A DNA stretch of 64,000 nucleotides from Verrucomicrobiota bacterium (lineage in GTDB: Bacteria > Verrucomicrobiota > Kiritimatiellia > SS1-B-03-39 > UBA6053). Below are positions 1-64,000 of this stretch, one piece after another. The DNA is taken from contig JAFIGD010000009.1 in NCBI GenBank assembly GCA_020831625.1, forward strand, positions 1-64,000, read 5' to 3'. The position numbers and the translations under genes are program-made. Every line of letters starts with the position of its first letter. Within the stretch, counting starts at the first letter, position 1. The notes beneath the pieces were generated by a model that worked only from the letters and a program-made list of their open reading frames with translations, was not told the origin of the DNA and searched no databases.

Positions 1-131
1 TCAGTCCGTCTGCGGACCGGGCTGGTATCGGCTCGGACCGTTGGCCCGAACACAGCGGATCGACATTTCCTACTTGTGTATACTCGTCAGCGCAACGCCC
101 CTGAAAAACGCGTGCACATTTTTTTAAAACT

Positions 132-430
132 CTAACGGCTGTTAAAACCCGGATCATGAGCAAAAGGGATTTCGATGGATTTCGGGACGCCTTCAAAATT
201 CATCCTCAAAATGCGAAGCACTTTATTTTCAAAATCATACTGGAAGGGTTCTCCGTTGAATGGATTTTCGGGCAGTTTGCCCAGATAGCCTGGAACTAAA
301 GCGCTGAGCCGGTCCGGAAACACGCCAAAATCCCGTTGATAGCGTTGCAGGGCAAGAGTCAGTTGTAATCTCCTGAGGATAGGAAACCGCTTTCCGCGCG
401 GAGCGCGCGGGTGACGATTTCGGGCTTGTC
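132..430 (-). pseudogene. C-terminal remnant of a hypothetical protein (decayed)
   Basis: A minus-strand open frame of about 99 codons has no ATG and is closed on its 5' side by a stop near 429-431. It ends in TAG at 132-134. The translation contains 'LALQRYQRDFGVFPDRLSAL' followed closely by 'LPENPFNGEPFQY'. The pattern 'RYxxDxGxxPxxLxxLVPxYL..LPxxPFxGxPFxY' resembles the C-terminal ends of exported or pilin-associated hypothetical proteins common in Planctomycetes and Verrucomicrobia. The upstream part is missing, so I read it as the leftover 3' end of a gene. The first 131 bases hold no gene I can support, and 431-516 holds only the upstream region of the esterase gene. A GTG at 321-323 could start a 63-residue product, but the homologous-looking sequence extends upstream of it. 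Confidence 0.5.
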
Positions 431-516
431 AGTGAATGAAGGAATGTCCCGGTTTTAAACAGGAATTCAAGCACTATATGATTTACTCCCCCCGAACGCC
501 GCGATAAATATTCGTC

Positions 517-1995
517 ATGCACCGCTCTCCCTGGCTTGAAATCGACGAAACAGCACCGGTCTCCTTTCGCATTGAACGGGAAAGCGATCACGGGGGAATC
601 CGGTTAAGGTATCTCCGCTATTTCTCCCACAGGATCGGCGATTTCCCGTTGGAAATGGCGGCGGTTCTGGCCGTCCCTCCGGCACCCGGCCCGCGTCCCG
701 CCCTGCTCCATCTGCACGGCGGCGCGCAATGCGCTCAGGCGGACATCGCCCTCTCCTGGGCGAAGCGGGGCTATGTGACCCTCTGCCCGGACTGGAGTCT
801 TCCCGCCAACAGCTCCGGTGCCGCGCACGCCACCCGCTGGCCCGAAAAGACACCGCCCACTCACGCGGTGTCCCTTGAAGCCGGAGAGACCACCATCGGT
901 CATATCGTCCGCGCCGCCCGCCGCGGCCTTTCCCTCCTGACCGCCCTGCCGGAGGTTCAACCCGGCCGCATCGGCATGGTCGGGATCTCCTGGGGCGGGC
1001 TGATGACCTGGCTGGTCAACGGAACCGACTCCCGTCTGCGCGCCGCCATCGCCGTTTACGGCTCCGGACGCGCGGCGAATGTCGCCATGTCCGATTCCTG
1101 GCGGAAAAATTTCCAGCCGGAAAGCGTGGCCGCCACTCAGCACGCGCCCATCCTTCATCTGAACGGCACCCACGACTTTTTCGGTCATTTGGAAACCTCT
1201 GAAGCGCTTCAGCATAAAATCGGCCCCAAGGCCCGGCGGCTCTATGTGCCCAACGAGGACCACGGACTCAGCGACGCGGCCCGGCGGAGCGCGTGGGCCT
1301 GGCTCCACCGGCTTCTGTGCGAAGACTGCGATATTCCCACGGAACCCGATATCCGTCCCGCCCCCGGAAAACGTTTTTTTCACGCGCGCTCCATGGACCG
1401 CCGCGCGGTCTGGCGGGAACGCTCCGACATCGCGGACCTCCCCGAATCCGGATGCCTTTTCGCCACCGAAACACATCCCGACGGTCTGGCCTTTTCCAGT
1501 CCCGTCCACTGCGGGTCTCCCCGCCCTCCGGAGGCGTCAACCGTGCTCTGGGATGCCGGACTTCACGGCACCGACGGCCTCTTCCTCCGCTGGGAACAGG
1601 AAAATCTCGCCGTACACGCGCCGGCAAACGCGCAGTTGACCGCAGACAAAAACGAAGTCCGCTTTTCCCCCGCCGCACATCCCTTCCGGGTCTTCCTTCG
1701 GGCGGAAATTCCGCCGGGAACACCCCTTGAACGCCTCTCGGTCACCCTGACCGCTCCGGCCAAAACCCGCGTGCAGCTTCAAGGATTTCCCGGACCGGAA
1801 ATCGAAGAGGCCTCGGTCACAGAATTTGAGACCCGAACCTGTGAACGGGACGGGAGTCAAACCCTGACCCTGAACCCGCTCACACCGCCCTCTCCCGATG
1901 GCCTCACCGTCTTCCGAATCACCCTGACATCCGACAACTCCGAACCAAGCAACATCGCCCTTCATTCCGTCCACCTCGATGAACACCATGCATAA
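517..1995 (+). CDS. alpha/beta-hydrolase (acetyl-xylan-esterase / dienelactone-hydrolase-like)
   Basis: This is a 492-residue protein with an alpha/beta-hydrolase core in roughly the first 280 residues. The oxyanion region is 'LLHLHGG' (about 64-70), the nucleophile elbow is 'GISWGG' with Ser158, the acid is probably Asp220 in 'NGTHDFF', and the base is His249 in 'NEDHG'. That is a complete catalytic triad. The C-terminal half (about 290-492) is a beta-rich extension of unknown role. There is no signal peptide, so a cytoplasmic esterase acting on imported, acylated oligosaccharides is plausible (inference). The stop overlaps the start of the next gene, indicating one transcript and a shared pathway with the glycosidase-like protein. 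I see no good Shine-Dalgarno before the ATG. Exact substrate is unknown. Confidence 0.8.
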   Translation: MHRSPWLEIDETAPVSFRIERESDHGGIRLRYLRYFSHRIGDFPLEMAAVLAVPPAPGPRPALLHLHGGAQCAQADIALSWAKRGYVTLCPDWSLPANSSGAAHATRWPEKTPPTHAVSLEAGETTIGHIVRAARRGLSLLTALPEVQPGRIGMVGISWGGLMTWLVNGTDSRLRAAIAVYGSGRAANVAMSDSWRKNFQPESVAATQHAPILHLNGTHDFFGHLETSEALQHKIGPKARRLYVPNEDHGLSDAARRSAWAWLHRLLCEDCDIPTEPDIRPAPGKRFFHARSMDRRAVWRERSDIADLPESGCLFATETHPDGLAFSSPVHCGSPRPPEASTVLWDAGLHGTDGLFLRWEQENLAVHAPANAQLTADKNEVRFSPAAHPFRVFLRAEIPPGTPLERLSVTLTAPAKTRVQLQGFPGPEIEEASVTEFETRTCERDGSQTLTLNPLTPPSPDGLTVFRITLTSDNSEPSNIALHSVHLDEHHA

Positions 1996-4270
1996 CGCCC
2001 TTCCCCACACCCTCTCCGCCCTCGTCGCTGAACACGAGGGCCCGCACCGCACTCGCCTTCACGAAAAACCCCTCGCTCCAGGCGAAACGGTCGAACTCAC
2101 CGGTGCCTGTGCGGACTGGCGTCTGCGTCTGGAAACAAAGGCCGAGGCCTGCACGCTTTCCGCATCCGTTGAGAATGGAGATGCCCGGCAAGCCGCGTTC
2201 GGCCTCGCGTTCGACGATCCGGAATGGACGCCGGAGAATTATGTCCTCCTTCCCGGCGCCGTCTACAACGGCAACCGCTTCGCCTCACAGCCCTATAAAT
2301 ATTCCCCTCCCGCCGTGGGACCCCGACCCGGCACGGACGAGCCCCTGCACATCGGCGATCTGCCCCGCCTCTCCCTCGAACCCGGACCCTCGCACCTGGA
2401 CCAGATGTCCATCGACTGCGCCATCCCCGGCATCGCCATCTTTTACCCCAAACGCAATAAAGCGCTGGTGATTCTCACCGCCCAGAAAAATGAACTGGGT
2501 CCCTTCGGACTCGAAATCATCGAAAATGACACCCGGGATCATGCCCGGCTCCTGCTTATGTCCCCCGGATTCCGCCACGACCGGGAGTTCACCATCGACG
2601 GCTTCACCCGGCCCTCCCCCGATACCGCCGCCGATCTTCCGGAGGGCTCCTCGGTTTCCCTGCCCTTCCATCTCCATTGGATCGACTGCGCCTGTATTCA
2701 GGATCTCTTCGACTTTCTCTTCGAACACCGTCAGGACTGCTTTGACCCCGCCCCGCTGCGCAACGAAATTCCGTTTTCCGCCGCCTGGGATCTCCTCCAC
2801 GCCAAACACAACCAAACCAACTGGCTGCCGGAGTACAATTTCTATCAGGTCAGCATTCTGCAGGACCCGCCCAATCCGTTTATGCTCTTTCAGGTTGGCT
2901 GGGTGGGAGGCATGATGATCCAGCTGCCGCTCATCCAGGAGGGCGATGCGGTTTCGCTGGAGCGGTGTCTGAAGATGTTCGACTTCTTTTTCCGGGCCCA
3001 GACCGATTACGGCCTCTTTTATCCCTTCTTCAACGGGAAAGAATTCCACGGCGAAATGAAGCAGGACATTGACGAGCACGGATTCGGCACGCCCGAAAAA
3101 ACAGCCAAACCCTGGACCCTCGTTCGCCGCATCGGGGACGCGCTGTACTTTCTCGTGCGCAGCTTCCGGCTGCTGGAGGAAAAAGGACTCGCGGACCGGA
3201 TCAAACCCGAATGGAAAAACGGCCTGCGTAAAAACGTGACCGCCGTTCTGGACATCTGGAACCGCCAGCATGACTTCGGGCAGTACATCGACATCCATAC
3301 CGGCGACATCGTGATCGCGCGCTCCACCGCCGGGGCTCTGATCCCCGCCGCCCTCGTGGAGGCCGCCCGCTATTTCAGCGAACCGGGCTGGACCCGAACC
3401 GCCGCAGAGATCGGCGAACATTTCCGCACCCGCGATCTCGCCGACGGCGTGACCTGCGGCGGTCCCGGGGATTGCGTGCAGGCACCCGACAGCGAATCCG
3501 TCGCCGCCCTGATCGAAAGTTTTATCCTCCTCCACGAGGAAACCGGCGGGGCAAAATGGCTCCAGGCCACCGCCGATGCCATCGCGCAGACCGCCTCCTG
3601 GGCGATGGCCTATGATTATGAATTCCCGGAGGGCACTGCACTCCAACAGATCCACGCCCAAAGCCGGGGAAGCTTTCTCGCCAACGCGCAAAACAAAACC
3701 GCTGTCCCCGGAATCTGCACCCTGTCCGGACAGGGCATTCTCCGCGCCTACCGCGCCACCGGCAACACCGCCTATCTTGAATTGCTGCGCGAAATTAGTC
3801 ATACCATTCCCCAGTACCTCGGCCGGTCCGACAAAAAAATCCCCACCCGGCTGGGCTGGGGGCGCAAAGGGCTCACGGAACTTCCCGAGGGCTGGATCTG
3901 CGAGCGGGTCAACGTCACCCAGTGGGGCGAGGCCATCGGCGAAATCTCCGCATACTCCTGCTGGTGCGAGGTCGCGATGATGCTCACCTTCGCCGAATTG
4001 CCGGGCATCTACTGGGACACGGAGGCCAACCGGGTCTTTGTCCTGGACCACATTGAGGCGGAGACTTCAGAGGATGGGCGCTCGCTCCGCCTCCACAACC
4101 CCACCGCCTTCCCCGCGCGGGTCAAACTGCTCGCCGAGAACCGCGAAGCGCGTCAGCGCCCGTTGTCCCCGCTCGCCGCCACCACCTGGCCGATAGTCGA
4201 GGTTCTCCCGAACCAAACCCTTATTCTTCAGGAACCGGATTCCGGGAAACCGTCCGGACCCGGATGTTGA
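1979..4270 (+). CDS. putative (alpha/alpha)6-barrel glycosidase-like protein
   Basis: This 763-residue protein has no signal peptide. The N-terminal ~250 residues look beta-rich and include 'LPGAVYNGNRF'. The rest is helical, with repeated aromatic/acidic segments ('GWVGGMM', 'DFGQYID', 'RVNVTQWGEA') typical of six-hairpin glycosidase folds. I cannot assign a GH family or catalytic acids with certainty. The ATG at 1979 lies inside the end of the esterase gene (17-base overlap), so the two are translationally coupled; ATG 1988 is an alternative. Its 3' end overlaps the convergent gene at 4221 by 50 bases. A clear paralogue starts at 62701, sharing 'PGAVYNGNRF', 'LSxEPGPS', 'NxTRDxARL' and the 'WxxGWVGGM' block. 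The likely role is intracellular polysaccharide or oligosaccharide breakdown (inference from fold and neighbour). Confidence 0.6.
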   Translation: MNTMHNALPHTLSALVAEHEGPHRTRLHEKPLAPGETVELTGACADWRLRLETKAEACTLSASVENGDARQAAFGLAFDDPEWTPENYVLLPGAVYNGNRFASQPYKYSPPAVGPRPGTDEPLHIGDLPRLSLEPGPSHLDQMSIDCAIPGIAIFYPKRNKALVILTAQKNELGPFGLEIIENDTRDHARLLLMSPGFRHDREFTIDGFTRPSPDTAADLPEGSSVSLPFHLHWIDCACIQDLFDFLFEHRQDCFDPAPLRNEIPFSAAWDLLHAKHNQTNWLPEYNFYQVSILQDPPNPFMLFQVGWVGGMMIQLPLIQEGDAVSLERCLKMFDFFFRAQTDYGLFYPFFNGKEFHGEMKQDIDEHGFGTPEKTAKPWTLVRRIGDALYFLVRSFRLLEEKGLADRIKPEWKNGLRKNVTAVLDIWNRQHDFGQYIDIHTGDIVIARSTAGALIPAALVEAARYFSEPGWTRTAAEIGEHFRTRDLADGVTCGGPGDCVQAPDSESVAALIESFILLHEETGGAKWLQATADAIAQTASWAMAYDYEFPEGTALQQIHAQSRGSFLANAQNKTAVPGICTLSGQGILRAYRATGNTAYLELLREISHTIPQYLGRSDKKIPTRLGWGRKGLTELPEGWICERVNVTQWGEAIGEISAYSCWCEVAMMLTFAELPGIYWDTEANRVFVLDHIEAETSEDGRSLRLHNPTAFPARVKLLAENREARQRPLSPLAATTWPIVEVLPNQTLILQEPDSGKPSGPGC

Positions 4271-4886
4271 TGCCGGGCGAACTGAGAAACACAAACTCCC
4301 GGTTCGCCGGATCATGAAACCAGGTGGTTGTCACCAGACTGCGGTTCTCATCATCCTGCTCGGACCGGAAATAAACCGGCATCGGACGCCGCTGATCCAG
4401 ATCAGGACGAAGCACGGCCGCGCGCTGGGGCGGAATGCGGGTCACCTCCTCGTTCAACGCGATCAGGATCGCACTCTGCGTCCGGTTAAACATCATGTAG
4501 GATCCGGGCGGAAACGTTTGATCCTCGATCGGCACCACCGCCGTGCTGATGCGGTCCCCCTCGGTTTGAACCAGCACCACCGCGTCCGCCACCCGGCGTT
4601 GAAACGTGACCCGGTGCGCCTCCACCCACGGGTCTTCATCCTCTCCCGCCTGTTTATTCCGGAGGTATAAAATGAACGGCTCGTTTTGGGAAACCGACAG
4701 AGGTCTCAATAAAAATGTGGAAGGAATGCGCACAGGAAGCATCTCCCCTTCATCCCGCCGGTGGAGTCCCTCGATTTCCCCTTCCTCCAGAGATAAAAAT
4801 TGAAGACGCACCCGGTCGGCGCGAACCGGGCCGAGCGCGGAAACCATCAGGACCAAAATCGTCAGACGAAGCTGTGCATAATTCAT
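4221..4886 (-). CDS. exported protein of unknown function, partner of the PilX-like protein
   Basis: This is a 221-residue protein starting at ATG 4886. The frame stays open further upstream, but only this start gives a signal peptide: 'MNYAQLRLTILVLMVSALG' then 'PVRADR'. The start lies one base after the TAA of the PilX-like gene, so the two are an operon with coupled translation. The mature part is beta-rich, with no cysteines and no motif I recognise. The C-terminus ('ANREFVFLSSPGINIRVRTV') carries no anchor. A small exported partner directly downstream of a giant PilX-like protein suggests a joint role in a pilus- or secretion-type surface structure (inference). The gene end overlaps the opposing glycosidase-like gene by 50 bases. 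Confidence 0.65.
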   Translation of the reverse strand: MNYAQLRLTILVLMVSALGPVRADRVRLQFLSLEEGEIEGLHRRDEGEMLPVRIPSTFLLRPLSVSQNEPFILYLRNKQAGEDEDPWVEAHRVTFQRRVADAVVLVQTEGDRISTAVVPIEDQTFPPGSYMMFNRTQSAILIALNEEVTRIPPQRAAVLRPDLDQRRPMPVYFRSEQDDENRSLVTTTWFHDPANREFVFLSSPGINIRVRTVSRNPVPEE

Positions 4887-4887
4887 T

Positions 4888-7800
4888 TTAAAGATCCTCA
4901 CCGTTGAGCCAGCGGAACGAGACAACCTCGAACCGTCTTCCAAAACGTTGATTGACATCGGACACATCTCCGATCGGAGTCCAGGGGTCGTCTTCCGGAT
5001 CCACAAATCCGGGCACGCGCTGCACTGTGATTTCACACCAGGCTTCGGAATCCGCGAATGCGCCGTAGGATCGTACCGTGAACGTATCCGACCGGGCGGA
5101 GAGCATCGGCCCGATCAGGGTCAGCAAATCACTCTGCAGCAAAAATCCCGGGGCGGCCTCAGCCACTTTGCTGGCGCGGTCCACCCGGTTCTGAACCCAG
5201 GGGTTCAGGTCGGCCAGATTCAATCCGCCGTCCTGAAGCCGCCGCGTGAACCCGCTGTTAAGCGACAGAATCGCGCTGATCGCGCTCTGCAGGGCCCCGG
5301 CACGTTGACTGTCGTGGTTCGCGGGATGCAGTCGGCGGTTGACGAAATCCGAAAGCGACAAAAACGGCCCGCGAATCCGGACCTCCCGCACGATTTCGCG
5401 CGCCAGCGCGTCCATCTGGGCGTCGGTCAGATTTCTGAACCCGTGCCAGCGGTCGTTTTCATTGTCGGAGGGAAGCGCCGTGCGCGTAAACGCGGTGCCG
5501 GTCAGGTCCACCGGCTCAACACGGTCCCGCACATCCAGGCTGAGATTGCGGGTCGAGGACAGTAAAGCCCGCCAGGCCTCCACCGAAGTGGAATTGACAT
5601 TGAAGGTGCCGGCCTGCATCAGATTGGCCGCAAAGGATTCCGGGGCGTCCGGCGCGATATCCTGGCCGTCAAACAAACGGTTCCGAATCGTGGCGATGGT
5701 TTCGGCGCTCCGGATCACCGGACGGAAGGTGGCGTTTGGCAGCGGGGATCCAGAGAGAAAGTCATCAAAGCGGCTCCGGGTCCCAGCGCCCGTTGCCGGG
5801 TCGGGTGTTAAACTTGAAAAGAAGAAACCGTCCCACAATGCTTCGTTCAGGAGATAAGACCAGTCCGGCCGGGTCATCGTCCACTGGCCCCGGGACCGGG
5901 GCGAATTGGCGTCATTCCATACCCTTAAATTATTGGGAAAACTTCCTGAATTCGCCGAATTCAGCGTTTGAAGACTGACCTTTTGATCGGGACGGGTCAT
6001 CACCGGAGCCAGAGAGTTCCCGATGGCCAGAGACGGCTCATCCACCATAAACGTGGTCTGGGCGTGCTGCAGTGTGCCCAGTGACATCGGCGGCAGACGC
6101 GGAACCTCAAAGAGAATGACAAAGCGGTTGTCGTCCACCGCCGAGGCACTGCTCGACGCCCCCCAGTAGCTGCCTCTGGAATCGGGGCCGTGAGTATGAA
6201 CAAACTCGCTGAACAGGGCGTTCCAGCCCTCGACCCGCGCGGCCTGTCCTCCCCACAAATCCCCGATCCGCAAATTCGGAATAAACCAACTGGACCGCGC
6301 GTTTGTAAAATGACCCTGTTCGTAGGAGGCCGCCCGCAAATTGAACTGACTCATCAAATTCACCGGACGGGTACTGGATTCATTCTTCAAAAACGCGTCG
6401 TAAATGAAAAACGGCCGTTTCACGTCCTCATACACCGTCGGCGGAAACGGGAGTGAAAACTCCGAGGCCATTTCCACATTCGAGGCCTCAAAGGATCCGA
6501 AAAACGGAGGGGCGGAACTGCCCGCCGTCCGGTTCACTCCGGCCACCTGAATTTTCTGCACCCAGTTTGACTGGCTCACATTCCGGGTCCGCACCCGGAT
6601 ATTCGCATCGGAGGGGACGGGGGTTTGCCAGGGGTCCTCAAACCAAATCCCGGAGGTCACCGGCAGAAAACTGGTGATGCCCGGCCGCAGCTCCAAATTC
6701 ACCCCGCTGAAATCGGAGTGGACCATCTGACCGGAGAAACGCTGGTACCTCACTTCGGTGTCCACCCCGCTGAAAAACATCACCTCGCCGGGCTCCATCA
6801 CCACCCCGCCCCCGACGGGACCTCTCAACGTCAGTTGGAAGGCCTCGTGCGCTTCGCCCCGGTAGACATCGGTCGCGCCGGTCACGTCTTCAAACAAATT
6901 CGCCAGCCGAACGTTGTGGGTTGTGTCACCCGCCACATCCATCTCCAGTTCCATATCTATAAACCGTAAGCTCAACTGCAGCGGCTGTCCATACGCCGCG
7001 CCGGTGGCCAGCGGAACATTGTAGGGATTCCACAGGGTCACCATCGGCTCCATAAACACATCCACCCGATGCTCGGTGATATTCCCGTCCGCATCTGCGG
7101 ATTCGGGAATTGGCTCGGTCCGTATACTGAAAATCACTTGAGCGCGGGTGACGATCGGCGACAAACCCGGCACAATCGGACGCTCAATGGGCCGGGGAAC
7201 GGTGTGACTCGTTCCCGGAGGACCGTATACCCGGGCATAGGTCCAGGCGGATGGATCCTGCGCATACCGGCGGGCCCAGGAAAGACCTTCCGGCATGGGA
7301 TACAGCCCACGCCCCTGCGCCACTTCCCGGCCGGCGATATTCCGGAATTGATCTATCCCCAATCCGTATCGGGCACGGTCCGGGTCATTGATCTTGTACA
7401 TCCGATGAAAATTCCGGAGTAAATTCCAACTGGGCCCTCTGACGCGCGGCGCGATGGCATTCGGCGGATTCGTCGCCTGATTATTGGGACTGTTTTCCGA
7501 TGTGAATCCGAAAGGACTGAAATCCCGGATGGCGAACACAGGCGTGATCGTTTCGCCCGCTGGAAAACCGGACGGCCGCGGCTGCGCGGGAAGCTCCGCA
7601 TCCGGGGAGGCGGAACCGAAAAGCGGATGCGCGAGAAAATCCGTCAGCGGCATTTCAAAAGCCAGACTCAAATCGGTGCGCAGTCCCCCGCGCGCCGTGT
7701 TCGTCATCAGCCCCCGCGAAACCAGAGAGAAATCATGATAGCGCAGCCCCCGCATACTTTCAAAGGCGGCCCGGCTTTCCGGTGTCCATCCCAAATACGA

Positions 7801-8604
7801 CATGTGCGGCATGCCCACCATGCGTTCCCGCCGCTCCGCGAACGCGACACTGTTCGGATCGTTCTCCAGCGGATACCAGCCGGAAGCCGATAACGGTTGC
7901 ATCCCCTCCGCATCATAGGTGAACAGTTCCGCCGCGTGGCGCTGCGCGGTGCGCATACTGTACTGACGCCGGATTTCATTGTCGGTACCCCGGTACGGAT
8001 CCTGAAGATTGAAGCGGGCTTTGGTTCCCTCGTCTCTCACCCAAAATCCGTACCAACCGAAATTCGTCCCCGCGACCGGCCCGGTAATCGGCACCGTGGG
8101 CACCAGAATCCCGTCCTCCGCCCGCAGAATCGTTCCCGCGCCCACCAACGGAACCGCATGCGGCGCGGCACCCGGATCCGATTCGATATCCGTCACATTC
8201 TCCAGCGGAGCAGGTGTCGACCCCGAAACCAGCCAGCCCAGAAACCCTTTGCTGCGGGCGTCGTTCTCATCGTACACCTGACTGTCCCAGACCCCCGTCC
8301 AGTGCCGTGTCCGGTCATGGCGGTTCAGCCCGGGCTGATACACATTGTTTCCGCCGCTTCGGAACAGATCCGCCGGACCCGAAACCCGGGTGTCCGGCCC
8401 CAGTGTCTCCTGCAGACGGGCCACCGCCAGCTCGGCGCCCAGCCGCGCGTTGTTCCGCGCCTGGATGCCGTCCAGCATCGTGGTCGCTTTGCGAAGCTCC
8501 ATCCGCACAATCGTGGTTAATCCCAGCACAACCATCACCAACAGACTGACGACCAGAAGCGTCACCAGCAATACGGAACCGTTTTTGTGTTTTAAGCATT
8601 TCAT
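4888..8604 (-). CDS. large PilX-like protein (Verru_Chthon cassette protein A-like)
   Basis: This 1238-residue protein has a single N-terminal membrane helix just after a short basic leader: 'MKCLKHKNGSVLLVTLLVVS' and on through 'LVMVVLGLTTIVRMELRKAT'. This is the PilX/type IV pilus-assembly layout. It is then followed by a very long Pro/Asn/Arg-rich extracytoplasmic region with many 'LNLxxxxNPxV' and 'RPxxR' segments. Size and N-terminus fit Verru_Chthon cassette protein A, a family of about 1200-1500 residues known from Verrucomicrobia. In that cassette, pseudopilins B, C and D usually follow. None does here; only the 221-residue exported protein is downstream, so this is a solitary or divergent member. 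Two copies of TTAAACG lie within 40 bases upstream of the start (see 8609-8643). Function is unproven; presumably a minor pilin-like tip or scaffold protein. Confidence 0.7.
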   Translation of the reverse strand: MKCLKHKNGSVLLVTLLVVSLLVMVVLGLTTIVRMELRKATTMLDGIQARNNARLGAELAVARLQETLGPDTRVSGPADLFRSGGNNVYQPGLNRHDRTRHWTGVWDSQVYDENDARSKGFLGWLVSGSTPAPLENVTDIESDPGAAPHAVPLVGAGTILRAEDGILVPTVPITGPVAGTNFGWYGFWVRDEGTKARFNLQDPYRGTDNEIRRQYSMRTAQRHAAELFTYDAEGMQPLSASGWYPLENDPNSVAFAERRERMVGMPHMSYLGWTPESRAAFESMRGLRYHDFSLVSRGLMTNTARGGLRTDLSLAFEMPLTDFLAHPLFGSASPDAELPAQPRPSGFPAGETITPVFAIRDFSPFGFTSENSPNNQATNPPNAIAPRVRGPSWNLLRNFHRMYKINDPDRARYGLGIDQFRNIAGREVAQGRGLYPMPEGLSWARRYAQDPSAWTYARVYGPPGTSHTVPRPIERPIVPGLSPIVTRAQVIFSIRTEPIPESADADGNITEHRVDVFMEPMVTLWNPYNVPLATGAAYGQPLQLSLRFIDMELEMDVAGDTTHNVRLANLFEDVTGATDVYRGEAHEAFQLTLRGPVGGGVVMEPGEVMFFSGVDTEVRYQRFSGQMVHSDFSGVNLELRPGITSFLPVTSGIWFEDPWQTPVPSDANIRVRTRNVSQSNWVQKIQVAGVNRTAGSSAPPFFGSFEASNVEMASEFSLPFPPTVYEDVKRPFFIYDAFLKNESSTRPVNLMSQFNLRAASYEQGHFTNARSSWFIPNLRIGDLWGGQAARVEGWNALFSEFVHTHGPDSRGSYWGASSSASAVDDNRFVILFEVPRLPPMSLGTLQHAQTTFMVDEPSLAIGNSLAPVMTRPDQKVSLQTLNSANSGSFPNNLRVWNDANSPRSRGQWTMTRPDWSYLLNEALWDGFFFSSLTPDPATGAGTRSRFDDFLSGSPLPNATFRPVIRSAETIATIRNRLFDGQDIAPDAPESFAANLMQAGTFNVNSTSVEAWRALLSSTRNLSLDVRDRVEPVDLTGTAFTRTALPSDNENDRWHGFRNLTDAQMDALAREIVREVRIRGPFLSLSDFVNRRLHPANHDSQRAGALQSAISAILSLNSGFTRRLQDGGLNLADLNPWVQNRVDRASKVAEAAPGFLLQSDLLTLIGPMLSARSDTFTVRSYGAFADSEAWCEITVQRVPGFVDPEDDPWTPIGDVSDVNQRFGRRFEVVSFRWLNGEDL

Positions 8605-8608
8605 GATT

Positions 8609-8643
8609 CGTTTAACCTACTCCAATCCTGAAAAGACGTTTAA
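8609..8643 (-). promoter_or_regulatory. direct repeat TTAAACG upstream of the PilX-like gene
   Basis: CGTTTAA occurs at 8609-8615 and again at 8637-8643 on the plus strand (TTAAACG read in the direction of the gene). These are 28 bp apart and just upstream of the ATG at 8604. The same heptamer occurs at 16665-16671 upstream of the subtilase, and a one-base variant (CGTTTTAA) touches the LacI-regulator start at 26079. LacI-family operators commonly centre on A/T-flanked CG, so this may be a shared operator. That is inference from a short motif. Confidence 0.3.
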
Positions 8644-8709
8644 AGGAAATGACGCAATGAAGGGCTGTATCTGAGTTTACTGTGAACCGAACCGTGAGGA
8701 TACATGTTT

Positions 8710-9450
8710 TCATCGGCCGATAAAACCGTCCTCTCCAACCGTGCGCATCTCAGAGACCGTGACAAATTGAAACCCCTGTTCCCGGAGGGACTCCAGAATC
8801 CGGGGCATTACCTCAAGCGTCTTGCCCGACCAGGAATGCATCAGCAGAATATCCCCCGACTGAATGTTTGTGGTCATCCTTTCGAAAATCATCTCCGCCG
8901 TGATCTCAGGAACCCAATCCGTTGAGTCCACACTCGCGTTCACCGCGGGCATCTGAAGTTCGGTCAGAACCTCCCACAGACTCTCGTTGTACTGTAGATA
9001 AGGCGCGCGGTACAAACGGGGCGCGGTGTGGGTCACGGCCTGAAGGGCCGCCTGGGTTTGCAGGGTCTCCTCCCTCACCTGTTCCGGGGAAAGATCCTTC
9101 ATGTTCGCGTGCGTATAGGAATGATTGCCAATCTCCATTCCGGCCGCGTGAAGCGCCCGCACGATGTCGGGTTCCTTTTCCACCCGGTTCCCAATGAGAA
9201 AAAACGTCGCCCGGACCTGTTGTTCTTTGAATAGACGCAACAAGTGAAGGCAATTCGCGTCCGGTCCGTCATCAAAGGTCAGGGCGACCACTTTTTCTTC
9301 AGTCATCACCCGCCGGATTGGACGGTCAATTCGTTCCATCGGAGGTGCTTCCGAAGAGACGTCGCCACCCGGCCCGGCACGCTCGGCTTCCCGGCTCCCG
9401 TCCGCGCAAACAGACAGTCCATAAAGAAGAAACGGGAATAAGCGCTGCAT
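8710..9450 (-). CDS. secreted polysaccharide deacetylase (NodB-type)
   Basis: This 246-residue protein has a short N-terminal export signal ('MQRLFPFLLYGLSVCADG'). A TTG at 9492 would add 14 residues but would bury the signal, so I chose the ATG at 9450. The NodB homology domain shows its usual motifs in order: 'TFDDGPD' (metal Asp and catalytic Asp), 'HSYTH' (the two metal-binding His), 'RAPY', a 'DSTDW' segment, and 'ILLMHS' near the end. It should remove N- or O-acetyl groups from a cell-wall or exopolysaccharide chain outside the cytoplasmic membrane, using a divalent metal. Substrate cannot be read from the sequence. It stands between the giant subtilase and the PilX-like gene on the same strand. 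Confidence 0.85.
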   Translation of the reverse strand: MQRLFPFLLYGLSVCADGSREAERAGPGGDVSSEAPPMERIDRPIRRVMTEEKVVALTFDDGPDANCLHLLRLFKEQQVRATFFLIGNRVEKEPDIVRALHAAGMEIGNHSYTHANMKDLSPEQVREETLQTQAALQAVTHTAPRLYRAPYLQYNESLWEVLTELQMPAVNASVDSTDWVPEITAEMIFERMTTNIQSGDILLMHSWSGKTLEVMPRILESLREQGFQFVTVSEMRTVGEDGFIGR

Positions 9451-9514
9451 GAATGTCGCGGGATTTGTTTTTTGAGATTTCACAGGATGCAATAAAGGTC
9501 ACACTTTAAAAATC

Positions 9515-12500
9515 TTAAGGTTTCGGCTGAACCGCGAGCCGCAGGAAGCGGATTGTGTCCGCTGAAAGCGGGGTGGTGAGCCGGATACGGAGCAGTCCCG
9601 GACTGTCTTCGAGGATGAAAACATGGTCTTCACCGTCGAGCCATTCTGCAAGAAGATCGTTCGTGGTCTGAACAGAATAATCAATGTCACTGGCATTGGG
9701 ATTGCGGTCAATGCGGAAGGTGACATAGGTCTCGTTGTCCACGTCCATGAATCCAAGTTCGGCCCGGGGCGCGCTGTCAGGCACATTGGGGTCGCCTCCC
9801 AGCGCATACTCCAGGATGTTGGGAATTCCGTCGCCGTCGGGGTCGGCGTCCGGGGCGGCGTCTCCGTCCGGATCCAGCGTGTAGAAATGTTCAAGCCGCC
9901 ACAAAGCGATCGGCCCCGGAGGCGAAGGAGCCTCGTCATCGACAATGCGGATGGCGCGGGTGGTGGTGACCCCGCCGTAGAGATCAGCAAAGCTGGTGGC
10001 CACCCGGATCTCGTCAAATTGATCAAGGTTGCTGTGTCCTAGAATGTCCAGACGGTTAATGCCGGTCATGGTGGACTGCATATCCACTTCCCCGAGGGCG
10101 AGAGCGTTGGCGGGCGAACCGCCGGAGACGTCGGGATTCATCCAGGCGCGTATCTTGCGGTTGGTGTAGTCGAACTCCATGACGACGAAGAAAGTCGTCG
10201 GATAAGGATTGGAGGCAAGCAGTTGCTGAACCGGATTTTCATTCGGGGTCGGTGCGGTGGCTCCGCTGGCCTCCAGAACCCAGTGATTGGTGCTGTTCTG
10301 GTAGATGACACGCCCCCAGGCCCCGCTGCCCGGATTATCCCGGAGGATCATCTGCGTTCCCCAGTTGGTGCTGTCGCGATACAACAGCGAGGAAACCCAA
10401 ACACTGCCAGTCGTATATTTTTGAGAGAACGCGCGATAGGCCTGCCCGCCGGAGCCGACGTTGGTCAAACGGGCCGCGCGGGTTCCCGGAGTGCCGATAC
10501 TGCCGTTCTGGGTATAAGAAAGCGCGGGTTCCACCAGGACCGGACTGGCGTTAACGCCAATCCAGTTGCCGCCCCATCCCCAGCCGGTGATTTGCCCGGC
10601 CAGTTCGGTGTCCACCGGACCGGTGAAGGACTCGCCGATCAGCGCGGCGGGCGCGAAGGCGGTGATCGTGCCGATATCGGACGGGTTGACAACACCGTCG
10701 TCGATCACGGTGACGGTGAAGTCCGCGCTGCTTTGGCCGTCGGGAATCGTGACCGTCTGCGGAACGGACAGGCGGGCGTCGCTGGCGCTGAGGAACATAA
10801 CCTGGCTGCCGCTGGAGCCGGTGCGGTGAACCGCGGCCTGGAAACTGCCGGCGGTTTCATCGATTTCAGCGGGCATGTCGATGCTGTAGCTTTCAACCGC
10901 CGGAGTGGCGCCCGACGCCGCGGCCCAGTCACTGTGGCCCAGCGGATTGGTGGCGCGGAGGCGGTAATGATACGTCGTCTCCGGAGCCAGACCGGTGTCG
11001 GTATAGCCGGAGGCGGAGCCGGGAAGCACCCCGTCGAGCACGGTCCACGGACCGGACGGCCCGCTGTCGCTGCGTTCGAGCCACTGGCTTTCAGCGGTGG
11101 CGGGCGCGTCCCAGGTGAGGTGCAGATCGGACGCGGAAAGAGCAGTCACGATGAGATTTCCCGGGGCGGCCGGGGGTTGCGGCACGGTCACGGAGGCACT
11201 GACCCACGCGCTTTGCCCCACACTGTTGACAGCGCGGATCCGGTAGTAGTAGTCGTCTTCGGTGCCGGTGTCGAAGTCGTTGTACGCCTCCACATCGGGG
11301 TTGGTTTCGTGGAGAAGTCCCCAGGAGACCCCGTCGTTTGAGCGCTGAATCTCGTAATATTCCTCGTCCACCGCGATGTCATCCCAGGTCAGTTCAATTA
11401 GGCTCGGACCGGTGCGCACCGCCGCGAAATTCTCCGGCGCGAAAGGCACGGCGGGCGGACCTTCGAGCGCAAGCGCGATGGGGCCGGAGGAGGCCACCGT
11501 AAACCCGGCCCCCTGGACGGTGATGTGGTAGGTGGTGCCGGCGACGGCGTCAAACGTTACGTGTTTATTGGAGCCCCGCTGGCGGTTGGGGCCCTCGCCG
11601 TTGACAACGCTGCTTCCCGAGTTGGTGGTGATGGCGATGGGGGTGAGCGCTCCGGGGGCGCTGCCGGTGTAAACGCCCATCACATTATACACCTGACTGC
11701 CGAGGGTATCGATGGTGATCGAACCCGAAACCGGAGCCGTCCAACGCCACCAGACGGAGCGCACATTGGCGTTGGTCGGGGTCGGCGGATTGAAAAACGA
11801 TTCAATCTTTTCTTCGCCCGGCTCAACACCTGTCAACAAGTTATGCCCGGTGGTGACCCAGCGGGAGCCCTGCATCACCGTGGCGTTGGCGAAATTGTCG
11901 TTGGGTGCCGGACGGGTCAGCATGAACGACAGATTGCCCGCGTGCACGGCATCCACCCCGAAATGATAGGTCGTCCCGGCGACCGCGTTGAATTGCACGG
12001 CGGACCACGTGTATTCCCCCGTGTTCAGTCCCGCCGCATTCTGGTTGGAACCGAGAGTGCTGAGCGCGTTGACGGCACTGCCGGTGTACACGCCGATGCC
12101 GGTGCGGCGGGCGTTATAGTCGTCGAACAGATTCCCGGCGGTTGAGACAATGAAGGGGCCGGATTCAGGCGCGGTCCATTTCCACCAGAGACTTCGGCCG
12201 CCGTTGATGCCGCCGTGATCGGGTTCACCGCTTTCTTTGCCCGCCCCGAGGTTGGTGACCAGGGTGCTGTATTCGGTGCCGGTGATTTCGGTGGCGTTGG
12301 CAAACGCATTGTTCGCGGGCGGGACGACCGGTTTGAAGCGGAAAAAAATCTCGCCTTGGTGGGTGTTTTGTTCACGCTGATCGGCATCCTGGCCGAAGGC
12401 GTTCCCGTTGACCATGATGTGATAGGTGGTGCCTTCAACCGCATTAAACTCGAGACGGCTGTTGCGCTGGAACGACCAGTTGCTTCCTGCATAATTGGCG

Positions 12501-15500
12501 ACGCGGGAATTGGTGGCGACGGTATTCAGAGCGTTGACCGCAGAGCCGGTATAAACCCCGAGAACCGTGTCCAGCCCCAGGATGGTGGGATTGCCGAACT
12601 GCTCGCTGATCGGCGCATCCTCATATACGGCAAGACGGCTGCCGATTGTGTCCACCTGATACCGGCCCGAGGCGGGGGCGGTCCAGGTCCACCAGAGCGA
12701 GCGGTGCCCGGCGGTGGCGGGGGTGAAGCCGCCCGTCGGTTCGCCGGACTCGCGGACCGCCCCGTAGTTATAAACGACCTCCTCGAGGCCTTCAGCTGGA
12801 ATCACGGCGGCGTTGGCGAAGGTGATGTTGTCGGGGACTTTCTGGAAATTGAACACCACGCGGCCCCGGGCTCCTGAATAACGGTCGGAAACGATGTAGT
12901 AGACTTCCCCTTCCTCCGCGTCCCAGGTGACGCTGGGGAAGTTCTGATTGGCGAACTCGACGTTGCTGCCGACCTCGGTCAGAGCGTCGACACTCGGATT
13001 GGCGGGATTGTCCGCGCGATACACGGTGGTGCCGACAGAGCCTTCGGACAGGGTCGTGGCCACAACGTATTCCCCGGCCTGCCCCGGAGGCACGGCAAAT
13101 TTCCACCAGAGGGTGCGGTCAGGCTCGTAGCCGCTGTGGTCGGGTTCGCCGGGTTCGGCGGAGGCGCCGTAATTCTGCGTGCGGTAATTAAAGACCGGGG
13201 AGCCGTCGAGTTCCACCGCGTTGGCGAAGGTGTTGTTCTCCGGCGCGTGCTCGGCGATCGGACGCAAATCGAGACGATAAGGGCCCACCCCGCCGGTGAT
13301 GCCCGCAGCGGTGAGACCGGTGACCTGAAACGAGTAGGTGGTGCCCGCAGTCGCTTGAAAACGGAGGAAGGCGTCACGGCCGATCCCGTTCATCTGGTCT
13401 TCACGGATGTGGGTGAGGTCGTCAACCGCCGTGCCGGTGAATACATTGAGCACAATGATCCAACGGTCTTCGTCCTTGTTGAGGCGCTCGCCGTAAACGC
13501 CGTATTCTCCGGTGGCGGGGGCGGTCCATTTGTGCCAGACACTGGGGCCGTCCCGGCCGGTCTCTCCGGGTTCGCGGGTGGCACCGACAATGGAGCCGGT
13601 GGCCGTGGCGCGGATACCGAGGAGTTCACCGGCATCGGCGAAATTATCGTTCGCCGGAATTGGCACCATTTGCAGACGCAACGGGGCGTTCATGAGAGAG
13701 AAATCCCAAGCGTCCACTGCGATGCGGTAGGTTGTGCCCTGAATAGCCTCAAAGGTGAGCTGGGCAAAACGGTTCCCGGCCCCGTCGCGGGCGACAAGGT
13801 TCAGGTTGTTCACGGCGTTGCCGGTATACACCGCGATAATCCCGCGGAAGAACGAGCCGGAGAGGTCAAGACTGGTGCGCCCGTGTTCCGGAGCGGTCCA
13901 GGTGTACCAAACGGTCTCTCCGGCACCGCTGTTGGGCCAGTGAACCGGTTCTCCGGCTTCACGCGATCCAAAGGCGGTGGTCACCCCCCGGGTCACATCC
14001 GTCCCGCTGAGAACCGCCGCATTTTCAAAACTGTCGTTTGCGGGCGGAATCGCGAGGGTAACGGCGATATTGCCGGTGGCTCCGTTTTTGCCGTCCACCG
14101 CGAAATAGTAGGTGGTGCCGGCAATCGCTTGAAACTCCACGCGGCTGAAGGTCTGCGAGGAACCGACGGCGTTGTCGTTGGCGCCGACGGGAACAAGGGT
14201 GGCGAAAGTCGGTTCGGTGGCGGGTCCGGTGTACACGGCCGCCACGGTGTCAAAATTGCTGCCCCGGGTGGTGAAGGCCAGCCGGCCGGTCATGTTGGCG
14301 GTCCATTTGTACCAAACGGATGCGGCGGCGGGCTGTCCGGCGTGGTCGGGCTCACCGGGCTCTGACAGCGCGTTCATGTTGGTGCCGGAGCGGGGGGAAT
14401 TCAGGCTTAACGTGATGGCGTTGTCCAAGGTGCTGTTCGCCGGAGCCCCGGTGATATCCAGCATCACAAGGCCCTCGGCTCCGTCTTCGCCCGCGACCGC
14501 AATGTGGTAGGTGACCCCGGCGGTGGCGGTGAAGGAAAGGGATTCGGCACCCGAGACGATTTCGGTGAGGTCATTCACGGAATCCCCGGTAAACACGCCG
14601 AACACGGCGGGAATCACATCGTAGGTGATGTGGGTGGTCTGATCGTTCATGGGATTCCAGAGCGATTCGCCCGCGAGGGCGGTGACGCTGGTGGTGCCGC
14701 TGGCGGCGGGCGTGAAGCGGTACCAAAGGGTGTTGGGATTGGTTTCACCCGCGATCAAGGGTTCGCCCGGCTCGGCGGTGGCGGAGCGGAGGTTGACCCG
14801 GAGAACAGCGCGGTCGCCATGGACAACACGCCCGTCGGCGAAATCATCATTGGGCGGTCGGTTCACGGAGGTCGTAAGGGCGTTGGCCAGGTTCAGCCGA
14901 CCGCCGTTGCCCACCACGCCGTCGCCAAGCGAAGAGATCACATCGGTTCCCCGATGCATACGGTGAATCAGTTGATCCCAGGTGTCTCCGGGAAATTCGG
15001 CCCGCAGGAGAGCAAGGGCTCCGGCAACATGAGGTGAGGCCATGGACGTGCCGCTGAGGGTGCGGTAGTGACTGTCGTTTTCATGCCCCGTGGAAAGAAT
15101 ATCCTGGCCGGGCGCACCGAGATCCACCGTGCCCTGACCGAAGCAGGAGAATCCGGACATCGTGTCGGTGCGGGTGGTCGAGGCGACGGTGACGATATTC
15201 TCCACCGGCAGCGCGGCGGGATAGACGGGCTCCACGTCGTTGTTGGTGGCGGAGTTCCCGGCCGCGGCCACGAAAATGACACCGGCGTCACGGGAGGCTT
15301 CAATCGCATCCAGCAGCGCCTGTGAGAAGTAGCTTCCGCCCCAGGAATTATTGAGAATATGCGCGCCGTTTTCCACCCCGTAGTCAATACAAAGAATGGC
15401 GTCGGAAACCGCCCCTCCCCCGCTGGCGGCCAGAAACTTCAACCCCATCAACTGCACGTTCCAGGCCACACCGACCACGCCGACGCCGTTATCACCGACC

Positions 15501-16555
15501 GCGCCGACGGTGCCGGCCACGTGCGTGCCGTGCCCCTGATCGTCATCGGGATCGCCGCTGAGCTGAATGGCGTTGATCCCGTGAATGTCGTCAATGAATC
15601 CATTGCCGTCGGTGTCTGTTCCGTCGGCGGTTTCAAGAGGATTCACCCAGAGATTGGCAACGAGATCCTCGTGCGTGAGGCGGATACCCGTGTCCACAAT
15701 TCCGACAACCACCGTGGAGGCATCCGTCGTGACCGCCCACCCTCCCGGAGCGTCAATGTCCGCGCCCGCGGTTCCCCCGTCCTGCCCGGTGTTGTGCAGG
15801 CCCCAAAGGGAACCGTCCAGATAGCGGGGATCGTTCGGCTCCGCCATTGTCCGTACAATCGGATCCGCCTCCGCATAGGCCAGTAGTCCGTCCAGGGTGT
15901 CCAGATGCGCCAGAGCCTCCTCCAGCGCCTCGATTCGCAACGGTTCCTCCAGCGTCACCCGCCAAAGCCCCCGGCGTGAAATCTGTCGCGCAAGCGTCAG
16001 ACCAAACGGTGCCAGCGCGTCCCGTAAATCAGCCTCCGTCCGTTCCGCCCGCGTCTGGATCAGCACATGATTCGCCACCGTGTCATACGTGGCCAGAACC
16101 GTCTCCTGACCGTCTTCAGAAACTGAAATCGATTCCGCCAGCCTAAGCAGATAGGGAAGATCCGGCGATTTCACAAACGCAACCCGTTCTTCCGTTCCAA
16201 GGCGCTCTCCGGGACGGCTGACAAAATTCAACACCTCTGAATTCGGCCATTCCCGCGCCACCCGTTCGCGGAAATCTTCCGGCATCCCCTGCGAAGTTTG
16301 CGCGAACGCCGCCCGGTCCGCCGACGCGGAGGCGGACGGCGGGTCGGTGATTTCACGCCGCGCGGGAGACGGTTGAGCCGCTGTCGACGCTTCCAACGGA
16401 ACTGCCTCCGCCAAAAGGATTGCCGGCTCCACCGCCGGCTCCCGGTCCGCCGAAGCGCCGAAATGGGACTGAATACCCACTAAAAACACAAAAACCGCCA
16501 ACAAGGGAATCCAAAAGAATTTCAAAACGCGGGTAAGGGTTGGGGGAAGATTCAT
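9515..16555 (-). CDS. giant secreted subtilisin-like serine protease (S8) with eight internal repeats
   Basis: This is a 2346-residue protein. An N-terminal membrane/signal segment spans about 10-30 and is followed by a propeptide-like region (about 90-240). The S8 domain covers about 245-560, with the triad Asp288 ('GIVDTG'), His342 ('GHGTHVAG') and Ser504 ('SGTSMASPHVAG') and an oxyanion 'NNSWGG'. Eight repeats follow (about 567-1700), then two fibronectin-III domains ('APENFAAV', 'APGNLIVT'), a Calx-beta-like segment, a lectin-like segment, and a C-terminal calcium-binding-type 'DPDGDGIPNILEYALGGDP' block. The ATG at 16555 has a GAGGAG about 10 bases upstream. All catalytic residues are present, so it should be an active extracellular endopeptidase. 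The repeats probably hold it to the surface or to polymer. Operator-like inverted repeats lie upstream at 16648-16710. Confidence 0.9.
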   Translation of the reverse strand: MNLPPTLTRVLKFFWIPLLAVFVFLVGIQSHFGASADREPAVEPAILLAEAVPLEASTAAQPSPARREITDPPSASASADRAAFAQTSQGMPEDFRERVAREWPNSEVLNFVSRPGERLGTEERVAFVKSPDLPYLLRLAESISVSEDGQETVLATYDTVANHVLIQTRAERTEADLRDALAPFGLTLARQISRRGLWRVTLEEPLRIEALEEALAHLDTLDGLLAYAEADPIVRTMAEPNDPRYLDGSLWGLHNTGQDGGTAGADIDAPGGWAVTTDASTVVVGIVDTGIRLTHEDLVANLWVNPLETADGTDTDGNGFIDDIHGINAIQLSGDPDDDQGHGTHVAGTVGAVGDNGVGVVGVAWNVQLMGLKFLAASGGGAVSDAILCIDYGVENGAHILNNSWGGSYFSQALLDAIEASRDAGVIFVAAAGNSATNNDVEPVYPAALPVENIVTVASTTRTDTMSGFSCFGQGTVDLGAPGQDILSTGHENDSHYRTLSGTSMASPHVAGALALLRAEFPGDTWDQLIHRMHRGTDVISSLGDGVVGNGGRLNLANALTTSVNRPPNDDFADGRVVHGDRAVLRVNLRSATAEPGEPLIAGETNPNTLWYRFTPAASGTTSVTALAGESLWNPMNDQTTHITYDVIPAVFGVFTGDSVNDLTEIVSGAESLSFTATAGVTYHIAVAGEDGAEGLVMLDITGAPANSTLDNAITLSLNSPRSGTNMNALSEPGEPDHAGQPAAASVWYKWTANMTGRLAFTTRGSNFDTVAAVYTGPATEPTFATLVPVGANDNAVGSSQTFSRVEFQAIAGTTYYFAVDGKNGATGNIAVTLAIPPANDSFENAAVLSGTDVTRGVTTAFGSREAGEPVHWPNSGAGETVWYTWTAPEHGRTSLDLSGSFFRGIIAVYTGNAVNNLNLVARDGAGNRFAQLTFEAIQGTTYRIAVDAWDFSLMNAPLRLQMVPIPANDNFADAGELLGIRATATGSIVGATREPGETGRDGPSVWHKWTAPATGEYGVYGERLNKDEDRWIIVLNVFTGTAVDDLTHIREDQMNGIGRDAFLRFQATAGTTYSFQVTGLTAAGITGGVGPYRLDLRPIAEHAPENNTFANAVELDGSPVFNYRTQNYGASAEPGEPDHSGYEPDRTLWWKFAVPPGQAGEYVVATTLSEGSVGTTVYRADNPANPSVDALTEVGSNVEFANQNFPSVTWDAEEGEVYYIVSDRYSGARGRVVFNFQKVPDNITFANAAVIPAEGLEEVVYNYGAVRESGEPTGGFTPATAGHRSLWWTWTAPASGRYQVDTIGSRLAVYEDAPISEQFGNPTILGLDTVLGVYTGSAVNALNTVATNSRVANYAGSNWSFQRNSRLEFNAVEGTTYHIMVNGNAFGQDADQREQNTHQGEIFFRFKPVVPPANNAFANATEITGTEYSTLVTNLGAGKESGEPDHGGINGGRSLWWKWTAPESGPFIVSTAGNLFDDYNARRTGIGVYTGSAVNALSTLGSNQNAAGLNTGEYTWSAVQFNAVAGTTYHFGVDAVHAGNLSFMLTRPAPNDNFANATVMQGSRWVTTGHNLLTGVEPGEEKIESFFNPPTPTNANVRSVWWRWTAPVSGSITIDTLGSQVYNVMGVYTGSAPGALTPIAITTNSGSSVVNGEGPNRQRGSNKHVTFDAVAGTTYHITVQGAGFTVASSGPIALALEGPPAVPFAPENFAAVRTGPSLIELTWDDIAVDEEYYEIQRSNDGVSWGLLHETNPDVEAYNDFDTGTEDDYYYRIRAVNSVGQSAWVSASVTVPQPPAAPGNLIVTALSASDLHLTWDAPATAESQWLERSDSGPSGPWTVLDGVLPGSASGYTDTGLAPETTYHYRLRATNPLGHSDWAAASGATPAVESYSIDMPAEIDETAGSFQAAVHRTGSSGSQVMFLSASDARLSVPQTVTIPDGQSSADFTVTVIDDGVVNPSDIGTITAFAPAALIGESFTGPVDTELAGQITGWGWGGNWIGVNASPVLVEPALSYTQNGSIGTPGTRAARLTNVGSGGQAYRAFSQKYTTGSVWVSSLLYRDSTNWGTQMILRDNPGSGAWGRVIYQNSTNHWVLEASGATAPTPNENPVQQLLASNPYPTTFFVVMEFDYTNRKIRAWMNPDVSGGSPANALALGEVDMQSTMTGINRLDILGHSNLDQFDEIRVATSFADLYGGVTTTRAIRIVDDEAPSPPGPIALWRLEHFYTLDPDGDAAPDADPDGDGIPNILEYALGGDPNVPDSAPRAELGFMDVDNETYVTFRIDRNPNASDIDYSVQTTNDLLAEWLDGEDHVFILEDSPGLLRIRLTTPLSADTIRFLRLAVQPKP
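11460..14857 (-). repeat. eight tandem ~140-residue repeats inside the subtilase
   Basis: Eight degenerate units occupy about residues 567-1700. Each begins with a 'PxNDxFANA' turn and continues with 'xEPGEPxH', 'SVWWKWTAP.SG', 'VYTGSAVNxL' and 'FxAVAGTTYHIxV'. They differ enough at DNA level not to be recent duplications. The layout resembles beta-sandwich pre-peptidase C-terminal (PPC)-like domains, but I do not match them firmly to a named family. Aromatic Trp pairs on each unit would suit carbohydrate or cell-wall binding (inference). Confidence 0.8.
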
Positions 16556-16647
16556 CAGGGTTGTCTCCTCAAGGACAGGGTATGCGGGGTAAAAGCTTCA
16601 AATCACCAAAAATCGGGACCGATCTCGGTCGTCACGTCTTAAACCTA

Positions 16648-16710
16648 CCGAAAACGTAAATAGACGTTTAACAGAAAGAGCGTTTTCGGGGCCTGTAAAA
16701 CTGTTTACAG
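16648..16710. promoter_or_regulatory. cluster of inverted repeats upstream of the subtilase gene
   Basis: Three perfect symmetries are packed into 63 bp. CCGAAAACG (16648-16656) pairs with CGTTTTCGG (16681-16689). AAACGT (16652-16657) pairs with ACGTTT (16664-16669) across 6 bases. CTGTAAA (16693-16699) pairs with TTTACAG (16704-16710) across ACTG. A/T-rich halves around CG are typical of LacI-family operators, and the region lies 93-155 bp upstream of the subtilase ATG. It also lies just after the pseudopilin stop, so the first pair could act as a weak terminator. No T-run follows it. Confidence 0.4.
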
Positions 16711-16747
16711 TTAACCTTTCGGACAAAGCCGCTTTATTTCGTGACCA

Positions 16748-17482
16748 TTATTGCGGAGCAGTCACCGGATTCCGCAAACGGGCCAGCGCGACATCGGGTG
16801 CAAGGGTTGCAACACTGGAGTCCGCCATTAAATAATTCGCTCTTCCCCGGTGACGGTCGGGATGACCGGAGTTGTAGCCGGTGGGGCTGCTTGAACTGGC
16901 ATCCCAGTTGCCGTTCACCCAGTTTCCGCCCACGATATAGAGATGCCAGTCCGAACTGTCCCCAAGAAGAATCGTCCGGGTAGGCACGTCGAAATCACTG
17001 ATCGAAATGAGTCGAAACCGGTTCAGAACCGGGCCGGCAACGTTCGGCTGGCCGTTACGCGCGGAGCCGGCGCGGGGATGAATCGTCATTCCGAATCCGG
17101 GTTTCGTGGCCCGGGCGGATTCCGGCACGTCCCGCCGTCCCTGCCACGCGGGACAGGCCCTGGAAATCGAAGCGATTTCCCCGTCACGGATGTCCACCAC
17201 ATCGGAACCCAGGTATTCCGCGATCGTATTGTACCAAGTGGGTGCGGATTGCCCTCCCCAACTGCCTGCCGGCGGTAAATACCCATGGTTTTCCGCCGCA
17301 TACATGGTGAGTGCCAACCCCGCCTGACGAAGGTTCGACATGCATTGTGTTGTTTTGGCCCCGTCCATGGCTCTGGAAACCGTGGGAGTGATAATCGCCA
17401 CCAGCAAGGCAATGATAGCGATCACCACCAACATTTCAATCAGGGTGAACCCTCTGCGGAAAAAGTATTGTTTAGCATGCAT
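16748..17482 (-). CDS. pseudopilin-like protein with type II/IV prepilin leader
   Basis: This 244-residue protein begins '[20 protein letters not shown]'. That is a basic leader, prepilin peptidase site Gly-Phe, the +5 Glu ('FTLIE') and a hydrophobic helix. The rest contains '[20 protein letters not shown]' and a C-terminal '[17 protein letters not shown]'. This is the standard shape of pseudopilin (DUF1559-like or H-X9-DG) proteins, which are numerous in PVC bacteria. Prepilin peptidase would process it; it is then either a minor pseudopilin of a secretion system or a surface fibre component. No secretion-system core genes are nearby, so its machinery is encoded elsewhere. It is divergent from the exported protein gene at 17696. 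Confidence 0.85.
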
Positions 17483-17538
17483 GGTGTTATCATACCCTAT
17501 GCGCGGCGAATTATTCAGCCTCAGACCCTCTCCGCTTT

Positions 17539-17580
17539 GTGCAATGTTGCACGGTGTGCCGTGTTCAGGGCTCTCTGAAC
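17539..17580. promoter_or_regulatory. two inverted repeats in the divergent pseudopilin / exported-protein region
   Basis: GTGCAA-TG-TTGCAC (17539-17552) and GTTCAG-6 bases-CTGAAC (17563-17580) are both perfect 6-bp symmetries between divergent starts at 17482 and 17696. They are suitably placed to be operators or small leader hairpins. No T-run follows the second, so it is not a terminator. Confidence 0.3.
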
Positions 17581-17695
17581 AATGGCAGATGATTTTGCAG
17601 AACGAAACAAAGAAAAATCAAATACGTTTCACCTTGCCTCTTTGCGCGGGATATCTTTTTATAGAAGTGTGTTCACAACCCTCAATGGAGTTTTT

Positions 17696-18739
17696 ATGTT
17701 TCTTTCACGCGCCCGAATCCTTCTGCTGACCGTCTCTGTTTTCGCCGGCATGACATCCGCCCAACCCCTTCAACAAGCCGCCGTCGTTCCGGACGCCGAT
17801 ATGATTCTCTCGGTCAATATGGCCGAATTGAGTCAATCAGCTTTTATGAAAGCCCTCGAGGCCCAGCAATCTCCCCAGGTCAAAGCCCTCAGAACCCAAC
17901 AACAGGAGCGGGTTCAGGCGGCCATGGGACTCAAAGAGGAGGACATCCTCGGTTATATGCTTTCCTTCAGACTGCCTGAGGATCTCTTTAAAACAGACTT
18001 TGATCCCGGCCCCGAAACCCTGGAAAACCTCCAGTTCGTTCTCGCCGTGGAAGTGGGCCGCGCCCTGACGTTGGACGACCTGAAAAAAGGGATCGAACTG
18101 CTTCAGGAGGACACTCCCGGCAACGCGAAGGTTGAAACCGTGGAACTCGGCGGTCAAAGCGCCCTCCAGTTGAATCCGCAGATTGAGGACGCGGACACCC
18201 CGATCGAAAAAGCCTTCGTCAGCGTATCCGACGACGGCAAAATCGTGTTGCTCACCCTCAACGAGGCCTCCCTCACGTCCGCCCATGCCCGCTTGAGCGG
18301 CGGTCAAACCGCCGCCCCCGGCGCTGGGCTTGCCCCGGCCCTGCAGGCACTGGAAGGCAATCAGATCCGCATGGCGCTGGTCCTCCCCGCCGCCGCCCGT
18401 CAGACACTGGCCGGCACGGTTCAACAGATGAGTGCCGCCGATCCGATGATGGGGATGTTCGCCGCGCCCTTTGCCGGCCTCAGCAGCATCACCTTCTCCG
18501 GTAACGCCGCCGAAACCATGGCCATGGCCCTGAACATCGACCTCGGAAACGATATGGCCGCTCAGCAGCTCGCCGCCATGGCCCGGAACTTCGGTCCCGG
18601 CATCGGCGGAGCCGCCGGCCCCTTCGTCCGGAAAATCACCACGGAAGCCGTCGGCACCGTGCTCCGCCTCAGCGGCATCCTCTCCCCCGAGGACATGCGC
18701 CCGCTCACCATGGAAATGGATCTGGACGGTTTGGAATAG
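17696..18739 (+). CDS. exported protein of unknown function
   Basis: This is a 347-residue protein. The frame extends upstream to 17582, but ATG 17696 has a GGAG seven bases before it and directly gives a signal peptide ('MFLSRARILLLTVSVFAG' up to 'SAQ'), so I chose it. The mature protein is Ala/Leu/Gln-rich and begins 'PDADMILSVNMAEL'. This opening resembles periplasmic hypothetical proteins of Planctomycetes and Verrucomicrobia that open with a 'P.d..l.v.vd' strand. It has no cysteines and no catalytic motif that I can identify. It precedes the sugar transferase by 39 bases on the same strand and may be co-transcribed. Function unknown. Confidence 0.7.
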   Translation: MFLSRARILLLTVSVFAGMTSAQPLQQAAVVPDADMILSVNMAELSQSAFMKALEAQQSPQVKALRTQQQERVQAAMGLKEEDILGYMLSFRLPEDLFKTDFDPGPETLENLQFVLAVEVGRALTLDDLKKGIELLQEDTPGNAKVETVELGGQSALQLNPQIEDADTPIEKAFVSVSDDGKIVLLTLNEASLTSAHARLSGGQTAAPGAGLAPALQALEGNQIRMALVLPAAARQTLAGTVQQMSAADPMMGMFAAPFAGLSSITFSGNAAETMAMALNIDLGNDMAAQQLAAMARNFGPGIGGAAGPFVRKITTEAVGTVLRLSGILSPEDMRPLTMEMDLDGLE

Positions 18740-18778
18740 AACTTGTCAGACCGCGGGTGACCCGATAAAGCAACCACC

Positions 18779-20194
18779 ATGTTGCAACGAGAAACCAGCG
18801 GACACTTTTTTTCAAGCCTAATCGCGGTGCTGGCCGACAGCATCGCGATTTTTTTAGGACTGCGCTTTGCCGCCTGGATTCGGTTCGAAACCGGTCATTT
18901 CGCCCTCGATCCGCTCAAAGGCGTCCCCGGTGAAGACGATCTCTTCCGCCTCATCGGCCTGGCTGTGGTGGTGTTTCTGCTGGTGTTCCGGCAACTCGGC
19001 CTCTTCAAACGCCCCCATCAGGGACGCCTCGAGGACAAAATCCCCCGGATCCTCCGCGCCTGCATCATCAGTTTCGTCCTCTATTTCGCCGCCGAAGCCG
19101 CCCTGCGCCTCGACCCCGAATTCAGCCGTCTCGCCCTGCTCATCGGCTGTGTGACCGTCCCCGTTTTTGTCCTGCTGGAACGCTGGATCATCTTTCGCAT
19201 CGAGCTGCACCGCGCCCGGCACGCCCCCACCGCCACCCGGGTGGTGATCCTCGGAACCGACGCCACCGCCCGGCGCCTCCAGCGCGCCGTCGAATCCGAT
19301 CCCTTCCTCCGCGCCAGAGTCGTTGGCTTTCTCCGCCCCTCACCGCAAACCCCGTGGCCCGAAACCCTTCCCGAACCTCTCCGCCTTGGGGAGGTTGATC
19401 AGGCAGAATCCCTCCTCGAACAGGTCAATGCAAATCAACTGATCCTCCGCGACACCGGCATTCCCCGTCAAACCCTGCTCAATCTGGTCCTCATCTGCGA
19501 GCAGCGCTATCTGTCTTTCCTGCTGGTTCCCGACCTGTTCAGCGCCCTCACCAGCGATCTCCACATGCATCAGCTTTCCGGCATCCCCGTCATGGGCATG
19601 GGGCAATGGCCACTGGACCGCGTCGGGGCCCGGATCCTGAAACGAATTTTTGACATTGCCTTCAGCGCCCTTGCCCTGCTGCTGATCAGCCCCGCGCTTC
19701 TGATCCTCGCTCTGGCGGTGAAACTCACCTCCAAAGGTCCGGTCTTCTACCTGCAGGAGCGCTGCGGTGAAAAAGGATCCACGTTCAATATCATTAAATT
19801 CCGGACCATGATTGTAGACGCAGAGGCGCAGGGGCCGGGATGGACCACACCGGACGACCCCCGCCGCACCCGCATCGGCGGATTTCTCCGTGCCTGGAAT
19901 CTCGACGAACTCCCCCAGTTCTTCAATGTCCTCCGCGGCGACATGAGTGTCGTCGGCCCCCGCCCAGAACGTCCCGTCTATGTTGAGCAGTTCAAAGAGG
20001 AAATCGAGCGCTATATGCGCCGCCACCTCTACAAACCCGGCATCACCGGCTGGGCCCAGGTCCACGGCCTCCGCGGTGACACCAGCATCGGCGAACGCAT
20101 CACCTATGACCTCTTCTACCTCGAGAACTGGTCACTGGGTCTCGATTTCAAAATCATCATCAAGACCCTGTTCACCCGCAAAAACGCGTACTGA
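18779..20194 (+). CDS. exopolysaccharide polyprenyl glycosylphosphotransferase
   Basis: This 471-residue inner-membrane enzyme belongs to the bacterial sugar transferase family (WbaP/WcaJ/ExoY type). About four N-terminal membrane helices come first, then a cytosolic Rossmann-like segment ('VVILGTDATARRL'), one further hydrophobic helix (about 285-310), and the catalytic domain. The domain shows 'GPVFYLQERCG', 'FNIIKFRTM', 'NLDELPQFFNVLRGDMS', 'VGPRPE' and 'KPGITGWAQV'. It moves a hexose-1-phosphate from a UDP-sugar to undecaprenyl phosphate, the first membrane step of exopolysaccharide or O-antigen repeat synthesis. The remaining glycan genes in this window begin about 15 kb away at 34.8 kb. 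Confidence 0.92.
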   Translation: MLQRETSGHFFSSLIAVLADSIAIFLGLRFAAWIRFETGHFALDPLKGVPGEDDLFRLIGLAVVVFLLVFRQLGLFKRPHQGRLEDKIPRILRACIISFVLYFAAEAALRLDPEFSRLALLIGCVTVPVFVLLERWIIFRIELHRARHAPTATRVVILGTDATARRLQRAVESDPFLRARVVGFLRPSPQTPWPETLPEPLRLGEVDQAESLLEQVNANQLILRDTGIPRQTLLNLVLICEQRYLSFLLVPDLFSALTSDLHMHQLSGIPVMGMGQWPLDRVGARILKRIFDIAFSALALLLISPALLILALAVKLTSKGPVFYLQERCGEKGSTFNIIKFRTMIVDAEAQGPGWTTPDDPRRTRIGGFLRAWNLDELPQFFNVLRGDMSVVGPRPERPVYVEQFKEEIERYMRRHLYKPGITGWAQVHGLRGDTSIGERITYDLFYLENWSLGLDFKIIIKTLFTRKNAY

Positions 20195-20234
20195 TATTTC
20201 CGGAGATTTTCAACCGGACCGCTCTTGTCCGCCC

Positions 20235-20705
20235 TCAGCCGGCGGCCGCCAGCGCCTCGAGCACTTTGGCGGGGTGTTTATCCGCGCCGGCCACTTTTTT
20301 CCAGTGCTTCACCACCACGCCCTCCGGATTCACCAGCACCGTGGAGCGGATAACCCCCATGGAAATCTTCCCGTACATATTCTTCTCGCCCCAGGCCCCG
20401 TAGGTTTTCATCACCGATTTATCCTCGTCGCACAACAGCGTAAACGGCAGCCCGTACTTCTCGATAAAGGCCTCGTGATCGCCGGAACCGTCCGGACTGA
20501 TCCCCAGCACCACCGCGTTTTGACCCGCGAAATCCTCATGCAGATCCCGGAATCCGCAGGCCTCTTTGGTGCAGCCCGGCGTGTCATCCTTGGGATAAAA
20601 ATACACCACCACATATTTGCCACGAAAATCGCTCAGACGATGCGCCACACCGGACGCGTCCGGCAAACTGAAATCAGGGGCTTGTTTTCCTTCAGAAATC
20701 GACAT
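20235..20705 (-). CDS. bcp: thioredoxin-dependent peroxiredoxin (BCP/PrxQ type)
   Basis: This is a 156-residue cytosolic protein. ATG 20705 has AAGGAG eight bases upstream; a TTG at 20738 would add 11 residues without a ribosome site. The peroxidatic cysteine is Cys45 in 'DDTPGCTKEAC', and the resolving cysteine is Cys50, five residues later. This is the atypical 2-Cys arrangement of BCP. It reduces hydroperoxides with electrons from thioredoxin. Length and motif order are normal for the family. It is convergent with the sugar transferase and divergent from the rhodanese/DoxX pair. Confidence 0.93.
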   Translation of the reverse strand: MSISEGKQAPDFSLPDASGVAHRLSDFRGKYVVVYFYPKDDTPGCTKEACGFRDLHEDFAGQNAVVLGISPDGSGDHEAFIEKYGLPFTLLCDEDKSVMKTYGAWGEKNMYGKISMGVIRSTVLVNPEGVVVKHWKKVAGADKHPAKVLEALAAAG

Positions 20706-20778
20706 ACGGTAACTCCTTAACGTTTGATGTGAATGCAATGAACCCCCAATCTAATCCGCACCGCGCAATCCGCAAGCC

Positions 20779-21276
20779 ATGACCTTCGTTTCGACCCTCG
20801 TTTCTTCCAGAACCCTCTTCGGCATCCTCGCGCTCCTGGGAGTCAGTCTGCTCACCGGCAGCCTGTCTCAACGCGTTTCCCCCGATCCCCTGCCCCCGGT
20901 CCACCGGCGGGGGCCATCCCTGCGGACCGAACTGGAAGCCGCCGGATTTCCCATGCTCACCCCCGGCGAGGTCCGGACCCTCTATCAGGCGGGCACCCAT
21001 CTCTTTCTCGACGCCCGCTCACTGCCCGAATACCATCAGAGCCATATCCCCGGAGCCTTCCCGGTGCCCATTGCCGATTTCGACGCCCATTTTCCAGAGA
21101 TCGCCCCCATTCTCGAATCCGACTCCCCGCTGATCGTTTACTGCGGCAATCCCGCCTGTGATCAGGCCCTCCGCCTCGCGCAACGTCTTCAGGACGCGGG
21201 ATACGAAAACGTCAGCATTTTTCCCGCCGGATTTGAGGCCTGGTCCGCAGCGGACACGCCGGAGGCGGGCCAATGA
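20779..21276 (+). CDS. membrane-anchored rhodanese-domain protein
   Basis: This 165-residue protein has an N-terminal membrane segment (about residues 10-33, 'LFGILALLGVSLLTGSLSQR'), then a rhodanese domain. The domain shows 'LFLDARSLPEY', 'HIPGAFPVP' and the active loop 'CGNPAC', where the first Cys is the sulfur-carrying residue. It should be a periplasmic-side sulfurtransferase or thiol-handling protein. Its stop overlaps the start of the DoxX gene by four bases (ATGA), so the two act together. Confidence 0.85.
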   Translation: MTFVSTLVSSRTLFGILALLGVSLLTGSLSQRVSPDPLPPVHRRGPSLRTELEAAGFPMLTPGEVRTLYQAGTHLFLDARSLPEYHQSHIPGAFPVPIADFDAHFPEIAPILESDSPLIVYCGNPACDQALRLAQRLQDAGYENVSIFPAGFEAWSAADTPEAGQ

Positions 21277-21713
21277 TCAAAACCGTGCTCCTGTGGGCGC
21301 TTCGCCTGTTCATCGGCGGGTTATTCCTCTACAGCGGATTCATCAAGCTGATGGATCCCCACACCTTCGCCGAAAGCACCGCAAACTACCAAATGATCGG
21401 CAACCGGGCGGTCATCCTCACCGCCCTCTATCTCCCCTGGCTTGAGATCTGGACCGGCCTGGCGCTGTTGCTCTTTCCGCCGCTGCGCACCGCCGCCTGG
21501 AGTCTGATTACCCTCATGCTGCTCGTCTTCACCGCCGCCAAAATCAGCGCCCTCGCCCGCGGTCTGGACATCTCCTGCGGGTGCGGGACCGGAGATGACC
21601 CCATGACCCTCCTCGATGTGCTTGAAAACCTGGCGCTTCTCGCGGTGACAATAACCGGCTTGTTTATCGACACCGCCACGCCGACTCCCCCTGCGGTACC
21701 TCCAGCACCGTGA
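21273..21713 (+). CDS. DoxX/MauE-family membrane protein
   Basis: This is a 146-residue, four-helix membrane protein. 'ALRLFIGGLFLYSGFIKLMDP' at the N-terminus and 'LPWLEIWTGLALL' in the second helix are typical of the DoxX/MauE fold. A 'SCGCG' cysteine motif lies in the loop before the last helix. MauE-like proteins support disulfide or redox maturation of exported proteins. Coupling to a rhodanese (4-base overlap) makes a role in periplasmic thiol or sulfur metabolism likely (inference). It converges on the GH13 gene with 32 bases between. Confidence 0.8.
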   Translation: MIKTVLLWALRLFIGGLFLYSGFIKLMDPHTFAESTANYQMIGNRAVILTALYLPWLEIWTGLALLLFPPLRTAAWSLITLMLLVFTAAKISALARGLDISCGCGTGDDPMTLLDVLENLALLAVTITGLFIDTATPTPPAVPPAP

Positions 21714-21745
21714 TCCTCACGCGAGAACGCAGATATGTAGAAACG

Positions 21746-24700
21746 TCATTCTTCATTCGTCACTCGAAAAACCCTCGCTTCGCCGGGCTTCAGAATCAGC
21801 GCCCCCGGCGAAACATCCGTCTCCCCCCGCATCAGTTCAGCTTCAACGGTCCACCGCTCCGGCAGGGACAGAGTAACGGCCTCCCGGGACACGTTGAAGG
21901 CCACCAGGATTGATTCAGGAACACCGGGGCGGATGTAGGCCATGGTGCCGGTGTCATTGTCCAGGTGCAACAGGTCGATCCGGTCATGATGCAGGGCCCG
22001 GTGACCGGTCCGTAAACGGATCAGCTCCCGGAACTGTTCCACCATCGCCGCGCGGTCCGGTTCCTCCCGCAGCTCCCACTGCAGCGGATTCAGACCCACG
22101 ACCTTTTTCGTGAGTTCGCCCCATTCCTGCCCCGCATACAGCATGGGAATGCCGGGAACCGTGAGCGTCACCGCCGCGGCGGCCACATGACGGCGGAAGG
22201 TTTCCTCCCGGCTGTATCCGGCCTCAAGCAGCTCGCGCACAAAGCGCTCCTCGTCATGACTCTCGATGTACTGCATCCGCTGGCGGCCGGTTTGGTAGGC
22301 GTGATTGCGGGGATCCAGAATCTCCCACATCTTCTCGGGTTCGCCGATAAAATCGCCCTCCACAAACACCCGCCGCATGCGCCAGCGGTAATGTCCGTCC
22401 CATTCGCTGTCGAGTTCGGTTCCCTTGACCATATCCGGCTCGCTGGGAAGATTCTCCGCGATCTGCACCACGCCGGGATCCGCGTTGTTCACCACATAGG
22501 CCATCCAGCTCACGCCCCAGTCCTTGTAGCCGGACCACTGAATCCACTGCGTGGCGTCATAGCGGTATCCGTCCACCCCCCATTGATACACCCAGTGTTC
22601 GAGGGTGTCTTTCACGTACTGTTTGAAATAGGGATTTTCCTGATCCAGCTTCGGGAAACCCCAGTTAAAGCTGTCGAAGGGCATGAAATACGGATTGGTG
22701 TCCGGCCCGCCGTGCATGCGGTGCAGCGGTGAATTGGCCTCGATGTGATTGAGAACGATGTCGAACACATTGGCAATGCCCCGCTCCCGCGCCGCGAAAA
22801 TCAAATCCGCATAGTCCTGCGGGGTGCCGTAACTCCGTTCCAGTCCCCTGTGAAACACCGGATTGTATCCCCAGCTCTCGTCCCCGGGGAAGGTGGTCAC
22901 CGGAAGCGGCTCGATGGCGTTGATTCCGAGTTCGGCGATGTAATCCAGTTTCGCCTCCAGTCCTTTATAACTGCCCGGAGGGGCCACATCGGGAATGCTC
23001 AGTTCATAAATCACCCAGGTGTCCACCGGCGGCCGGTTCCAGGGCGGCATGGGCTCCGGCAGGGTGCCCGCCAGCGTCCAGGCATGTTCAGGCAAATGAC
23101 TGTGCGCGCCTTCGGGGGTGAGCCACAGCACATCCCGGCTCCAGGGATCGGCAAAGCGCCGCTCACCGTTGAGCACGTACCGGTATTGCAGCGTTTCCGC
23201 GCCGGTTTCGATCCCGGTCACCCAGAACCCGTTCGGGGCGCGGCGCATGAGTTTCCGGTGAAGGGTGTCCTCCGCCCCTTTCCACTCGATCTCCACAAAT
23301 TTTGCCGCCGGAGCGTGCAGAAACACCTCCCAACCCTCATCCGTCCGGGTCGCGCCCAGCGGCAGACCGGACGCATCGCTCTCCTCCAGCGCCGGAATGT
23401 TCCAGGCGGTCTGACGGGCCACCGAAAGCCGCCCCTCCCGCAGCGCTCTAACCGTGAAGGTGTGCGGGCCGTACGCCCAGCCCCCGGTGTCGAGCACGGT
23501 TTGAAATTCGCCGGTCTCCGACGCCAGCACTTCTTCGCCGTTCACATACAGACGCACATCCTCCGCCGCCGGTTCGGTCGCGGCGCTGACGGGATGGGCC
23601 GCATGAATTTCGCCGGTCGGATAATTGGTCCAGTCAATCCGCGCCGCATCGGGATGGATGCGCAGTTCCAGGTTGTAATTCTCACCGTCCTGGCTTTCCC
23701 AGCGGTCTCCCCAGCGGGCGACCGCGTGCAGAGAGGTCACCACCTGGGCCGGATCATTGAACGGCCCCAGCCGCACCACCGCCACGCCGTTCACCGGATC
23801 GGGAATCGGCGTGTCCGCGGCCACGCCGGTCACGCCGGGTTTCGATCCCTCCGGCCAGTAGACCCGCGCCGGCATTTCCCAGCCGCCGTCCGGACCGTTC
23901 ACCCCCCAGTGCAGAATTCCGCCGGTTTCATCGGTGCGCACCCGGACTTCAATCACATCCTCAGGATGCGCGGCGGACGGCGCGAAATCGATCACGTCCC
24001 GTTCCGGAAGCAGATTCAACACGGTTTCCGCCAACGCGGCCGCATCAATGTCATCCGGAACCTCCATCACATGATAATGCACCACATTGCGAAAGGTTTC
24101 TCCCGGCGCCAAATCAATCTCGACGGTCTGGGTTTCGATCTCCGTATAGCCCAGACCGGCATTGGAATACATCACCACCGAGCAGCCGCCGTCGGGGAAG
24201 GCTCCACCCGCATCCCCTCCTTCCGTCCAGAGAGTCAGCACCTGATTTCCGCGCCGGGCCGCGATCCAGTTCGCATCCGAACCCAGTTTGGTTTCCGTCA
24301 GGCGCGCCGTGTCCACGGCCAGGGCGGACGCCGTGCGCATCAAGGCCTCGTCAGAAGGCTCATCAAATCCGATGTGCCGGAATCCGTCCTCGAACCGCGA
24401 GTCCGCGCGCAGGCCGATCAGGACCTGATCCGCGCCGTCGATCTGACTGATCTGCCACAAACTGACGGGAACCGGGGAGGCGTACACCCGGCTGGCCGAC
24501 TGCTCCACCCGCAGACGGGGCGAATCCCCCGGCTCTAAAACAAAACGCCGCTGCAATTGCGCAAACACCGGAGCCCCCAGATCCCTTCGCAACACCAGCA
24601 CCTGGGTGCCGTCCTCTTCCCGCCGGGCCTCGCCGCGCCAGGGACGGTCCATCATCCGCAGCGGCGGCCAGACCGCCCCGCCCATCGTCCGCCAACTGTC

Positions 24701-24997
24701 CTGATGCACCGCCCACATCCAGTCGCCCCCGTGGTTCAGCCAGTCCCCCTCCTCCTCCGGCGGCAGTTCCCCGGTCAGGTCCTCATTCCGCGTCAGCAGA
24801 TTTTCCCCGTCCGGAGTTCCCAGAAACGTGATCCGGCCGATCGACGGCACAACCGTCACCCGGAGTGCGTCATTTTCAAACGTGTAGGCCTCATCCCAAC
24901 CGGTCGCCGGTTGAAGCGGAATCGCCTCACCGGCATACCCGTGAAACAGGCTCAAGGCAAAAAGACACAGGGAGGTGCGGATGCGGCAGTGCTTCAT
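21746..24997 (-). CDS. secreted GH13 alpha-amylase-family enzyme with N-terminal DUF4380-like domain
   Basis: This is a 1083-residue protein. Its signal peptide is 'MKHCRIRTSLCLFALSLFHG'. Residues about 30-345 form a beta-sandwich region resembling DUF4380/mutarotase-like proteins. Next come linker domains, then a CBM48-like segment ('FLHAPAAKFVEIEW') at about 530-600, and the GH13 barrel from about 640. Catalytic residues are Asp814 in 'GVDGYRYD', Glu848 in 'QIAENLP' and Asp915 in 'ESHDE', with 'VLNHIEANS' earlier. It should hydrolyse or transfer alpha-1,4/1,6-glucans outside the cytoplasm. ATG 24997 has GGAGA six bases upstream. The LacI gene ends 41 bases upstream on the same strand and very probably controls it. 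The exact substrate (starch, pullulan, glycogen) is undetermined. Confidence 0.88.
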   Translation of the reverse strand: MKHCRIRTSLCLFALSLFHGYAGEAIPLQPATGWDEAYTFENDALRVTVVPSIGRITFLGTPDGENLLTRNEDLTGELPPEEEGDWLNHGGDWMWAVHQDSWRTMGGAVWPPLRMMDRPWRGEARREEDGTQVLVLRRDLGAPVFAQLQRRFVLEPGDSPRLRVEQSASRVYASPVPVSLWQISQIDGADQVLIGLRADSRFEDGFRHIGFDEPSDEALMRTASALAVDTARLTETKLGSDANWIAARRGNQVLTLWTEGGDAGGAFPDGGCSVVMYSNAGLGYTEIETQTVEIDLAPGETFRNVVHYHVMEVPDDIDAAALAETVLNLLPERDVIDFAPSAAHPEDVIEVRVRTDETGGILHWGVNGPDGGWEMPARVYWPEGSKPGVTGVAADTPIPDPVNGVAVVRLGPFNDPAQVVTSLHAVARWGDRWESQDGENYNLELRIHPDAARIDWTNYPTGEIHAAHPVSAATEPAAEDVRLYVNGEEVLASETGEFQTVLDTGGWAYGPHTFTVRALREGRLSVARQTAWNIPALEESDASGLPLGATRTDEGWEVFLHAPAAKFVEIEWKGAEDTLHRKLMRRAPNGFWVTGIETGAETLQYRYVLNGERRFADPWSRDVLWLTPEGAHSHLPEHAWTLAGTLPEPMPPWNRPPVDTWVIYELSIPDVAPPGSYKGLEAKLDYIAELGINAIEPLPVTTFPGDESWGYNPVFHRGLERSYGTPQDYADLIFAARERGIANVFDIVLNHIEANSPLHRMHGGPDTNPYFMPFDSFNWGFPKLDQENPYFKQYVKDTLEHWVYQWGVDGYRYDATQWIQWSGYKDWGVSWMAYVVNNADPGVVQIAENLPSEPDMVKGTELDSEWDGHYRWRMRRVFVEGDFIGEPEKMWEILDPRNHAYQTGRQRMQYIESHDEERFVRELLEAGYSREETFRRHVAAAAVTLTVPGIPMLYAGQEWGELTKKVVGLNPLQWELREEPDRAAMVEQFRELIRLRTGHRALHHDRIDLLHLDNDTGTMAYIRPGVPESILVAFNVSREAVTLSLPERWTVEAELMRGETDVSPGALILKPGEARVFRVTNEE

Positions 24998-25038
24998 GGG
25001 GAGTCTCCAATTGTTAAGACAAGTCGACAGATCAAAAA

Positions 25039-26073
25039 TTATACCCGCGCGGGTCCGGTGGATTCCCGGAGAATCACATGCGGTTCCAGCAGTTCATGAC
25101 AGGCGGTTCGCTGCCCGTTCAGGATCTCCAGGAGCCGCTTGCAGGACCGCCGCCCCACCTCGAACAAATCCATCTTCAGCGTGGTCAGCCCCGGCGTTGT
25201 GAATTTGGCGGAGGGAATATTGTCCACTCCCATCACCGAAATATCCTCCGGCACATGCAGTCCTTTGTTCATCAAATACCGCATCGCGCCGATCGCCATG
25301 CGGTCGTTGGCGGCCATGATTGCGGTCAGTTCGGGATGGCGCGACATCAGTTTGCGGGCGGCGGTATACCCGTCCTGCTCATCCCAGTCGGTACAGCCCG
25401 TCCAGGGGAGCGAGGTTTTGGACAATCCGTTTTCTTCACAAACCGCGAAAAACGTGTCCCGGAAATCCAGTCCGGTAAACGTGTTGGTTCCCACAATCAA
25501 CCCGATGTGACGGTGCCCCAGTTCCATCAGGTGCTCCGCACACAGACGCGCCGCCTGTTTGTAATCCACACTCAGATAATTCAGCGAACTGTCCGGGAAA
25601 TAATGATTCACCAGCATCAGCGGGTCATGATGCTCCTCGAACTCCAGCAGAAAGCGGTCCTCCACCGTCGAGGCGATATACAACATCCCGTCCGCGCGGC
25701 GGTTGCGCAGAATATTCAAATACTCTTTCTCCGCGATAAACGACTCCTGAGCGATATCCAGCAGGATCTTGTATCCCGCCTCCTGCGCCTCCTGATAGAT
25801 TCCGCTGATGATTTCACCGAAATACACGTCCGAAAACACATGATTCAACGCCGGCACCGTCACACTCAGACAGCGCGAACGGCTCGAAACCAGACTTCTT
25901 GCCATTTCATTCGGCTGATAGTCCAGCATGGCCGCCGCTTCAATCACCTTGTCCCTCGTGCTCTTCTTGATTTTCGGACTTCCGTTGAGCACCAAAGACA
26001 CCGTACTGGGGGAAACATCACAGTGCGTGGCGATTTCTTTAATGGTTACGGCTTTAGCTCTTTTTTGAATCAT
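25039..26073 (-). CDS. LacI-family transcriptional regulator
   Basis: This is a 344-residue regulator. The DNA-binding helix-turn-helix is 'TIKEIATHCDVSPSTVSLVL' (about 10-29), followed by a hinge helix ('YQPNEMARSLVS') and a periplasmic-binding-like effector domain containing 'ADGMLYI', 'AIMAANDRMAIGAM' and 'DISVMGVDN'. It lies just upstream of the GH13 gene with a 41-base gap, so it probably represses that gene and itself until a sugar binds. The start codon adjoins an AT-rich inverted repeat (26079-26107), consistent with autoregulation. It is divergent from the AraC/XylR-like regulator, and the two share a 116-base intergenic region. Confidence 0.93.
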   Translation of the reverse strand: MIQKRAKAVTIKEIATHCDVSPSTVSLVLNGSPKIKKSTRDKVIEAAAMLDYQPNEMARSLVSSRSRCLSVTVPALNHVFSDVYFGEIISGIYQEAQEAGYKILLDIAQESFIAEKEYLNILRNRRADGMLYIASTVEDRFLLEFEEHHDPLMLVNHYFPDSSLNYLSVDYKQAARLCAEHLMELGHRHIGLIVGTNTFTGLDFRDTFFAVCEENGLSKTSLPWTGCTDWDEQDGYTAARKLMSRHPELTAIMAANDRMAIGAMRYLMNKGLHVPEDISVMGVDNIPSAKFTTPGLTTLKMDLFEVGRRSCKRLLEILNGQRTACHELLEPHVILRESTGPARV

Positions 26074-26078
26074 AAAGA

Positions 26079-26107
26079 CGTTTTAAATAAATTCAAACGA
26101 TTTAAAC
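26079..26107. promoter_or_regulatory. putative operator between the LacI and AraC/XylR regulators
   Basis: A perfect 7-bp inverted repeat, TTTAAAT (26082-26088) and ATTTAAA (26100-26106), spans 11 bases that include AAACG. CGTTTTAA overlaps its left arm. It sits six bases before the LacI start codon, where a bound repressor would block transcription, and within the divergent promoter of the second regulator. Autoregulation is inferred from position. Confidence 0.45.
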
Positions 26108-26189
26108 AAGCCCAAACTCTGAAAAAAGGACTTGAGGAAAAGTGTGATCCTGCTTGAAGCTTCAACCCCGGCGATGTATTCCATGCTTC

Positions 26190-27329
26190 ATGCAAGGTGA
26201 GATTCAAATCGGGGTTGTGGTTCCGGCGGCCATCGGTCTGGGCCGGGAAATTCTGTTTGGGTTGCGCGGTTTTTGCGATGTGGCCGGCAAAGCCGAACTC
26301 AGGCTCATCTCAAACCAGCGGGACCTTCCGGAGGGAAAAGAGAAAAAATTTCCGCTTGATGTTCTCGTGTGCTTTCATTCCGGGCGGGACTTTCTGGAAA
26401 AGATGATGGAGACCTGCCCGCGGGTGATTTCGGTTTCAAATCAGAACCGCGTCACCGTTTGCCCACAGGTGGTGTCGGATGACACGGCGGTCGGCCGGCT
26501 GGCGGCCGAAGCCCTGATCCTCCGCGGATACAATCATCTCGTCTATGTAGGCCCCTCCGAACCGCTGTTTGCCCATGAGCGTGCCGGGGGATTTGAACAT
26601 TTCGCGAAAGGAAAAGGGTTGGCCGTGCGGAGGCTGGATCTCGACGACCCACTCGACGCGCCGTCAGCCGCCGCCTCGCTGGACCGCGGCGTGAAACCTG
26701 CGGGCGTGTTCGCGGCCTCCGATCTTCACGCCCGCTGGATTCTGTCCGCCATGTCGAATCCCCGGAGCCTGGTTCCGTCAAAATTCGCGCTGATCGGTGT
26801 CGACAACGATCCAATGGAGCAGGCTCTTTCACCAATCGGATTCTCCAGCGTGATGCTCGCCGGCCGTCAGATCGGCTATCAGGCCGCGAAAATTGGAAGA
26901 GACTGGGTGCAGGGAATCGAGCCGCCTTCATCCGTTGTGAACATTCCGCCTATCGGCATCGCGCGCCGCGCGTCCACCCAGTTTCGCGTGTTCGATGACC
27001 CCCTGGTCAGCCGGTGCCTGAAACAAATCGAGGAAAATCTGACGACGCTGACCGATGTGGACGATGTGGTGAACGCCCTCAACGTTAACCGCCGCACGCT
27101 TGAGCTGCACCTTGGGAAACACCTGGGACTCGGGGTCGCGCAGCTCCTCCGCAACGCCCGCATCGAAAAAGCCCGGGATCTTCTGAGCACGTCGGATCTC
27201 AGTATGAAGGAAGTGTCCTACCTCGTCGGCTTTCCGGAACCCCGCATGCTCAGCCTGGTCTTTAAACGGGAAACCGGGGAAACCCCCACAGACTACCGCA
27301 ACCGGGTCCGGGGCACCCTGGATTCGTAA
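26190..27329 (+). CDS. AraC-family regulator with periplasmic-binding-like sensor (XylR-like)
   Basis: This is a 379-residue protein. Residues 1-270 resemble the sugar-binding domain of LacI/XylR regulators ('MQGEIQIGVVVPAAIGLG', 'GVFAASDLHARWILSAM', 'LIGVDND'). Residues about 280-379 form an AraC-type domain with two helix-turn-helices ('VVNALNVNRRTLELHLGKHL' and 'SMKEVSYLVGFPEP', then 'FKRETGETPTDYR'). This combination is typical of xylose-type regulators in Verrucomicrobia and Lentisphaerae. A TTG at 26154 could add 12 residues; I preferred ATG 26190. It stands immediately upstream of the 32-bp inverted repeat and the giant metalloprotease gene, a likely target. The other candidate is the LacI/GH13 pair on the opposite strand. 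Confidence 0.88.
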   Translation: MQGEIQIGVVVPAAIGLGREILFGLRGFCDVAGKAELRLISNQRDLPEGKEKKFPLDVLVCFHSGRDFLEKMMETCPRVISVSNQNRVTVCPQVVSDDTAVGRLAAEALILRGYNHLVYVGPSEPLFAHERAGGFEHFAKGKGLAVRRLDLDDPLDAPSAAASLDRGVKPAGVFAASDLHARWILSAMSNPRSLVPSKFALIGVDNDPMEQALSPIGFSSVMLAGRQIGYQAAKIGRDWVQGIEPPSSVVNIPPIGIARRASTQFRVFDDPLVSRCLKQIEENLTTLTDVDDVVNALNVNRRTLELHLGKHLGLGVAQLLRNARIEKARDLLSTSDLSMKEVSYLVGFPEPRMLSLVFKRETGETPTDYRNRVRGTLDS

Positions 27330-27347
27330 AAATGCAATTTATCGTTC

Positions 27348-27379
27348 GGAATATTGTAACCGTTTCGCATTAATATTCC
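27348..27379. promoter_or_regulatory. 32-bp inverted repeat upstream of the giant metalloprotease gene
   Basis: GGAATATT (27348-27355) and AATATTCC (27372-27379) are perfect inverted copies separated by 16 bases that contain ACCGTTTCG. The element lies 18 bases after the AraC/XylR gene stop and about 70 bases before the giant gene's ATG. It could be an operator for either neighbouring regulator. No T-run follows, so a terminator is unlikely. Confidence 0.45.
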
Positions 27380-27388
27380 TGAACAGTC

Positions 27389-27444
27389 TCTCCTGATATC
27401 GTGTAGGATTAAAGGACAATTTCTTTAATTCTCATATCAGGAGA
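27389..27444 (+). promoter_or_regulatory. two-tier leader hairpin that covers the ribosome-binding site of the giant gene
   Basis: TCTCCTGATAT (27389-27399) pairs perfectly over 11 bp with ATATCAGGAGA (27434-27444). Inside the 34-base interval a second stem, ATTAAAG (27408-27414) with CTTTAAT (27423-27429), closes an 8-base loop; a flanking G-U pair may extend it. The 3' arm contains AGGAGA, the Shine-Dalgarno for the ATG at 27451 (6-base spacing), so the fold would hide the ribosome site. A structure that must be melted, bound or trimmed before translation suggests post-transcriptional control. It does not match any riboswitch class I know. Confidence 0.55.
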
Positions 27445-27450
27445 CCCCGG

Positions 27451-30400
27451 ATGCACCCCCGACTTCACTTCGTAAATTTGATTTTGTTTTTATCCGCCGC
27501 GCTGAATGCGGTCGCGCAGTCCCCCCTGACGTTTGATCCGAACAATCCGCCAACGCAACTGACGGTGCCGACGGAAGTCTACCATGAGTACACGGGAACC
27601 AACAGCTGGCGGCTGGGGCCGAAGACCATGATGGTGTTCCGGGTGTATCCGAGCGACCGGGATCCGTGGACGAATTACAAATCCGACGAGGCCCTCCTCA
27701 GCGAACTGATGACCATGTCGGAAAATTATTACCGCGGCAGTTATCATCAAACCTGGTTCGGCCCCAAGCGGCGCAACGGCATGGACATTCCGGTGCTGGT
27801 GGTGACCCCGCCGATGCAGTTGCCGGGCACCTATGAGCAATATCGCAATAATTTCGGCCTTCTGCAGAGTCACAGTGTGGCCGCGGCCCGGGAATTGGGA
27901 CCGGAATGGAACAACGGCGGGATGTACGATCCGGTGCACTATGACCGCTGGGTATCGATGTCCAACGCCAATATGGTCGGGTCAGCCGGCCGGGCATATG
28001 TTAACGGCAAATTTTCCTGGGTGGGCAGCTCGCTGAGCGGCACCATCGCGGTACACGAACTGGGGCACAACTGGGGGGTCTTTCACGCCAACAGTTGGTA
28101 TGCGCCGGACGGCGTGGACCCGGAGGTGCATCCGCGTTCTCCCCTTCGGGTCAACGGCGAATATCAGGACGGCTGGTGCGTGATGGGCGGCGGAAATCCG
28201 GGACTGATGTTCAATCCGCTCTTCCGGTACCGGCTGGGGTTCCTCACCCGCGACCGCAATGAGGTGAAAGACATCACGTCCAGCGGCACCTACCGCATTT
28301 ATGATTATCAGCATCACGACCGGCGGCAGACCGAGTCTCTGGTGAGGGTGCTGAATATTCCCATCACCAGTTACACCGCCTGGAACAATGTATTTCTGGG
28401 CTTCGGTCACCGAAGCGGCACCGACGGAGGATGGAGCCGGACGGATTACAACCGCAACGCGGTCACCGTGCATTCCATGATGAGCAGCGGCTCCAACCGT
28501 TTGGACACCACCCCCAATTCCCTGCCCGGCAATGCCGACCGGGACGACAGCTCCATCAAAATCGGGCGCACCTACTCTGAAGGTCCGAATGAGAACGGCA
28601 CCCAGATGTTCGGCGGATTTCATGTCACCCCCGTGCTGCGCGGCAGCAGCGAGGTGAACGGTCAGACCCATGAATGGATTGAGGTCGTCATCAACTATGG
28701 GAATGACATTACCAACAATCAGCCACCCGCCGCCACCTTTTCACATACGGTCCTCAACGGCGCTCAGCCCGGAGTCCCCTTTGAAATCACCGTGAACGCC
28801 ACCGATCCGGACGGGGACGATCTGGCCTTTGACTGGAATTTCGGCGACAACACCTACAACATTGTCAACAGCGCCACCCAGGTCAAGACCTGGAGCGAGC
28901 CCGGCTTCTATTTGGTCGAGGTCACCGTTTCCGACATGAAAGGCGGGCTGACCGATGCCGGTGTCTGGGTGAATGTCGGCGATGTGCCCTATCGCGCCCC
29001 CGAAGCCCCCGCCGCCACCCTGGACGGCCTCCACTACACCTATTATGAGGGCAGTTTTCAGCTCCTGCCCGATTTCGACACCCTGTTCCCGGTGGCGGAG
29101 GGCACGGTGGACACCTTCAGCCTGTCCCCCGCCCAGCGTAACACGAATTTCGCTCTGGTGTATACCGGATATCTGGATGTGGCCGGAACGGATGTGTACA
29201 CGTTCTCCATTGACGCCAAAGACGGGGTCCGCTTTTGGATCGGCGACAATTTGGTGATCGAAAACGACGGGGTCAAATCCACTTCGGGGGTCACCACCGG
29301 AAACATCGCCCTGCAGGCGGGTCTGCACGAAGTCCGCCTTGAATATTTTCACCGCACCGGTTCGGAAAAGCTGGAGGTGAGCTGGAGCACGCTTGATTCG
29401 CCGTTGACCCCGCTGACGGCATCGGACCTCCGGCAGCGTGACTGGCAGACCAACACCCCGCCCGCCGTCAGCATCCTTAATCCTTTGGAGGGCGAAACCT
29501 TTCTGGTCGGCGCGGATATTCTCCTCACCGCCGAAGCGTCGGATGAGGACGGCATCGCCGAGGTGCGTTTCTTCGCCAACGGGAATTTCCTCGGCGCGGT
29601 TTCAGAAAACCCCTACACCACCCTCTGGGAAAACGTGTCGGTGGGCACACAGCACATCACGGCCCTGGCGGTGGACAACACCGGACGCACGCAACTTTCC
29701 AATGTCCGTACCATCACGGTGGAAAGCCCGCCGCCCACCCGGTCGGTGGGGATCAATTTCGCCGGGACGGATTCCTTCGCCTTTCCCCACGCCCCCACGG
29801 TGGTGGGCTTTGCCGACCGCATCGGCGCGGTGTATGCCGAGCCCTACTGGAACAACTTCACCAAAGCCGAAGACGACGCCAATGACGGTGTTTACCTGAA
29901 CCTGATCGACAACGACGGGTACCCGACCCCCGTCCGCGTGGAATGGCAGGGACATACCGAATCCAATGTGGGCAAAAGTGCGACAGACACGTCCACCGGC
30001 AACGGCCGCATGATGCACGGGTATGTCCGCTTCAACAACAACAATCAGGATGGCCCCTGGCTGACCGCCCGGGAGATTCCCTACCCGCAGTATGATGTGT
30101 ATGTGTACTTTGATTACGTGAACGATGCGTCGCAGGATGCCAACCCCCAGCAGTTCCGCATCACCACCACCGATGGAGCCAATGATTTGGTCCCGCCCCG
30201 ATACGGACAAAACTCGCTCGACCACAACAACGGACTGGGCGATTACCCAAACTACGAAACCTGGGTGGGCTTCAAGGAATCCACCGCCCTGAGCGCCACG
30301 GCTCCCGCGGATGAGCGTCTCGGAAATTATGTCGTCTTCCGCAACATCACCGATTCGGAATTCCGCGTGGTCGTCAACGCGGGCAGTGGGGCCAATTCCG

Positions 30401-33400
30401 GCCGCCGCTTCATGAACGGAATACAGATTGTGGAAGTGGAGGCGACCAAACCGTCCATCCGCGTCACAGCCCCGGAAGCGGGATGGCATCTCTCCCCGGA
30501 ACAACCAACGGCCAGCTACACCCTGCGATTGTCCGTGGCACCGGATGCGCCGGTGACCCTGGTTCCCGTCACCACCGGCAATTTGGTCGCCCTCACCTCC
30601 GAAATCGTATTCACCCCCTCGAACTGGCAAGAACCGCAAACCGTGGTCCTGTACGCCGACACCTCCGCAGGAGGAACGCCAACACTTTCCCATACCGTGA
30701 CCGGGGACGGTCGTTACGACGGTGTGACGGTGGCTCCGGTCTCGGTGACCATTGAGGCGGGTTCGCAAACCTCCCCCGATCCCCTTAACCAAGCGCCGTT
30801 TTTCACCAGCCTGCCTGAAGTGGAAGTGCTCACCGGTGCGGAATATATCTATTTCGTCACCGCTGAGGATCCGGAGGGAGACATCATCCGGTTCAACGCC
30901 GTGGATCTACCCGGCTGGCTCAGCCTGCAGGACCATGGGGATGGCACCGCCACCTTGAGCGGCACGGCTCCGCATTCCGGGCTTTCTTCGGTGCCGGTCC
31001 TTATCAAAGCCTCCGACCCATTCAACAGCACCCTTCAACGTTTCGACATCACCTATACCCGGCGGCCGGCCATTGCGGTAAATTCTCCACGCAATGCGGC
31101 GGTGTCCCTGCCGCATCTGGATCTGGATCTGCATCCGCTTGTGGAAGTCGAAGGCTTTGGTCACCCCGTGACCTTGGCATGGTCGCAAATCTCCGGCCCC
31201 GGCGATGCGGTGTTTGACGACCCGGCCTCTCTGAGCCCCGCCGTTTCATTTCCCGAGCCCGGACGATACACCCTTCTGCTCTCGGCCGACAACGGCAAAG
31301 GCGTCAGTGAAAAACGCATCGAAGTCTTCGCCGCCGCTTCCGGCGGAGAGGTGCTGGACGACGGCCTGACGGGCTACTGGCGCATGAATGATCCCGTCGG
31401 TTCCTCACAACTGTCCGATGCCAGCGGCAATGAAAAGCACGCTGCGATTACCGACAACGGCAATTTCCAACTCGGAGTCTCCGGCCACGACGCCACCGCC
31501 GTCCGCCTCGGCGGCAACGGCAATTATGCGACCGCTCCCATGGGAATGCCCGGCCAAATGACCGTCTCCCTGTGGATGCTCGCCGACGCCTCCCCGGCGC
31601 AACGGAACGGAACGCTGTTCAGTTTCATCGACGGCAATGGCAATCTCCGCGGTCACCTCCGCATGCAAACCAATGACACCCGCCTGCATTTCCTTTCCAA
31701 TCATGTCAATTCAACGGGGCACTGGCGCTTTGAAAAGGATATCCCCTCCGGAGCCTGGATGCATGTGGTGCTGGCCTATGACAACAGCAGCAACCAAAAC
31801 CACCCCGACCTCTGGATCAACGGGGAATGGGTCGAACGCACCCAGATCACCGCTCCCGGTGATTTCCGTGCCACCGCCAGCCTGCGCATCGGCAGTGGCA
31901 CCAGTTCCAACACCTCCTGGAATGGCCGTATCGATGAAATGCGGATCTACAACCGGACCGTCCCGGCGGCGGACATCGCCCTGCTCGGATATCCCGGCCC
32001 GGTCAATCTGGCCCCGGACATTCAGGTCACCGATCAGGGCACCGGCCCCGGACAGACCATTCAACTCGGCGCGTCCGTGAGCGACGACGGTCTGCCGAAC
32101 CCGCCCGGAGAAGTGGAAGTGCTCTGGGTACAGGAAGGCGGGCCCGACGATGCCGAAATCGGCCTGGACAGCTTTGCCGACACCAGCTTCACCGCCGGCC
32201 CCTTCCCGGCCATCTACGAACTGCGCCTCTTTGCCGACGACGGCGGGGCATTGGTTTCCCGAACCATGCGCGTTCAATCCGAGGGCGGCGCCCCCCAGGC
32301 CCCGGAAATCACCCAACAACCGGCCGCCCTCACCGTCACCGAACTGGAACCCGCGGGCTTCTCGGTCAGTGTGAACGCCAATCCCGCCCCCGAATTCCAA
32401 TGGCGCAAGGACGGCGTGGACATTCCCAACGCAAATTCGGCAACCTTTCAGATCGGGAGCGCCACCCTGGCGGATGCGGGCGACTATTCGGTATTTATTT
32501 GGAATGACGAGGGTGACATCACGTCCGCCGCGGCCACCCTCACCGTGAATCCCATTCCGCCGGAAGCGCCGGTCATCACCCGGCAGCCGCAAAGTCAATC
32601 GGCGCTGGTGACCCAGAGCGTGACCTTTGAGGTCGAAGCCGGCGGCCATCCCGCCCCGACCTTCCAGTGGCGCAAAAATGGCACCGATCTTGAGAATGAA
32701 ACCGGAAGCAGTCTGACGCTCACCAACCTCGGTTTGTCGGACAGCGGAAACTATGATGTGGTGGTCGCCAACAGTGAGGACACCCTCATATCCGACACCG
32801 CCACCCTGACCGTGGCCGAAGGCCCCACCCCGCCTGTCATCACGTTGCATCCGCAACCGCAAAGCGCAACGGAAGGCGATACGATCCTCTTCTCAGTCGA
32901 GGCCACAGGCAATCCCGCACCGGCCTATCAGTGGCGCTTCAATGGCACGCCGATCGCCGGAGCTGAGAACGCGTCTTTTGAACTGGTCACCGTCACCCTG
33001 GCGGATGAAGGAAACTACGATGTCGTGGTGTCCAACAGCGAAGACACGGTGACCTCCGATACCGTATTTCTCTCAGTCTCCCCCATGCCCGCCCCCCCGG
33101 TTATTCTTTCACAGCCGCAGGATGTGGAAGTTACCGCCGGGGAAAACGCGGCCTTCACGGTTGCCGCCGAAGGTTATCCTGCGCCCGCATACCAGTGGTA
33201 CTTCAACGGGAACCCGATCAACGGCGAAACCGGCACAACCCTCACTATTTCAGGGACCGTTCTCATTGATGCCGGGGAATACACCGTTCAGGTCAGTAAC
33301 AGCGAAGGATCGGTCCTTTCCATTCCCGCAACCCTGACGATTGTGCCGCCGCCGGCGGAAGGAAGTATTGCCCTGGGAGATGCATATCTGATCTATGGCG

Positions 33401-34725
33401 GAAGTTTCACCTTGGCCGGTGAAGCGGATAACGGCTTCGATTTCACCAATACTGCGAACTATCAGGGTATTTTGTTTAATCTGGCCCAAACCGCAGACCT
33501 TCAGGAAATCGGAGATTACGTGGAATTAACATTCGATGTTCTCTCCTTTTCATCCGGGAACAACAACCCCTGGGCATACCGGTTCGGACTGTTTGATCAT
33601 TCAGGAAGCCCCGCGACTGAAAATAATCAAACATCGGTAACCGATTCCTGGACGGGTATGCTGGCCTGGTACAAAACAACCAATTCAAACACCAACCAAA
33701 ACAACAATGCGATGTTTCAGCAGAATTCCGGAACGGCGGGCCTGCTGGGTGTTGATAATATGGGAGGTGGTTTTGGATCAAGTCCCGGAAGCTTAGGTGG
33801 CGGAATCAGCAAAATCGGCAGTAATTACAACACCACCTTCCGGAATAATGATACGACATTTACCGTAACCTTCAGGATTGAGCGCACCGACACGGGATTG
33901 GACATCACAACCCTGCAATGGTCTAACTCCGGTGAAACCATCACCCGAAGTCTCGCTCACGCTTCAGTATCGTCCTATGCGTTCAATGCGTTGGGCTTTG
34001 CGCATAACGGCGACTTCAGTGTCCGTAACATTGAGGTCATGACCAACACCCTGGCCCAGCCCGGAGAGCCACCCGCAGCGCCTTCCGGCCTTCAGATCCT
34101 GTCCGGTGCCACCGCCCCCGTGTCCCTGTCCTGGACGGACAACAGCGACAATGAACTCGGGTTTCAGCTTGAACGCAGTCCAGCGGGCGCGGATACGTTT
34201 TCCGTTTTGGCCAGCCTGGATACGGAAACCACCTCCTATCTGGATGAAACCGCGTCACCCGGACAACATTACGATTACCGGGTCAGGGCCTGGAACAACA
34301 ACGGCTTTTCCGACTATAGCGGTGTGGTGACGTTCACGCCGGAAGAAGAGTCAACGCCCTATCAAGACTGGCTCGCGGAAAACGGGCTGGAAGAGGAGGA
34401 GGACGTTTTGGTGGATGGCCAGACCTACACACCGGAACAACTCTACACCATGAACGCGCAAAAGGACGCCCATGGGAACTGGCAGGGTCTCCTGCGGGCG
34501 GAATCCTTTGTGTCTGACGGCAACGGCGGGATGAGCCTCGGCTTTTCCGCCCGCGCGGACCGCCGCTATGTGCTCCAAAGCGCGGAAACTCTGGCCGAAC
34601 CCGTCTGGATCGATGTGGCGGATGCGGAAATTATCACCACCGAAGCCGGATCGCGGGCTTTCCAGCTCGATACCCCCGCACAGGGTCAGCGTTTCTACCG
34701 CATCCGGGTGGACCTCCCGGAATAA
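27451..34725 (+). CDS. giant secreted metalloprotease-like multidomain protein
   Basis: This is a 2424-residue protein. After the signal peptide ('MHPRLHFVNLILFLSAAL' to 'AVAQ'), a zinc protease domain carries His202-Glu203-His206-His212 in 'HELGHNWGVFH' (HExxHxxGxxH) and a probable Met-turn at Met245 ('CVMGGG'). This is a gametolysin-like metzincin layout. Then follow a PKD domain (about 430-510), a PA14 domain (about 525-650), an Ig-like domain, a beta-sandwich, a cadherin-like domain, a LamG domain (about 1300-1510), four Ig-like repeats (about 1610-1965), a lectin-like domain, fibronectin-III, and a Verrucomicrobia-type C-terminal segment ending 'GQRFYRIRVDLPE'. It probably degrades protein attached to a glycan matrix. 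Translation seems gated by the leader hairpin at 27389-27444. Confidence 0.85.
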   Translation: MHPRLHFVNLILFLSAALNAVAQSPLTFDPNNPPTQLTVPTEVYHEYTGTNSWRLGPKTMMVFRVYPSDRDPWTNYKSDEALLSELMTMSENYYRGSYHQTWFGPKRRNGMDIPVLVVTPPMQLPGTYEQYRNNFGLLQSHSVAAARELGPEWNNGGMYDPVHYDRWVSMSNANMVGSAGRAYVNGKFSWVGSSLSGTIAVHELGHNWGVFHANSWYAPDGVDPEVHPRSPLRVNGEYQDGWCVMGGGNPGLMFNPLFRYRLGFLTRDRNEVKDITSSGTYRIYDYQHHDRRQTESLVRVLNIPITSYTAWNNVFLGFGHRSGTDGGWSRTDYNRNAVTVHSMMSSGSNRLDTTPNSLPGNADRDDSSIKIGRTYSEGPNENGTQMFGGFHVTPVLRGSSEVNGQTHEWIEVVINYGNDITNNQPPAATFSHTVLNGAQPGVPFEITVNATDPDGDDLAFDWNFGDNTYNIVNSATQVKTWSEPGFYLVEVTVSDMKGGLTDAGVWVNVGDVPYRAPEAPAATLDGLHYTYYEGSFQLLPDFDTLFPVAEGTVDTFSLSPAQRNTNFALVYTGYLDVAGTDVYTFSIDAKDGVRFWIGDNLVIENDGVKSTSGVTTGNIALQAGLHEVRLEYFHRTGSEKLEVSWSTLDSPLTPLTASDLRQRDWQTNTPPAVSILNPLEGETFLVGADILLTAEASDEDGIAEVRFFANGNFLGAVSENPYTTLWENVSVGTQHITALAVDNTGRTQLSNVRTITVESPPPTRSVGINFAGTDSFAFPHAPTVVGFADRIGAVYAEPYWNNFTKAEDDANDGVYLNLIDNDGYPTPVRVEWQGHTESNVGKSATDTSTGNGRMMHGYVRFNNNNQDGPWLTAREIPYPQYDVYVYFDYVNDASQDANPQQFRITTTDGANDLVPPRYGQNSLDHNNGLGDYPNYETWVGFKESTALSATAPADERLGNYVVFRNITDSEFRVVVNAGSGANSGRRFMNGIQIVEVEATKPSIRVTAPEAGWHLSPEQPTASYTLRLSVAPDAPVTLVPVTTGNLVALTSEIVFTPSNWQEPQTVVLYADTSAGGTPTLSHTVTGDGRYDGVTVAPVSVTIEAGSQTSPDPLNQAPFFTSLPEVEVLTGAEYIYFVTAEDPEGDIIRFNAVDLPGWLSLQDHGDGTATLSGTAPHSGLSSVPVLIKASDPFNSTLQRFDITYTRRPAIAVNSPRNAAVSLPHLDLDLHPLVEVEGFGHPVTLAWSQISGPGDAVFDDPASLSPAVSFPEPGRYTLLLSADNGKGVSEKRIEVFAAASGGEVLDDGLTGYWRMNDPVGSSQLSDASGNEKHAAITDNGNFQLGVSGHDATAVRLGGNGNYATAPMGMPGQMTVSLWMLADASPAQRNGTLFSFIDGNGNLRGHLRMQTNDTRLHFLSNHVNSTGHWRFEKDIPSGAWMHVVLAYDNSSNQNHPDLWINGEWVERTQITAPGDFRATASLRIGSGTSSNTSWNGRIDEMRIYNRTVPAADIALLGYPGPVNLAPDIQVTDQGTGPGQTIQLGASVSDDGLPNPPGEVEVLWVQEGGPDDAEIGLDSFADTSFTAGPFPAIYELRLFADDGGALVSRTMRVQSEGGAPQAPEITQQPAALTVTELEPAGFSVSVNANPAPEFQWRKDGVDIPNANSATFQIGSATLADAGDYSVFIWNDEGDITSAAATLTVNPIPPEAPVITRQPQSQSALVTQSVTFEVEAGGHPAPTFQWRKNGTDLENETGSSLTLTNLGLSDSGNYDVVVANSEDTLISDTATLTVAEGPTPPVITLHPQPQSATEGDTILFSVEATGNPAPAYQWRFNGTPIAGAENASFELVTVTLADEGNYDVVVSNSEDTVTSDTVFLSVSPMPAPPVILSQPQDVEVTAGENAAFTVAAEGYPAPAYQWYFNGNPINGETGTTLTISGTVLIDAGEYTVQVSNSEGSVLSIPATLTIVPPPAEGSIALGDAYLIYGGSFTLAGEADNGFDFTNTANYQGILFNLAQTADLQEIGDYVELTFDVLSFSSGNNNPWAYRFGLFDHSGSPATENNQTSVTDSWTGMLAWYKTTNSNTNQNNNAMFQQNSGTAGLLGVDNMGGGFGSSPGSLGGGISKIGSNYNTTFRNNDTTFTVTFRIERTDTGLDITTLQWSNSGETITRSLAHASVSSYAFNALGFAHNGDFSVRNIEVMTNTLAQPGEPPAAPSGLQILSGATAPVSLSWTDNSDNELGFQLERSPAGADTFSVLASLDTETTSYLDETASPGQHYDYRVRAWNNNGFSDYSGVVTFTPEEESTPYQDWLAENGLEEEEDVLVDGQTYTPEQLYTMNAQKDAHGNWQGLLRAESFVSDGNGGMSLGFSARADRRYVLQSAETLAEPVWIDVADAEIITTEAGSRAFQLDTPAQGQRFYRIRVDLPE

Positions 34726-34823
34726 GCGGGGATTTCCCCAACGGGATAAAATCTTTTTTCGCGTGTGTTCAAAATGCCTTTCGGGTATAGAATCCGGTTT
34801 CATTCCATAACCCGGAGCGCATT

Positions 34824-35594
34824 TTGGATCTCCTCGCCGACACCCATATTCATCTCTACCCGCAACATGACATCGCAACCCTCATCGACGGGGCCGTCAA
34901 CCGGCTGCGCGCCGCCGCCGGGGAACCCGCCGCGTCCTGCGCGCTGTTTTTAACCGAAGGCAAAGGGTTTCAGGTCTTTCAGAATCTCAAAACCGGCGCA
35001 ATCCGTCTGCCGGAGACCCACACCGTCGACCCCTCGCCGGAATCCGGAGCCCTCTATATTCATCACGGCGGCAACCGAACGCTGCTGGTCGCCGGCCGGC
35101 AGATCGTCGCCGCCGAACGGGTGGAAATCCTCGCATTAGCCCTCGAAACCGAACCGGAGGACGGTCAGCGGGCCGCCGACATCATCGCCGCCGTCGATGC
35201 CGCCGGAGCGGTTCCGGTCCTCGCCTGGTCTCCGGGCAAATGGATGTTCTCCCGCGCCGAGGTCGTTGACCGGCTCACCCGCCACGCGGGCGATGTCCTT
35301 CACCTCGGTGACTCGTCCCTGCGTTGCACCGGCTGGCCCCTGCCCAAACCCATGGCCAACGCCCGGCTCCCCGTCCTCGCCGGATCCGATCCGCTTCCTT
35401 TTTCCGGCGACGAAAGCACCGCCGGCTCCTACGGCGTTCGCATCACCCTCCAGTTCGACGAAAAAACGCCCGTCACCTCCATCCGGCGGGCCCTGCGCGA
35501 TAACACCACCCCCATCGTCCGCATCGGACAACGCAATTCTCCTCTGCAGATGGCCCGCCGCATGGTTCAACACCGCCGCCACAAATCCTCATGA
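34824..35594 (+). CDS. PHP-like hypothetical protein
   Basis: This 256-residue protein starts at TTG 34824, which has GGAG seven bases upstream; no in-frame ATG would keep the N-terminal motif. The first residues, 'MDLLADTHIHLYPQHD', contain His-x-His as in PHP phosphoesterases or amidohydrolases. The second half has 'VLAWSPGKW' and 'LAGSDPLPF', which could supply more metal ligands. No further PHP motifs are certain, so a catalytic role is unproven. The stop overlaps the GT4 gene by four bases, and that gene overlaps the methyltransferase, so it is the first gene of a glycan operon. About 100 bases between it and the giant gene hold only a short GGGG/CCCC symmetry. Confidence 0.55.
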   Translation: MDLLADTHIHLYPQHDIATLIDGAVNRLRAAAGEPAASCALFLTEGKGFQVFQNLKTGAIRLPETHTVDPSPESGALYIHHGGNRTLLVAGRQIVAAERVEILALALETEPEDGQRAADIIAAVDAAGAVPVLAWSPGKWMFSRAEVVDRLTRHAGDVLHLGDSSLRCTGWPLPKPMANARLPVLAGSDPLPFSGDESTAGSYGVRITLQFDEKTPVTSIRRALRDNTTPIVRIGQRNSPLQMARRMVQHRRHKSS

Positions 35595-36769
35595 AGCCCC
35601 GCGTCCTTTTTCTCAGCCCCCAGCCCTTTTTTCAGTGGCGCGGATCACCCATTCGTGTCAATTACAACCTCCAGGCCCTCTCCGACCTCGGTTACGATAT
35701 CGATCTGCTCACCCTGCCCTTCGGTGAGGACCGGGACATCTCCAACGTGACCCTTCACCGGGTTGGACCTCTCCCCGGCGTCAGCGATTTACCCATCGGC
35801 CCCAGCCTGCCCAAACTCTTGTTCGACTTCAAACTCTACTGCGCGGCCCGAAAACTCATGCGCACCCATCAATACGCGGTGGTTCACGGCGTCGAGGATG
35901 CCGGATTTTTGGGTGTCTTTCTCGCCCGCAAGCAAAAGGCCCGGATCGTCTACGAGAAGCACTCCGATCCCCAATCCTACCGCAAAGGCTTCATTCGCAA
36001 CCTCATCATGTCGCTCTACGCCAAGGTCGAAGCCTTCACCATCCGCCGCGCCGATGCGGTCATCGCCACCGGCAACGGCCTCGCCGAATCCGTCCGCGCC
36101 CTCTGTCCCGCCACCCCCTGCCATCCTATCTGCGACATTCCATCCTCCCGCAGCGAAGCCGACCCCGAAGCGGTGCAAACCCTCCGCGCCCAACTTCAGC
36201 AGAACGAAACCGATGTCCTCGCCACCTACGTCGGATCCTTTGCCGTCTACCAGGGCATCGATCTTCTCTTTGAGGCCATCCCGGCCGCGCTCCGCTCCGC
36301 GCCCTGTCTCCGCGTATTGATCATCGGCGGTTCCGACTCCGAAATCGAGGCCCGCAAACAGGACCTTCAGACTCAGGGCGTCACCGATGCCGTGACCTTC
36401 CTTGGCAAAATTCAACCCGACGCCCTTCCCGCCTATCTCGCCGCCTCGGATATTCTCCTCTCTCCCCGCATCTCCGGCCACAACACCCCCCTCAAGTTGC
36501 TCGACTACTTCAAGGCCGGCGGTTCCATCCTTGCCACCGATGTCCAAGCCAATCGGCTTCTTCTCGATGACACCACCGCCCTTTTTGCCGCGCCCGAAGC
36601 TCCGGCCTTTGCTCAAGCCCTCGCCGGCCTCGCCAACGATCCCGCCCGCCGTCAATCCCTCGCCGCCAAAGGCCGACACCTCATCGAAACCACCTACAAC
36701 TTCGACGCCTACCGCACCCAACTTGCCAAAGTCTACGACCTCATCCTCTCCAAAGACACCTCATCATGA
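35591..36769 (+). CDS. GT4-family glycosyltransferase
   Basis: This is a 392-residue cytosolic, GT-B-fold enzyme. The N-terminal part contains 'LFLSPQPFFQWRGSPIRVNY' and an acceptor-side domain with 'VHGVEDAGFLGVFLA'. The C-terminal domain has 'YVGSFAVYQGIDLLFEAI', 'FLGKIQPDALPAYLAASDIL' and 'HNTPLKLLDYFKAGGSIL'. The last holds the nucleotide-sugar site, with the usual EX7E glutamate replaced locally by Lys/Asp. It should transfer a sugar from a nucleotide donor to a lipid-linked glycan. Both ends overlap neighbours by four bases (PHP-like protein and methyltransferase), so the three form one operon. Confidence 0.88.
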   Translation: MKPRVLFLSPQPFFQWRGSPIRVNYNLQALSDLGYDIDLLTLPFGEDRDISNVTLHRVGPLPGVSDLPIGPSLPKLLFDFKLYCAARKLMRTHQYAVVHGVEDAGFLGVFLARKQKARIVYEKHSDPQSYRKGFIRNLIMSLYAKVEAFTIRRADAVIATGNGLAESVRALCPATPCHPICDIPSSRSEADPEAVQTLRAQLQQNETDVLATYVGSFAVYQGIDLLFEAIPAALRSAPCLRVLIIGGSDSEIEARKQDLQTQGVTDAVTFLGKIQPDALPAYLAASDILLSPRISGHNTPLKLLDYFKAGGSILATDVQANRLLLDDTTALFAAPEAPAFAQALAGLANDPARRQSLAAKGRHLIETTYNFDAYRTQLAKVYDLILSKDTSS

Positions 36770-37470
36770 CCGACTTTCCCGAAACCGCCGATATCGAAAC
36801 CGCCAACGCCGACTATGCCAGCCGCTTCGCCGGACCCGCCGGTGCCTGGCTGCTGGACGTGCAAACCGACCGCCTCAAAGCCAGCCTTCAAGACCTGCCC
36901 CCCGGCGGCACCGCATTGGATGTCGGCGGCGGCCATGCGCAAACAGCCCCGGTGCTGGTGGCGCACGGCTTCAGCACAACCGTAACCGGCAGTGCCCCGT
37001 CCTGCCGGGAACGCCTGCCCGGAACCATCCCCTTTCAACTCGCCAATCACCTTGATCTCCCCTATGAAAACCGAAGCATCGACGTGGTGATCTCCTTCCG
37101 TCTCATGCCGCACTGCGAGCGCTGGCCGGAACTCGTCAAAGAACTGTGCCGGGTCGCCGACAAACGGGTCATCGTCGATTATCCGGCTAAACAAAGCGTC
37201 AATTTTCTTGCCGACACCCTCTTTGGCCTCAAAAAGAACGTTGAAAAAAACACCCGCACCTTCACCCTCTTTTCGCATCACGAAGTCAGGGAAGCCTTCG
37301 AAGCGGAGGGATTCAAGCTCAAGCGGCACCCGCAATTTTTCTGGCCCATGGTGCTCCATCGCATGTTGAAACGCCCCGGGCTCAGCCGTGCCCTGGAATC
37401 CGTGCCCCGCGTTCTCGGACTCACCGCCCTCTTTGGCAGTCCCGTTGTTTTGGAGGCGCGACGGAACTGA
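36766..37470 (+). CDS. class I SAM-dependent methyltransferase
   Basis: This is a 234-residue protein. Motif I is 'ALDVGGGHAQTAPVL' (about 45-60), followed by 'LPYENRSIDVVISFRLMPHC', which fits motifs II/III of the methyltransferase-11 type. It probably methylates a sugar or a lipid-linked intermediate in the same operon (the GT4 gene overlaps it by four bases). The product is cytosolic with no membrane segment. The substrate is not visible from the sequence. Confidence 0.85.
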   Translation: MTDFPETADIETANADYASRFAGPAGAWLLDVQTDRLKASLQDLPPGGTALDVGGGHAQTAPVLVAHGFSTTVTGSAPSCRERLPGTIPFQLANHLDLPYENRSIDVVISFRLMPHCERWPELVKELCRVADKRVIVDYPAKQSVNFLADTLFGLKKNVEKNTRTFTLFSHHEVREAFEAEGFKLKRHPQFFWPMVLHRMLKRPGLSRALESVPRVLGLTALFGSPVVLEARRN

Positions 37471-37477
37471 ATTTCGT

Positions 37478-37506
37478 TTGCAAGGCAATCATACAAATTC
37501 TATAAG
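37478..37506 (+). promoter_or_regulatory. sigma70-like promoter candidate before the membrane protein gene
   Basis: TTGCAA (37478-37483), a 17-base spacer and TATAAG (37501-37506) match the sigma70 pattern. The -10 overlaps the AAGG that could serve as ribosome site, so transcription would start at about the ATG (37514). It may therefore be coincidental or give a leaderless message. Confidence 0.3.
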
Positions 37507-37513
37507 GTCATCC

Positions 37514-40096
37514 ATGATCAAGTCATCCACGCTACTCACATCCCGGACATTCCGTTTTTTCGGATTGATGTTGGTCTCCATTTTCATTTTCGCCTGGTTC
37601 ACCTGGCCGCTTCCGCGGCACGTTCAGGAAGGCGTGGTTTCCTCCCACCGTCCGGAAATCGGCGGGCCACGATACATGATCCCCGGAGACCATCTTCAAC
37701 TCATGTATCATTTTGAGCTCATGAAAGGGTTTCTGACCGGACAGACCCCCTGGTTTCACAACCTGTATGAATTCAATACAGGGGATGACGCCGCCACACT
37801 GAAATATGATATGTATTACGCACCGTTCTCATGGGTATACACTCTGGGCGCACTGGGCGGAAGTCCGGGTCTGGGCTGGAATCTCGCAAGCTTTGCCTCT
37901 ATTTTCTTTTCGGTCTGGGGAACCTGGCTCCTGGTGCGGCGTTTCCCCGCGCCTTTGGCGGTTCAACTCACGGCCGCCGCCGTCGGTGTAGGCCTTCCGT
38001 ACCGATGGATCACCCTTCTTCACGGCAGCCCCACCGGCTTTGCAATGGTCTACGTGCCCTGGGTGCTTTACGGACTGCATGTCTCCGTCATCGACCGCAC
38101 GTCCAGGGGCGGGTGGATCGCCGGCCTAAGCCTCTTGCTCTCGGCCTGGGGGGATATTCACACCTTCTTTTTCCTGGGACTCTTAACCCCTTTCTGGTGT
38201 CTGTTTGTCTTCTATCTGCAACCGATTCCCAGTTGGAAATCCAAAGAACTCCGGAATCTAATCTATTCACTTCGAGGGTTTATCGTCTTTGGCTTCATTG
38301 TGGGTATTCAAGCACTTGCAATTCGATTGTACCTCACGGACGGCAGCATGGCCGGCGGACGCACCGTGGAGGAAGTCATGCTTTTTTCACCCGAACCCGG
38401 AGGGCTTCTAAGTTTAAATCCTGACCATACCCACAATCATCTGTACTTGACCTACAGTGTCCTGATTTTGGTAATATTTTCTATTGCAATCAGTGTCAAA
38501 TTCTTAAAGAGACGTGCCGCCATCTCCGGGAAACGCCTGATCATCCTCCATACTTCCTTTTTTCTTCTGCTCATTTCCCTAGTAATTCTTGCTCTGGGAC
38601 CCAGTCTATTCACCCGAATCAGTCCCTTATACTGGCGCATGCTTACCCGAATCATCCCCCCCTACGGAATGATTAGGCAAACAACCAAAATATACGCGAT
38701 CCTTCCACCTTTATTGGCTGTGTTTATTATCCTTCCGTTTTCGTCAATCCACATACCGTCTGCCTGGAACCGGAAACTCAACGTCATCGCTCTGATTCTG
38801 GGCAGTCTGTTTCTCATGGAAAGTCAGTCCCGCATGAGCCCCACGATCTGCTTTCTGGATGAAGGCAGTGCGGCATACCGTGCTATCCGTGAACATGCAG
38901 AGTCTCTGGGAGAGCACCCCAGAGCTCTGGGCATCGTTCTCTGGCCTGGTGACTCCCACTGGACATCGGTCAAACAGTATTTCGCTATGATGGACCGTGT
39001 CCGTCTGGTGAACGGGTACCGCCCCAATATTCCTGGCGGATATTATGAGCATATTTTCCTGCGCTTCAAGCCCCTCAATCAGGGATTTGCATCCGATGAA
39101 CTTCTGGATGAATTGCTGGATCGCGGAATCCGCAACTTGATTCTGCATGAAGATGCCTTTCCTGAACAAGTCAGCCCCTTCAGCGTCTCCGCTACCCTTT
39201 CGCACTTACTGGACCACCCCCGAATCCGCTTGCTCAAACAGGATCAGGCCGTCTGGGCTTTTGAAATCATGAGCGAAGCATCCGAGGAACACCGAATTCA
39301 AACGGACTGGTCTGCAGCCTCCAGTGCCAGGATGTGGCATCTGATCCGTTTTGTAAAACCGGAATCCCGGGACATTATCGCCGACGAAGATGCTTTTCGA
39401 AACCAGTTGCTTCGCCTCTCTCCTGAAAGTGACCCTGTCAGCATACCGCATGATTCAATGCCGCACTTTGAGAACCTGAGAATGCTCCTGCGGGTGCGGG
39501 GACAGGGACAACTCACTGTGGTGTTTCAAATTGGAAGCCTTCCCTCAGAAACAGTTTCCACTCCCATCGACACCGGAGACTGGACGTGGGTGGAAATCCC
39601 CTTTCCGACATTTGAGGGCTTTCAACAGAACATCACCACTGAACTCAACGCGCCCAACGGATTTCTGGAAATGGATCTGGGAACCCTCCAGATGGGATCA
39701 TCCACGTTGGATCTGTCTGTCGGAGAAAGTATGGTGTTCTCCGCCCCCACACTTTTCAGGGCGGGGTACACGGATTTGACCGAAAACCATGTCGTGCTCC
39801 ATCCTGAAAAAATCGCATTTGCCGATGTATTTTACGGGCCGCGTCAGGTCTTTCCTAAAGGAAAATACCGGATCACGCTCCACTACCATGCTGAATCGCA
39901 AAAAGGCGAAATCGGCAGTTTTCGCATCCGCGAACCGATGTCGTCTCAGACAGCCCCGGTGATACTACCGGGTGGAGACACAGTGGCGGAACTGGACATC
40001 ACCCTATCAGAGCCTTACCCGCTGGTCTTTGCGTTCACCTACTTCCGCACGGATGTTGTCCGGCTGGTGTCCGTGGAAATCCACCGCGTCGAATAG
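37514..40096 (+). CDS. large multi-pass membrane protein, GT-C-like
   Basis: This is an 860-residue protein starting at ATG 37514 (AAGG upstream). The frame is open back to 37388, but that would overlap the methyltransferase. About ten membrane helices occupy residues 15-450. The first extracytoplasmic loop holds 'IPGDHLQLMYHFELMKGF' then 'PWFHNLYEFNTGDD', with Asp residues and aromatics like GT-C glycosyltransferases and YfhO-type proteins. The last ~400 residues form a soluble, beta-rich extracytoplasmic domain. A GT-C enzyme or polymerase-type protein that adds lipid-linked sugars outside is likely, but no family is certain. It follows the GT4/methyltransferase operon and precedes the flippase-like gene. 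Confidence 0.65.
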   Translation: MIKSSTLLTSRTFRFFGLMLVSIFIFAWFTWPLPRHVQEGVVSSHRPEIGGPRYMIPGDHLQLMYHFELMKGFLTGQTPWFHNLYEFNTGDDAATLKYDMYYAPFSWVYTLGALGGSPGLGWNLASFASIFFSVWGTWLLVRRFPAPLAVQLTAAAVGVGLPYRWITLLHGSPTGFAMVYVPWVLYGLHVSVIDRTSRGGWIAGLSLLLSAWGDIHTFFFLGLLTPFWCLFVFYLQPIPSWKSKELRNLIYSLRGFIVFGFIVGIQALAIRLYLTDGSMAGGRTVEEVMLFSPEPGGLLSLNPDHTHNHLYLTYSVLILVIFSIAISVKFLKRRAAISGKRLIILHTSFFLLLISLVILALGPSLFTRISPLYWRMLTRIIPPYGMIRQTTKIYAILPPLLAVFIILPFSSIHIPSAWNRKLNVIALILGSLFLMESQSRMSPTICFLDEGSAAYRAIREHAESLGEHPRALGIVLWPGDSHWTSVKQYFAMMDRVRLVNGYRPNIPGGYYEHIFLRFKPLNQGFASDELLDELLDRGIRNLILHEDAFPEQVSPFSVSATLSHLLDHPRIRLLKQDQAVWAFEIMSEASEEHRIQTDWSAASSARMWHLIRFVKPESRDIIADEDAFRNQLLRLSPESDPVSIPHDSMPHFENLRMLLRVRGQGQLTVVFQIGSLPSETVSTPIDTGDWTWVEIPFPTFEGFQQNITTELNAPNGFLEMDLGTLQMGSSTLDLSVGESMVFSAPTLFRAGYTDLTENHVVLHPEKIAFADVFYGPRQVFPKGKYRITLHYHAESQKGEIGSFRIREPMSSQTAPVILPGGDTVAELDITLSEPYPLVFAFTYFRTDVVRLVSVEIHRVE

Positions 40097-40120
40097 CACA
40101 CCCATTCCGAGAGCCCATCA

Positions 40121-41155
40121 GTGCAAGACGCTCCATCCCCTCCCGCAACCGCACCCCGCCCTTCCTGGAAAAAACGGGGGTTTTCGCTGTTGAAACTGAC
40201 CTTTGTCGTTGGACTTCTGGCCTTTCTCATCCAAAAAATTGAATTGGATAATCTTCGGGATGTTGTTCAACACATCGAACCCCAGTTTTTCGTCTGGATC
40301 TTTTTATTATGGGGGCTCGAGGCATCGGTGCGCACCTATAACTGGGGTCTCCTCCTGCGCTGCAAAGAGATAAAGCTCCCTTTCCCTAAACTCTTCTACG
40401 CCTACATTACTGGATCTTTTTTCGGATACTTTGTTCCCTCCAGCTTTGGAACCGATGTGTCCCGCTTCATTGCCCTAAGCCGTCAGACTCCCGTGCGCAT
40501 GGCGGACGCGGCTCTCTCGGTTCTTGCTTTGAATCTGGTCTCCCTTCTCAGCCTGGCATGTACCCTTTGCATCAGTGCTCTGGTCCTGACCCGTTTTTTG
40601 GATCAAACTCTTTTATTGTTGTTCCTCAGTCTCGCAGCCGGCGGCGGCCTGGTGGTTTTCGCCCTCCTGGTCCGCTTCCGGGAAACGTTGAGACGCGCCT
40701 TTCCGCCCCAGGGCAAACTCGAAAAACCCATCACCAAAATCTGGTCTCTGATCGATGCCTTCCGCGTTTTTGAAAATCATCCGGCTCTACTCCTGAAAGT
40801 CTTCGGGATCAGCCTGCTGATTCAGATTATTGCGGCCATGATTGTGTACACCCTTGCCGCCGCCATCCAAAGCGATGTTCAACTCCTCTTCATTTTTCTG
40901 TTTATGCCGGTCATCGCTATTTCCAGGCTCATCCCCCTCTCCATCGCGAACCTGGGCGCGGAGCAGGGCATTTTCGTGTTCCTGTTCAGCTTCGTCGGCG
41001 TCTCCGAAGCGGAAAGCTTCACCATCTCCTTGCTGCTCTCCACCTCGGCCATGATCTTCATCCTTTTCGGAGGCCTCGTTCACTTCTTCATCGAACTGAT
41101 CCGCTCTTCCCGGAACCGCTCTTCCCGAACCCGTCCGTACGTCCGTAAATATTAA
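40121..41155 (+). CDS. lysylphosphatidylglycerol-synthase TM-region / flippase-like membrane protein
   Basis: This 344-residue protein starts at GTG 40121, with about seven to eight membrane helices and a basic C-terminus. The segments 'YAYITGSFFGYFVPSSFGTDVSRF' and 'SRLIPLSIANLGAEQGIFVF' match the UPF0104/LPG_synthase_TM family; in the second, the Pro/Gly/Glu pattern is its hallmark. Members stand alone in glycan and lipid clusters and are thought to move or hold lipid-linked substrates. No aminoacyl-transfer domain is present, so lysyl-PG synthesis is not implied. It lies 24 bases after the large membrane protein and is its likely partner. Confidence 0.8.
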   Translation: MQDAPSPPATAPRPSWKKRGFSLLKLTFVVGLLAFLIQKIELDNLRDVVQHIEPQFFVWIFLLWGLEASVRTYNWGLLLRCKEIKLPFPKLFYAYITGSFFGYFVPSSFGTDVSRFIALSRQTPVRMADAALSVLALNLVSLLSLACTLCISALVLTRFLDQTLLLLFLSLAAGGGLVVFALLVRFRETLRRAFPPQGKLEKPITKIWSLIDAFRVFENHPALLLKVFGISLLIQIIAAMIVYTLAAAIQSDVQLLFIFLFMPVIAISRLIPLSIANLGAEQGIFVFLFSFVGVSEAESFTISLLLSTSAMIFILFGGLVHFFIELIRSSRNRSSRTRPYVRKY

Positions 41156-41166
41156 CATTTGAAAAG

Positions 41167-41195
41167 TTGACAAGCCCCTCTTGATGTGAGATGAT
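41167..41195 (+). promoter_or_regulatory. sigma70-like promoter of the first lipoprotein gene
   Basis: TTGACA (41167-41172), a 17-base spacer and GATGAT (41190-41195, 4 of 6 to TATAAT) precede the lipoprotein ATG at 41311. This leaves a leader of about 110 bases. The intergenic region (41156-41310) holds no other gene. The lipoprotein also has its own terminator, so it is a stand-alone unit. Confidence 0.5.
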
Positions 41196-41310
41196 TATGC
41201 GTCTTTTAAGCATGCTTCATGGAATTCCACCCGAACTATGCTTTGTTCCCATCATCCTTGGAAGGCCCATGACGGCCATTCATTAAATATTATCCGGAAA
41301 AAAACTCTTT

Positions 41311-41862
41311 ATGAAAAAAGTTATCCCCTCCCTCGTTCTGCCTTTGTTTGCAGTGGCCAGCCTCCTTTTTACGGGCTGTGATCTTGATTCCTCCTCCAGC
41401 AGCAGTGCCGATGTCTCAGGTGGTGGTGGTTCGGCCTCCAACGACATAAATCCCTCCAATGTGGTCTTCCTAGATGCGGATGTATCCTCCTGGGCCCAGA
41501 CGGCCACATTGAACGCCAGCGTTTCCGGCGGATCCGTCAGTCTGAGCTATGACATGGCTACGCAATGGCCCTCCGCCAGAACCCGTGCCAGAGACGGCGG
41601 CTCGATTAACGCCAACGCCTGGGTGGTGGTGAATGTGGATGGTACCTGGTATGCCGCCACCTTCGACTGGCTGAAGACCGGCCAGCAAGCCAAAGCGACC
41701 AGTGCCGTGACCGGAGCCAATGGTCATATCTCGCATCCCCCCCTGAACAATTTCCGCCCCCGTTCAGGGGAGACCTATGGATTCATGGTGTCTACGCCAG
41801 CCCGGAGTGCCGACCGCACGATCAACGAGCGCAGCAACATCTCCACGGTGGTCTGGCCCTGA
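41311..41862 (+). CDS. lipoprotein of an unrecognised family, paralogue 1 of 3
   Basis: This 183-residue protein has a lipoprotein signal ending 'LLFTGC', a Ser/Asp-rich linker ('CDLDSSSSSSADVSGGGG'), and a C-terminal domain of 131 residues ('FLDADVSSWAQ' to 'STVVWP'). It aligns without gaps to the proteins at 51028 (minus) and 61656. Shared blocks are 'DGTWYAATFDW', 'PPLNN', 'GETYGFMVSTPARS' and 'RTINERSN'. There are no cysteines in the domain and no catalytic signature. I do not recognise the family. It has its own promoter and terminator and lies next to the membrane-protein/CotH block. A surface-exposed binding or scaffold role, or a target for the CotH kinases, is inference. Confidence 0.75.
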   Translation: MKKVIPSLVLPLFAVASLLFTGCDLDSSSSSSADVSGGGGSASNDINPSNVVFLDADVSSWAQTATLNASVSGGSVSLSYDMATQWPSARTRARDGGSINANAWVVVNVDGTWYAATFDWLKTGQQAKATSAVTGANGHISHPPLNNFRPRSGETYGFMVSTPARSADRTINERSNISTVVWP

Positions 41863-41901
41863 TCCGATTTGATCCGAGACCGGGTGTCTAACCCGACTCC
41901 T

Positions 41902-41934
41902 ACCCGTCCTGCCTATGGCATGGACGGGTTTTTT
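41902..41934 (+). terminator. intrinsic terminator of lipoprotein gene 1
   Basis: ACCCGTCC (41902-41909) pairs with GGACGGGT (41922-41929), with an inner TGCC-TAT-GGCA stem, followed by a six-T run ending at 41934. It is located 40 bases after the lipoprotein stop, so transcription should end before the downstream membrane-protein gene. Confidence 0.8.
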
Positions 41935-42005
41935 ATTGCGCAAATTCTATAAATGTGTTCAAAATACCCGGAAGCTTTTTAAAAAAATTATGCATATCTT
42001 CTGGC

Positions 42006-44186
42006 GTGTTGATTCTCTGGAGACCTGAACTGAAACGCGAACATCATTTTTTGCCGGGCGTTGGAGGTCTCTGGCTGGCGGTCGTACTGGCCCTGCTGCT
42101 GATGTGGATCCTGCCTGTCGGCGGACTCCGCCTGCTGTTTGCGCTGCCCCTGGGGCTCTATGGTATTTATGTGTCCCGCGCGGTGCCTCGGATCGCCCCC
42201 CCGCTGATCCTGTTGCTCCTGGGGTTGTTATTGGCCCTGCTCGCCATACAGACGCCTTCCCCCTGGTTTTTCTTTCTGCGCTGGACATCCGGGGGGATGC
42301 GTTCCGGCCTCTTCCGTCTGCTGCTGCTCTGGCTGCTCTTGGGCGGTCTGCTGGCGTGGAGGAAGGCTTCCCCCTGTGTGTGGGGGCTGCCGGTCATGGC
42401 CCTGCTGCTGTCGGCCGCCTGTCTGCGTGCGGCCCTGCGCACCCTCGGGGGCGTTCCGCTGTACCGCACGGATCATCCCTCCTTTATGTACCGGCTCTGG
42501 GAATTGGGCCAAAGTTTTCCGGCTCTGGGGGGCTACAATCCCTCGTGGAACGCGGGGACGGAGCACTATGCGGGCGTGGCCTCGGGGGTGCAGGGCCTGG
42601 GACTGCTTGTCCTCCCCCTTCTGCGTCACGTTCCGGTTCACGAGCTCTATAATCCGCTGGTCCTCGTCACGTTTATTCTGGCTACGCCCCTGATTTGCGC
42701 GCTTTCCGTCCGGGCCGTGGGCGGCCGCCCTGCGGCAATGGCCGCCGCTGCCATCCTGTCCCTCGCCGTCAGTCATCCCTTTTTCCAGTGGATGTGGCAT
42801 TTCGGCACCCTTGGCGCGGCATTTTCCGCAGTGATGGTGGTGCCCACCCTGGCGCTGGCCTACCGCGCCGCGATTCTGCACCGCCTGGATCCCGTGACGT
42901 TTCTGTGCCTGGGCATTTCCGTTTTCCTGATGTCCATGTGGGGGCCGCTGGTTCCCACAATGGGAGGCGGATTGCTGCTGGCCTATCTCTGGATGCCCTC
43001 ACGCTGGACCCGCAGAAGTTTTGTTTTTCTGCTGTCCTGCGCCGTCCTCAGTCTGCTTGCCTTCTGGCCCTGGATCCGCGTTCTGCTCTTCCCCGCACGT
43101 TTTGTGGTGGATTACGTGAATCAGTCCTCCGTGTCGGAGACAGGCTTGGGCACGAAATTCCTTGAAGGCGGGCGGCGTCTGGGAGAACATTTGGCCTCCG
43201 GGCATCCGCTGCTCCTGTTTTTGGGGATGGGAGGGGCCGTTGCGGGGGCTCCCCGGAGTGTGCGCCGCTGGTATGTGCCCCCCCTGCTGCTTTCGGCGCT
43301 GGTCTGCGGCTGGGGGCTGGCCTGGCGGCCCTATGCGCAACTTGAACGGCTCGGTATTCCGCTCCTCTTTGCCGCCATCGTGCCCGCCGCCCTCTGTACG
43401 GAGCGGATCCTGCGCAATCGCAGCCCCCGCAGCATCCCGGCCCGCGCCGGTCTGCTGGCCGTGCTGCTGCTCGGCGGATACACCGGCACCCAGCTCTACG
43501 CCAACCGCGGTCCCGCCCCGGCGCAGACGATGGACCCGGTGGTCGGGGAACTGGTGGACTGGATACGTGCGGAGCTGCCCGACAACGGACGACTGCTGTT
43601 TGCCGGACGTGCGGTGCATGCCTACGGCGGCGGGAAAATCGCCTATTTGCCCGTACTCAGCGGCAGGGAAATGATGGCGGACGACTACTACGGTTTCCCG
43701 CCCGGCACGGTGGAGTTCAATTATCCCCCCGTCCCCTACCGGCGGAGCCTGGAGGCCTTTCAGGATTTTGCCGCGGCCTATAACGTCACCCACGTCATCA
43801 CCAGCCACGACAGTTTTCGCGAATTTTTTGCCGCGCATCCCGGGGAGATCACGTCGCTGGCGCAATTTGAGTTCCGGGGGGTGGAGCTGACCGCTTACCG
43901 TCTGTTGCGCAAGCGCCCTTTGCTGCCGGAGCAGGGGCGGGTGACCGCCGGCATCAACCGGCTGGTGCTGCAAATCGACACACCGCAGGAGAGTGTCGTC
44001 CTGCCCTACAACTGGCGCGAAGGTTTGCACAGCCAGACCCCGGGTGCCACGGTGGAGCCCTATGCCTACGACGGGAATATCCGGCTGATCCGGGTGCGGC
44101 CCGGCGGGGCCCGCGAGGTGGTGATCGGTTATCAAATGCCCTGGGGTCCGGTGGCACCGAACTTCGACGGAAGGTTTCACCATTGA
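42006..44186 (+). CDS. multi-pass membrane protein with C-terminal soluble domain, GT-C-like (A)
   Basis: This protein is about 726 residues from GTG 42006; a GTG at 41955 would add 17. No convincing ribosome site helps the choice. About eleven membrane helices run through residue 460. The loop 'YRTDHPSFMYRLWELGQSFP' with 'GGYNPSWNAG' resembles the first extracytoplasmic loop of GT-C glycosyltransferases. A soluble C-terminal region of about 230 residues contains 'MMADDYYGFPP'. It overlaps the next gene by four bases, and the pair is probably one transcript. Codon choice (many CTG, GGG) differs from the C-rich usage at 35-37 kb. The likely role is extracytoplasmic sugar transfer or glycan polymerisation; no exact family assigned. 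Confidence 0.6.
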   Translation: MLILWRPELKREHHFLPGVGGLWLAVVLALLLMWILPVGGLRLLFALPLGLYGIYVSRAVPRIAPPLILLLLGLLLALLAIQTPSPWFFFLRWTSGGMRSGLFRLLLLWLLLGGLLAWRKASPCVWGLPVMALLLSAACLRAALRTLGGVPLYRTDHPSFMYRLWELGQSFPALGGYNPSWNAGTEHYAGVASGVQGLGLLVLPLLRHVPVHELYNPLVLVTFILATPLICALSVRAVGGRPAAMAAAAILSLAVSHPFFQWMWHFGTLGAAFSAVMVVPTLALAYRAAILHRLDPVTFLCLGISVFLMSMWGPLVPTMGGGLLLAYLWMPSRWTRRSFVFLLSCAVLSLLAFWPWIRVLLFPARFVVDYVNQSSVSETGLGTKFLEGGRRLGEHLASGHPLLLFLGMGGAVAGAPRSVRRWYVPPLLLSALVCGWGLAWRPYAQLERLGIPLLFAAIVPAALCTERILRNRSPRSIPARAGLLAVLLLGGYTGTQLYANRGPAPAQTMDPVVGELVDWIRAELPDNGRLLFAGRAVHAYGGGKIAYLPVLSGREMMADDYYGFPPGTVEFNYPPVPYRRSLEAFQDFAAAYNVTHVITSHDSFREFFAAHPGEITSLAQFEFRGVELTAYRLLRKRPLLPEQGRVTAGINRLVLQIDTPQESVVLPYNWREGLHSQTPGATVEPYAYDGNIRLIRVRPGGAREVVIGYQMPWGPVAPNFDGRFHH

Positions 44187-46528
44187 AAACGCAGAACAAA
44201 ATCATCCTTTGCCTGCTTCTCCCCGCGGCCGCCCTGCGCATATACGGGGCCTGGGCCTTCCGCTACATCACGGACGCGGACGGCAGTGTGGTTGCGCTGA
44301 TGGCCCGGCATATGGCGGAGGGCCGTGAATTCCCGATTTTCTTTTATGGACAGCACTACATGGGCAGTCTGGAGCCGATGGTTTCGGCATTGTTTGTGCT
44401 GCTGCTGGGGCCCAGCGGTTTCGCCGTCTGCCTGGGACCCGCATTGATGGCGGTGGCGGCGCTGTTAGTCCTCTGTCTCTGGGCCAGTGATGCCGGGGGT
44501 GTCTGGGCCGGGGGCCTGGCCCTGGGGCTCTGCGTCCTGGGGCCCTACCGGTATTTTCTGTTTCAGTTTGCGCCCAGGGGCGGGTATATGATTGCGCTGC
44601 TCTGCTCCGGTTTTCTGCTCTGGCAGGCGGCGCGGATCTCTGTGCGGTCCCGCAGTGCGGCGGCACCGGAGCTTTGGCCCTGGTTCGGACTGGGGCTGGT
44701 GGCCGGCGCCGGGCTCTGGTCCCATGCCATCGTGTTTTCGGCCGTCATGGCTGCCCTGGTGGTGCTGCTCCTCGGATGGCGGGGGGCTTTCTGGCGTCAC
44801 CCCCGCCCAATACTGGCCGGACTGGGTGGATTCCTTCTGGGATTTTCCCCTTGGTGGATTTACAATCTGCTCCACGGTTGGGCTTCGCTGGAAATGTTCC
44901 AAAATACGCTCGATCTTCCCCTGCGGGAGGGCATGAGCCTGCTCTGGAAAAGATGGGTGCATTTGGTCGCGCATCCCGACTGGTCCCGGCGCCTCAGCCG
45001 GGCCGTGGCTCTGGGGTATCTGCTGCCGGCCGCAGCCGGGATGCTGCTCACCCTGCGGGATCTTCGGCTGGGATGGACCCGTTCTCTCGCCGCCCGCCTG
45101 GCCGGCCTCTTGTTTTTCCTGTTTTCCGCAGCATTCTTCTGCCGTTCCACTTTTGCCACCCTGCATACCGCGCGCTATCTGCTTCCGCTGGTGCCGGTTG
45201 TGGCGCTGTTCGCCGGGGTGGCGATGTCCAGAATCCGTCTGCGCGCCCTGCGCGGCGCCGCCGCCGGTCTGGTGCTGCTGCTGCTGCTGAGTCAGATCGG
45301 GGTGTTGCGCACGGTGTACCGGCGCAATCAGGAAGTGCCGGAACGTTATGCCCTCCAGGAGCAACTGCGCCAGTCGCTGGAGGCGGAGGGGGTCGAGACG
45401 CTGTACACCACCCTGCCGGGTTACCACCTGAATTTCATGATGGGCGGACAGTTCACCTTTGCCCACACGGAGAAAATATTTTACCTGCCGCATTCCGAAA
45501 AGGCGGAATTCAGTTCCAGGAGCGTATTCCAAAAGGATTTGGGGGGACTGCGGAGTTTTCTGGCCGCTGCGGGGGGGCAGGCCCGCTTGTCGGGGTCATC
45601 CGCCGGACATTTTCTGCATGATTTTGTGCCGCCGCGCGATGAGTTGCAGCCCCTGCCCGCACCCGCCGCCATTTTGTTCAACGGCATCCCTGCGCCTCAG
45701 CTCGCGGACCTTTCCCACGGCACGGGACGCGCCCCCGACCCGGAAAGGGAAACACAGACGGTAGAAGTCATTTTCCGGCATCCGGTGGCGTTGCGGCGCA
45801 TCCGGCTTGCTTTTGACCATCCAGTCGGCCTCGACGACCCGCGATTGCCGGACTCGCTTTCCGTGGAGGTCCTCCCGGCGGACGGAACCGAATGGAAATC
45901 CGTGGTCGGGATGTACCGCCCCACCCGTTTATTCTGGTCCGGACCGCGCCCCTTTCTGGCTGGACATTTCCAACGCAGCGAAGTGCAGTTGTCCGGCGAC
46001 CGGATCCAGGCCCTGCGGATTCATCTCAACGATGCCGGCCGCCCGGACCCGGACTGGCGCCTGGTGACGCTTGGCCTGTTTGAAGGCGCGGGTGAGGCCG
46101 GACTTTCCGAAGCGGACGCGCTGCCCCAGGTTTTGGCCTTCCTCGAGGCGCAGGGGGTCAAACGGCTCTACGCGGACCGCTGGGCGTCCAATCAGGTGCA
46201 TGTGGAAACCCGGGGGCGCATTCAGGTGCCCCTCGATCCCCGTCTGGCCCGTCCTGGCGGACTCCACCCCGATGACCCCGTGAGCGGCGGCGGGCCCACC
46301 GTTTTTCTGACCCGCGGTCAGGATGCGCAAGACTGCAAAACGCTGCTCACCCGCCTCCGCCAGCCTTTTGAAGAAATGCAGATGGGGCCCTGGATCCTGC
46401 TGATCTGTCCCGCAATCCATCCGGAGTCCGATGAGCCCCTGTTCTGGACCGGTTACGGACTCCGCTCGCGGAGCGGCTCCGCGGGCGGGGAGGAGGGCGC
46501 TCCGGCAAAGCGTTCATCCAGCCAATGA
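44183..46528 (+). CDS. multi-pass membrane protein with C-terminal soluble domain, GT-C-like (B)
   Basis: This 781-residue protein starts at TTG 44183, which overlaps the previous stop (ATTGA) and has GAAGG about eight bases upstream. About ten membrane helices come first. The loop after helix 1 ('FRYITDADGSVVALMARHMA', then 'FFYGQHYMGSLEP') has the acidic pair expected of a GT-C glycosyltransferase active site. The C-terminal ~380 residues are soluble and probably extracytoplasmic. Its last 76 bases overlap the opposing CotH1 gene, so the two messages are complementary at their ends. It should transfer a sugar from a polyprenyl-phosphate donor; acceptor unknown. Confidence 0.65.
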   Translation: MKTQNKIILCLLLPAAALRIYGAWAFRYITDADGSVVALMARHMAEGREFPIFFYGQHYMGSLEPMVSALFVLLLGPSGFAVCLGPALMAVAALLVLCLWASDAGGVWAGGLALGLCVLGPYRYFLFQFAPRGGYMIALLCSGFLLWQAARISVRSRSAAAPELWPWFGLGLVAGAGLWSHAIVFSAVMAALVVLLLGWRGAFWRHPRPILAGLGGFLLGFSPWWIYNLLHGWASLEMFQNTLDLPLREGMSLLWKRWVHLVAHPDWSRRLSRAVALGYLLPAAAGMLLTLRDLRLGWTRSLAARLAGLLFFLFSAAFFCRSTFATLHTARYLLPLVPVVALFAGVAMSRIRLRALRGAAAGLVLLLLLSQIGVLRTVYRRNQEVPERYALQEQLRQSLEAEGVETLYTTLPGYHLNFMMGGQFTFAHTEKIFYLPHSEKAEFSSRSVFQKDLGGLRSFLAAAGGQARLSGSSAGHFLHDFVPPRDELQPLPAPAAILFNGIPAPQLADLSHGTGRAPDPERETQTVEVIFRHPVALRRIRLAFDHPVGLDDPRLPDSLSVEVLPADGTEWKSVVGMYRPTRLFWSGPRPFLAGHFQRSEVQLSGDRIQALRIHLNDAGRPDPDWRLVTLGLFEGAGEAGLSEADALPQVLAFLEAQGVKRLYADRWASNQVHVETRGRIQVPLDPRLARPGGLHPDDPVSGGGPTVFLTRGQDAQDCKTLLTRLRQPFEEMQMGPWILLICPAIHPESDEPLFWTGYGLRSRSGSAGGEEGAPAKRSSSQ

Positions 46529-49500
46529 AGGCGCAGAGAGAGGATCTCCCTCAGTTGTTGCACTGCGTCAGCGAAGGATTCACCGCGGGTGTAGCGCCCC
46601 TGCCACACCTGCTCGTCCCATTCCGTCCAGCCGACCAGCTCCGCCTCCATTTGCCCGAGCAGTTCCTCCAGAGCTTCATCCCGCCAGGGTCCCTGCCGCA
46701 GAGCCCGCCAGCGCACACCCATGCCTGACCGATAGTCGGGGTGGTGCTGGTGTAGCCGGTCGGTGAGGGTGTTGGAGAGCCAGACGGGATAGCGGTCCAG
46801 AAAGGTTTTGTCGTAATCCCATGGCAGAATCGTGAAGCGGGTCTCCGGGCCCGCCTCCCGCGCAAGATAGAGGTTCACATTCACACCATCATGATTCCCG
46901 GTGGCGTTCAGCAGCAGATGCCAGTCCAGCACGCCCGCCACATCGACTTCCTCGCTGATGCGCTGCACCATAACATCCGGATCTGAAATCCGGAGAGTGT
47001 CAATCAGCGACAAATAAGGGTCGAGAGTCAAGCCATAAAACCGTGCAGGCTGCCGTACTCCCATATTCCGGAAAAGGGGTTCCCCGAAATTGTCCCCTCG
47101 TCCGGAAAATTTGTAAAGTGCGGCATGATCAGGGCTGTCGGGCCGCGCGGAATCCCATCCGAGCATATGACGGTCCACGCGGCTGCCGAATTCGTAAAGT
47201 CCCTGATAGTTGCCATTAACGAAAACTTCCGCCCATTCGATTTCCGGCGCGGGCCTGAAGTTGTCCTCATCGCCCATGGCACGGAACAGGTCGTAGGAAA
47301 GGCGGTTGCGCATAAAGGTCATGTCGCTGTAGCCGGTGCCTAGATAGAGATGCCGACTCCCCGTGGGGGACAGGAGGCCGTGAGCTTCTTCAAAACGGAT
47401 GGAAAAGGGGACTTTCCGCAGCTCCCAGTCGAAGTCCCCGTGCCGGGTGAGCTGCCAGAAACTGGTGTTTCCGCGAGTTTTAATACCTGACCTTGCCCCC
47501 TGAAATGCGCGGAACCGGACGGGGTTGAACAGACCATCGCCATAGTATTCAATCCGGGCATCCACCCGGCGGCTTTTCTGCACGGGGTCGCGCAAGTGGA
47601 TCATCAGTGCCCGAATGCGCGGTGATTCGGGCATGACCCGGAAGTGGAAGGTTTTGCGGTGGGTTTCACCTCCGCTCTGGAGTTGCGCGGTGAGGACCAC
47701 TGCCACCGGTGCACCGCCTTCGGGATGCCGGAGCAGGCTGCCGTCCGCCGCGAGAAGATCCGGTCTGGAGCTGTGCCACTCCAGCGCGCTGCTCCCCGGC
47801 AGAGCGATGTTCAGGTTCAGATCTTCGCGGATATACAAAGAGGAGGGGTTCTCTCCGAGCAGCATCTCCTCCTGAAGGTATTCGAGGCTGCGGAGCGCGG
47901 GGTCAGGTTCCGTGGAGGGGATCCAGAGGCCGGGTGCGTCCTCCCGCAGCAGACGGAGGCGGTATGCCAGTTCACGCCGACTGAACGGTGCGGCCATGTC
48001 GCGGGAGAGCAGACGGAGGTTTTCGGCATCGGCATCGGCGTGGATGCGGTTGATCTCCTCCCGGGAAAGGGGCAGGGCCTCCCGGAGCAGGCCCCGGGGC
48101 AACTGACGTGCCGCAGCGTCGCGCAGGAAGAGAAAATCCCATTTCAGCGGATGCTGTGGTGTCCGTAGCAACTCCCCGGAACTGTGTGGCGGAAAACCGC
48201 ACTGGCGGTCATCCTCGTAAAGATAGATACCTTCGAAACGTCCGTTCACGTAGAGCCGGCACCAGCCGGCGCGGGCTGCGGGCAGCTGGAGCGCCTCGGC
48301 CAGAGCCCGGTCCACTGCGGGTTCCCCCCATCCGGCGGATTCAGGCGGACGGAGCCGGAAGCTGCTCAAGCCGTTGGGCAGGGGTTCGTTCGTATCGACC
48401 ACATAGGCCTTGCGGGGGCTGTCGGCATAATGAGTGTCGCTGCCGTCCAGGGCAACGCTCCCCTGCACGCGGTTGCCGTCGAAACGGATGGTGACCCTGC
48501 GGAAGCGGGCGGCATCTGCTGTGCGGCGGCCGCTTTGGCGGCTCTGCAGGTGCGCCTGGTTCTGGCGGCGAAGGGGGCCTTTGCGCAGATCCAGATGCAC
48601 TTCGGGAAGGTCGGCGGCCTGACGGTTCAGATCCATCAGTCCCGGATTGAAAAAATTCACGGTGCGGGCAAAGGATTTGGTGCTGCGTTCGAGACCCCGG
48701 GCCAGGCGCAGCCGGTGGTACGCGGAGGCGGCGAGGGATTGCTGCAGGGGGCGCTTGCGTTTGGCCAGCCGCTGGATTTCATCGGCGGAGAGGCTGCGGT
48801 TCCAGATGGCGGCCTCCCTCAGCCCGGCGTGCAGCGGGTGGGGCATCGCGTACCAGCGGGTGCTCCCCAGATTGATGTTCTCCGGTGGCAGGGAACCGGC
48901 ATCCACCTCGCGGACGGCTTTTCGGATGCCATTTTCATAGAGAGCTGCCGTGCCGGTGACCGCATCGTAGCTGCCGACCAGCTCCACCTCCTCGCCCCAG
49001 GAGGTGAAGGCATACGACAGGGCTTCGGACTTCTCCGTGCCGGGCACATGCCACTGCAACTGTCCGAGAACCAGACGCATCCCGGTGTGGCGTCCCCCGC
49101 CATCATAAAACATCAGATCCTGAGTGTCCGATGGCGGCAGGAGTTTGAGACGGAGCAAGAGAGTGTGGCTGGGCTCGACGTGCCGCCAGGGAACGGCGGT
49201 GTGGAGGGCGCTCCAGCGGGTGCCGGAGAAGTATCCGCGATCAACCCCGGCCTCGGTGCGGACCTCGACCCCCGGGGCGAGCGGCCGGGTGCTGGAGATC
49301 CATTCGCGCGGGCCTCGCCCGTCGAAATTCAGCAGAAACACCAGCTGCTGTTCGCGGCGCAGTTGGCGGGAGATCCGGCGGTAGGCGGCCTGAAGCTCCT
49401 TTTCCGGTTTTTCAAACAATAAACTGTCAGAGTGATAGAGCAAAGCCCCCAGCAGCAGCAGGAGGCCGAAGATCAGGAGTTGGATCCGGCGGAGCCGCAT
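46453..49500 (-). CDS. membrane-anchored CotH-type kinase with LamG and Ig-like domains (CotH1)
   Basis: This is a 1015-residue protein. The N-terminal anchor is 'MRLRRIQLLIFGLLLLLGAL' with its body outside. A LamG-like beta-sandwich (about 115-270) includes 'LPPENINLGSTRWYAMPHPL', followed by an insertion, an atrophied bacterial Ig-like domain ('YIREDLNLNIALPG' to 'TFHFRVMP', about 550-650), and the CotH kinase domain (about 660-990). The CotH core has 'GIKTRGNTSFW', 'LGTGYSDMTFMRNRL', 'EVFVNGNYQGLYEF' and 'PWDYDKTF' (Asp895 and Asp897, metal/catalytic pair). CotH proteins are atypical protein kinases that phosphorylate spore-coat proteins in Bacillus. Here the enzyme is predicted outside the cytoplasm, so its phosphate donor is an open question. 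It forms an operon with DUF4956 and VTC. Confidence 0.85.
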   Translation of the reverse strand: MRLRRIQLLIFGLLLLLGALLYHSDSLLFEKPEKELQAAYRRISRQLRREQQLVFLLNFDGRGPREWISSTRPLAPGVEVRTEAGVDRGYFSGTRWSALHTAVPWRHVEPSHTLLLRLKLLPPSDTQDLMFYDGGGRHTGMRLVLGQLQWHVPGTEKSEALSYAFTSWGEEVELVGSYDAVTGTAALYENGIRKAVREVDAGSLPPENINLGSTRWYAMPHPLHAGLREAAIWNRSLSADEIQRLAKRKRPLQQSLAASAYHRLRLARGLERSTKSFARTVNFFNPGLMDLNRQAADLPEVHLDLRKGPLRRQNQAHLQSRQSGRRTADAARFRRVTIRFDGNRVQGSVALDGSDTHYADSPRKAYVVDTNEPLPNGLSSFRLRPPESAGWGEPAVDRALAEALQLPAARAGWCRLYVNGRFEGIYLYEDDRQCGFPPHSSGELLRTPQHPLKWDFLFLRDAAARQLPRGLLREALPLSREEINRIHADADAENLRLLSRDMAAPFSRRELAYRLRLLREDAPGLWIPSTEPDPALRSLEYLQEEMLLGENPSSLYIREDLNLNIALPGSSALEWHSSRPDLLAADGSLLRHPEGGAPVAVVLTAQLQSGGETHRKTFHFRVMPESPRIRALMIHLRDPVQKSRRVDARIEYYGDGLFNPVRFRAFQGARSGIKTRGNTSFWQLTRHGDFDWELRKVPFSIRFEEAHGLLSPTGSRHLYLGTGYSDMTFMRNRLSYDLFRAMGDEDNFRPAPEIEWAEVFVNGNYQGLYEFGSRVDRHMLGWDSARPDSPDHAALYKFSGRGDNFGEPLFRNMGVRQPARFYGLTLDPYLSLIDTLRISDPDVMVQRISEEVDVAGVLDWHLLLNATGNHDGVNVNLYLAREAGPETRFTILPWDYDKTFLDRYPVWLSNTLTDRLHQHHPDYRSGMGVRWRALRQGPWRDEALEELLGQMEAELVGWTEWDEQVWQGRYTRGESFADAVQQLREILSLRLHWLDERFAGAPSSPPAEPLRERSP

Positions 49501-49501
49501 G

Positions 49502-50191
49502 TCAGCGGCTGCCTCCGGCCCGGTCCAGATAGATGTGCACGGAGGTCACGGGGGCGGTGCTGCGGAGGCCCTGCTGGAGGGTGGCGACATCGCTCTTCAG
49601 GTTGGAAAAACTGTACTGCAAGCTGGTTTCCCCGTCGCGGCTGGAGCTGTTCTCCAGTTTGCAGGAGCCGGTTTGCCGCTTCAGCAGTTCCTGAATCAGC
49701 TCCAGCGTGTCGGAGAGTGCTTCATCCGGCAGAGCAAAAATCAACAGACCGCTGCGGCGGAGGATTTTCCAGGTGCGGGCCCCGCGCACGAGGATGAGGC
49801 TGATGACGGCGATGGAGTAGAGCAGGACGAGCAGATGGAAATTGAACGTGGCCGTGCAGATGGCGGAGGAAATCACCAACATGATAAAGCCAATCTCTTC
49901 GGGCTCTTTGATGGGGGTGCGGAAGCGGATGATGGAAAGGGAGCCCAGCAGACCCAGGGCCAGCGGCAGGGAAGTCTGGATCGCGATAAACAGGGTGGTG
50001 ATCGAGATACTCAGGAGGGGAAAGGCCCTGTGCACCTGGCTGCCCGTGCCCCGGCTTTCGTAGAAAATCCGGTAGAGTCCGGCGGAGAGATAGGCGGTGA
50101 GCAGGGAGGTGAGCAGGGAGAGCACCAGGATGCCGGGTGCGACCCGGTTCTGCATGTCCTGGAAGTCGGAGAGAACGTCGAGGGTATTCAT
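49502..50191 (-). CDS. DUF4956 membrane protein (copy 1)
   Basis: This is a 229-residue protein. About four membrane helices lie in residues 20-140, and the DUF4956 signature 'LPLALGLLGSLSIIRFRTPI' with 'KEPEEIGFIMLVI' is intact. The C-terminal cytosolic part ends 'SVHIYLDRAGGSR'. Function is unknown in the family, but it travels with VTC-domain polymerases and CotH proteins in many genomes. It sits four bases after the VTC gene, and one base separates its stop from the CotH1 start, so the three are translated together. A membrane channel or anchor for the VTC enzyme is inferred by analogy with the yeast VTC1-VTC4 pair. Confidence 0.88.
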   Translation of the reverse strand: MNTLDVLSDFQDMQNRVAPGILVLSLLTSLLTAYLSAGLYRIFYESRGTGSQVHRAFPLLSISITTLFIAIQTSLPLALGLLGSLSIIRFRTPIKEPEEIGFIMLVISSAICTATFNFHLLVLLYSIAVISLILVRGARTWKILRRSGLLIFALPDEALSDTLELIQELLKRQTGSCKLENSSSRDGETSLQYSFSNLKSDVATLQQGLRSTAPVTSVHIYLDRAGGSR

Positions 50192-50195
50192 AAGC

Positions 50196-50888
50196 TTAGA
50201 GGCCTCCGTTTTGCAGCATGAGGATGCAGCTGCCGAATTTGGAAAAACTTTTCAAGCGGAACCCGGCGGCATAGAGGGCCGGGGCCCAGGGCAGTTCCTG
50301 GAGTCCGTTGTCCTTGAATTCGCAGACCACGGAGGGCAAAAGGGGACAGTGGCTGGCGGGAAGCAGGTCTCGGTTGACGCGGTCCACGCGGATTTGCCAG
50401 TCAATGGCCACCCGGGCCCCGCTGCGGGGGCAGCGGAACCGCCGCCGTTCGTAGCGGATGCAGAGCAGCGGACGCAGGTCCAGCGGCAGCACGTCTTCGT
50501 TCCATTCGGCCTGCCGCCGCAGCAAATCCACAAAGCCACGGTCTGTCAGGGCGGCGTGTTCCAGATAGTCCCGGGAGACCTCCACGCGAACCCGCTCCTT
50601 GATCCGGGCGGCGCCCAGCCGGTGTTTGCATTCCAGATAGACCGGAGAAAGGGAAGCGGAGGTGTTCGGCTGGAAATGGCCATACCAGCGCAGCCGAACC
50701 TTTTTTTTGATATGGTCCCCCTCCACCTTGTGCTGGAAGGCACTGAGGCGGGGATTGTCGTAATAAATACTGCCGATGGTGTTGTCGGGAAATTCTCCGT
50801 CGGGAAGGCAATAGTGCTCAGCGAGATCCAGCGCGATCCCGGCCTTGCGCGCGTCCGCCACAAATTTCCGTTCAATGGATAAAGTCAT
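50196..50888 (-). CDS. VTC-domain polyphosphate polymerase (copy 1)
   Basis: This 230-residue protein is a stand-alone VTC tunnel domain without SPX or membrane helices. Expected tunnel residues are present: 'ERKF' near the N-terminus, 'KVRLRWY' (KxRxRxY), 'LECKHR' (ExK), 'RYERRRF' (YxR), an Asp in 'VAIDW', 'VCEFKDN' (ExK) and 'KSFSKFG' near the end. In yeast, VTC4 makes polyphosphate from ATP through this tunnel. The bacterial family is annotated as polyphosphate polymerase domain protein; activity is not proven for most. It opens the CotH1 operon and is preceded by a small hairpin (50899-50917) but no strong ribosome site. Confidence 0.88.
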   Translation of the reverse strand: MTLSIERKFVADARKAGIALDLAEHYCLPDGEFPDNTIGSIYYDNPRLSAFQHKVEGDHIKKKVRLRWYGHFQPNTSASLSPVYLECKHRLGAARIKERVRVEVSRDYLEHAALTDRGFVDLLRRQAEWNEDVLPLDLRPLLCIRYERRRFRCPRSGARVAIDWQIRVDRVNRDLLPASHCPLLPSVVCEFKDNGLQELPWAPALYAAGFRLKSFSKFGSCILMLQNGGL

Positions 50889-50898
50889 AATGGAAAGG

Positions 50899-50917
50899 AT
50901 AACGCATTTTTCGTTAT
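50899..50917 (-). promoter_or_regulatory. small hairpin before VTC copy 1
   Basis: ATAACG (50899-50904) pairs with CGTTAT (50912-50917) around a seven-base loop, 10 bases before the ATG at 50888. It lies where a ribosome would bind, and no Shine-Dalgarno is otherwise seen. A -10-like TATAAC lies within it on the minus strand. It could be a weak attenuator or chance. Confidence 0.3.
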
Positions 50918-50960
50918 AAGCGCGTGAGGCGGTACCAGGGTGAAGTCCGGAGATCAGAAA

Positions 50961-51006
50961 CCAAAAGCCCGGCCGCCTGTACCAGAGATTCCAGGGGGCC
51001 GGGCCT
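50961..51006 (-). terminator. intrinsic terminator of lipoprotein gene 2
   Basis: On the minus strand GCCCGGCC (51004-50997) pairs with GGCCGGGC (50974-50967) across a 22-base loop and is followed by TTTT. It lies 22 bases after the lipoprotein-2 stop and 80 bases before the VTC1 start. The lipoprotein and the VTC1 operon can therefore be expressed separately, with read-through possible. Confidence 0.7.
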
Positions 51007-51027
51007 TCCCAGGTGGCGTGCGGAGAA

Positions 51028-51639
51028 TTATTGCCAGGTCACCATGGAAACATTGCTGCGCTCATTAATTGTTCTTTCGCTGGTGCGGGCGGGGGTGGTG
51101 ACCATAAATCCGTAAGTTTCTCCCGGCGTGGGGGTCCAGTTGTTGAGCGGCGGTTGGCGGATATGCCCTCCGGTACCGCGGACAGAGTTTTTGGATTTGG
51201 AGGTCTGGCCCGTGCGCATCCAGTCGAAGGTTGCGGCGTACCAGGTTCCCCCCACATTCACCAAGACCCAGCAGTTGCCGTTCAGAGCTCCGCCGTTACT
51301 GGCTGTGGTTCTGGTGTTGGGCCACTGACTGGCCTGATTATGGTCAAGACGGAGGCTGTTCCCCGAGAGTGAGGCCCGCAAATTGGAGGTTTGTGCCCAG
51401 CCGGACACATTGGCATCCAGCCAAACCACGCTGCCAAGATCAATCGGCGAGCCCTCTGTGGCGGCAGGGGGAGAGGTATCTTGCCCCCCTTCTCCGTTCG
51501 GTTCTTGTGGATTGTTTGGTGCCGGAGTGGTCTCGGTACCCTCAAAAGTAGAATTGTCAGATTCGTCGGTGGTGAATTCGCATCCGCTCCAAAACAGTAC
51601 GGCGACCAGCAGGCCAACTCGTGGAATCAGATTCATCAT
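51028..51639 (-). CDS. lipoprotein of an unrecognised family, paralogue 2 of 3
   Basis: This is a 203-residue protein. ATG 51639 has AAGGAA about six bases upstream; the frame is open to 51708 but without a signal there. The lipoprotein signal ends 'LFWSGC'. The linker is acidic and Ser/Thr-rich ('CEFTTDESDNSTFEGTET') followed by a Pro/Asn/Gly stretch. The 131-residue C-terminal domain runs from 'WLDANVSGWAQ' to 'SMVTWQ' with no gap against paralogues 1 and 3. A TATAAA-like -10 (51686-51691) lies 47-52 bases upstream. It has its own terminator and stands directly upstream of the VTC1-DUF4956-CotH1 operon. A surface partner or substrate of CotH1 is inferred. The 265 bases upstream (to 51904) hold only a GC hairpin at 51807-51824 and no gene. 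Confidence 0.75.
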   Translation of the reverse strand: MMNLIPRVGLLVAVLFWSGCEFTTDESDNSTFEGTETTPAPNNPQEPNGEGGQDTSPPAATEGSPIDLGSVVWLDANVSGWAQTSNLRASLSGNSLRLDHNQASQWPNTRTTASNGGALNGNCWVLVNVGGTWYAATFDWMRTGQTSKSKNSVRGTGGHIRQPPLNNWTPTPGETYGFMVTTPARTSERTINERSNVSMVTWQ

Positions 51640-51904
51640 GTTAGTTCCTTGATTAGAGTGTGTAGGTGGGTGAGGCTCTCCACTTTTTATACGTATGTGT
51701 TTGCACAACTAACCAGCAAAACCATTGATGCAAGCACTTTGTTAAATATTCAGGCCAATTTTGGGTGTTTTTGCAGCCGACCGACCAGTCCCACCGAGTT
51801 CGGGAATCCCTCGAGGTGGAGGGAGCGAGGATCGGAAGTGAGGTTTAGCCACGTTCCGATCCATCCATTCATCCAGCTCTTTTTGGGGAGCGGGAGGGGC
51901 TGAC

Positions 51905-52300
51905 TCAGGGTCTCACGCCGGTGTAGGGAACGACCTTGTGCGGCGTGTGCCAGTATTCGATGAAGTCCAGGCGGAGCAGATCCCCCTCCCGTTTGGCCTC
52001 CACCCGGCCAGTGCCAACGCCGGGATTGGTGAAGGGCCCGATCAGCTCCCCGCCGGAGACCTGGTAGGTTCCGGTCACCCGGACACCCGTGCCGTCTAGG
52101 TTGTTGGATATGAAAAAGGTTCCGTCATCCTGAAAGTGGACGTACCAATAGGGCGATCCCTGAACCTGTGAACCGGAATACAGGGCCCAGACTCCGGTGT
52201 AATTGTTCGAACTTCCACTGCTGTCACTGTCTAAAAAGCAGCCGCTCAGCAAAAATGTGGCGGCAAAAAGACTTATCGTCATCCATACTGATTTGATCAT
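51905..52300 (-). CDS. small lipoprotein, lipocalin-like size
   Basis: This is a 131-residue protein. Its signal peptide has a canonical lipobox 'LLSGC', then the Ser/Asp-rich 'FLDSDSSGSSNNYTG' linker. The rest ('GVWALYSG', 'WYVHFQDDGTFFISNN', 'VTGTYQVSGGEL', 'RLDFIEYW') looks like a short antiparallel beta-barrel, similar in pattern to small lipocalin-like domains. I do not assign a function. It lies between the epimerase and lipoprotein 2 on the same strand. Its acidic Ser-rich linker resembles that of the three larger lipoproteins. Confidence 0.65.
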   Translation of the reverse strand: MIKSVWMTISLFAATFLLSGCFLDSDSSGSSNNYTGVWALYSGSQVQGSPYWYVHFQDDGTFFISNNLDGTGVRVTGTYQVSGGELIGPFTNPGVGTGRVEAKREGDLLRLDFIEYWHTPHKVVPYTGVRP

Positions 52301-52337
52301 CGTAGATTCCTATATTGGTGATTATGAGTTATAGTCG

Positions 52338-52354
52338 TCCCCTTGAGAAGGGGA
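52338..52354 (-). other. GC hairpin upstream of the small lipoprotein gene
   Basis: TCCCCTT-GAG-AAGGGGA forms a perfect 7-bp stem with a three-base loop, 38 bases before the lipoprotein ATG and about 100 bases after the epimerase stop. No T-run follows on either strand. It is either a leader structure or an mRNA 3'-end stabiliser. Confidence 0.35.
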
Positions 52355-52450
52355 TGATATTGTTATGTTGTTTTCAACCAGCTTTACAAGCATAAAACGC
52401 TGAAGAATTGCTGATTTCAAACCAGAAGCGCAATGGGTCAATTTCAAGGA

Positions 52451-53434
52451 TTAGATCAGATTTTCCTGAAGATACCAGTCCGCGGTTTTCTTCAGGCCTT
52501 CATCCAGCCCCACCTTCGGAGCATACCCGAGATCTTTTTTGGCCTTGGAGATGTTGAACGCGCGGTTCTGACGGTACCAGTCGACCCGGCGGGGGAAAAT
52601 CGGCGGTGCGATTTTCAGGGGTTTGCAGATTTTTTCACACAGATGTCCGGCAACAATCACGGGGAAAATCGGATAATGGGGAATGTTGACCTCCACGCCC
52701 AGAGCCTTCGCGGCGCGGCGAACGAGGTCCTCAATTTCAACATACTCTTCATCCGCAATCAAATACGCCTCGCCTTTACCTTTTCCGGGCTCCATGGCCA
52801 GCACCAGGGCATCAACCAGATTGTCGATATAGAGAGGATGATAAAGGGTTTTCCCGTTGCCGAACATGGGAAATTTCCCCTGCTTCACTTTCCGGAAAAT
52901 CATCTGATACCTTTCAGGGTCGCCAGGACCGTAAATCGCCGCCGGCCGCAGGATCGTGGCGTCCAGCCCCTTTGCCGCCGCCTCCAGCACCAGGGGTTCG
53001 GCCTCGTATTTGGTGCGCTGATAGTAGTCGGCCGGATCGATCCGGGAGGTTTCGTCTCCGGGAGGAGTCTCCACATTGCCGTGTACGCCGCAGGTGGAGC
53101 AATAGATAAATTTACGAACCCCGGCGGCCTCGGCGGCCTTGAGCATAATCCGCGTTCCGCCGATGTTCACGTCGTCATAGTGGGATTCCGGCACATTGAG
53201 TTCCCGGAACGCGGCGGCCAGATGCTGAACCACCTCCACGCCCTCGATGCAGGAGTTGACCAAAGCCTCGTCGGTCACCGACCCGATCACCACCTTCGCG
53301 CCCCAGTCGCGCAGTTCCTGCGTTTTCAGGCCCTCCTTATAGTCCAGTGCCACAACTTCATGGCCGTCATCCAAAAGACGTTTTACCAATGCTTTGCCCG
53401 TAAAGCCGGTTCCGCCGGTGATTAATATTTTCAT
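52451..53434 (-). CDS. NAD-dependent epimerase/dehydratase (extended SDR)
   Basis: This is a 327-residue cytosolic protein. The nucleotide-binding loop is 'ITGGTGFTG' at the N-terminus, and the active site has Ser/Thr at 113-114 and Tyr138-x-x-x-Lys142 ('YYQRTK'). Its C-terminal half has the substrate loop 'LRPAAIYGPGD'. It acts on a nucleotide-sugar or a related 3-beta-hydroxy substrate. In this context it probably prepares an activated sugar for the surface glycan (inference). It lies 54 bases after the hexapeptide acyltransferase on the same strand. Confidence 0.85.
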   Translation of the reverse strand: MKILITGGTGFTGKALVKRLLDDGHEVVALDYKEGLKTQELRDWGAKVVIGSVTDEALVNSCIEGVEVVQHLAAAFRELNVPESHYDDVNIGGTRIMLKAAEAAGVRKFIYCSTCGVHGNVETPPGDETSRIDPADYYQRTKYEAEPLVLEAAAKGLDATILRPAAIYGPGDPERYQMIFRKVKQGKFPMFGNGKTLYHPLYIDNLVDALVLAMEPGKGKGEAYLIADEEYVEIEDLVRRAAKALGVEVNIPHYPIFPVIVAGHLCEKICKPLKIAPPIFPRRVDWYRQNRAFNISKAKKDLGYAPKVGLDEGLKKTADWYLQENLI

Positions 53435-53488
53435 AAAGGTTCAGGGGGTTGAGTTTTAAAAAAGGTTGAATCAAGAAGAAGGGTCTCC

Positions 53489-54250
53489 CTACGCGGAGGG
53501 GGCCTTTAAATCAAGTTCTTTGGCGGGGATCCCGCCCAAAAGCCGTTTGTCGGGAAAGGAGCGGGTCACCACCGCGCCCGCGGCGATTACACAGTCCGCC
53601 CCCAATGTCACCCCGTCGAGCACGGTGATGCGGGCTCCGAGCCAGCAGTTGGGTCCGATCCGGCACGGACCTTTGGTCTCCATGCCGCTCTGATCCGCGT
53701 AGGGCACCGGACTGTGCCGGTCATACTCCCCGCCGCTCAACAAATAACTGTAAGCCCCGATCATGCATCCTTCACCGATCTCCAGCGAATTGGAGGAGAA
53801 CACCTGACAGTTCGAGGACAAGTTCACCCGGTCTCCGATGCGGAGATCCCCGCCCTTGCAATACACAATCGTGTTGCGGCCGATATACACGCCGCTGCCG
53901 ATGTCAATGCCCCGGTTGGATTGCCCCTTGGCGTCAATCACCGCGTTGTCATCCATCACCACATTGTCGCCCAGACGGATCTTGTGCGTGTGGCGCAAGG
54001 TCAGGTTCCGTCCGAAAATCACTTTGTTCCCGATCTGCGGAAACAGCAGCCGATAGGCTTTGGAGCGCAGGAAAAGACCAAGCGCCCCCGGAATGCCACT
54101 GAACAGCAGGGTGACAACCTCGCCCAGGATCACCCGGCCGATGCTTTGATCTCCGTAGACCAGATTCCGGTAGGCGGCAAACCCGCCTTTCGCGCCGGCC
54201 TTGACCTTGAACGTGGTGTCCTGCGTGCCGGAGGAGGCCTCAGTTTCCAT
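53489..54250 (-). CDS. left-handed beta-helix (hexapeptide repeat) acyltransferase
   Basis: This 253-residue protein starts at ATG 54250 with GGAGG six bases upstream; a GTG at 54256 is the alternative. It overlaps the asparagine synthetase stop by 11 bases. A hydrophobic segment near residues 40-60 ('VVTLLFSGIPGALGLFL') precedes many '[IV]GxxxxI' repeats ('IGSGVYIGRNTIV', 'IGDRVNLSS', 'IGEGCMIGAYSYLL', 'IGPNCWLGARITVLDGV'). The final part has 'IAAGAVVTRSF' and 'GGIPAK', typical of sugar O-acetyltransferases. It probably acetylates a sugar of the surface glycan with acetyl-CoA, acting as a trimer. Confidence 0.87.
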   Translation of the reverse strand: METEASSGTQDTTFKVKAGAKGGFAAYRNLVYGDQSIGRVILGEVVTLLFSGIPGALGLFLRSKAYRLLFPQIGNKVIFGRNLTLRHTHKIRLGDNVVMDDNAVIDAKGQSNRGIDIGSGVYIGRNTIVYCKGGDLRIGDRVNLSSNCQVFSSNSLEIGEGCMIGAYSYLLSGGEYDRHSPVPYADQSGMETKGPCRIGPNCWLGARITVLDGVTLGADCVIAAGAVVTRSFPDKRLLGGIPAKELDLKAPSA

Positions 54251-56120
54251 CGGCACCCTCCAGGAAACGTCGGTGCCACACCGCGGTGTTGATCATGCCC
54301 CACAGCACATGGTTGTGGTTGTGTTTCGACTCCACATGCTCGTTAATCAGCTGTTGCACATAATCAATGTTCATATTCTCCCGGATCACCGGCGAGGTCA
54401 TCAGCAATTCGGTCATGTAGTCTTTCAACTGGGTCCGCAGCAGATGCTTCACCGGAAGACTGTACCCCTGTTTGCCCCGGTAAACGATATCGTGCGGCAA
54501 ATACCCCTCCAGCGCCTTGCGGAAAATGTGTTTGGTTTCGAAGCCTTTCAATTTCAAACTGCCGGGAATGCGGGCCGCCAGTTCAATCAGCCGGTAATCC
54601 AGAAACGGCACCCGGATTTCCAGGGCGCTGGCCATGCTCATTTTGTCCACTTTCATGAGCACACTGTCGACCATCACGAAGCGGGTGTCCGTATACAGCT
54701 CGGCGTTCACCCGGTCCCGGGTGGTGCATTTGGACCGGCAGGCCCGCAGCGGCCCGAACGGGTCCATCGTCACATCCGCCTTGAAGGCGTCGTTAAACAA
54801 GCGGGTCTCCAGATCCCTGGAACAGAAAAACTGCCAGCGGATCTGTTCGGCCTCTTCGGGAAGCAGGCTGCCCTCAACGAAACGCTTGAGCATGTTCACC
54901 GCGCCTTTTTTCTGCGGACGGTCCGGCATGGACATCAGAATAGGCGCCACCATTTTCTCACGGACCGCCCGGGGCAGCACCGAATACATCCGGTTCAGTT
55001 TCGAGGCCTTGAAGCGGTCGTAGCCGGCGAACACCTCATCCCCGCCCTCCCCGCTCAGAATCACGCTCACATCCTGCTTCGCCCGGGCGCACAGAAGCAT
55101 CAGCGGAATCGAGGACAAATCCGTCATCGGCTCGTCCAGATGCCAAATCGATTTCTCAATCAGCTCCGGAGTCATCTCATTGACCATCAGCACCTCGTTC
55201 ACGGTGCCGAAATAATCCGAAACCCTGGTGGCATACTCCAGCTCGCTGAAGCTCTTGTCCTCATATCCGATCGTGAACGTGCGCAGGGTGCCGGAGATGT
55301 GCTTGCGCATCATGGCCACAATCGCGCTGGAATCCAGCCCGCCGGACAAAAACGCGCCCAGCGGCACATCACTCACCAGACGCGAACGCACCGCCTCGTC
55401 CAACTGATGCCGGATCAAGTCAACCGCCTCATCGACGGAGGTCAGCGAGGGAGGATCCTCGTACCGCAAATCCCACCATTCAGCGACCTCGTGTGCGCCG
55501 TCCCGCCAGGTCAGCGCATGCCCCGCCGGGAGTTTGAAGATCCCTTCAAACATCGTCAGCGGCCCGGGTACAAACTCATGACCGAGATAATGATAGAGCG
55601 CCTGACGGTTCAAGCGCCGCTCCAGCGCGTCGCAGGCCAACAACGACTTGATTTCCGAGGCAAACAGCAACTGCTGGTTCACCACCGTGTAATACAGCGG
55701 CTTGATGCCCAGCCGGTCCCGGGCCAGGAAGAGTTCGTTCTGCCGACGGTCCCAGACCGCGAAGGCGAACATGCCCTGAAAATGATTCACACAATCCCGG
55801 CCGTACTCCTCATACGCGTGCACAATGGTTTCACTGTCGGAATGTCCCCGGAAGGTGTGCCCCTTCGCCTCCAGCCGTTCACGGATTTCCGCGAAGTTGT
55901 AGATCTCCCCGTTAAAAACCACCTGAACCCTGCCGTCCTCGTTCGCGATCGGCTGACGTCCCAGCTCCGACAAATCAATAATACTCAGACGGCGGTGCCC
56001 CAGAGAGACCCTGTCATCACAGTAAATGCCCTCCTGATCCGGGCCGCGATGGGCAAGACGATCCGTCATTTGACGAATCAGCGACTCGTCGTTCCAGGTA
56101 AAACCACAAATTCCACACAT
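54240..56120 (-). CDS. asnB: glutamine-hydrolysing asparagine synthetase
   Basis: This is a 626-residue protein from ATG 56120. The frame is open far upstream, but Met-Cys2 must be the N-terminus because Cys2 is the glutaminase nucleophile ('MCGICGF'). The GATase-II domain (about 1-200) includes 'LAHRGPD', 'FNGEIYNF' and 'RDRLGIKPLY'. The synthetase domain (about 220-600) has the PP-loop 'SGGLDSSAI', 'SGEGGDEVFAGYDR' and 'PFLDYRL'. It converts aspartate and glutamine to asparagine with ATP. This type is frequent in exopolysaccharide clusters, where it may amidate a sugar acid rather than supply Asn. It is translationally coupled to the hexapeptide acyltransferase. Confidence 0.93.
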   Translation of the reverse strand: MCGICGFTWNDESLIRQMTDRLAHRGPDQEGIYCDDRVSLGHRRLSIIDLSELGRQPIANEDGRVQVVFNGEIYNFAEIRERLEAKGHTFRGHSDSETIVHAYEEYGRDCVNHFQGMFAFAVWDRRQNELFLARDRLGIKPLYYTVVNQQLLFASEIKSLLACDALERRLNRQALYHYLGHEFVPGPLTMFEGIFKLPAGHALTWRDGAHEVAEWWDLRYEDPPSLTSVDEAVDLIRHQLDEAVRSRLVSDVPLGAFLSGGLDSSAIVAMMRKHISGTLRTFTIGYEDKSFSELEYATRVSDYFGTVNEVLMVNEMTPELIEKSIWHLDEPMTDLSSIPLMLLCARAKQDVSVILSGEGGDEVFAGYDRFKASKLNRMYSVLPRAVREKMVAPILMSMPDRPQKKGAVNMLKRFVEGSLLPEEAEQIRWQFFCSRDLETRLFNDAFKADVTMDPFGPLRACRSKCTTRDRVNAELYTDTRFVMVDSVLMKVDKMSMASALEIRVPFLDYRLIELAARIPGSLKLKGFETKHIFRKALEGYLPHDIVYRGKQGYSLPVKHLLRTQLKDYMTELLMTSPVIRENMNIDYVQQLINEHVESKHNHNHVLWGMINTAVWHRRFLEGADGN

Positions 56121-56300
56121 AGGATTTCTCTTCTTTGGATAAAGGCGTAAAAACTGAACAGCGTGCATTCCCATAGGACAGAAGAAAAACCTGAACAAGA
56201 AAAAACGCCTGCCACTGTGCGCTTTAGGTATGGACAGCCCGGCTCGGGTGTGGAAGGAGAAATCCTCACATCCTTTTAACCGTCCAAACATCCTTCGCTT

Positions 56301-57095
56301 ATGAAATCCTATCCCTTGATTCTGTTTATCGCTGTTCAGTTGACCACCGGACTCTTCGCACAGCAGCCGCGGCGCGCGGCTCCGGGCGGAGGCTTCGGGC
56401 CGGGAGCCTCCGGAACGGAGAACCCCTTCGCCTTCCTGGAAGACCGGCTGGTCCTGGGGATTCGCGTGCTCAGACACACCCTCAGCGAATCCAGCCGTCC
56501 CGAAGATCCAAACCGCCAGGAGACGTTTCTGGGCTTCATTAACGAGCTTGATCTTCAAAGCGACCAGACCTTCGCGCTTTTCGCGGAATACCATGTCAAC
56601 CCGTACGTATTTCTCGAACTTTCCCATGACCGGATCGAAGCCCGGACCAAAAACTTCAACAACCAGCTCAGCGACGGCAATGTGGAAATGTCCGGACTGA
56701 TTTTCAGTGTCAACGCGCAATACACGGTGTATGACCGCATTACCCCCTTTGCGGGAATCGGCCTGGCTCCCTGGTCGGCCTCTTTCAATCACGACGCATG
56801 GTGGACGCTGGGCTGGCCCTCCCCGGAAGCCTATAACGAGGCCGGGCGGCCGGGAACCGACCGCGGACGCCGCAGAGTGATCGATGTCGGCGGCAGCACC
56901 GGCATTGTCTACACCGCCGGCGTGCGCTTCGAGCCCGCGGACCATTTTCAAATCAGTGTCCTGGCCCGGTATATCGACATCGAAACCGACGCCACCTTTC
57001 TCTCCGGGCCTTCGAACAACCTGACCCCCCAGCTCCGGGGCGATTTCCCCTTGAGCCACCGCTCTTTCGGCATCACGCTCGCGTACCGCTTCTAA
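56301..57095 (+). CDS. outer-membrane beta-barrel protein
   Basis: This is a 264-residue protein. The signal peptide is 'MKSYPLILFIAVQLTTGLFA'. Alternating hydrophobic/polar strands end with 'FGITLAYRF' and a C-terminal Phe, the BAM-recognition signature. Gly-rich and aromatic strands ('FALFAEYHVNPYVFLELS', 'ITPFAGIGLAPW', 'IVYTAGVRFEPADHFQIS') look OmpW-like or opacity-type. It stands 16 bases before the VTC2-DUF4956-CotH2 operon, so it may be the first gene of that transcript. The 180 bases upstream (56121-56300) are the divergent promoter region with asnB; I found no clear -35/-10 there. Confidence 0.8.
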   Translation: MKSYPLILFIAVQLTTGLFAQQPRRAAPGGGFGPGASGTENPFAFLEDRLVLGIRVLRHTLSESSRPEDPNRQETFLGFINELDLQSDQTFALFAEYHVNPYVFLELSHDRIEARTKNFNNQLSDGNVEMSGLIFSVNAQYTVYDRITPFAGIGLAPWSASFNHDAWWTLGWPSPEAYNEAGRPGTDRGRRRVIDVGGSTGIVYTAGVRFEPADHFQISVLARYIDIETDATFLSGPSNNLTPQLRGDFPLSHRSFGITLAYRF

Positions 57096-57111
57096 AAGGC
57101 GCGCCGGAAAA

Positions 57112-57804
57112 ATGAGTCTTTCGATCGAACGTAAATTTATCGGGGACACCCGGAAATTGCCCCTGGCACTGGAATTGGCCAAGCTGCACTGCGTTCCGGA
57201 CGGAGACTTCCCGGACAACACCATCAACAGCATCTACTACGACACCCCCCGCCTTCTGGCCTATCAACATAAAGAGGAAGGCGACCATATAAAACGCAAA
57301 GTGCGGCTGCGATGGTACGGTGACGCCGAAACCTATGCCTCCGAAGCGGAAACCACCGTGTTTCTGGAATGCAAACACCGGGACGGGGCCTCCCGGTTCA
57401 AAACCCGGCTTTCCCTCTCGCGCTCCCGGACGTTTCTGGAAAACACGCCCTTGGCCGATCCCGCCTTTGACCGGGTACTCCGGGACGCCGCAGACGGCAT
57501 GGATGAGGCGTTTCACCTGAACCTGCATCCCCTGATCCATATTCAGTATCAGCGCCAGCGCTTTGTCTGCATGCGGAGCGGAGCCAGAGTGTCGGTCGAC
57601 TGGGCTGTGTCCGTCCGCCGGGCAAACCGGGATTTCCTTCCCGCCGGATACGTCCCCGCCCTGCCGCATGTGGTCTGCGAGTTCAAAGACAACGGGCTCC
57701 TGGAAATCCCCTGGGCCGGAGAACTCTATCACGCGGGGTTCCGCCAAAAAAGCTTTTCCAAATTCGGAACATGTGTTTCGATGCTGCTTAACGGAGGTTT
57801 ATAA
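57112..57804 (+). CDS. VTC-domain polyphosphate polymerase (copy 2)
   Basis: This 230-residue protein has the same length and order of tunnel residues as copy 1: Lys63-Arg65-Arg67-Tyr69 ('KVRLRWY'), Glu86/Lys88 ('ECK'), Tyr146/Arg148 ('YQR'), Asp163, Glu190/Lys192 ('EFK') and Lys217 ('SFSKF'). All charged positions expected for phosphate chain binding are kept in both copies, so both should be active. It lies 16 bases after the outer-membrane protein gene and five bases before DUF4956-2. The two copies are clearly diverged, so the duplication is not recent. Confidence 0.88.
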   Translation: MSLSIERKFIGDTRKLPLALELAKLHCVPDGDFPDNTINSIYYDTPRLLAYQHKEEGDHIKRKVRLRWYGDAETYASEAETTVFLECKHRDGASRFKTRLSLSRSRTFLENTPLADPAFDRVLRDAADGMDEAFHLNLHPLIHIQYQRQRFVCMRSGARVSVDWAVSVRRANRDFLPAGYVPALPHVVCEFKDNGLLEIPWAGELYHAGFRQKSFSKFGTCVSMLLNGGL

Positions 57805-57809
57805 CATTT

Positions 57810-58508
57810 ATGCAACGGATCAATTCACTCGAGGCGCTTTCGGAATTTCAACAAATGCAGGAGCAAATCGGCCCCGGCCTTCTGGTGCTGTCGCTGGTGA
57901 CCTCTCTGGGCTGCGCCTATCTGGCCGCAGGCCTGTATCGGCTTTTCTATGAAAGCCGCGGCACCGGCAGCCAGGTGCACCGCGCGTTCCCTCTCCTCGG
58001 TATTTCCATCACCGCCCTGTTTATCGCCATCCAAACCTCGCTGCCACTCGCCCTCGGCCTGCTGGGGTCCATGTCCATCATCCGCTTCCGCACCCCGATC
58101 AAAGAACCCGAGGAAATCGGATTCATCATGCTGGTGATCGCCTCCTCGATTTGCATCGCCACCTACAATTTCCATCTGCTGTTCCTGCTCAACACCCTGG
58201 TCATCCTCAGCCTGATTCTGGTCCGGGGCGCCCGGACCTGGAATATCCTGCGCCGGAGCGGTTTGCTGATTGTCTCCCTGCCCGACGAGGATTTTCAAAA
58301 ACACTTGAGCGAACTGGAAGCCTTTCTCCGGAAAGAAACCGGGTCCCTCCGTCTCGAAAACTCCTCCAGCCGCGGGGGCGAGACCAATCTGCAATACAGC
58401 TTCACCAGCATGAAAAACGACGTGGCAGGCCTGCAAAACGGCCTTCGGAACATCACGTCGGTTTCCTCGGTCCATATCTACCTCGACCGGGCCGGAGGCA
58501 GCCGTTGA
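57810..58508 (+). CDS. DUF4956 membrane protein (copy 2)
   Basis: This 232-residue protein is nearly collinear with copy 1: 'LPLALGLLGSMSIIRFRTPI', 'KEPEEIGFIMLVI' and the identical C-terminal 'SVHIYLDRAGGSR'. The central helices ('IGPGLLVLSLVTSLGCAYLA', 'SITALFIAIQTS') are also preserved. It has about four membrane segments with a cytosolic C-terminus. It lies five bases after VTC2 and one base before CotH2, which implies a membrane complex of the three. Confidence 0.88.
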   Translation: MQRINSLEALSEFQQMQEQIGPGLLVLSLVTSLGCAYLAAGLYRLFYESRGTGSQVHRAFPLLGISITALFIAIQTSLPLALGLLGSMSIIRFRTPIKEPEEIGFIMLVIASSICIATYNFHLLFLLNTLVILSLILVRGARTWNILRRSGLLIVSLPDEDFQKHLSELEAFLRKETGSLRLENSSSRGGETNLQYSFTSMKNDVAGLQNGLRNITSVSSVHIYLDRAGGSR

Positions 58509-58509
58509 T

Positions 58510-61500
58510 ATGCGCCAACGCAAGCGTCTGTTGACGTGGCTGGCGGCACTTGCGCTTGTTGCCGGACTGATTTCTTCGGACCGGGTCCTGTTTGATCTGC
58601 CGGAAAGCGCCCTCGGCTCCGCCACGCGAAGAGTCTCCCGCACCCTTCGCCGGAATCACGGCCTGGCGTTTCTGCTCGCGTTTGACGCCTCGGGGCCAAA
58701 TGAATGGGCGCACGGAGGCCGCGTTCTCACCCCCGGAATCGACGTTGTCCGCCAGGACGACGGCTTTTATGGTGTCTTCACCGGCACCCGCTGGAGCGTC
58801 GTTCACTCCCGGATCGACTGGCGAATTCTCGAGGATTCCCACTCGATCTCCGTGCGTCTCCGGCTGTTTCCGGACGCCGACAAACAGGATATTTTCTTTT
58901 ACGACGGCGCGGCCCGGGGGCACACCGGTTTCCGCCTTTCCAACGGCTATCTCCTGTGGCACCCCCCCGCCACCGGCGATGAGGACGCCCTGAAATTCCC
59001 TTTTACCGAATGGGGAAACCGCGTCGATCTCGTCGGCACCTACAACGCGGAAACCGGCGAGGCGGTTTTATATCTGAACGGAGAGGAAAAAGACCGCCGA
59101 ATTCTGAAAGAAACCGGAGGCCTCCCTCCTGAAAATATCAACCTGGGCAGTTCGCGATGGTACGCCATGCCTTTCCCCCTGCACGGAGCCATTCAGGACG
59201 CCGCCGCCTGGAACCGCGCGCTCAGTCCCGGGGAAATTCAACAGCTCGCACAGCGAAAAGCACCTCTGCATCAACACCTCGCTCGCCCGCAAACCTTCGC
59301 CCTCCGGCTCGCGCGCGGCTTCGAGCGGGGAACCAAACTCCTGCCCCGATATCTGGACTTTTTTAATCCCTGGCTCATGACCGGAGGGGGCGGCGGGGAG
59401 ATTCCCGTCTTCCATCTCGAATTTCGCAGACGGGATCTGCGGCGGCAAAACCGCGATCACCGTCAAAGCCTCCTCAGCGGCCGCCGCACCCGGCGGGCCG
59501 CCCGGTTCCGCCCGGCCACGTTCCGCAGCGGAACCGCCGCCCTCCCCGCCGAAATTGCGCTCGGCGGTCATGACCTCGCCTATGCCGACACCTTCCGGAA
59601 ATCCTTTATCGTGGATCTGGACTCCCCGTGGAACGGGGAGGTGCGTTCACTTCGTCTCACCCCGCCTGAAAGCGGCCACTGGATTGTGCCCGCCCTGGAG
59701 CAGGCCCTGGCGGAAGCGCTCAACGTTCCCCGACCGCGAAGCGGATGGTGCCGTGTCACCGTGAACGGCAGACACGCCGGAATTTATGCTTACCGGGATG
59801 ACTGGGAGCTAAACCCTTTTTCCGGGGATATGGATGTCCTCCTCGCGGGTCCCTTGAACCCTCTGGATTGGGACTCCATGTTTCGCGGGGAGCAAGAGGC
59901 CGACGCTCCGTGGCATTTTTTCAGGATCGAGGCCTTGCCGCTTTCCGCAAACGAGTTCGCCGCCCTGCTGGACACGGTGGAAACCCGAACGCGGGAGCTC
60001 CTCTCCAGAGACCGGAACGCCCCCTTCAGCCGCCGTGAACTCAACCGGAAACTGCGCAAAGCACGCCGGGAACTCGAAGCCCTTCACCCCGGCCACTCCG
60101 GGGAAATCTCCGCCGCCGAACGCCTGGCCTTTCTTCATCCCCACATGCTGCGCGGAATCAATCCCTCCGCCTGGTATATCCGGGACGATCTCAATCTCGC
60201 AGCCGGTCTTCCCGCCGGCCTCGACATCCGCTGGCAAAGCTCCCGTCCTGATATAGTGAGCCCGGACGGAAAACTGATTCAACGTCCGGAGGGCGGAACC
60301 CCTGTCGAGGTGATTCTGACTGCCTTTCTCCGGGATCCAAACGGGGAAACCGCATCCAGGGATTTTTTATTCCGGGTCATGCCGGCTCATCCCCGCATAC
60401 CCGCCATGATGATTCATGTCGGGAGACCTCTGTCCAAAAGCCGGCGTGTCGACGCCCGGGTCGCCCGCTATGTCGCCTCCGAAGCCGAGCCTGACCGGCG
60501 GCGGGCCTTTCAGGGAAACCGCTCCGGGATCAAATTCCGCGGAAACACCAGTTTCTGGCAGACCTTTTTTCAAGACATTGAGAATCCCACCCATCGCAAA
60601 CTCTCCATGTCCCTCCGGTTTGAAGACCCCCATAACGATCTGGGGGACTCCGGAACCCGGCACATTTACCTCGCCAACGGATACAGCGACTCCACCTTCC
60701 TCCGAAACAGCTTCTCGTACAAACTGTACACCCTGATGCGCGACCCTGAGCGGGAGCGGCCCGCGGCCACGGTGGAATGGGCGGAAATTTTCATCAACGG
60801 CCACTATCAGGGACTGTTCGAATTCGGAAACCGGATCGACCGTCATTTGCTCGGATGGAGCCGGGAAATGCTCGAATCCACACACCCTCCGATTTCGTAC
60901 AAATTTGTCGGCCGCGGGGACAACTTCGGGCAATTCCTTCCACAGAACATGCATATGCGCCCCCGCCCCTTTTCCGTACAAAATCTGGAACCCTATCAGG
61001 CCCTGATCGACGCGGTCCAGTCGCCAGGTCCGGACCGCTTTGTTGAACGAATCAACCCGCTAATTGATCTGGAGGGAATCATTGACTGGGAACTGCTCCT
61101 CAATCTCACCGGGAACCATGACGGGATGAACCCCAACCTGTATCTGATCCGGCTCCCCGGGCCGGACGGCAGGTTGACAATTCTTCCCTGGGATTATGAC
61201 AACACCTTTCTTCATCATGATCCCGTCTGGCTGTCCAATTCCCTCACCCAGCGGCTCAGGCGGGATTATCCCGAATACATGGACCGGCTGCGGCAACGCT
61301 GGGCGGCCCTGAGAGAAGGCCCATGGGAAACCGAAGCCCTTCTGCACCTCCTGAACGAAAAGCAATCGCGAATAAAAGGATATCCCGAATGGGATGATGT
61401 GCATTGGCGCGGAAGGTACACATTGGACGTGCCGTTTGAGGAGGCGTTTCAAATCATGAAATCCCGACTGACGGAACGGCTGGAATGGATGGACACCCTT

Positions 61501-61533
61501 TTAACAATTGATTCTTCAAAGAAAAACGATTAA
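58510..61533 (+). CDS. membrane-anchored CotH-type kinase with LamG and Ig-like domains (CotH2)
   Basis: This 1007-residue protein has the same architecture as CotH1. An N-terminal anchor ('LLTWLAALALVAGLISSDR') is followed by a LamG-like domain (about 110-265), an atrophied Ig-like domain ('YIRDDLNLAAGLPAGLDI', about 545-645) and a CotH core. The core has 'GIKFRGNTSFW', 'LANGYSDSTFLRNSF', 'EIFINGHYQGLFEF', 'RGDNFGQF', 'LLNLTGNHDGMN' and 'PWDYDNTF'. The WDYD pair falls at residues 894-897 in both copies. It should be an extracytoplasmic phosphotransferase acting on surface protein. It closes the VTC2 operon; lipoprotein 3 follows 122 bases later under its own promoter. Confidence 0.85.
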   Translation: MRQRKRLLTWLAALALVAGLISSDRVLFDLPESALGSATRRVSRTLRRNHGLAFLLAFDASGPNEWAHGGRVLTPGIDVVRQDDGFYGVFTGTRWSVVHSRIDWRILEDSHSISVRLRLFPDADKQDIFFYDGAARGHTGFRLSNGYLLWHPPATGDEDALKFPFTEWGNRVDLVGTYNAETGEAVLYLNGEEKDRRILKETGGLPPENINLGSSRWYAMPFPLHGAIQDAAAWNRALSPGEIQQLAQRKAPLHQHLARPQTFALRLARGFERGTKLLPRYLDFFNPWLMTGGGGGEIPVFHLEFRRRDLRRQNRDHRQSLLSGRRTRRAARFRPATFRSGTAALPAEIALGGHDLAYADTFRKSFIVDLDSPWNGEVRSLRLTPPESGHWIVPALEQALAEALNVPRPRSGWCRVTVNGRHAGIYAYRDDWELNPFSGDMDVLLAGPLNPLDWDSMFRGEQEADAPWHFFRIEALPLSANEFAALLDTVETRTRELLSRDRNAPFSRRELNRKLRKARRELEALHPGHSGEISAAERLAFLHPHMLRGINPSAWYIRDDLNLAAGLPAGLDIRWQSSRPDIVSPDGKLIQRPEGGTPVEVILTAFLRDPNGETASRDFLFRVMPAHPRIPAMMIHVGRPLSKSRRVDARVARYVASEAEPDRRRAFQGNRSGIKFRGNTSFWQTFFQDIENPTHRKLSMSLRFEDPHNDLGDSGTRHIYLANGYSDSTFLRNSFSYKLYTLMRDPERERPAATVEWAEIFINGHYQGLFEFGNRIDRHLLGWSREMLESTHPPISYKFVGRGDNFGQFLPQNMHMRPRPFSVQNLEPYQALIDAVQSPGPDRFVERINPLIDLEGIIDWELLLNLTGNHDGMNPNLYLIRLPGPDGRLTILPWDYDNTFLHHDPVWLSNSLTQRLRRDYPEYMDRLRQRWAALREGPWETEALLHLLNEKQSRIKGYPEWDDVHWRGRYTLDVPFEEAFQIMKSRLTERLEWMDTLLTIDSSKKND

Positions 61534-61583
61534 ATTGAAGCGAATCCTGCAAATCCACACGATTCAAAAAAAAGTTTTTTTCT

Positions 61584-61611
61584 TTGACTTAATGGACTGA
61601 CTTCCTAATAA
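61584..61611 (+). promoter_or_regulatory. sigma70-like promoter of lipoprotein gene 3
   Basis: TTGACT (61584-61589), a 16-base spacer and TAATAA (61606-61611) lie 44 bases before the ATG at 61656. A preceding A8-G-T7 run (61566-61582) could act as a weak end signal for CotH2. Confidence 0.6.
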
Positions 61612-61655
61612 ATGACACGACTCCTCCAACCCCCTATTGTAAGGTAATTCTCTTG

Positions 61656-62252
61656 ATGAACAAAATACGCTCCCTTCTCTCGCCACTATTCGTACTCCTG
61701 ATTTCCGTGCTGATGTTCGGTTGTGAGTTTGAATCCGATTCCTCTGAATCCTCGATTAACGTCGAAGAAATCGCCGAAGAAGTGGCCGCAGTGGATGCCG
61801 AAAATGTCGCGCCCAGCGGAAATGGTCAGGATGAAATTTCCATGAGCGGCGTGGTATGGCTGGATGCCAACGTATCCGGATGGCCCATCACGACCCAGCT
61901 CAACGCCCGGGTCAGCGGCGGTTCCATTCTCCTTCCCTATGACAAAGCCTCCTCCTGGCCGACCGCGAGAACCCGCGCCTCCAACGGCAGTCCGCTTGTG
62001 GGCAATGTTTGGATTTTCGTGAACCGCGGCGGCACCTGGTACGCGGCGACCTGGGACTGGATGCGTCCGGGCCAAACCGCCAAAAGCACTTCCGCTGTTC
62101 GCGGAACCGGCGGTCACATCCGCAGCGCGCCGCTGAACAACTTCACGCCCCGCTCCGGTGAAACGTATGGCTTCATGGTTTCAACCCCGGCCAGAAGCGC
62201 CGAGCGGACCATCAATCAGCGCAGCAATGTCTCTCTGGTTGTCTGGCCCTGA
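61656..62252 (+). CDS. lipoprotein of an unrecognised family, paralogue 3 of 3
   Basis: This 198-residue protein starts at ATG 61656 (AAGG 11 bases upstream). The signal ends 'VLMFGC', followed by 'EFESDSSESSINVEEIAEEV', an acidic Ser-rich then coiled-coil-like linker. The C-terminal 131-residue domain ('WLDANVSGWPI' to 'SLVVWP') aligns without gaps to paralogues 1 and 2. It has its own promoter and terminator and sits just downstream of the VTC2-DUF4956-CotH2 operon. 'SDSSESS' offers S-x-E/phospho-Ser type sites, so it is a candidate CotH2 substrate (inference). Confidence 0.75.
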   Translation: MNKIRSLLSPLFVLLISVLMFGCEFESDSSESSINVEEIAEEVAAVDAENVAPSGNGQDEISMSGVVWLDANVSGWPITTQLNARVSGGSILLPYDKASSWPTARTRASNGSPLVGNVWIFVNRGGTWYAATWDWMRPGQTAKSTSAVRGTGGHIRSAPLNNFTPRSGETYGFMVSTPARSAERTINQRSNVSLVVWP

Positions 62253-62277
62253 TCCGCTACAGAATACGTAAAATCAT

Positions 62278-62302
62278 AAGCCCCGTTTCGGGGCTTTTTT
62301 TT
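62278..62302 (+). terminator. intrinsic terminator of lipoprotein gene 3
   Basis: AAGCCCCG-TTT-CGGGGCTT forms an 8-bp stem followed by eight Ts (62295-62302), 26 bases after the stop. It is a strong rho-independent terminator. Confidence 0.9.
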
Positions 62303-62304
62303 GT

Positions 62305-62685
62305 ATGCGCTCCAAGCCTCGCCCCAAAGGGGAACCTCAAACCCTTCCAAACGCCTCCAGCCCCCGCCAGGAACTGGAGACCACGATCGCACGGAAACAT
62401 CCCGATATCCGCGAAGTCCGTCGAACCTCACGGGGCGTGGTTCTCGAACGGGCTCACCGCCCCGGTGCCCGGGATATCGAAATCGACACGATGGGCGAAT
62501 CCGTTCTCGCCCGGCTGGACGGCCGGAAAACCCTCGAAACCCTCCGCATTGAATTTGCGGCGGAGCACTGCCTTTCCCCTCTGGAATCCCGCGCGCTTCT
62601 GCTCAGTTTTCTCAGGGATTTGAAACAGCGGGAACTGATTCAGCTTGTACCGGCACCCCCCTCTTCTCTTTCGAATGCCCCTTAA
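62305..62685 (+). CDS. PqqD-like peptide-binding (RRE) protein
   Basis: This 126-residue protein starts at ATG 62305, directly after the terminator T-run, so it needs a promoter inside the terminator or read-through. After an unstructured Pro/Ser N-terminus, residues about 40-115 show the winged-helix pattern of PqqD-like proteins: 'IDTMGESVLARLDGRKTLET', then 'LRIEFAAEH' and 'SRALLLSFLRDLKQRELIQL'. PqqD domains bind peptides in RiPP pathways, but stand-alone relatives occur in exopolysaccharide clusters. No precursor peptide, radical SAM or protease gene is near, so a RiPP role is not supported. The C-terminus is Pro/Ser-rich. Confidence 0.65.
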   Translation: MRSKPRPKGEPQTLPNASSPRQELETTIARKHPDIREVRRTSRGVVLERAHRPGARDIEIDTMGESVLARLDGRKTLETLRIEFAAEHCLSPLESRALLLSFLRDLKQRELIQLVPAPPSSLSNAP

Positions 62686-62700
62686 TCATAATTTATTTTG

Positions 62701-64000
62701 ATGATGAAAACGTCAGCTCTGCTTCCTGATCCAGCCGTATCCCTCCAACGTCATCATGGTGTTCTCATCGCCGAATCCTTGCAGGTGGCAAAATCCACAG
62801 GCTCTCTGCGTTTTGCGGAGGGGGATTGGAATGTATCGCTCGAAACAAAGCCGGTTGCGGCTGAACACGTCACGCATATTGCCTGTGCTGAGCTGCTGAA
62901 AGGTGCGGGCGGGAAGATTTCTCTGTCGATGGCGTTTGATCTCCCGGACTGGTCCGAATCCGTGTATGTGCTTTCTCCCGGCGCGGTGTACAACGGTAAC
63001 CGGTTTCCGGTGATTCAGGACCGCTATCCGCCCCTCCCTCCGCCGCGCGGACCGGAGGATCCCGATCAACGCCCCCGTATCACCCGCGTGCCGCGTCTTT
63101 CCGCCGAACCCGGCCCCTCCCGCCTCGCCATTCCCTCCAGTGACCCCGCGGTCCCCGGTATCGGTTTCTGGTTTCCCACACGGCGAAAAGGTCTGTGGAT
63201 CCTGACACCCGAACGCAATGCGCAGGGGCTTTACGGATACACACTGGAGGAAAATGAAACCCGCGACAGCGCCCGCCTGTGCATTCAGTCTCCCTGTGTG
63301 CGTGAATATGCGTACGAGATGACAAACGATCTTGGTCCGTCGCCCGATCAGGCGCTCGATGTTTCGGTCGGCGAACAAATCGAAATACAGGTCATGGCAT
63401 GCGCCTTCGACTGCGCGGCCGTTCAGGATTTATATGACGCCCTGGTGCCGCTTCGCAACGCCATGGTTCCCCCGCCCCGCCGGCGGTGCGACATCCCGCT
63501 GTCCGCCGTCTGGGCAATTCAGGAGGATAAATTCAACCGGGAAAACTGGGTCGAGGACGGCGGATATTATGCCGTGGGTGTTGAACCCATGCGCTCACAG
63601 TCCATTCACCAGGACTGGCAGGCGGGATGGGTCGGCGGCATGATTTTCACCCACGCTCTGTACCTCCGGGGAAATGAGCAAACACGAGCCCGAGTCCGGC
63701 GAAATTTTGATTTTCTGGCCGACCGTGGCCAGGCGCCCTCCGGCTTTTTCTACGGAGTTATCCATCAAGGCCGGACTCTCGGGGATAACTTCCGCGATGA
63801 AACCGCTCCCTGGCATCTGCTCCGTAAAAGCGGAGATGTCCTCTTTTACGGCCTCTCCACACTGGCCCACATGAACGAATCCGACATCAAACCCGCCTGG
63901 AAGCTGTGCTTCCAGCGCTGCGCGGACGCGTTTGTCCGGCTCTGGGACACGCAGGGTCAGTTCGGTCAGTTTGTGAACCACGATGACGGCGCACTGCTGG
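62701..64000 (+). CDS. putative (alpha/alpha)6-barrel glycosidase-like protein, 3' end outside window
   Basis: An open frame from ATG 62701 (or 62704) runs past the right edge with no stop in 1300 bases (at least 433 codons). It is a paralogue of the protein at 1979-4270: both have 'LSPGAVYNGNRF'/'LLPGAVYNGNRF', 'LSxEPGPS', 'PGIxxFxPxR', 'EENETRDSARL' and 'WQAGWVGGMI'/'FQVGWVGGMM'. It also contains 'QFGQFVNHDDG', matching 'DFGQYIDIHTG' in the first copy. No signal peptide. It shares the gene neighbourhood of the lipoprotein 3/PqqD unit, but the upstream gap is only 15 bases. Probable intracellular carbohydrate enzyme; no family assigned. Confidence 0.6.
   Translation, partial: MMKTSALLPDPAVSLQRHHGVLIAESLQVAKSTGSLRFAEGDWNVSLETKPVAAEHVTHIACAELLKGAGGKISLSMAFDLPDWSESVYVLSPGAVYNGNRFPVIQDRYPPLPPPRGPEDPDQRPRITRVPRLSAEPGPSRLAIPSSDPAVPGIGFWFPTRRKGLWILTPERNAQGLYGYTLEENETRDSARLCIQSPCVREYAYEMTNDLGPSPDQALDVSVGEQIEIQVMACAFDCAAVQDLYDALVPLRNAMVPPPRRRCDIPLSAVWAIQEDKFNRENWVEDGGYYAVGVEPMRSQSIHQDWQAGWVGGMIFTHALYLRGNEQTRARVRRNFDFLADRGQAPSGFFYGVIHQGRTLGDNFRDETAPWHLLRKSGDVLFYGLSTLAHMNESDIKPAWKLCFQRCADAFVRLWDTQGQFGQFVNHDDGALL

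Follow-up and report, generated by a model that had tools for sequence, protein, structure and literature searches.

In the transposase leaders of IS10 and IS50, an inverted repeat closes the Shine-Dalgarno (SD) sequence only in transcripts that arrive from outside. Leaders of phage T4 genes e (lysozyme), soc, and 49 bury the SD in a helix in their longer transcripts. For gene e, promoters situated within the DNA that encodes the 5' strand give rise to open transcripts, and lysozyme synthesis from the long, closed ones is cut 100-fold (PMC3014915). The locus described in the following sections lies in a window of 64,000 nucleotides (the whole stretch of DNA that was analyzed) and shows an SD-closing hairpin in front of a gene for a giant protein. 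An earlier note on this DNA had recognized the sequestration of the SD and the absence of a fitting riboswitch, but had missed the adjoining regulator gene, the tandem operator, and a promoter candidate. The hairpin is real and probably functional; the two-message logic proposed for it (a closed read-through mRNA and an open local mRNA) is interesting and unproven.

The hairpin and its surroundings

All features of the locus are encoded on the forward strand. The outer stem is formed by an SD-complementary 5' arm, TCTCCTGATAT (27389-27399), and a 3' arm, ATATCAGGAGA (27434-27444), that harbors the SD AGGAGA (27439-27444), six bases ahead of the ATG at 27451. The two arms match as an inverted repeat in 11 of 11 pairs, and the predicted fold agrees, so that both the perfect 11-bp stem and the position of AGGAGA in its 3' arm, as described in the earlier note, are confirmed. 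The second, inner stem reported there as 7 bp exists as well, but comprises 12 predicted pairs: AGGATTAAAGGA (27405-27416) is paired with TTCTTTAATTCT (27421-27432) around a CAAT loop (stem-loop 27405-27432).

The minimum free energy (MFE) of positions 27370-27480 is -28.7 kcal/mol, compared with -18.0 +/- 2.9 in 200 dinucleotide shuffles (z -3.67), none of which was as low. When the SD was preserved and the upstream part alone was shuffled (n=1000), 0.3% of the sequences reached the SD closure of the window, 0.3% reached its MFE, and none reached both. With an SD unpaired probability of 0.00, closure is well beyond chance. As a genomic control, 185 SD-bearing leaders from 1.2 Mb (stretches) of the window's own genome (G000, 60% G+C) were used. 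The "unusually strong structure" of the earlier description holds for SD closure, which is exceptional in G000 (0.5% of the leaders are as closed), and fails for total leader stability, which is not (17% are at least as stable by MFE). When the SD window was slightly extended (to AGGAGA) and 40 nt of the coding sequence were included, the leader ranked near the 5th percentile of SD accessibility.

The hairpin has no Rfam family, the only match being a sub-threshold one of 12.4 bits at 27357-27383, outside the structure, and the two orthologous loci introduced below (L052 and L054) have no Rfam match either. The earlier statement that no named riboswitch fits is therefore upheld. An RNA thermometer was considered and rejected, the predicted unpaired probability of the window SD rising from 0.01 at 10 °C to 0.08 at 70 °C.

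The downstream gene (27451-34725) agrees with the 2424-residue open reading frame noted before. The domain search describes a giant protein of the secreted type, in which an N-terminal domain with an HExGHNWGxxH zinc motif is followed by PKD, PA14, Big_7, LamG-like, Ig, and fn3 domains. The zinc motif reads HELGHNWGVFH (residues 202-212, window 28054-28086) and is of the metzincin type (HExxHxxGxxH), its key positions being invariant in seven relatives. The N-terminal domain has no counterpart among Pfam families or solved structures, and the protein, judged by its sequence, probably belongs to an undescribed family of secreted metalloproteases.

On the same strand, 121 nt upstream, lies the gene of a XylR-like regulator (26154-27329) with a LacI-type sugar-binding domain (Pfam Peripla_BP_3, 1.5e-18) and an AraC helix-turn-helix (HTH_18, 1.9e-18). 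It is a possible source of read-through mRNA into the giant gene; no terminator-like site was found between the two genes in the window or in the related genome G002 (L054). Two direct repeats form a tandem operator, the distal R1, TTCGTAAAAATGCAATTT (27323-27340), overlapping the regulator's stop codon, and the proximal R2, TTCGGAATATTGTAACCG (27345-27362), following with a period of 22 bp. Their spacing of about two helical turns and their position next to the regulated gene suggest an operator of the AraC/XylR type. XylR-like regulators form an expanded family, with at least 10 members in each of G000, G001, G004, and G005 (E <= 1e-30). Downstream of the regulator's paralogs (36-50% identity), neither a matching operator nor a comparable leader was found.

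Retention of the unit in three species

The complete unit of regulator, tandem operator, leader, and giant gene is present in three species of one genus (G000, G001, and G002), the regulator orthologs standing in the matching position. On contig 283 of G001 (L010 and L052, which denote the same contig), the N-terminal protein identity is 93% and that of the regulator 56%; on contig 27 of G002 (L011 and L054, again one contig), the values are 86% and 71%. The period of R1 and R2 is kept in all three species (alignment), and operator identity between species is 72-78% (MAFFT alignment). The exact R2 pattern occurs once in each of these genomes, every time before the giant gene, and no other zero-mismatch copy was found in six genomes searched. 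A contig scan yielded L052-L062; among these, the unit is confined to L052 and L054. Two protein relatives, L053 (87%) and L055/L016 (83%), show no adjoining regulator, no operator, and no hairpin leader. Since relatives of the protein that lack the regulator lack operator and leader as well, the hairpin leader travels with regulator and operator and not merely with the protein. When relatives were searched for the leader at the DNA level, chance matches alone turned up, and no relative was found on viral contigs. In G001 (L052), regulator and giant gene are separated by a gap of about 690 nt with a terminator-like stem. A G+C-rich repeat (CCCGCGAG...CTCGCGGG, GTGAACGGCA) occurs in this gap (about 2200-2900 of L052) in multiple copies and was not seen in G000 and G002.

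The 5' arm shows an identity of only 27-36% between the species (MAFFT alignment). In a hand alignment with the window stem (TCTCC-TGATA/TATCA-GGAGA), the stem of L010 (TCTCC-CA-TGATG/CATCA-CC-GGAGA) shows a two-base insertion matched in both arms, and one A-U pair is replaced by G-C, both sides of the stem being altered. In L011, the stem CTC-AA-TCTGTGT/ACACGGA-G-GAG likewise buries the SD. The SD unpaired probability is 0.00 in the window, 0.003 in L010, and 0.21 in L011, which is thus closed only partly. Both the closure and the MFE of the two orthologous leaders are reached by 1.2% and 0.2% of shuffles, respectively. In simulations, the window sequence was left to drift to a similar divergence without structural constraint while SD, ATG, and GTGTA were kept unchanged; 1.1-1.75% of runs matched L010 in SD closure and stability, and 0.65-1.3% matched L011.

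The sequestration of the SD is thus borne out by folding and by its persistence in two orthologous leaders with diverged arms. The earlier note had proposed to compare orthologous leaders for compensatory changes. In this comparison, SD burial is retained in three species, a clear two-sided change is seen in one pair only (n=3 species), and the RNAalifold consensus of the three MAFFT-aligned leaders contains almost no structure, the arms being too diverged for an alignment by sequence. The evidence for selection on an SD-closing structure is moderate, three sequences being too few for a proper covariation test. Two further candidates were rejected, namely a start-stop GTG-TAG in the leader, which is not kept in L010, and an exact 12-mer match in L051, which lies within a coding frame.

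A -10-like block within the hairpin

Between the operator and the SD, conservation is highest in GTGTAnGnT, a block that is invariant in the three species and present as GTGTAGGAT in the window (27401-27409), GTGTATGGT in L010, and GTGTAGGGT in L011. It includes the -10-like TAGGAT (27404-27409) and represents a candidate promoter core within the hairpin. Despite the differing hairpins, TAnGnT begins at -47, -46, and -45 from the start codon in the three species. In the window and L010, this part sits immediately beyond the 3' end of the SD-complementary arm; in L011, it overlaps that end. GTAGGATTAAAG also recurs unchanged in the leader of a paralog from the same genome (L045), at a distance of 35 nt from the start codon; no SD-closing arm was seen there.

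A convincing -35 element for TAGGAT was not found. In upstream regions of G000, TTG-17-TAnnnT is enriched (30 vs about 14), so a sigma-70-like rule applies. TAGGAT itself was counted 20 times upstream of G000 genes against 9.4 expected, which is no proof of a -10 role since the reverse strand shows enrichment too. An EM model with two promoter boxes wandered off toward an SD/A-rich motif and was dropped. Upstream of G000 genes (1.2 Mb), TACGAT (31 vs 8.4), TAAGAT (41 vs 14.6), and TAATCT (41 vs 15.1) are strongly overrepresented on both strands; several of their copies stand in ACGATTCAACGC-like contexts, which may be operators of the many XylR-like regulators of G000.

If TAGGAT serves as -10, transcription is predicted to start near 27416, yielding an mRNA that lacks the 5' arm. 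The earlier expectation that the hairpin would block initiation unless opened applies only to transcripts that begin upstream of 27389, and the conserved block would place the start beyond this position. Removal of the 5' arm raises the predicted SD accessibility in the three species from 0.02, 0.18, and 0.15 to 0.35, 0.40, and 0.41, values typical of G000; the gain is not extreme, as 10-16% of controls gain as much. An alternative -10, the A/T-rich TAATAT at 27371-27376, would give rise to transcripts that retain the hairpin.

Competing readings and known systems

The favored reading, tentative though it is, regards the hairpin as insulating the giant gene against read-through in the manner of phage T4 gene e. 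Messenger RNA entering from the regulator gene would carry both arms, fold, and hide the SD, precluding translation. The activated regulator would bind the tandem operator and drive a local promoter, with its -10 (TAGGAT) inside the hairpin and directly beyond the 3' end of the SD-complementary arm. A transcript from near 27416 would then lack the 5' arm and expose a free SD, and the protein would be made. The structure itself, its persistence in three species, the common order of regulator, operator, and gene, and the conserved -10-like block were observed; a promoter role of the block, the occurrence of read-through, and activation by the regulator are what this reading assumes. The presence of a regulator gene, a tandem operator, and a promoter candidate suggests that the hairpin acts on read-through transcripts only, and an opening factor would therefore be unnecessary. 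The T4 gene e logic also reconciles the kept SD-closing stem with the kept internal -10-like element. Closure beyond shuffles, retention in two orthologs, the two-sided change in L010, the invariant GTGTAnGnT block, the predicted gain in SD accessibility, the locus-unique operator, the lack of a terminator in the window and L054, and the missing operator and leader in relatives devoid of the regulator count in its favor; the missing -35, the small number of three orthologs with one clear two-sided change, the unexceptional size of the accessibility gain, and the TAATAT alternative count against it, and read-through in G001 is doubtful because of the long gap with its terminator-like stem. A start downstream of 27399, which the earlier note had regarded as refuting, may hold for the main transcript and leave the hairpin meaningful. 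Somewhat further goes the idea, to be taken with slightly more reserve, of a two-message unit made up of regulator and target. A single stretch of DNA would serve as core promoter of the activated message and as SD-masking arm of the read-through message, the target would be silent in translation unless its own promoter fires, and selection would have kept this arrangement genus-wide while the arm sequence turned over.

Should transcription start upstream, e.g. from TAATAT, every mRNA would contain the hairpin, and translation would be low or would depend on opening by a protein, a small RNA, an RNase, or a helicase. The SD closure kept in three species and the partial conservation of the A/T-rich block near 27370 agree with this; but a conserved loop or ligand-like core and an Rfam match are lacking, the inner stem differs in each species, a thermosensor is at odds with an SD predicted to stay closed up to 70 °C, and the GTGTAnGnT block is left without explanation, which makes an upstream start rather unlikely. 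It is a little less likely still that the 5' arm is simply the spacer of a local promoter and pairs with the SD by accident. About 12% of G000 leaders have an SD unpaired probability below 0.1, three sequences are few, and the case was chosen for its looks; however, the structure persists in two diverged orthologs, an outcome expected at about 1% each by simulation and at 1.2% and 0.2% by shuffling.

The perfect 11-bp inverted repeat surrounds the promoter candidate and might thus act as DNA, providing two half-sites for a second regulator. This is very improbable, given that the arm sequences are poorly conserved while their complementarity is retained, that L010 has matching insertions in its two arms, and that the upstream tandem operator is far better conserved. 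5'-terminal stem-loops can stabilize mRNAs, but stabilization of the 5' end of this long mRNA would not require an SD within the stem in all three species, and is hardly to be expected as the main role of the hairpin.

If the hairpin is absent from the main transcript, the locus usefully cautions against reading SD-closing stems from DNA without a mapped start. In RNA thermometers and in riboswitches that close the SD, the SD likewise sits in a stem, but the present leader shows no conserved core, no family match, and no predicted melting in the physiological range. The locus resembles AraC/XylR-type systems in the domain make-up of its regulator and in a pair of repeats, spaced at 22 bp, close to the regulated gene; it differs in that the operator extends into the stop codon of the regulator itself and that regulator and target are encoded on the same strand. 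The IS10 and IS50 leaders resemble it in the blocked translation of read-through mRNA, yet neither a transposase nor terminal repeats are present, and the target is a secreted protein. The T4 leaders share the SD buried in longer transcripts; gene e, however, belongs to phage late transcription, while the unit described here lies on a bacterial chromosome, has an AraC/LacI-type regulator, and its start site is inferred. If the favored reading is true, other genes in line behind their own AraC-type activators are predicted to carry a similar device, and the trick of T4 lysozyme and the transposons would be used by a chromosomal regulator-target pair for keeping a giant, costly secreted protein strictly off.
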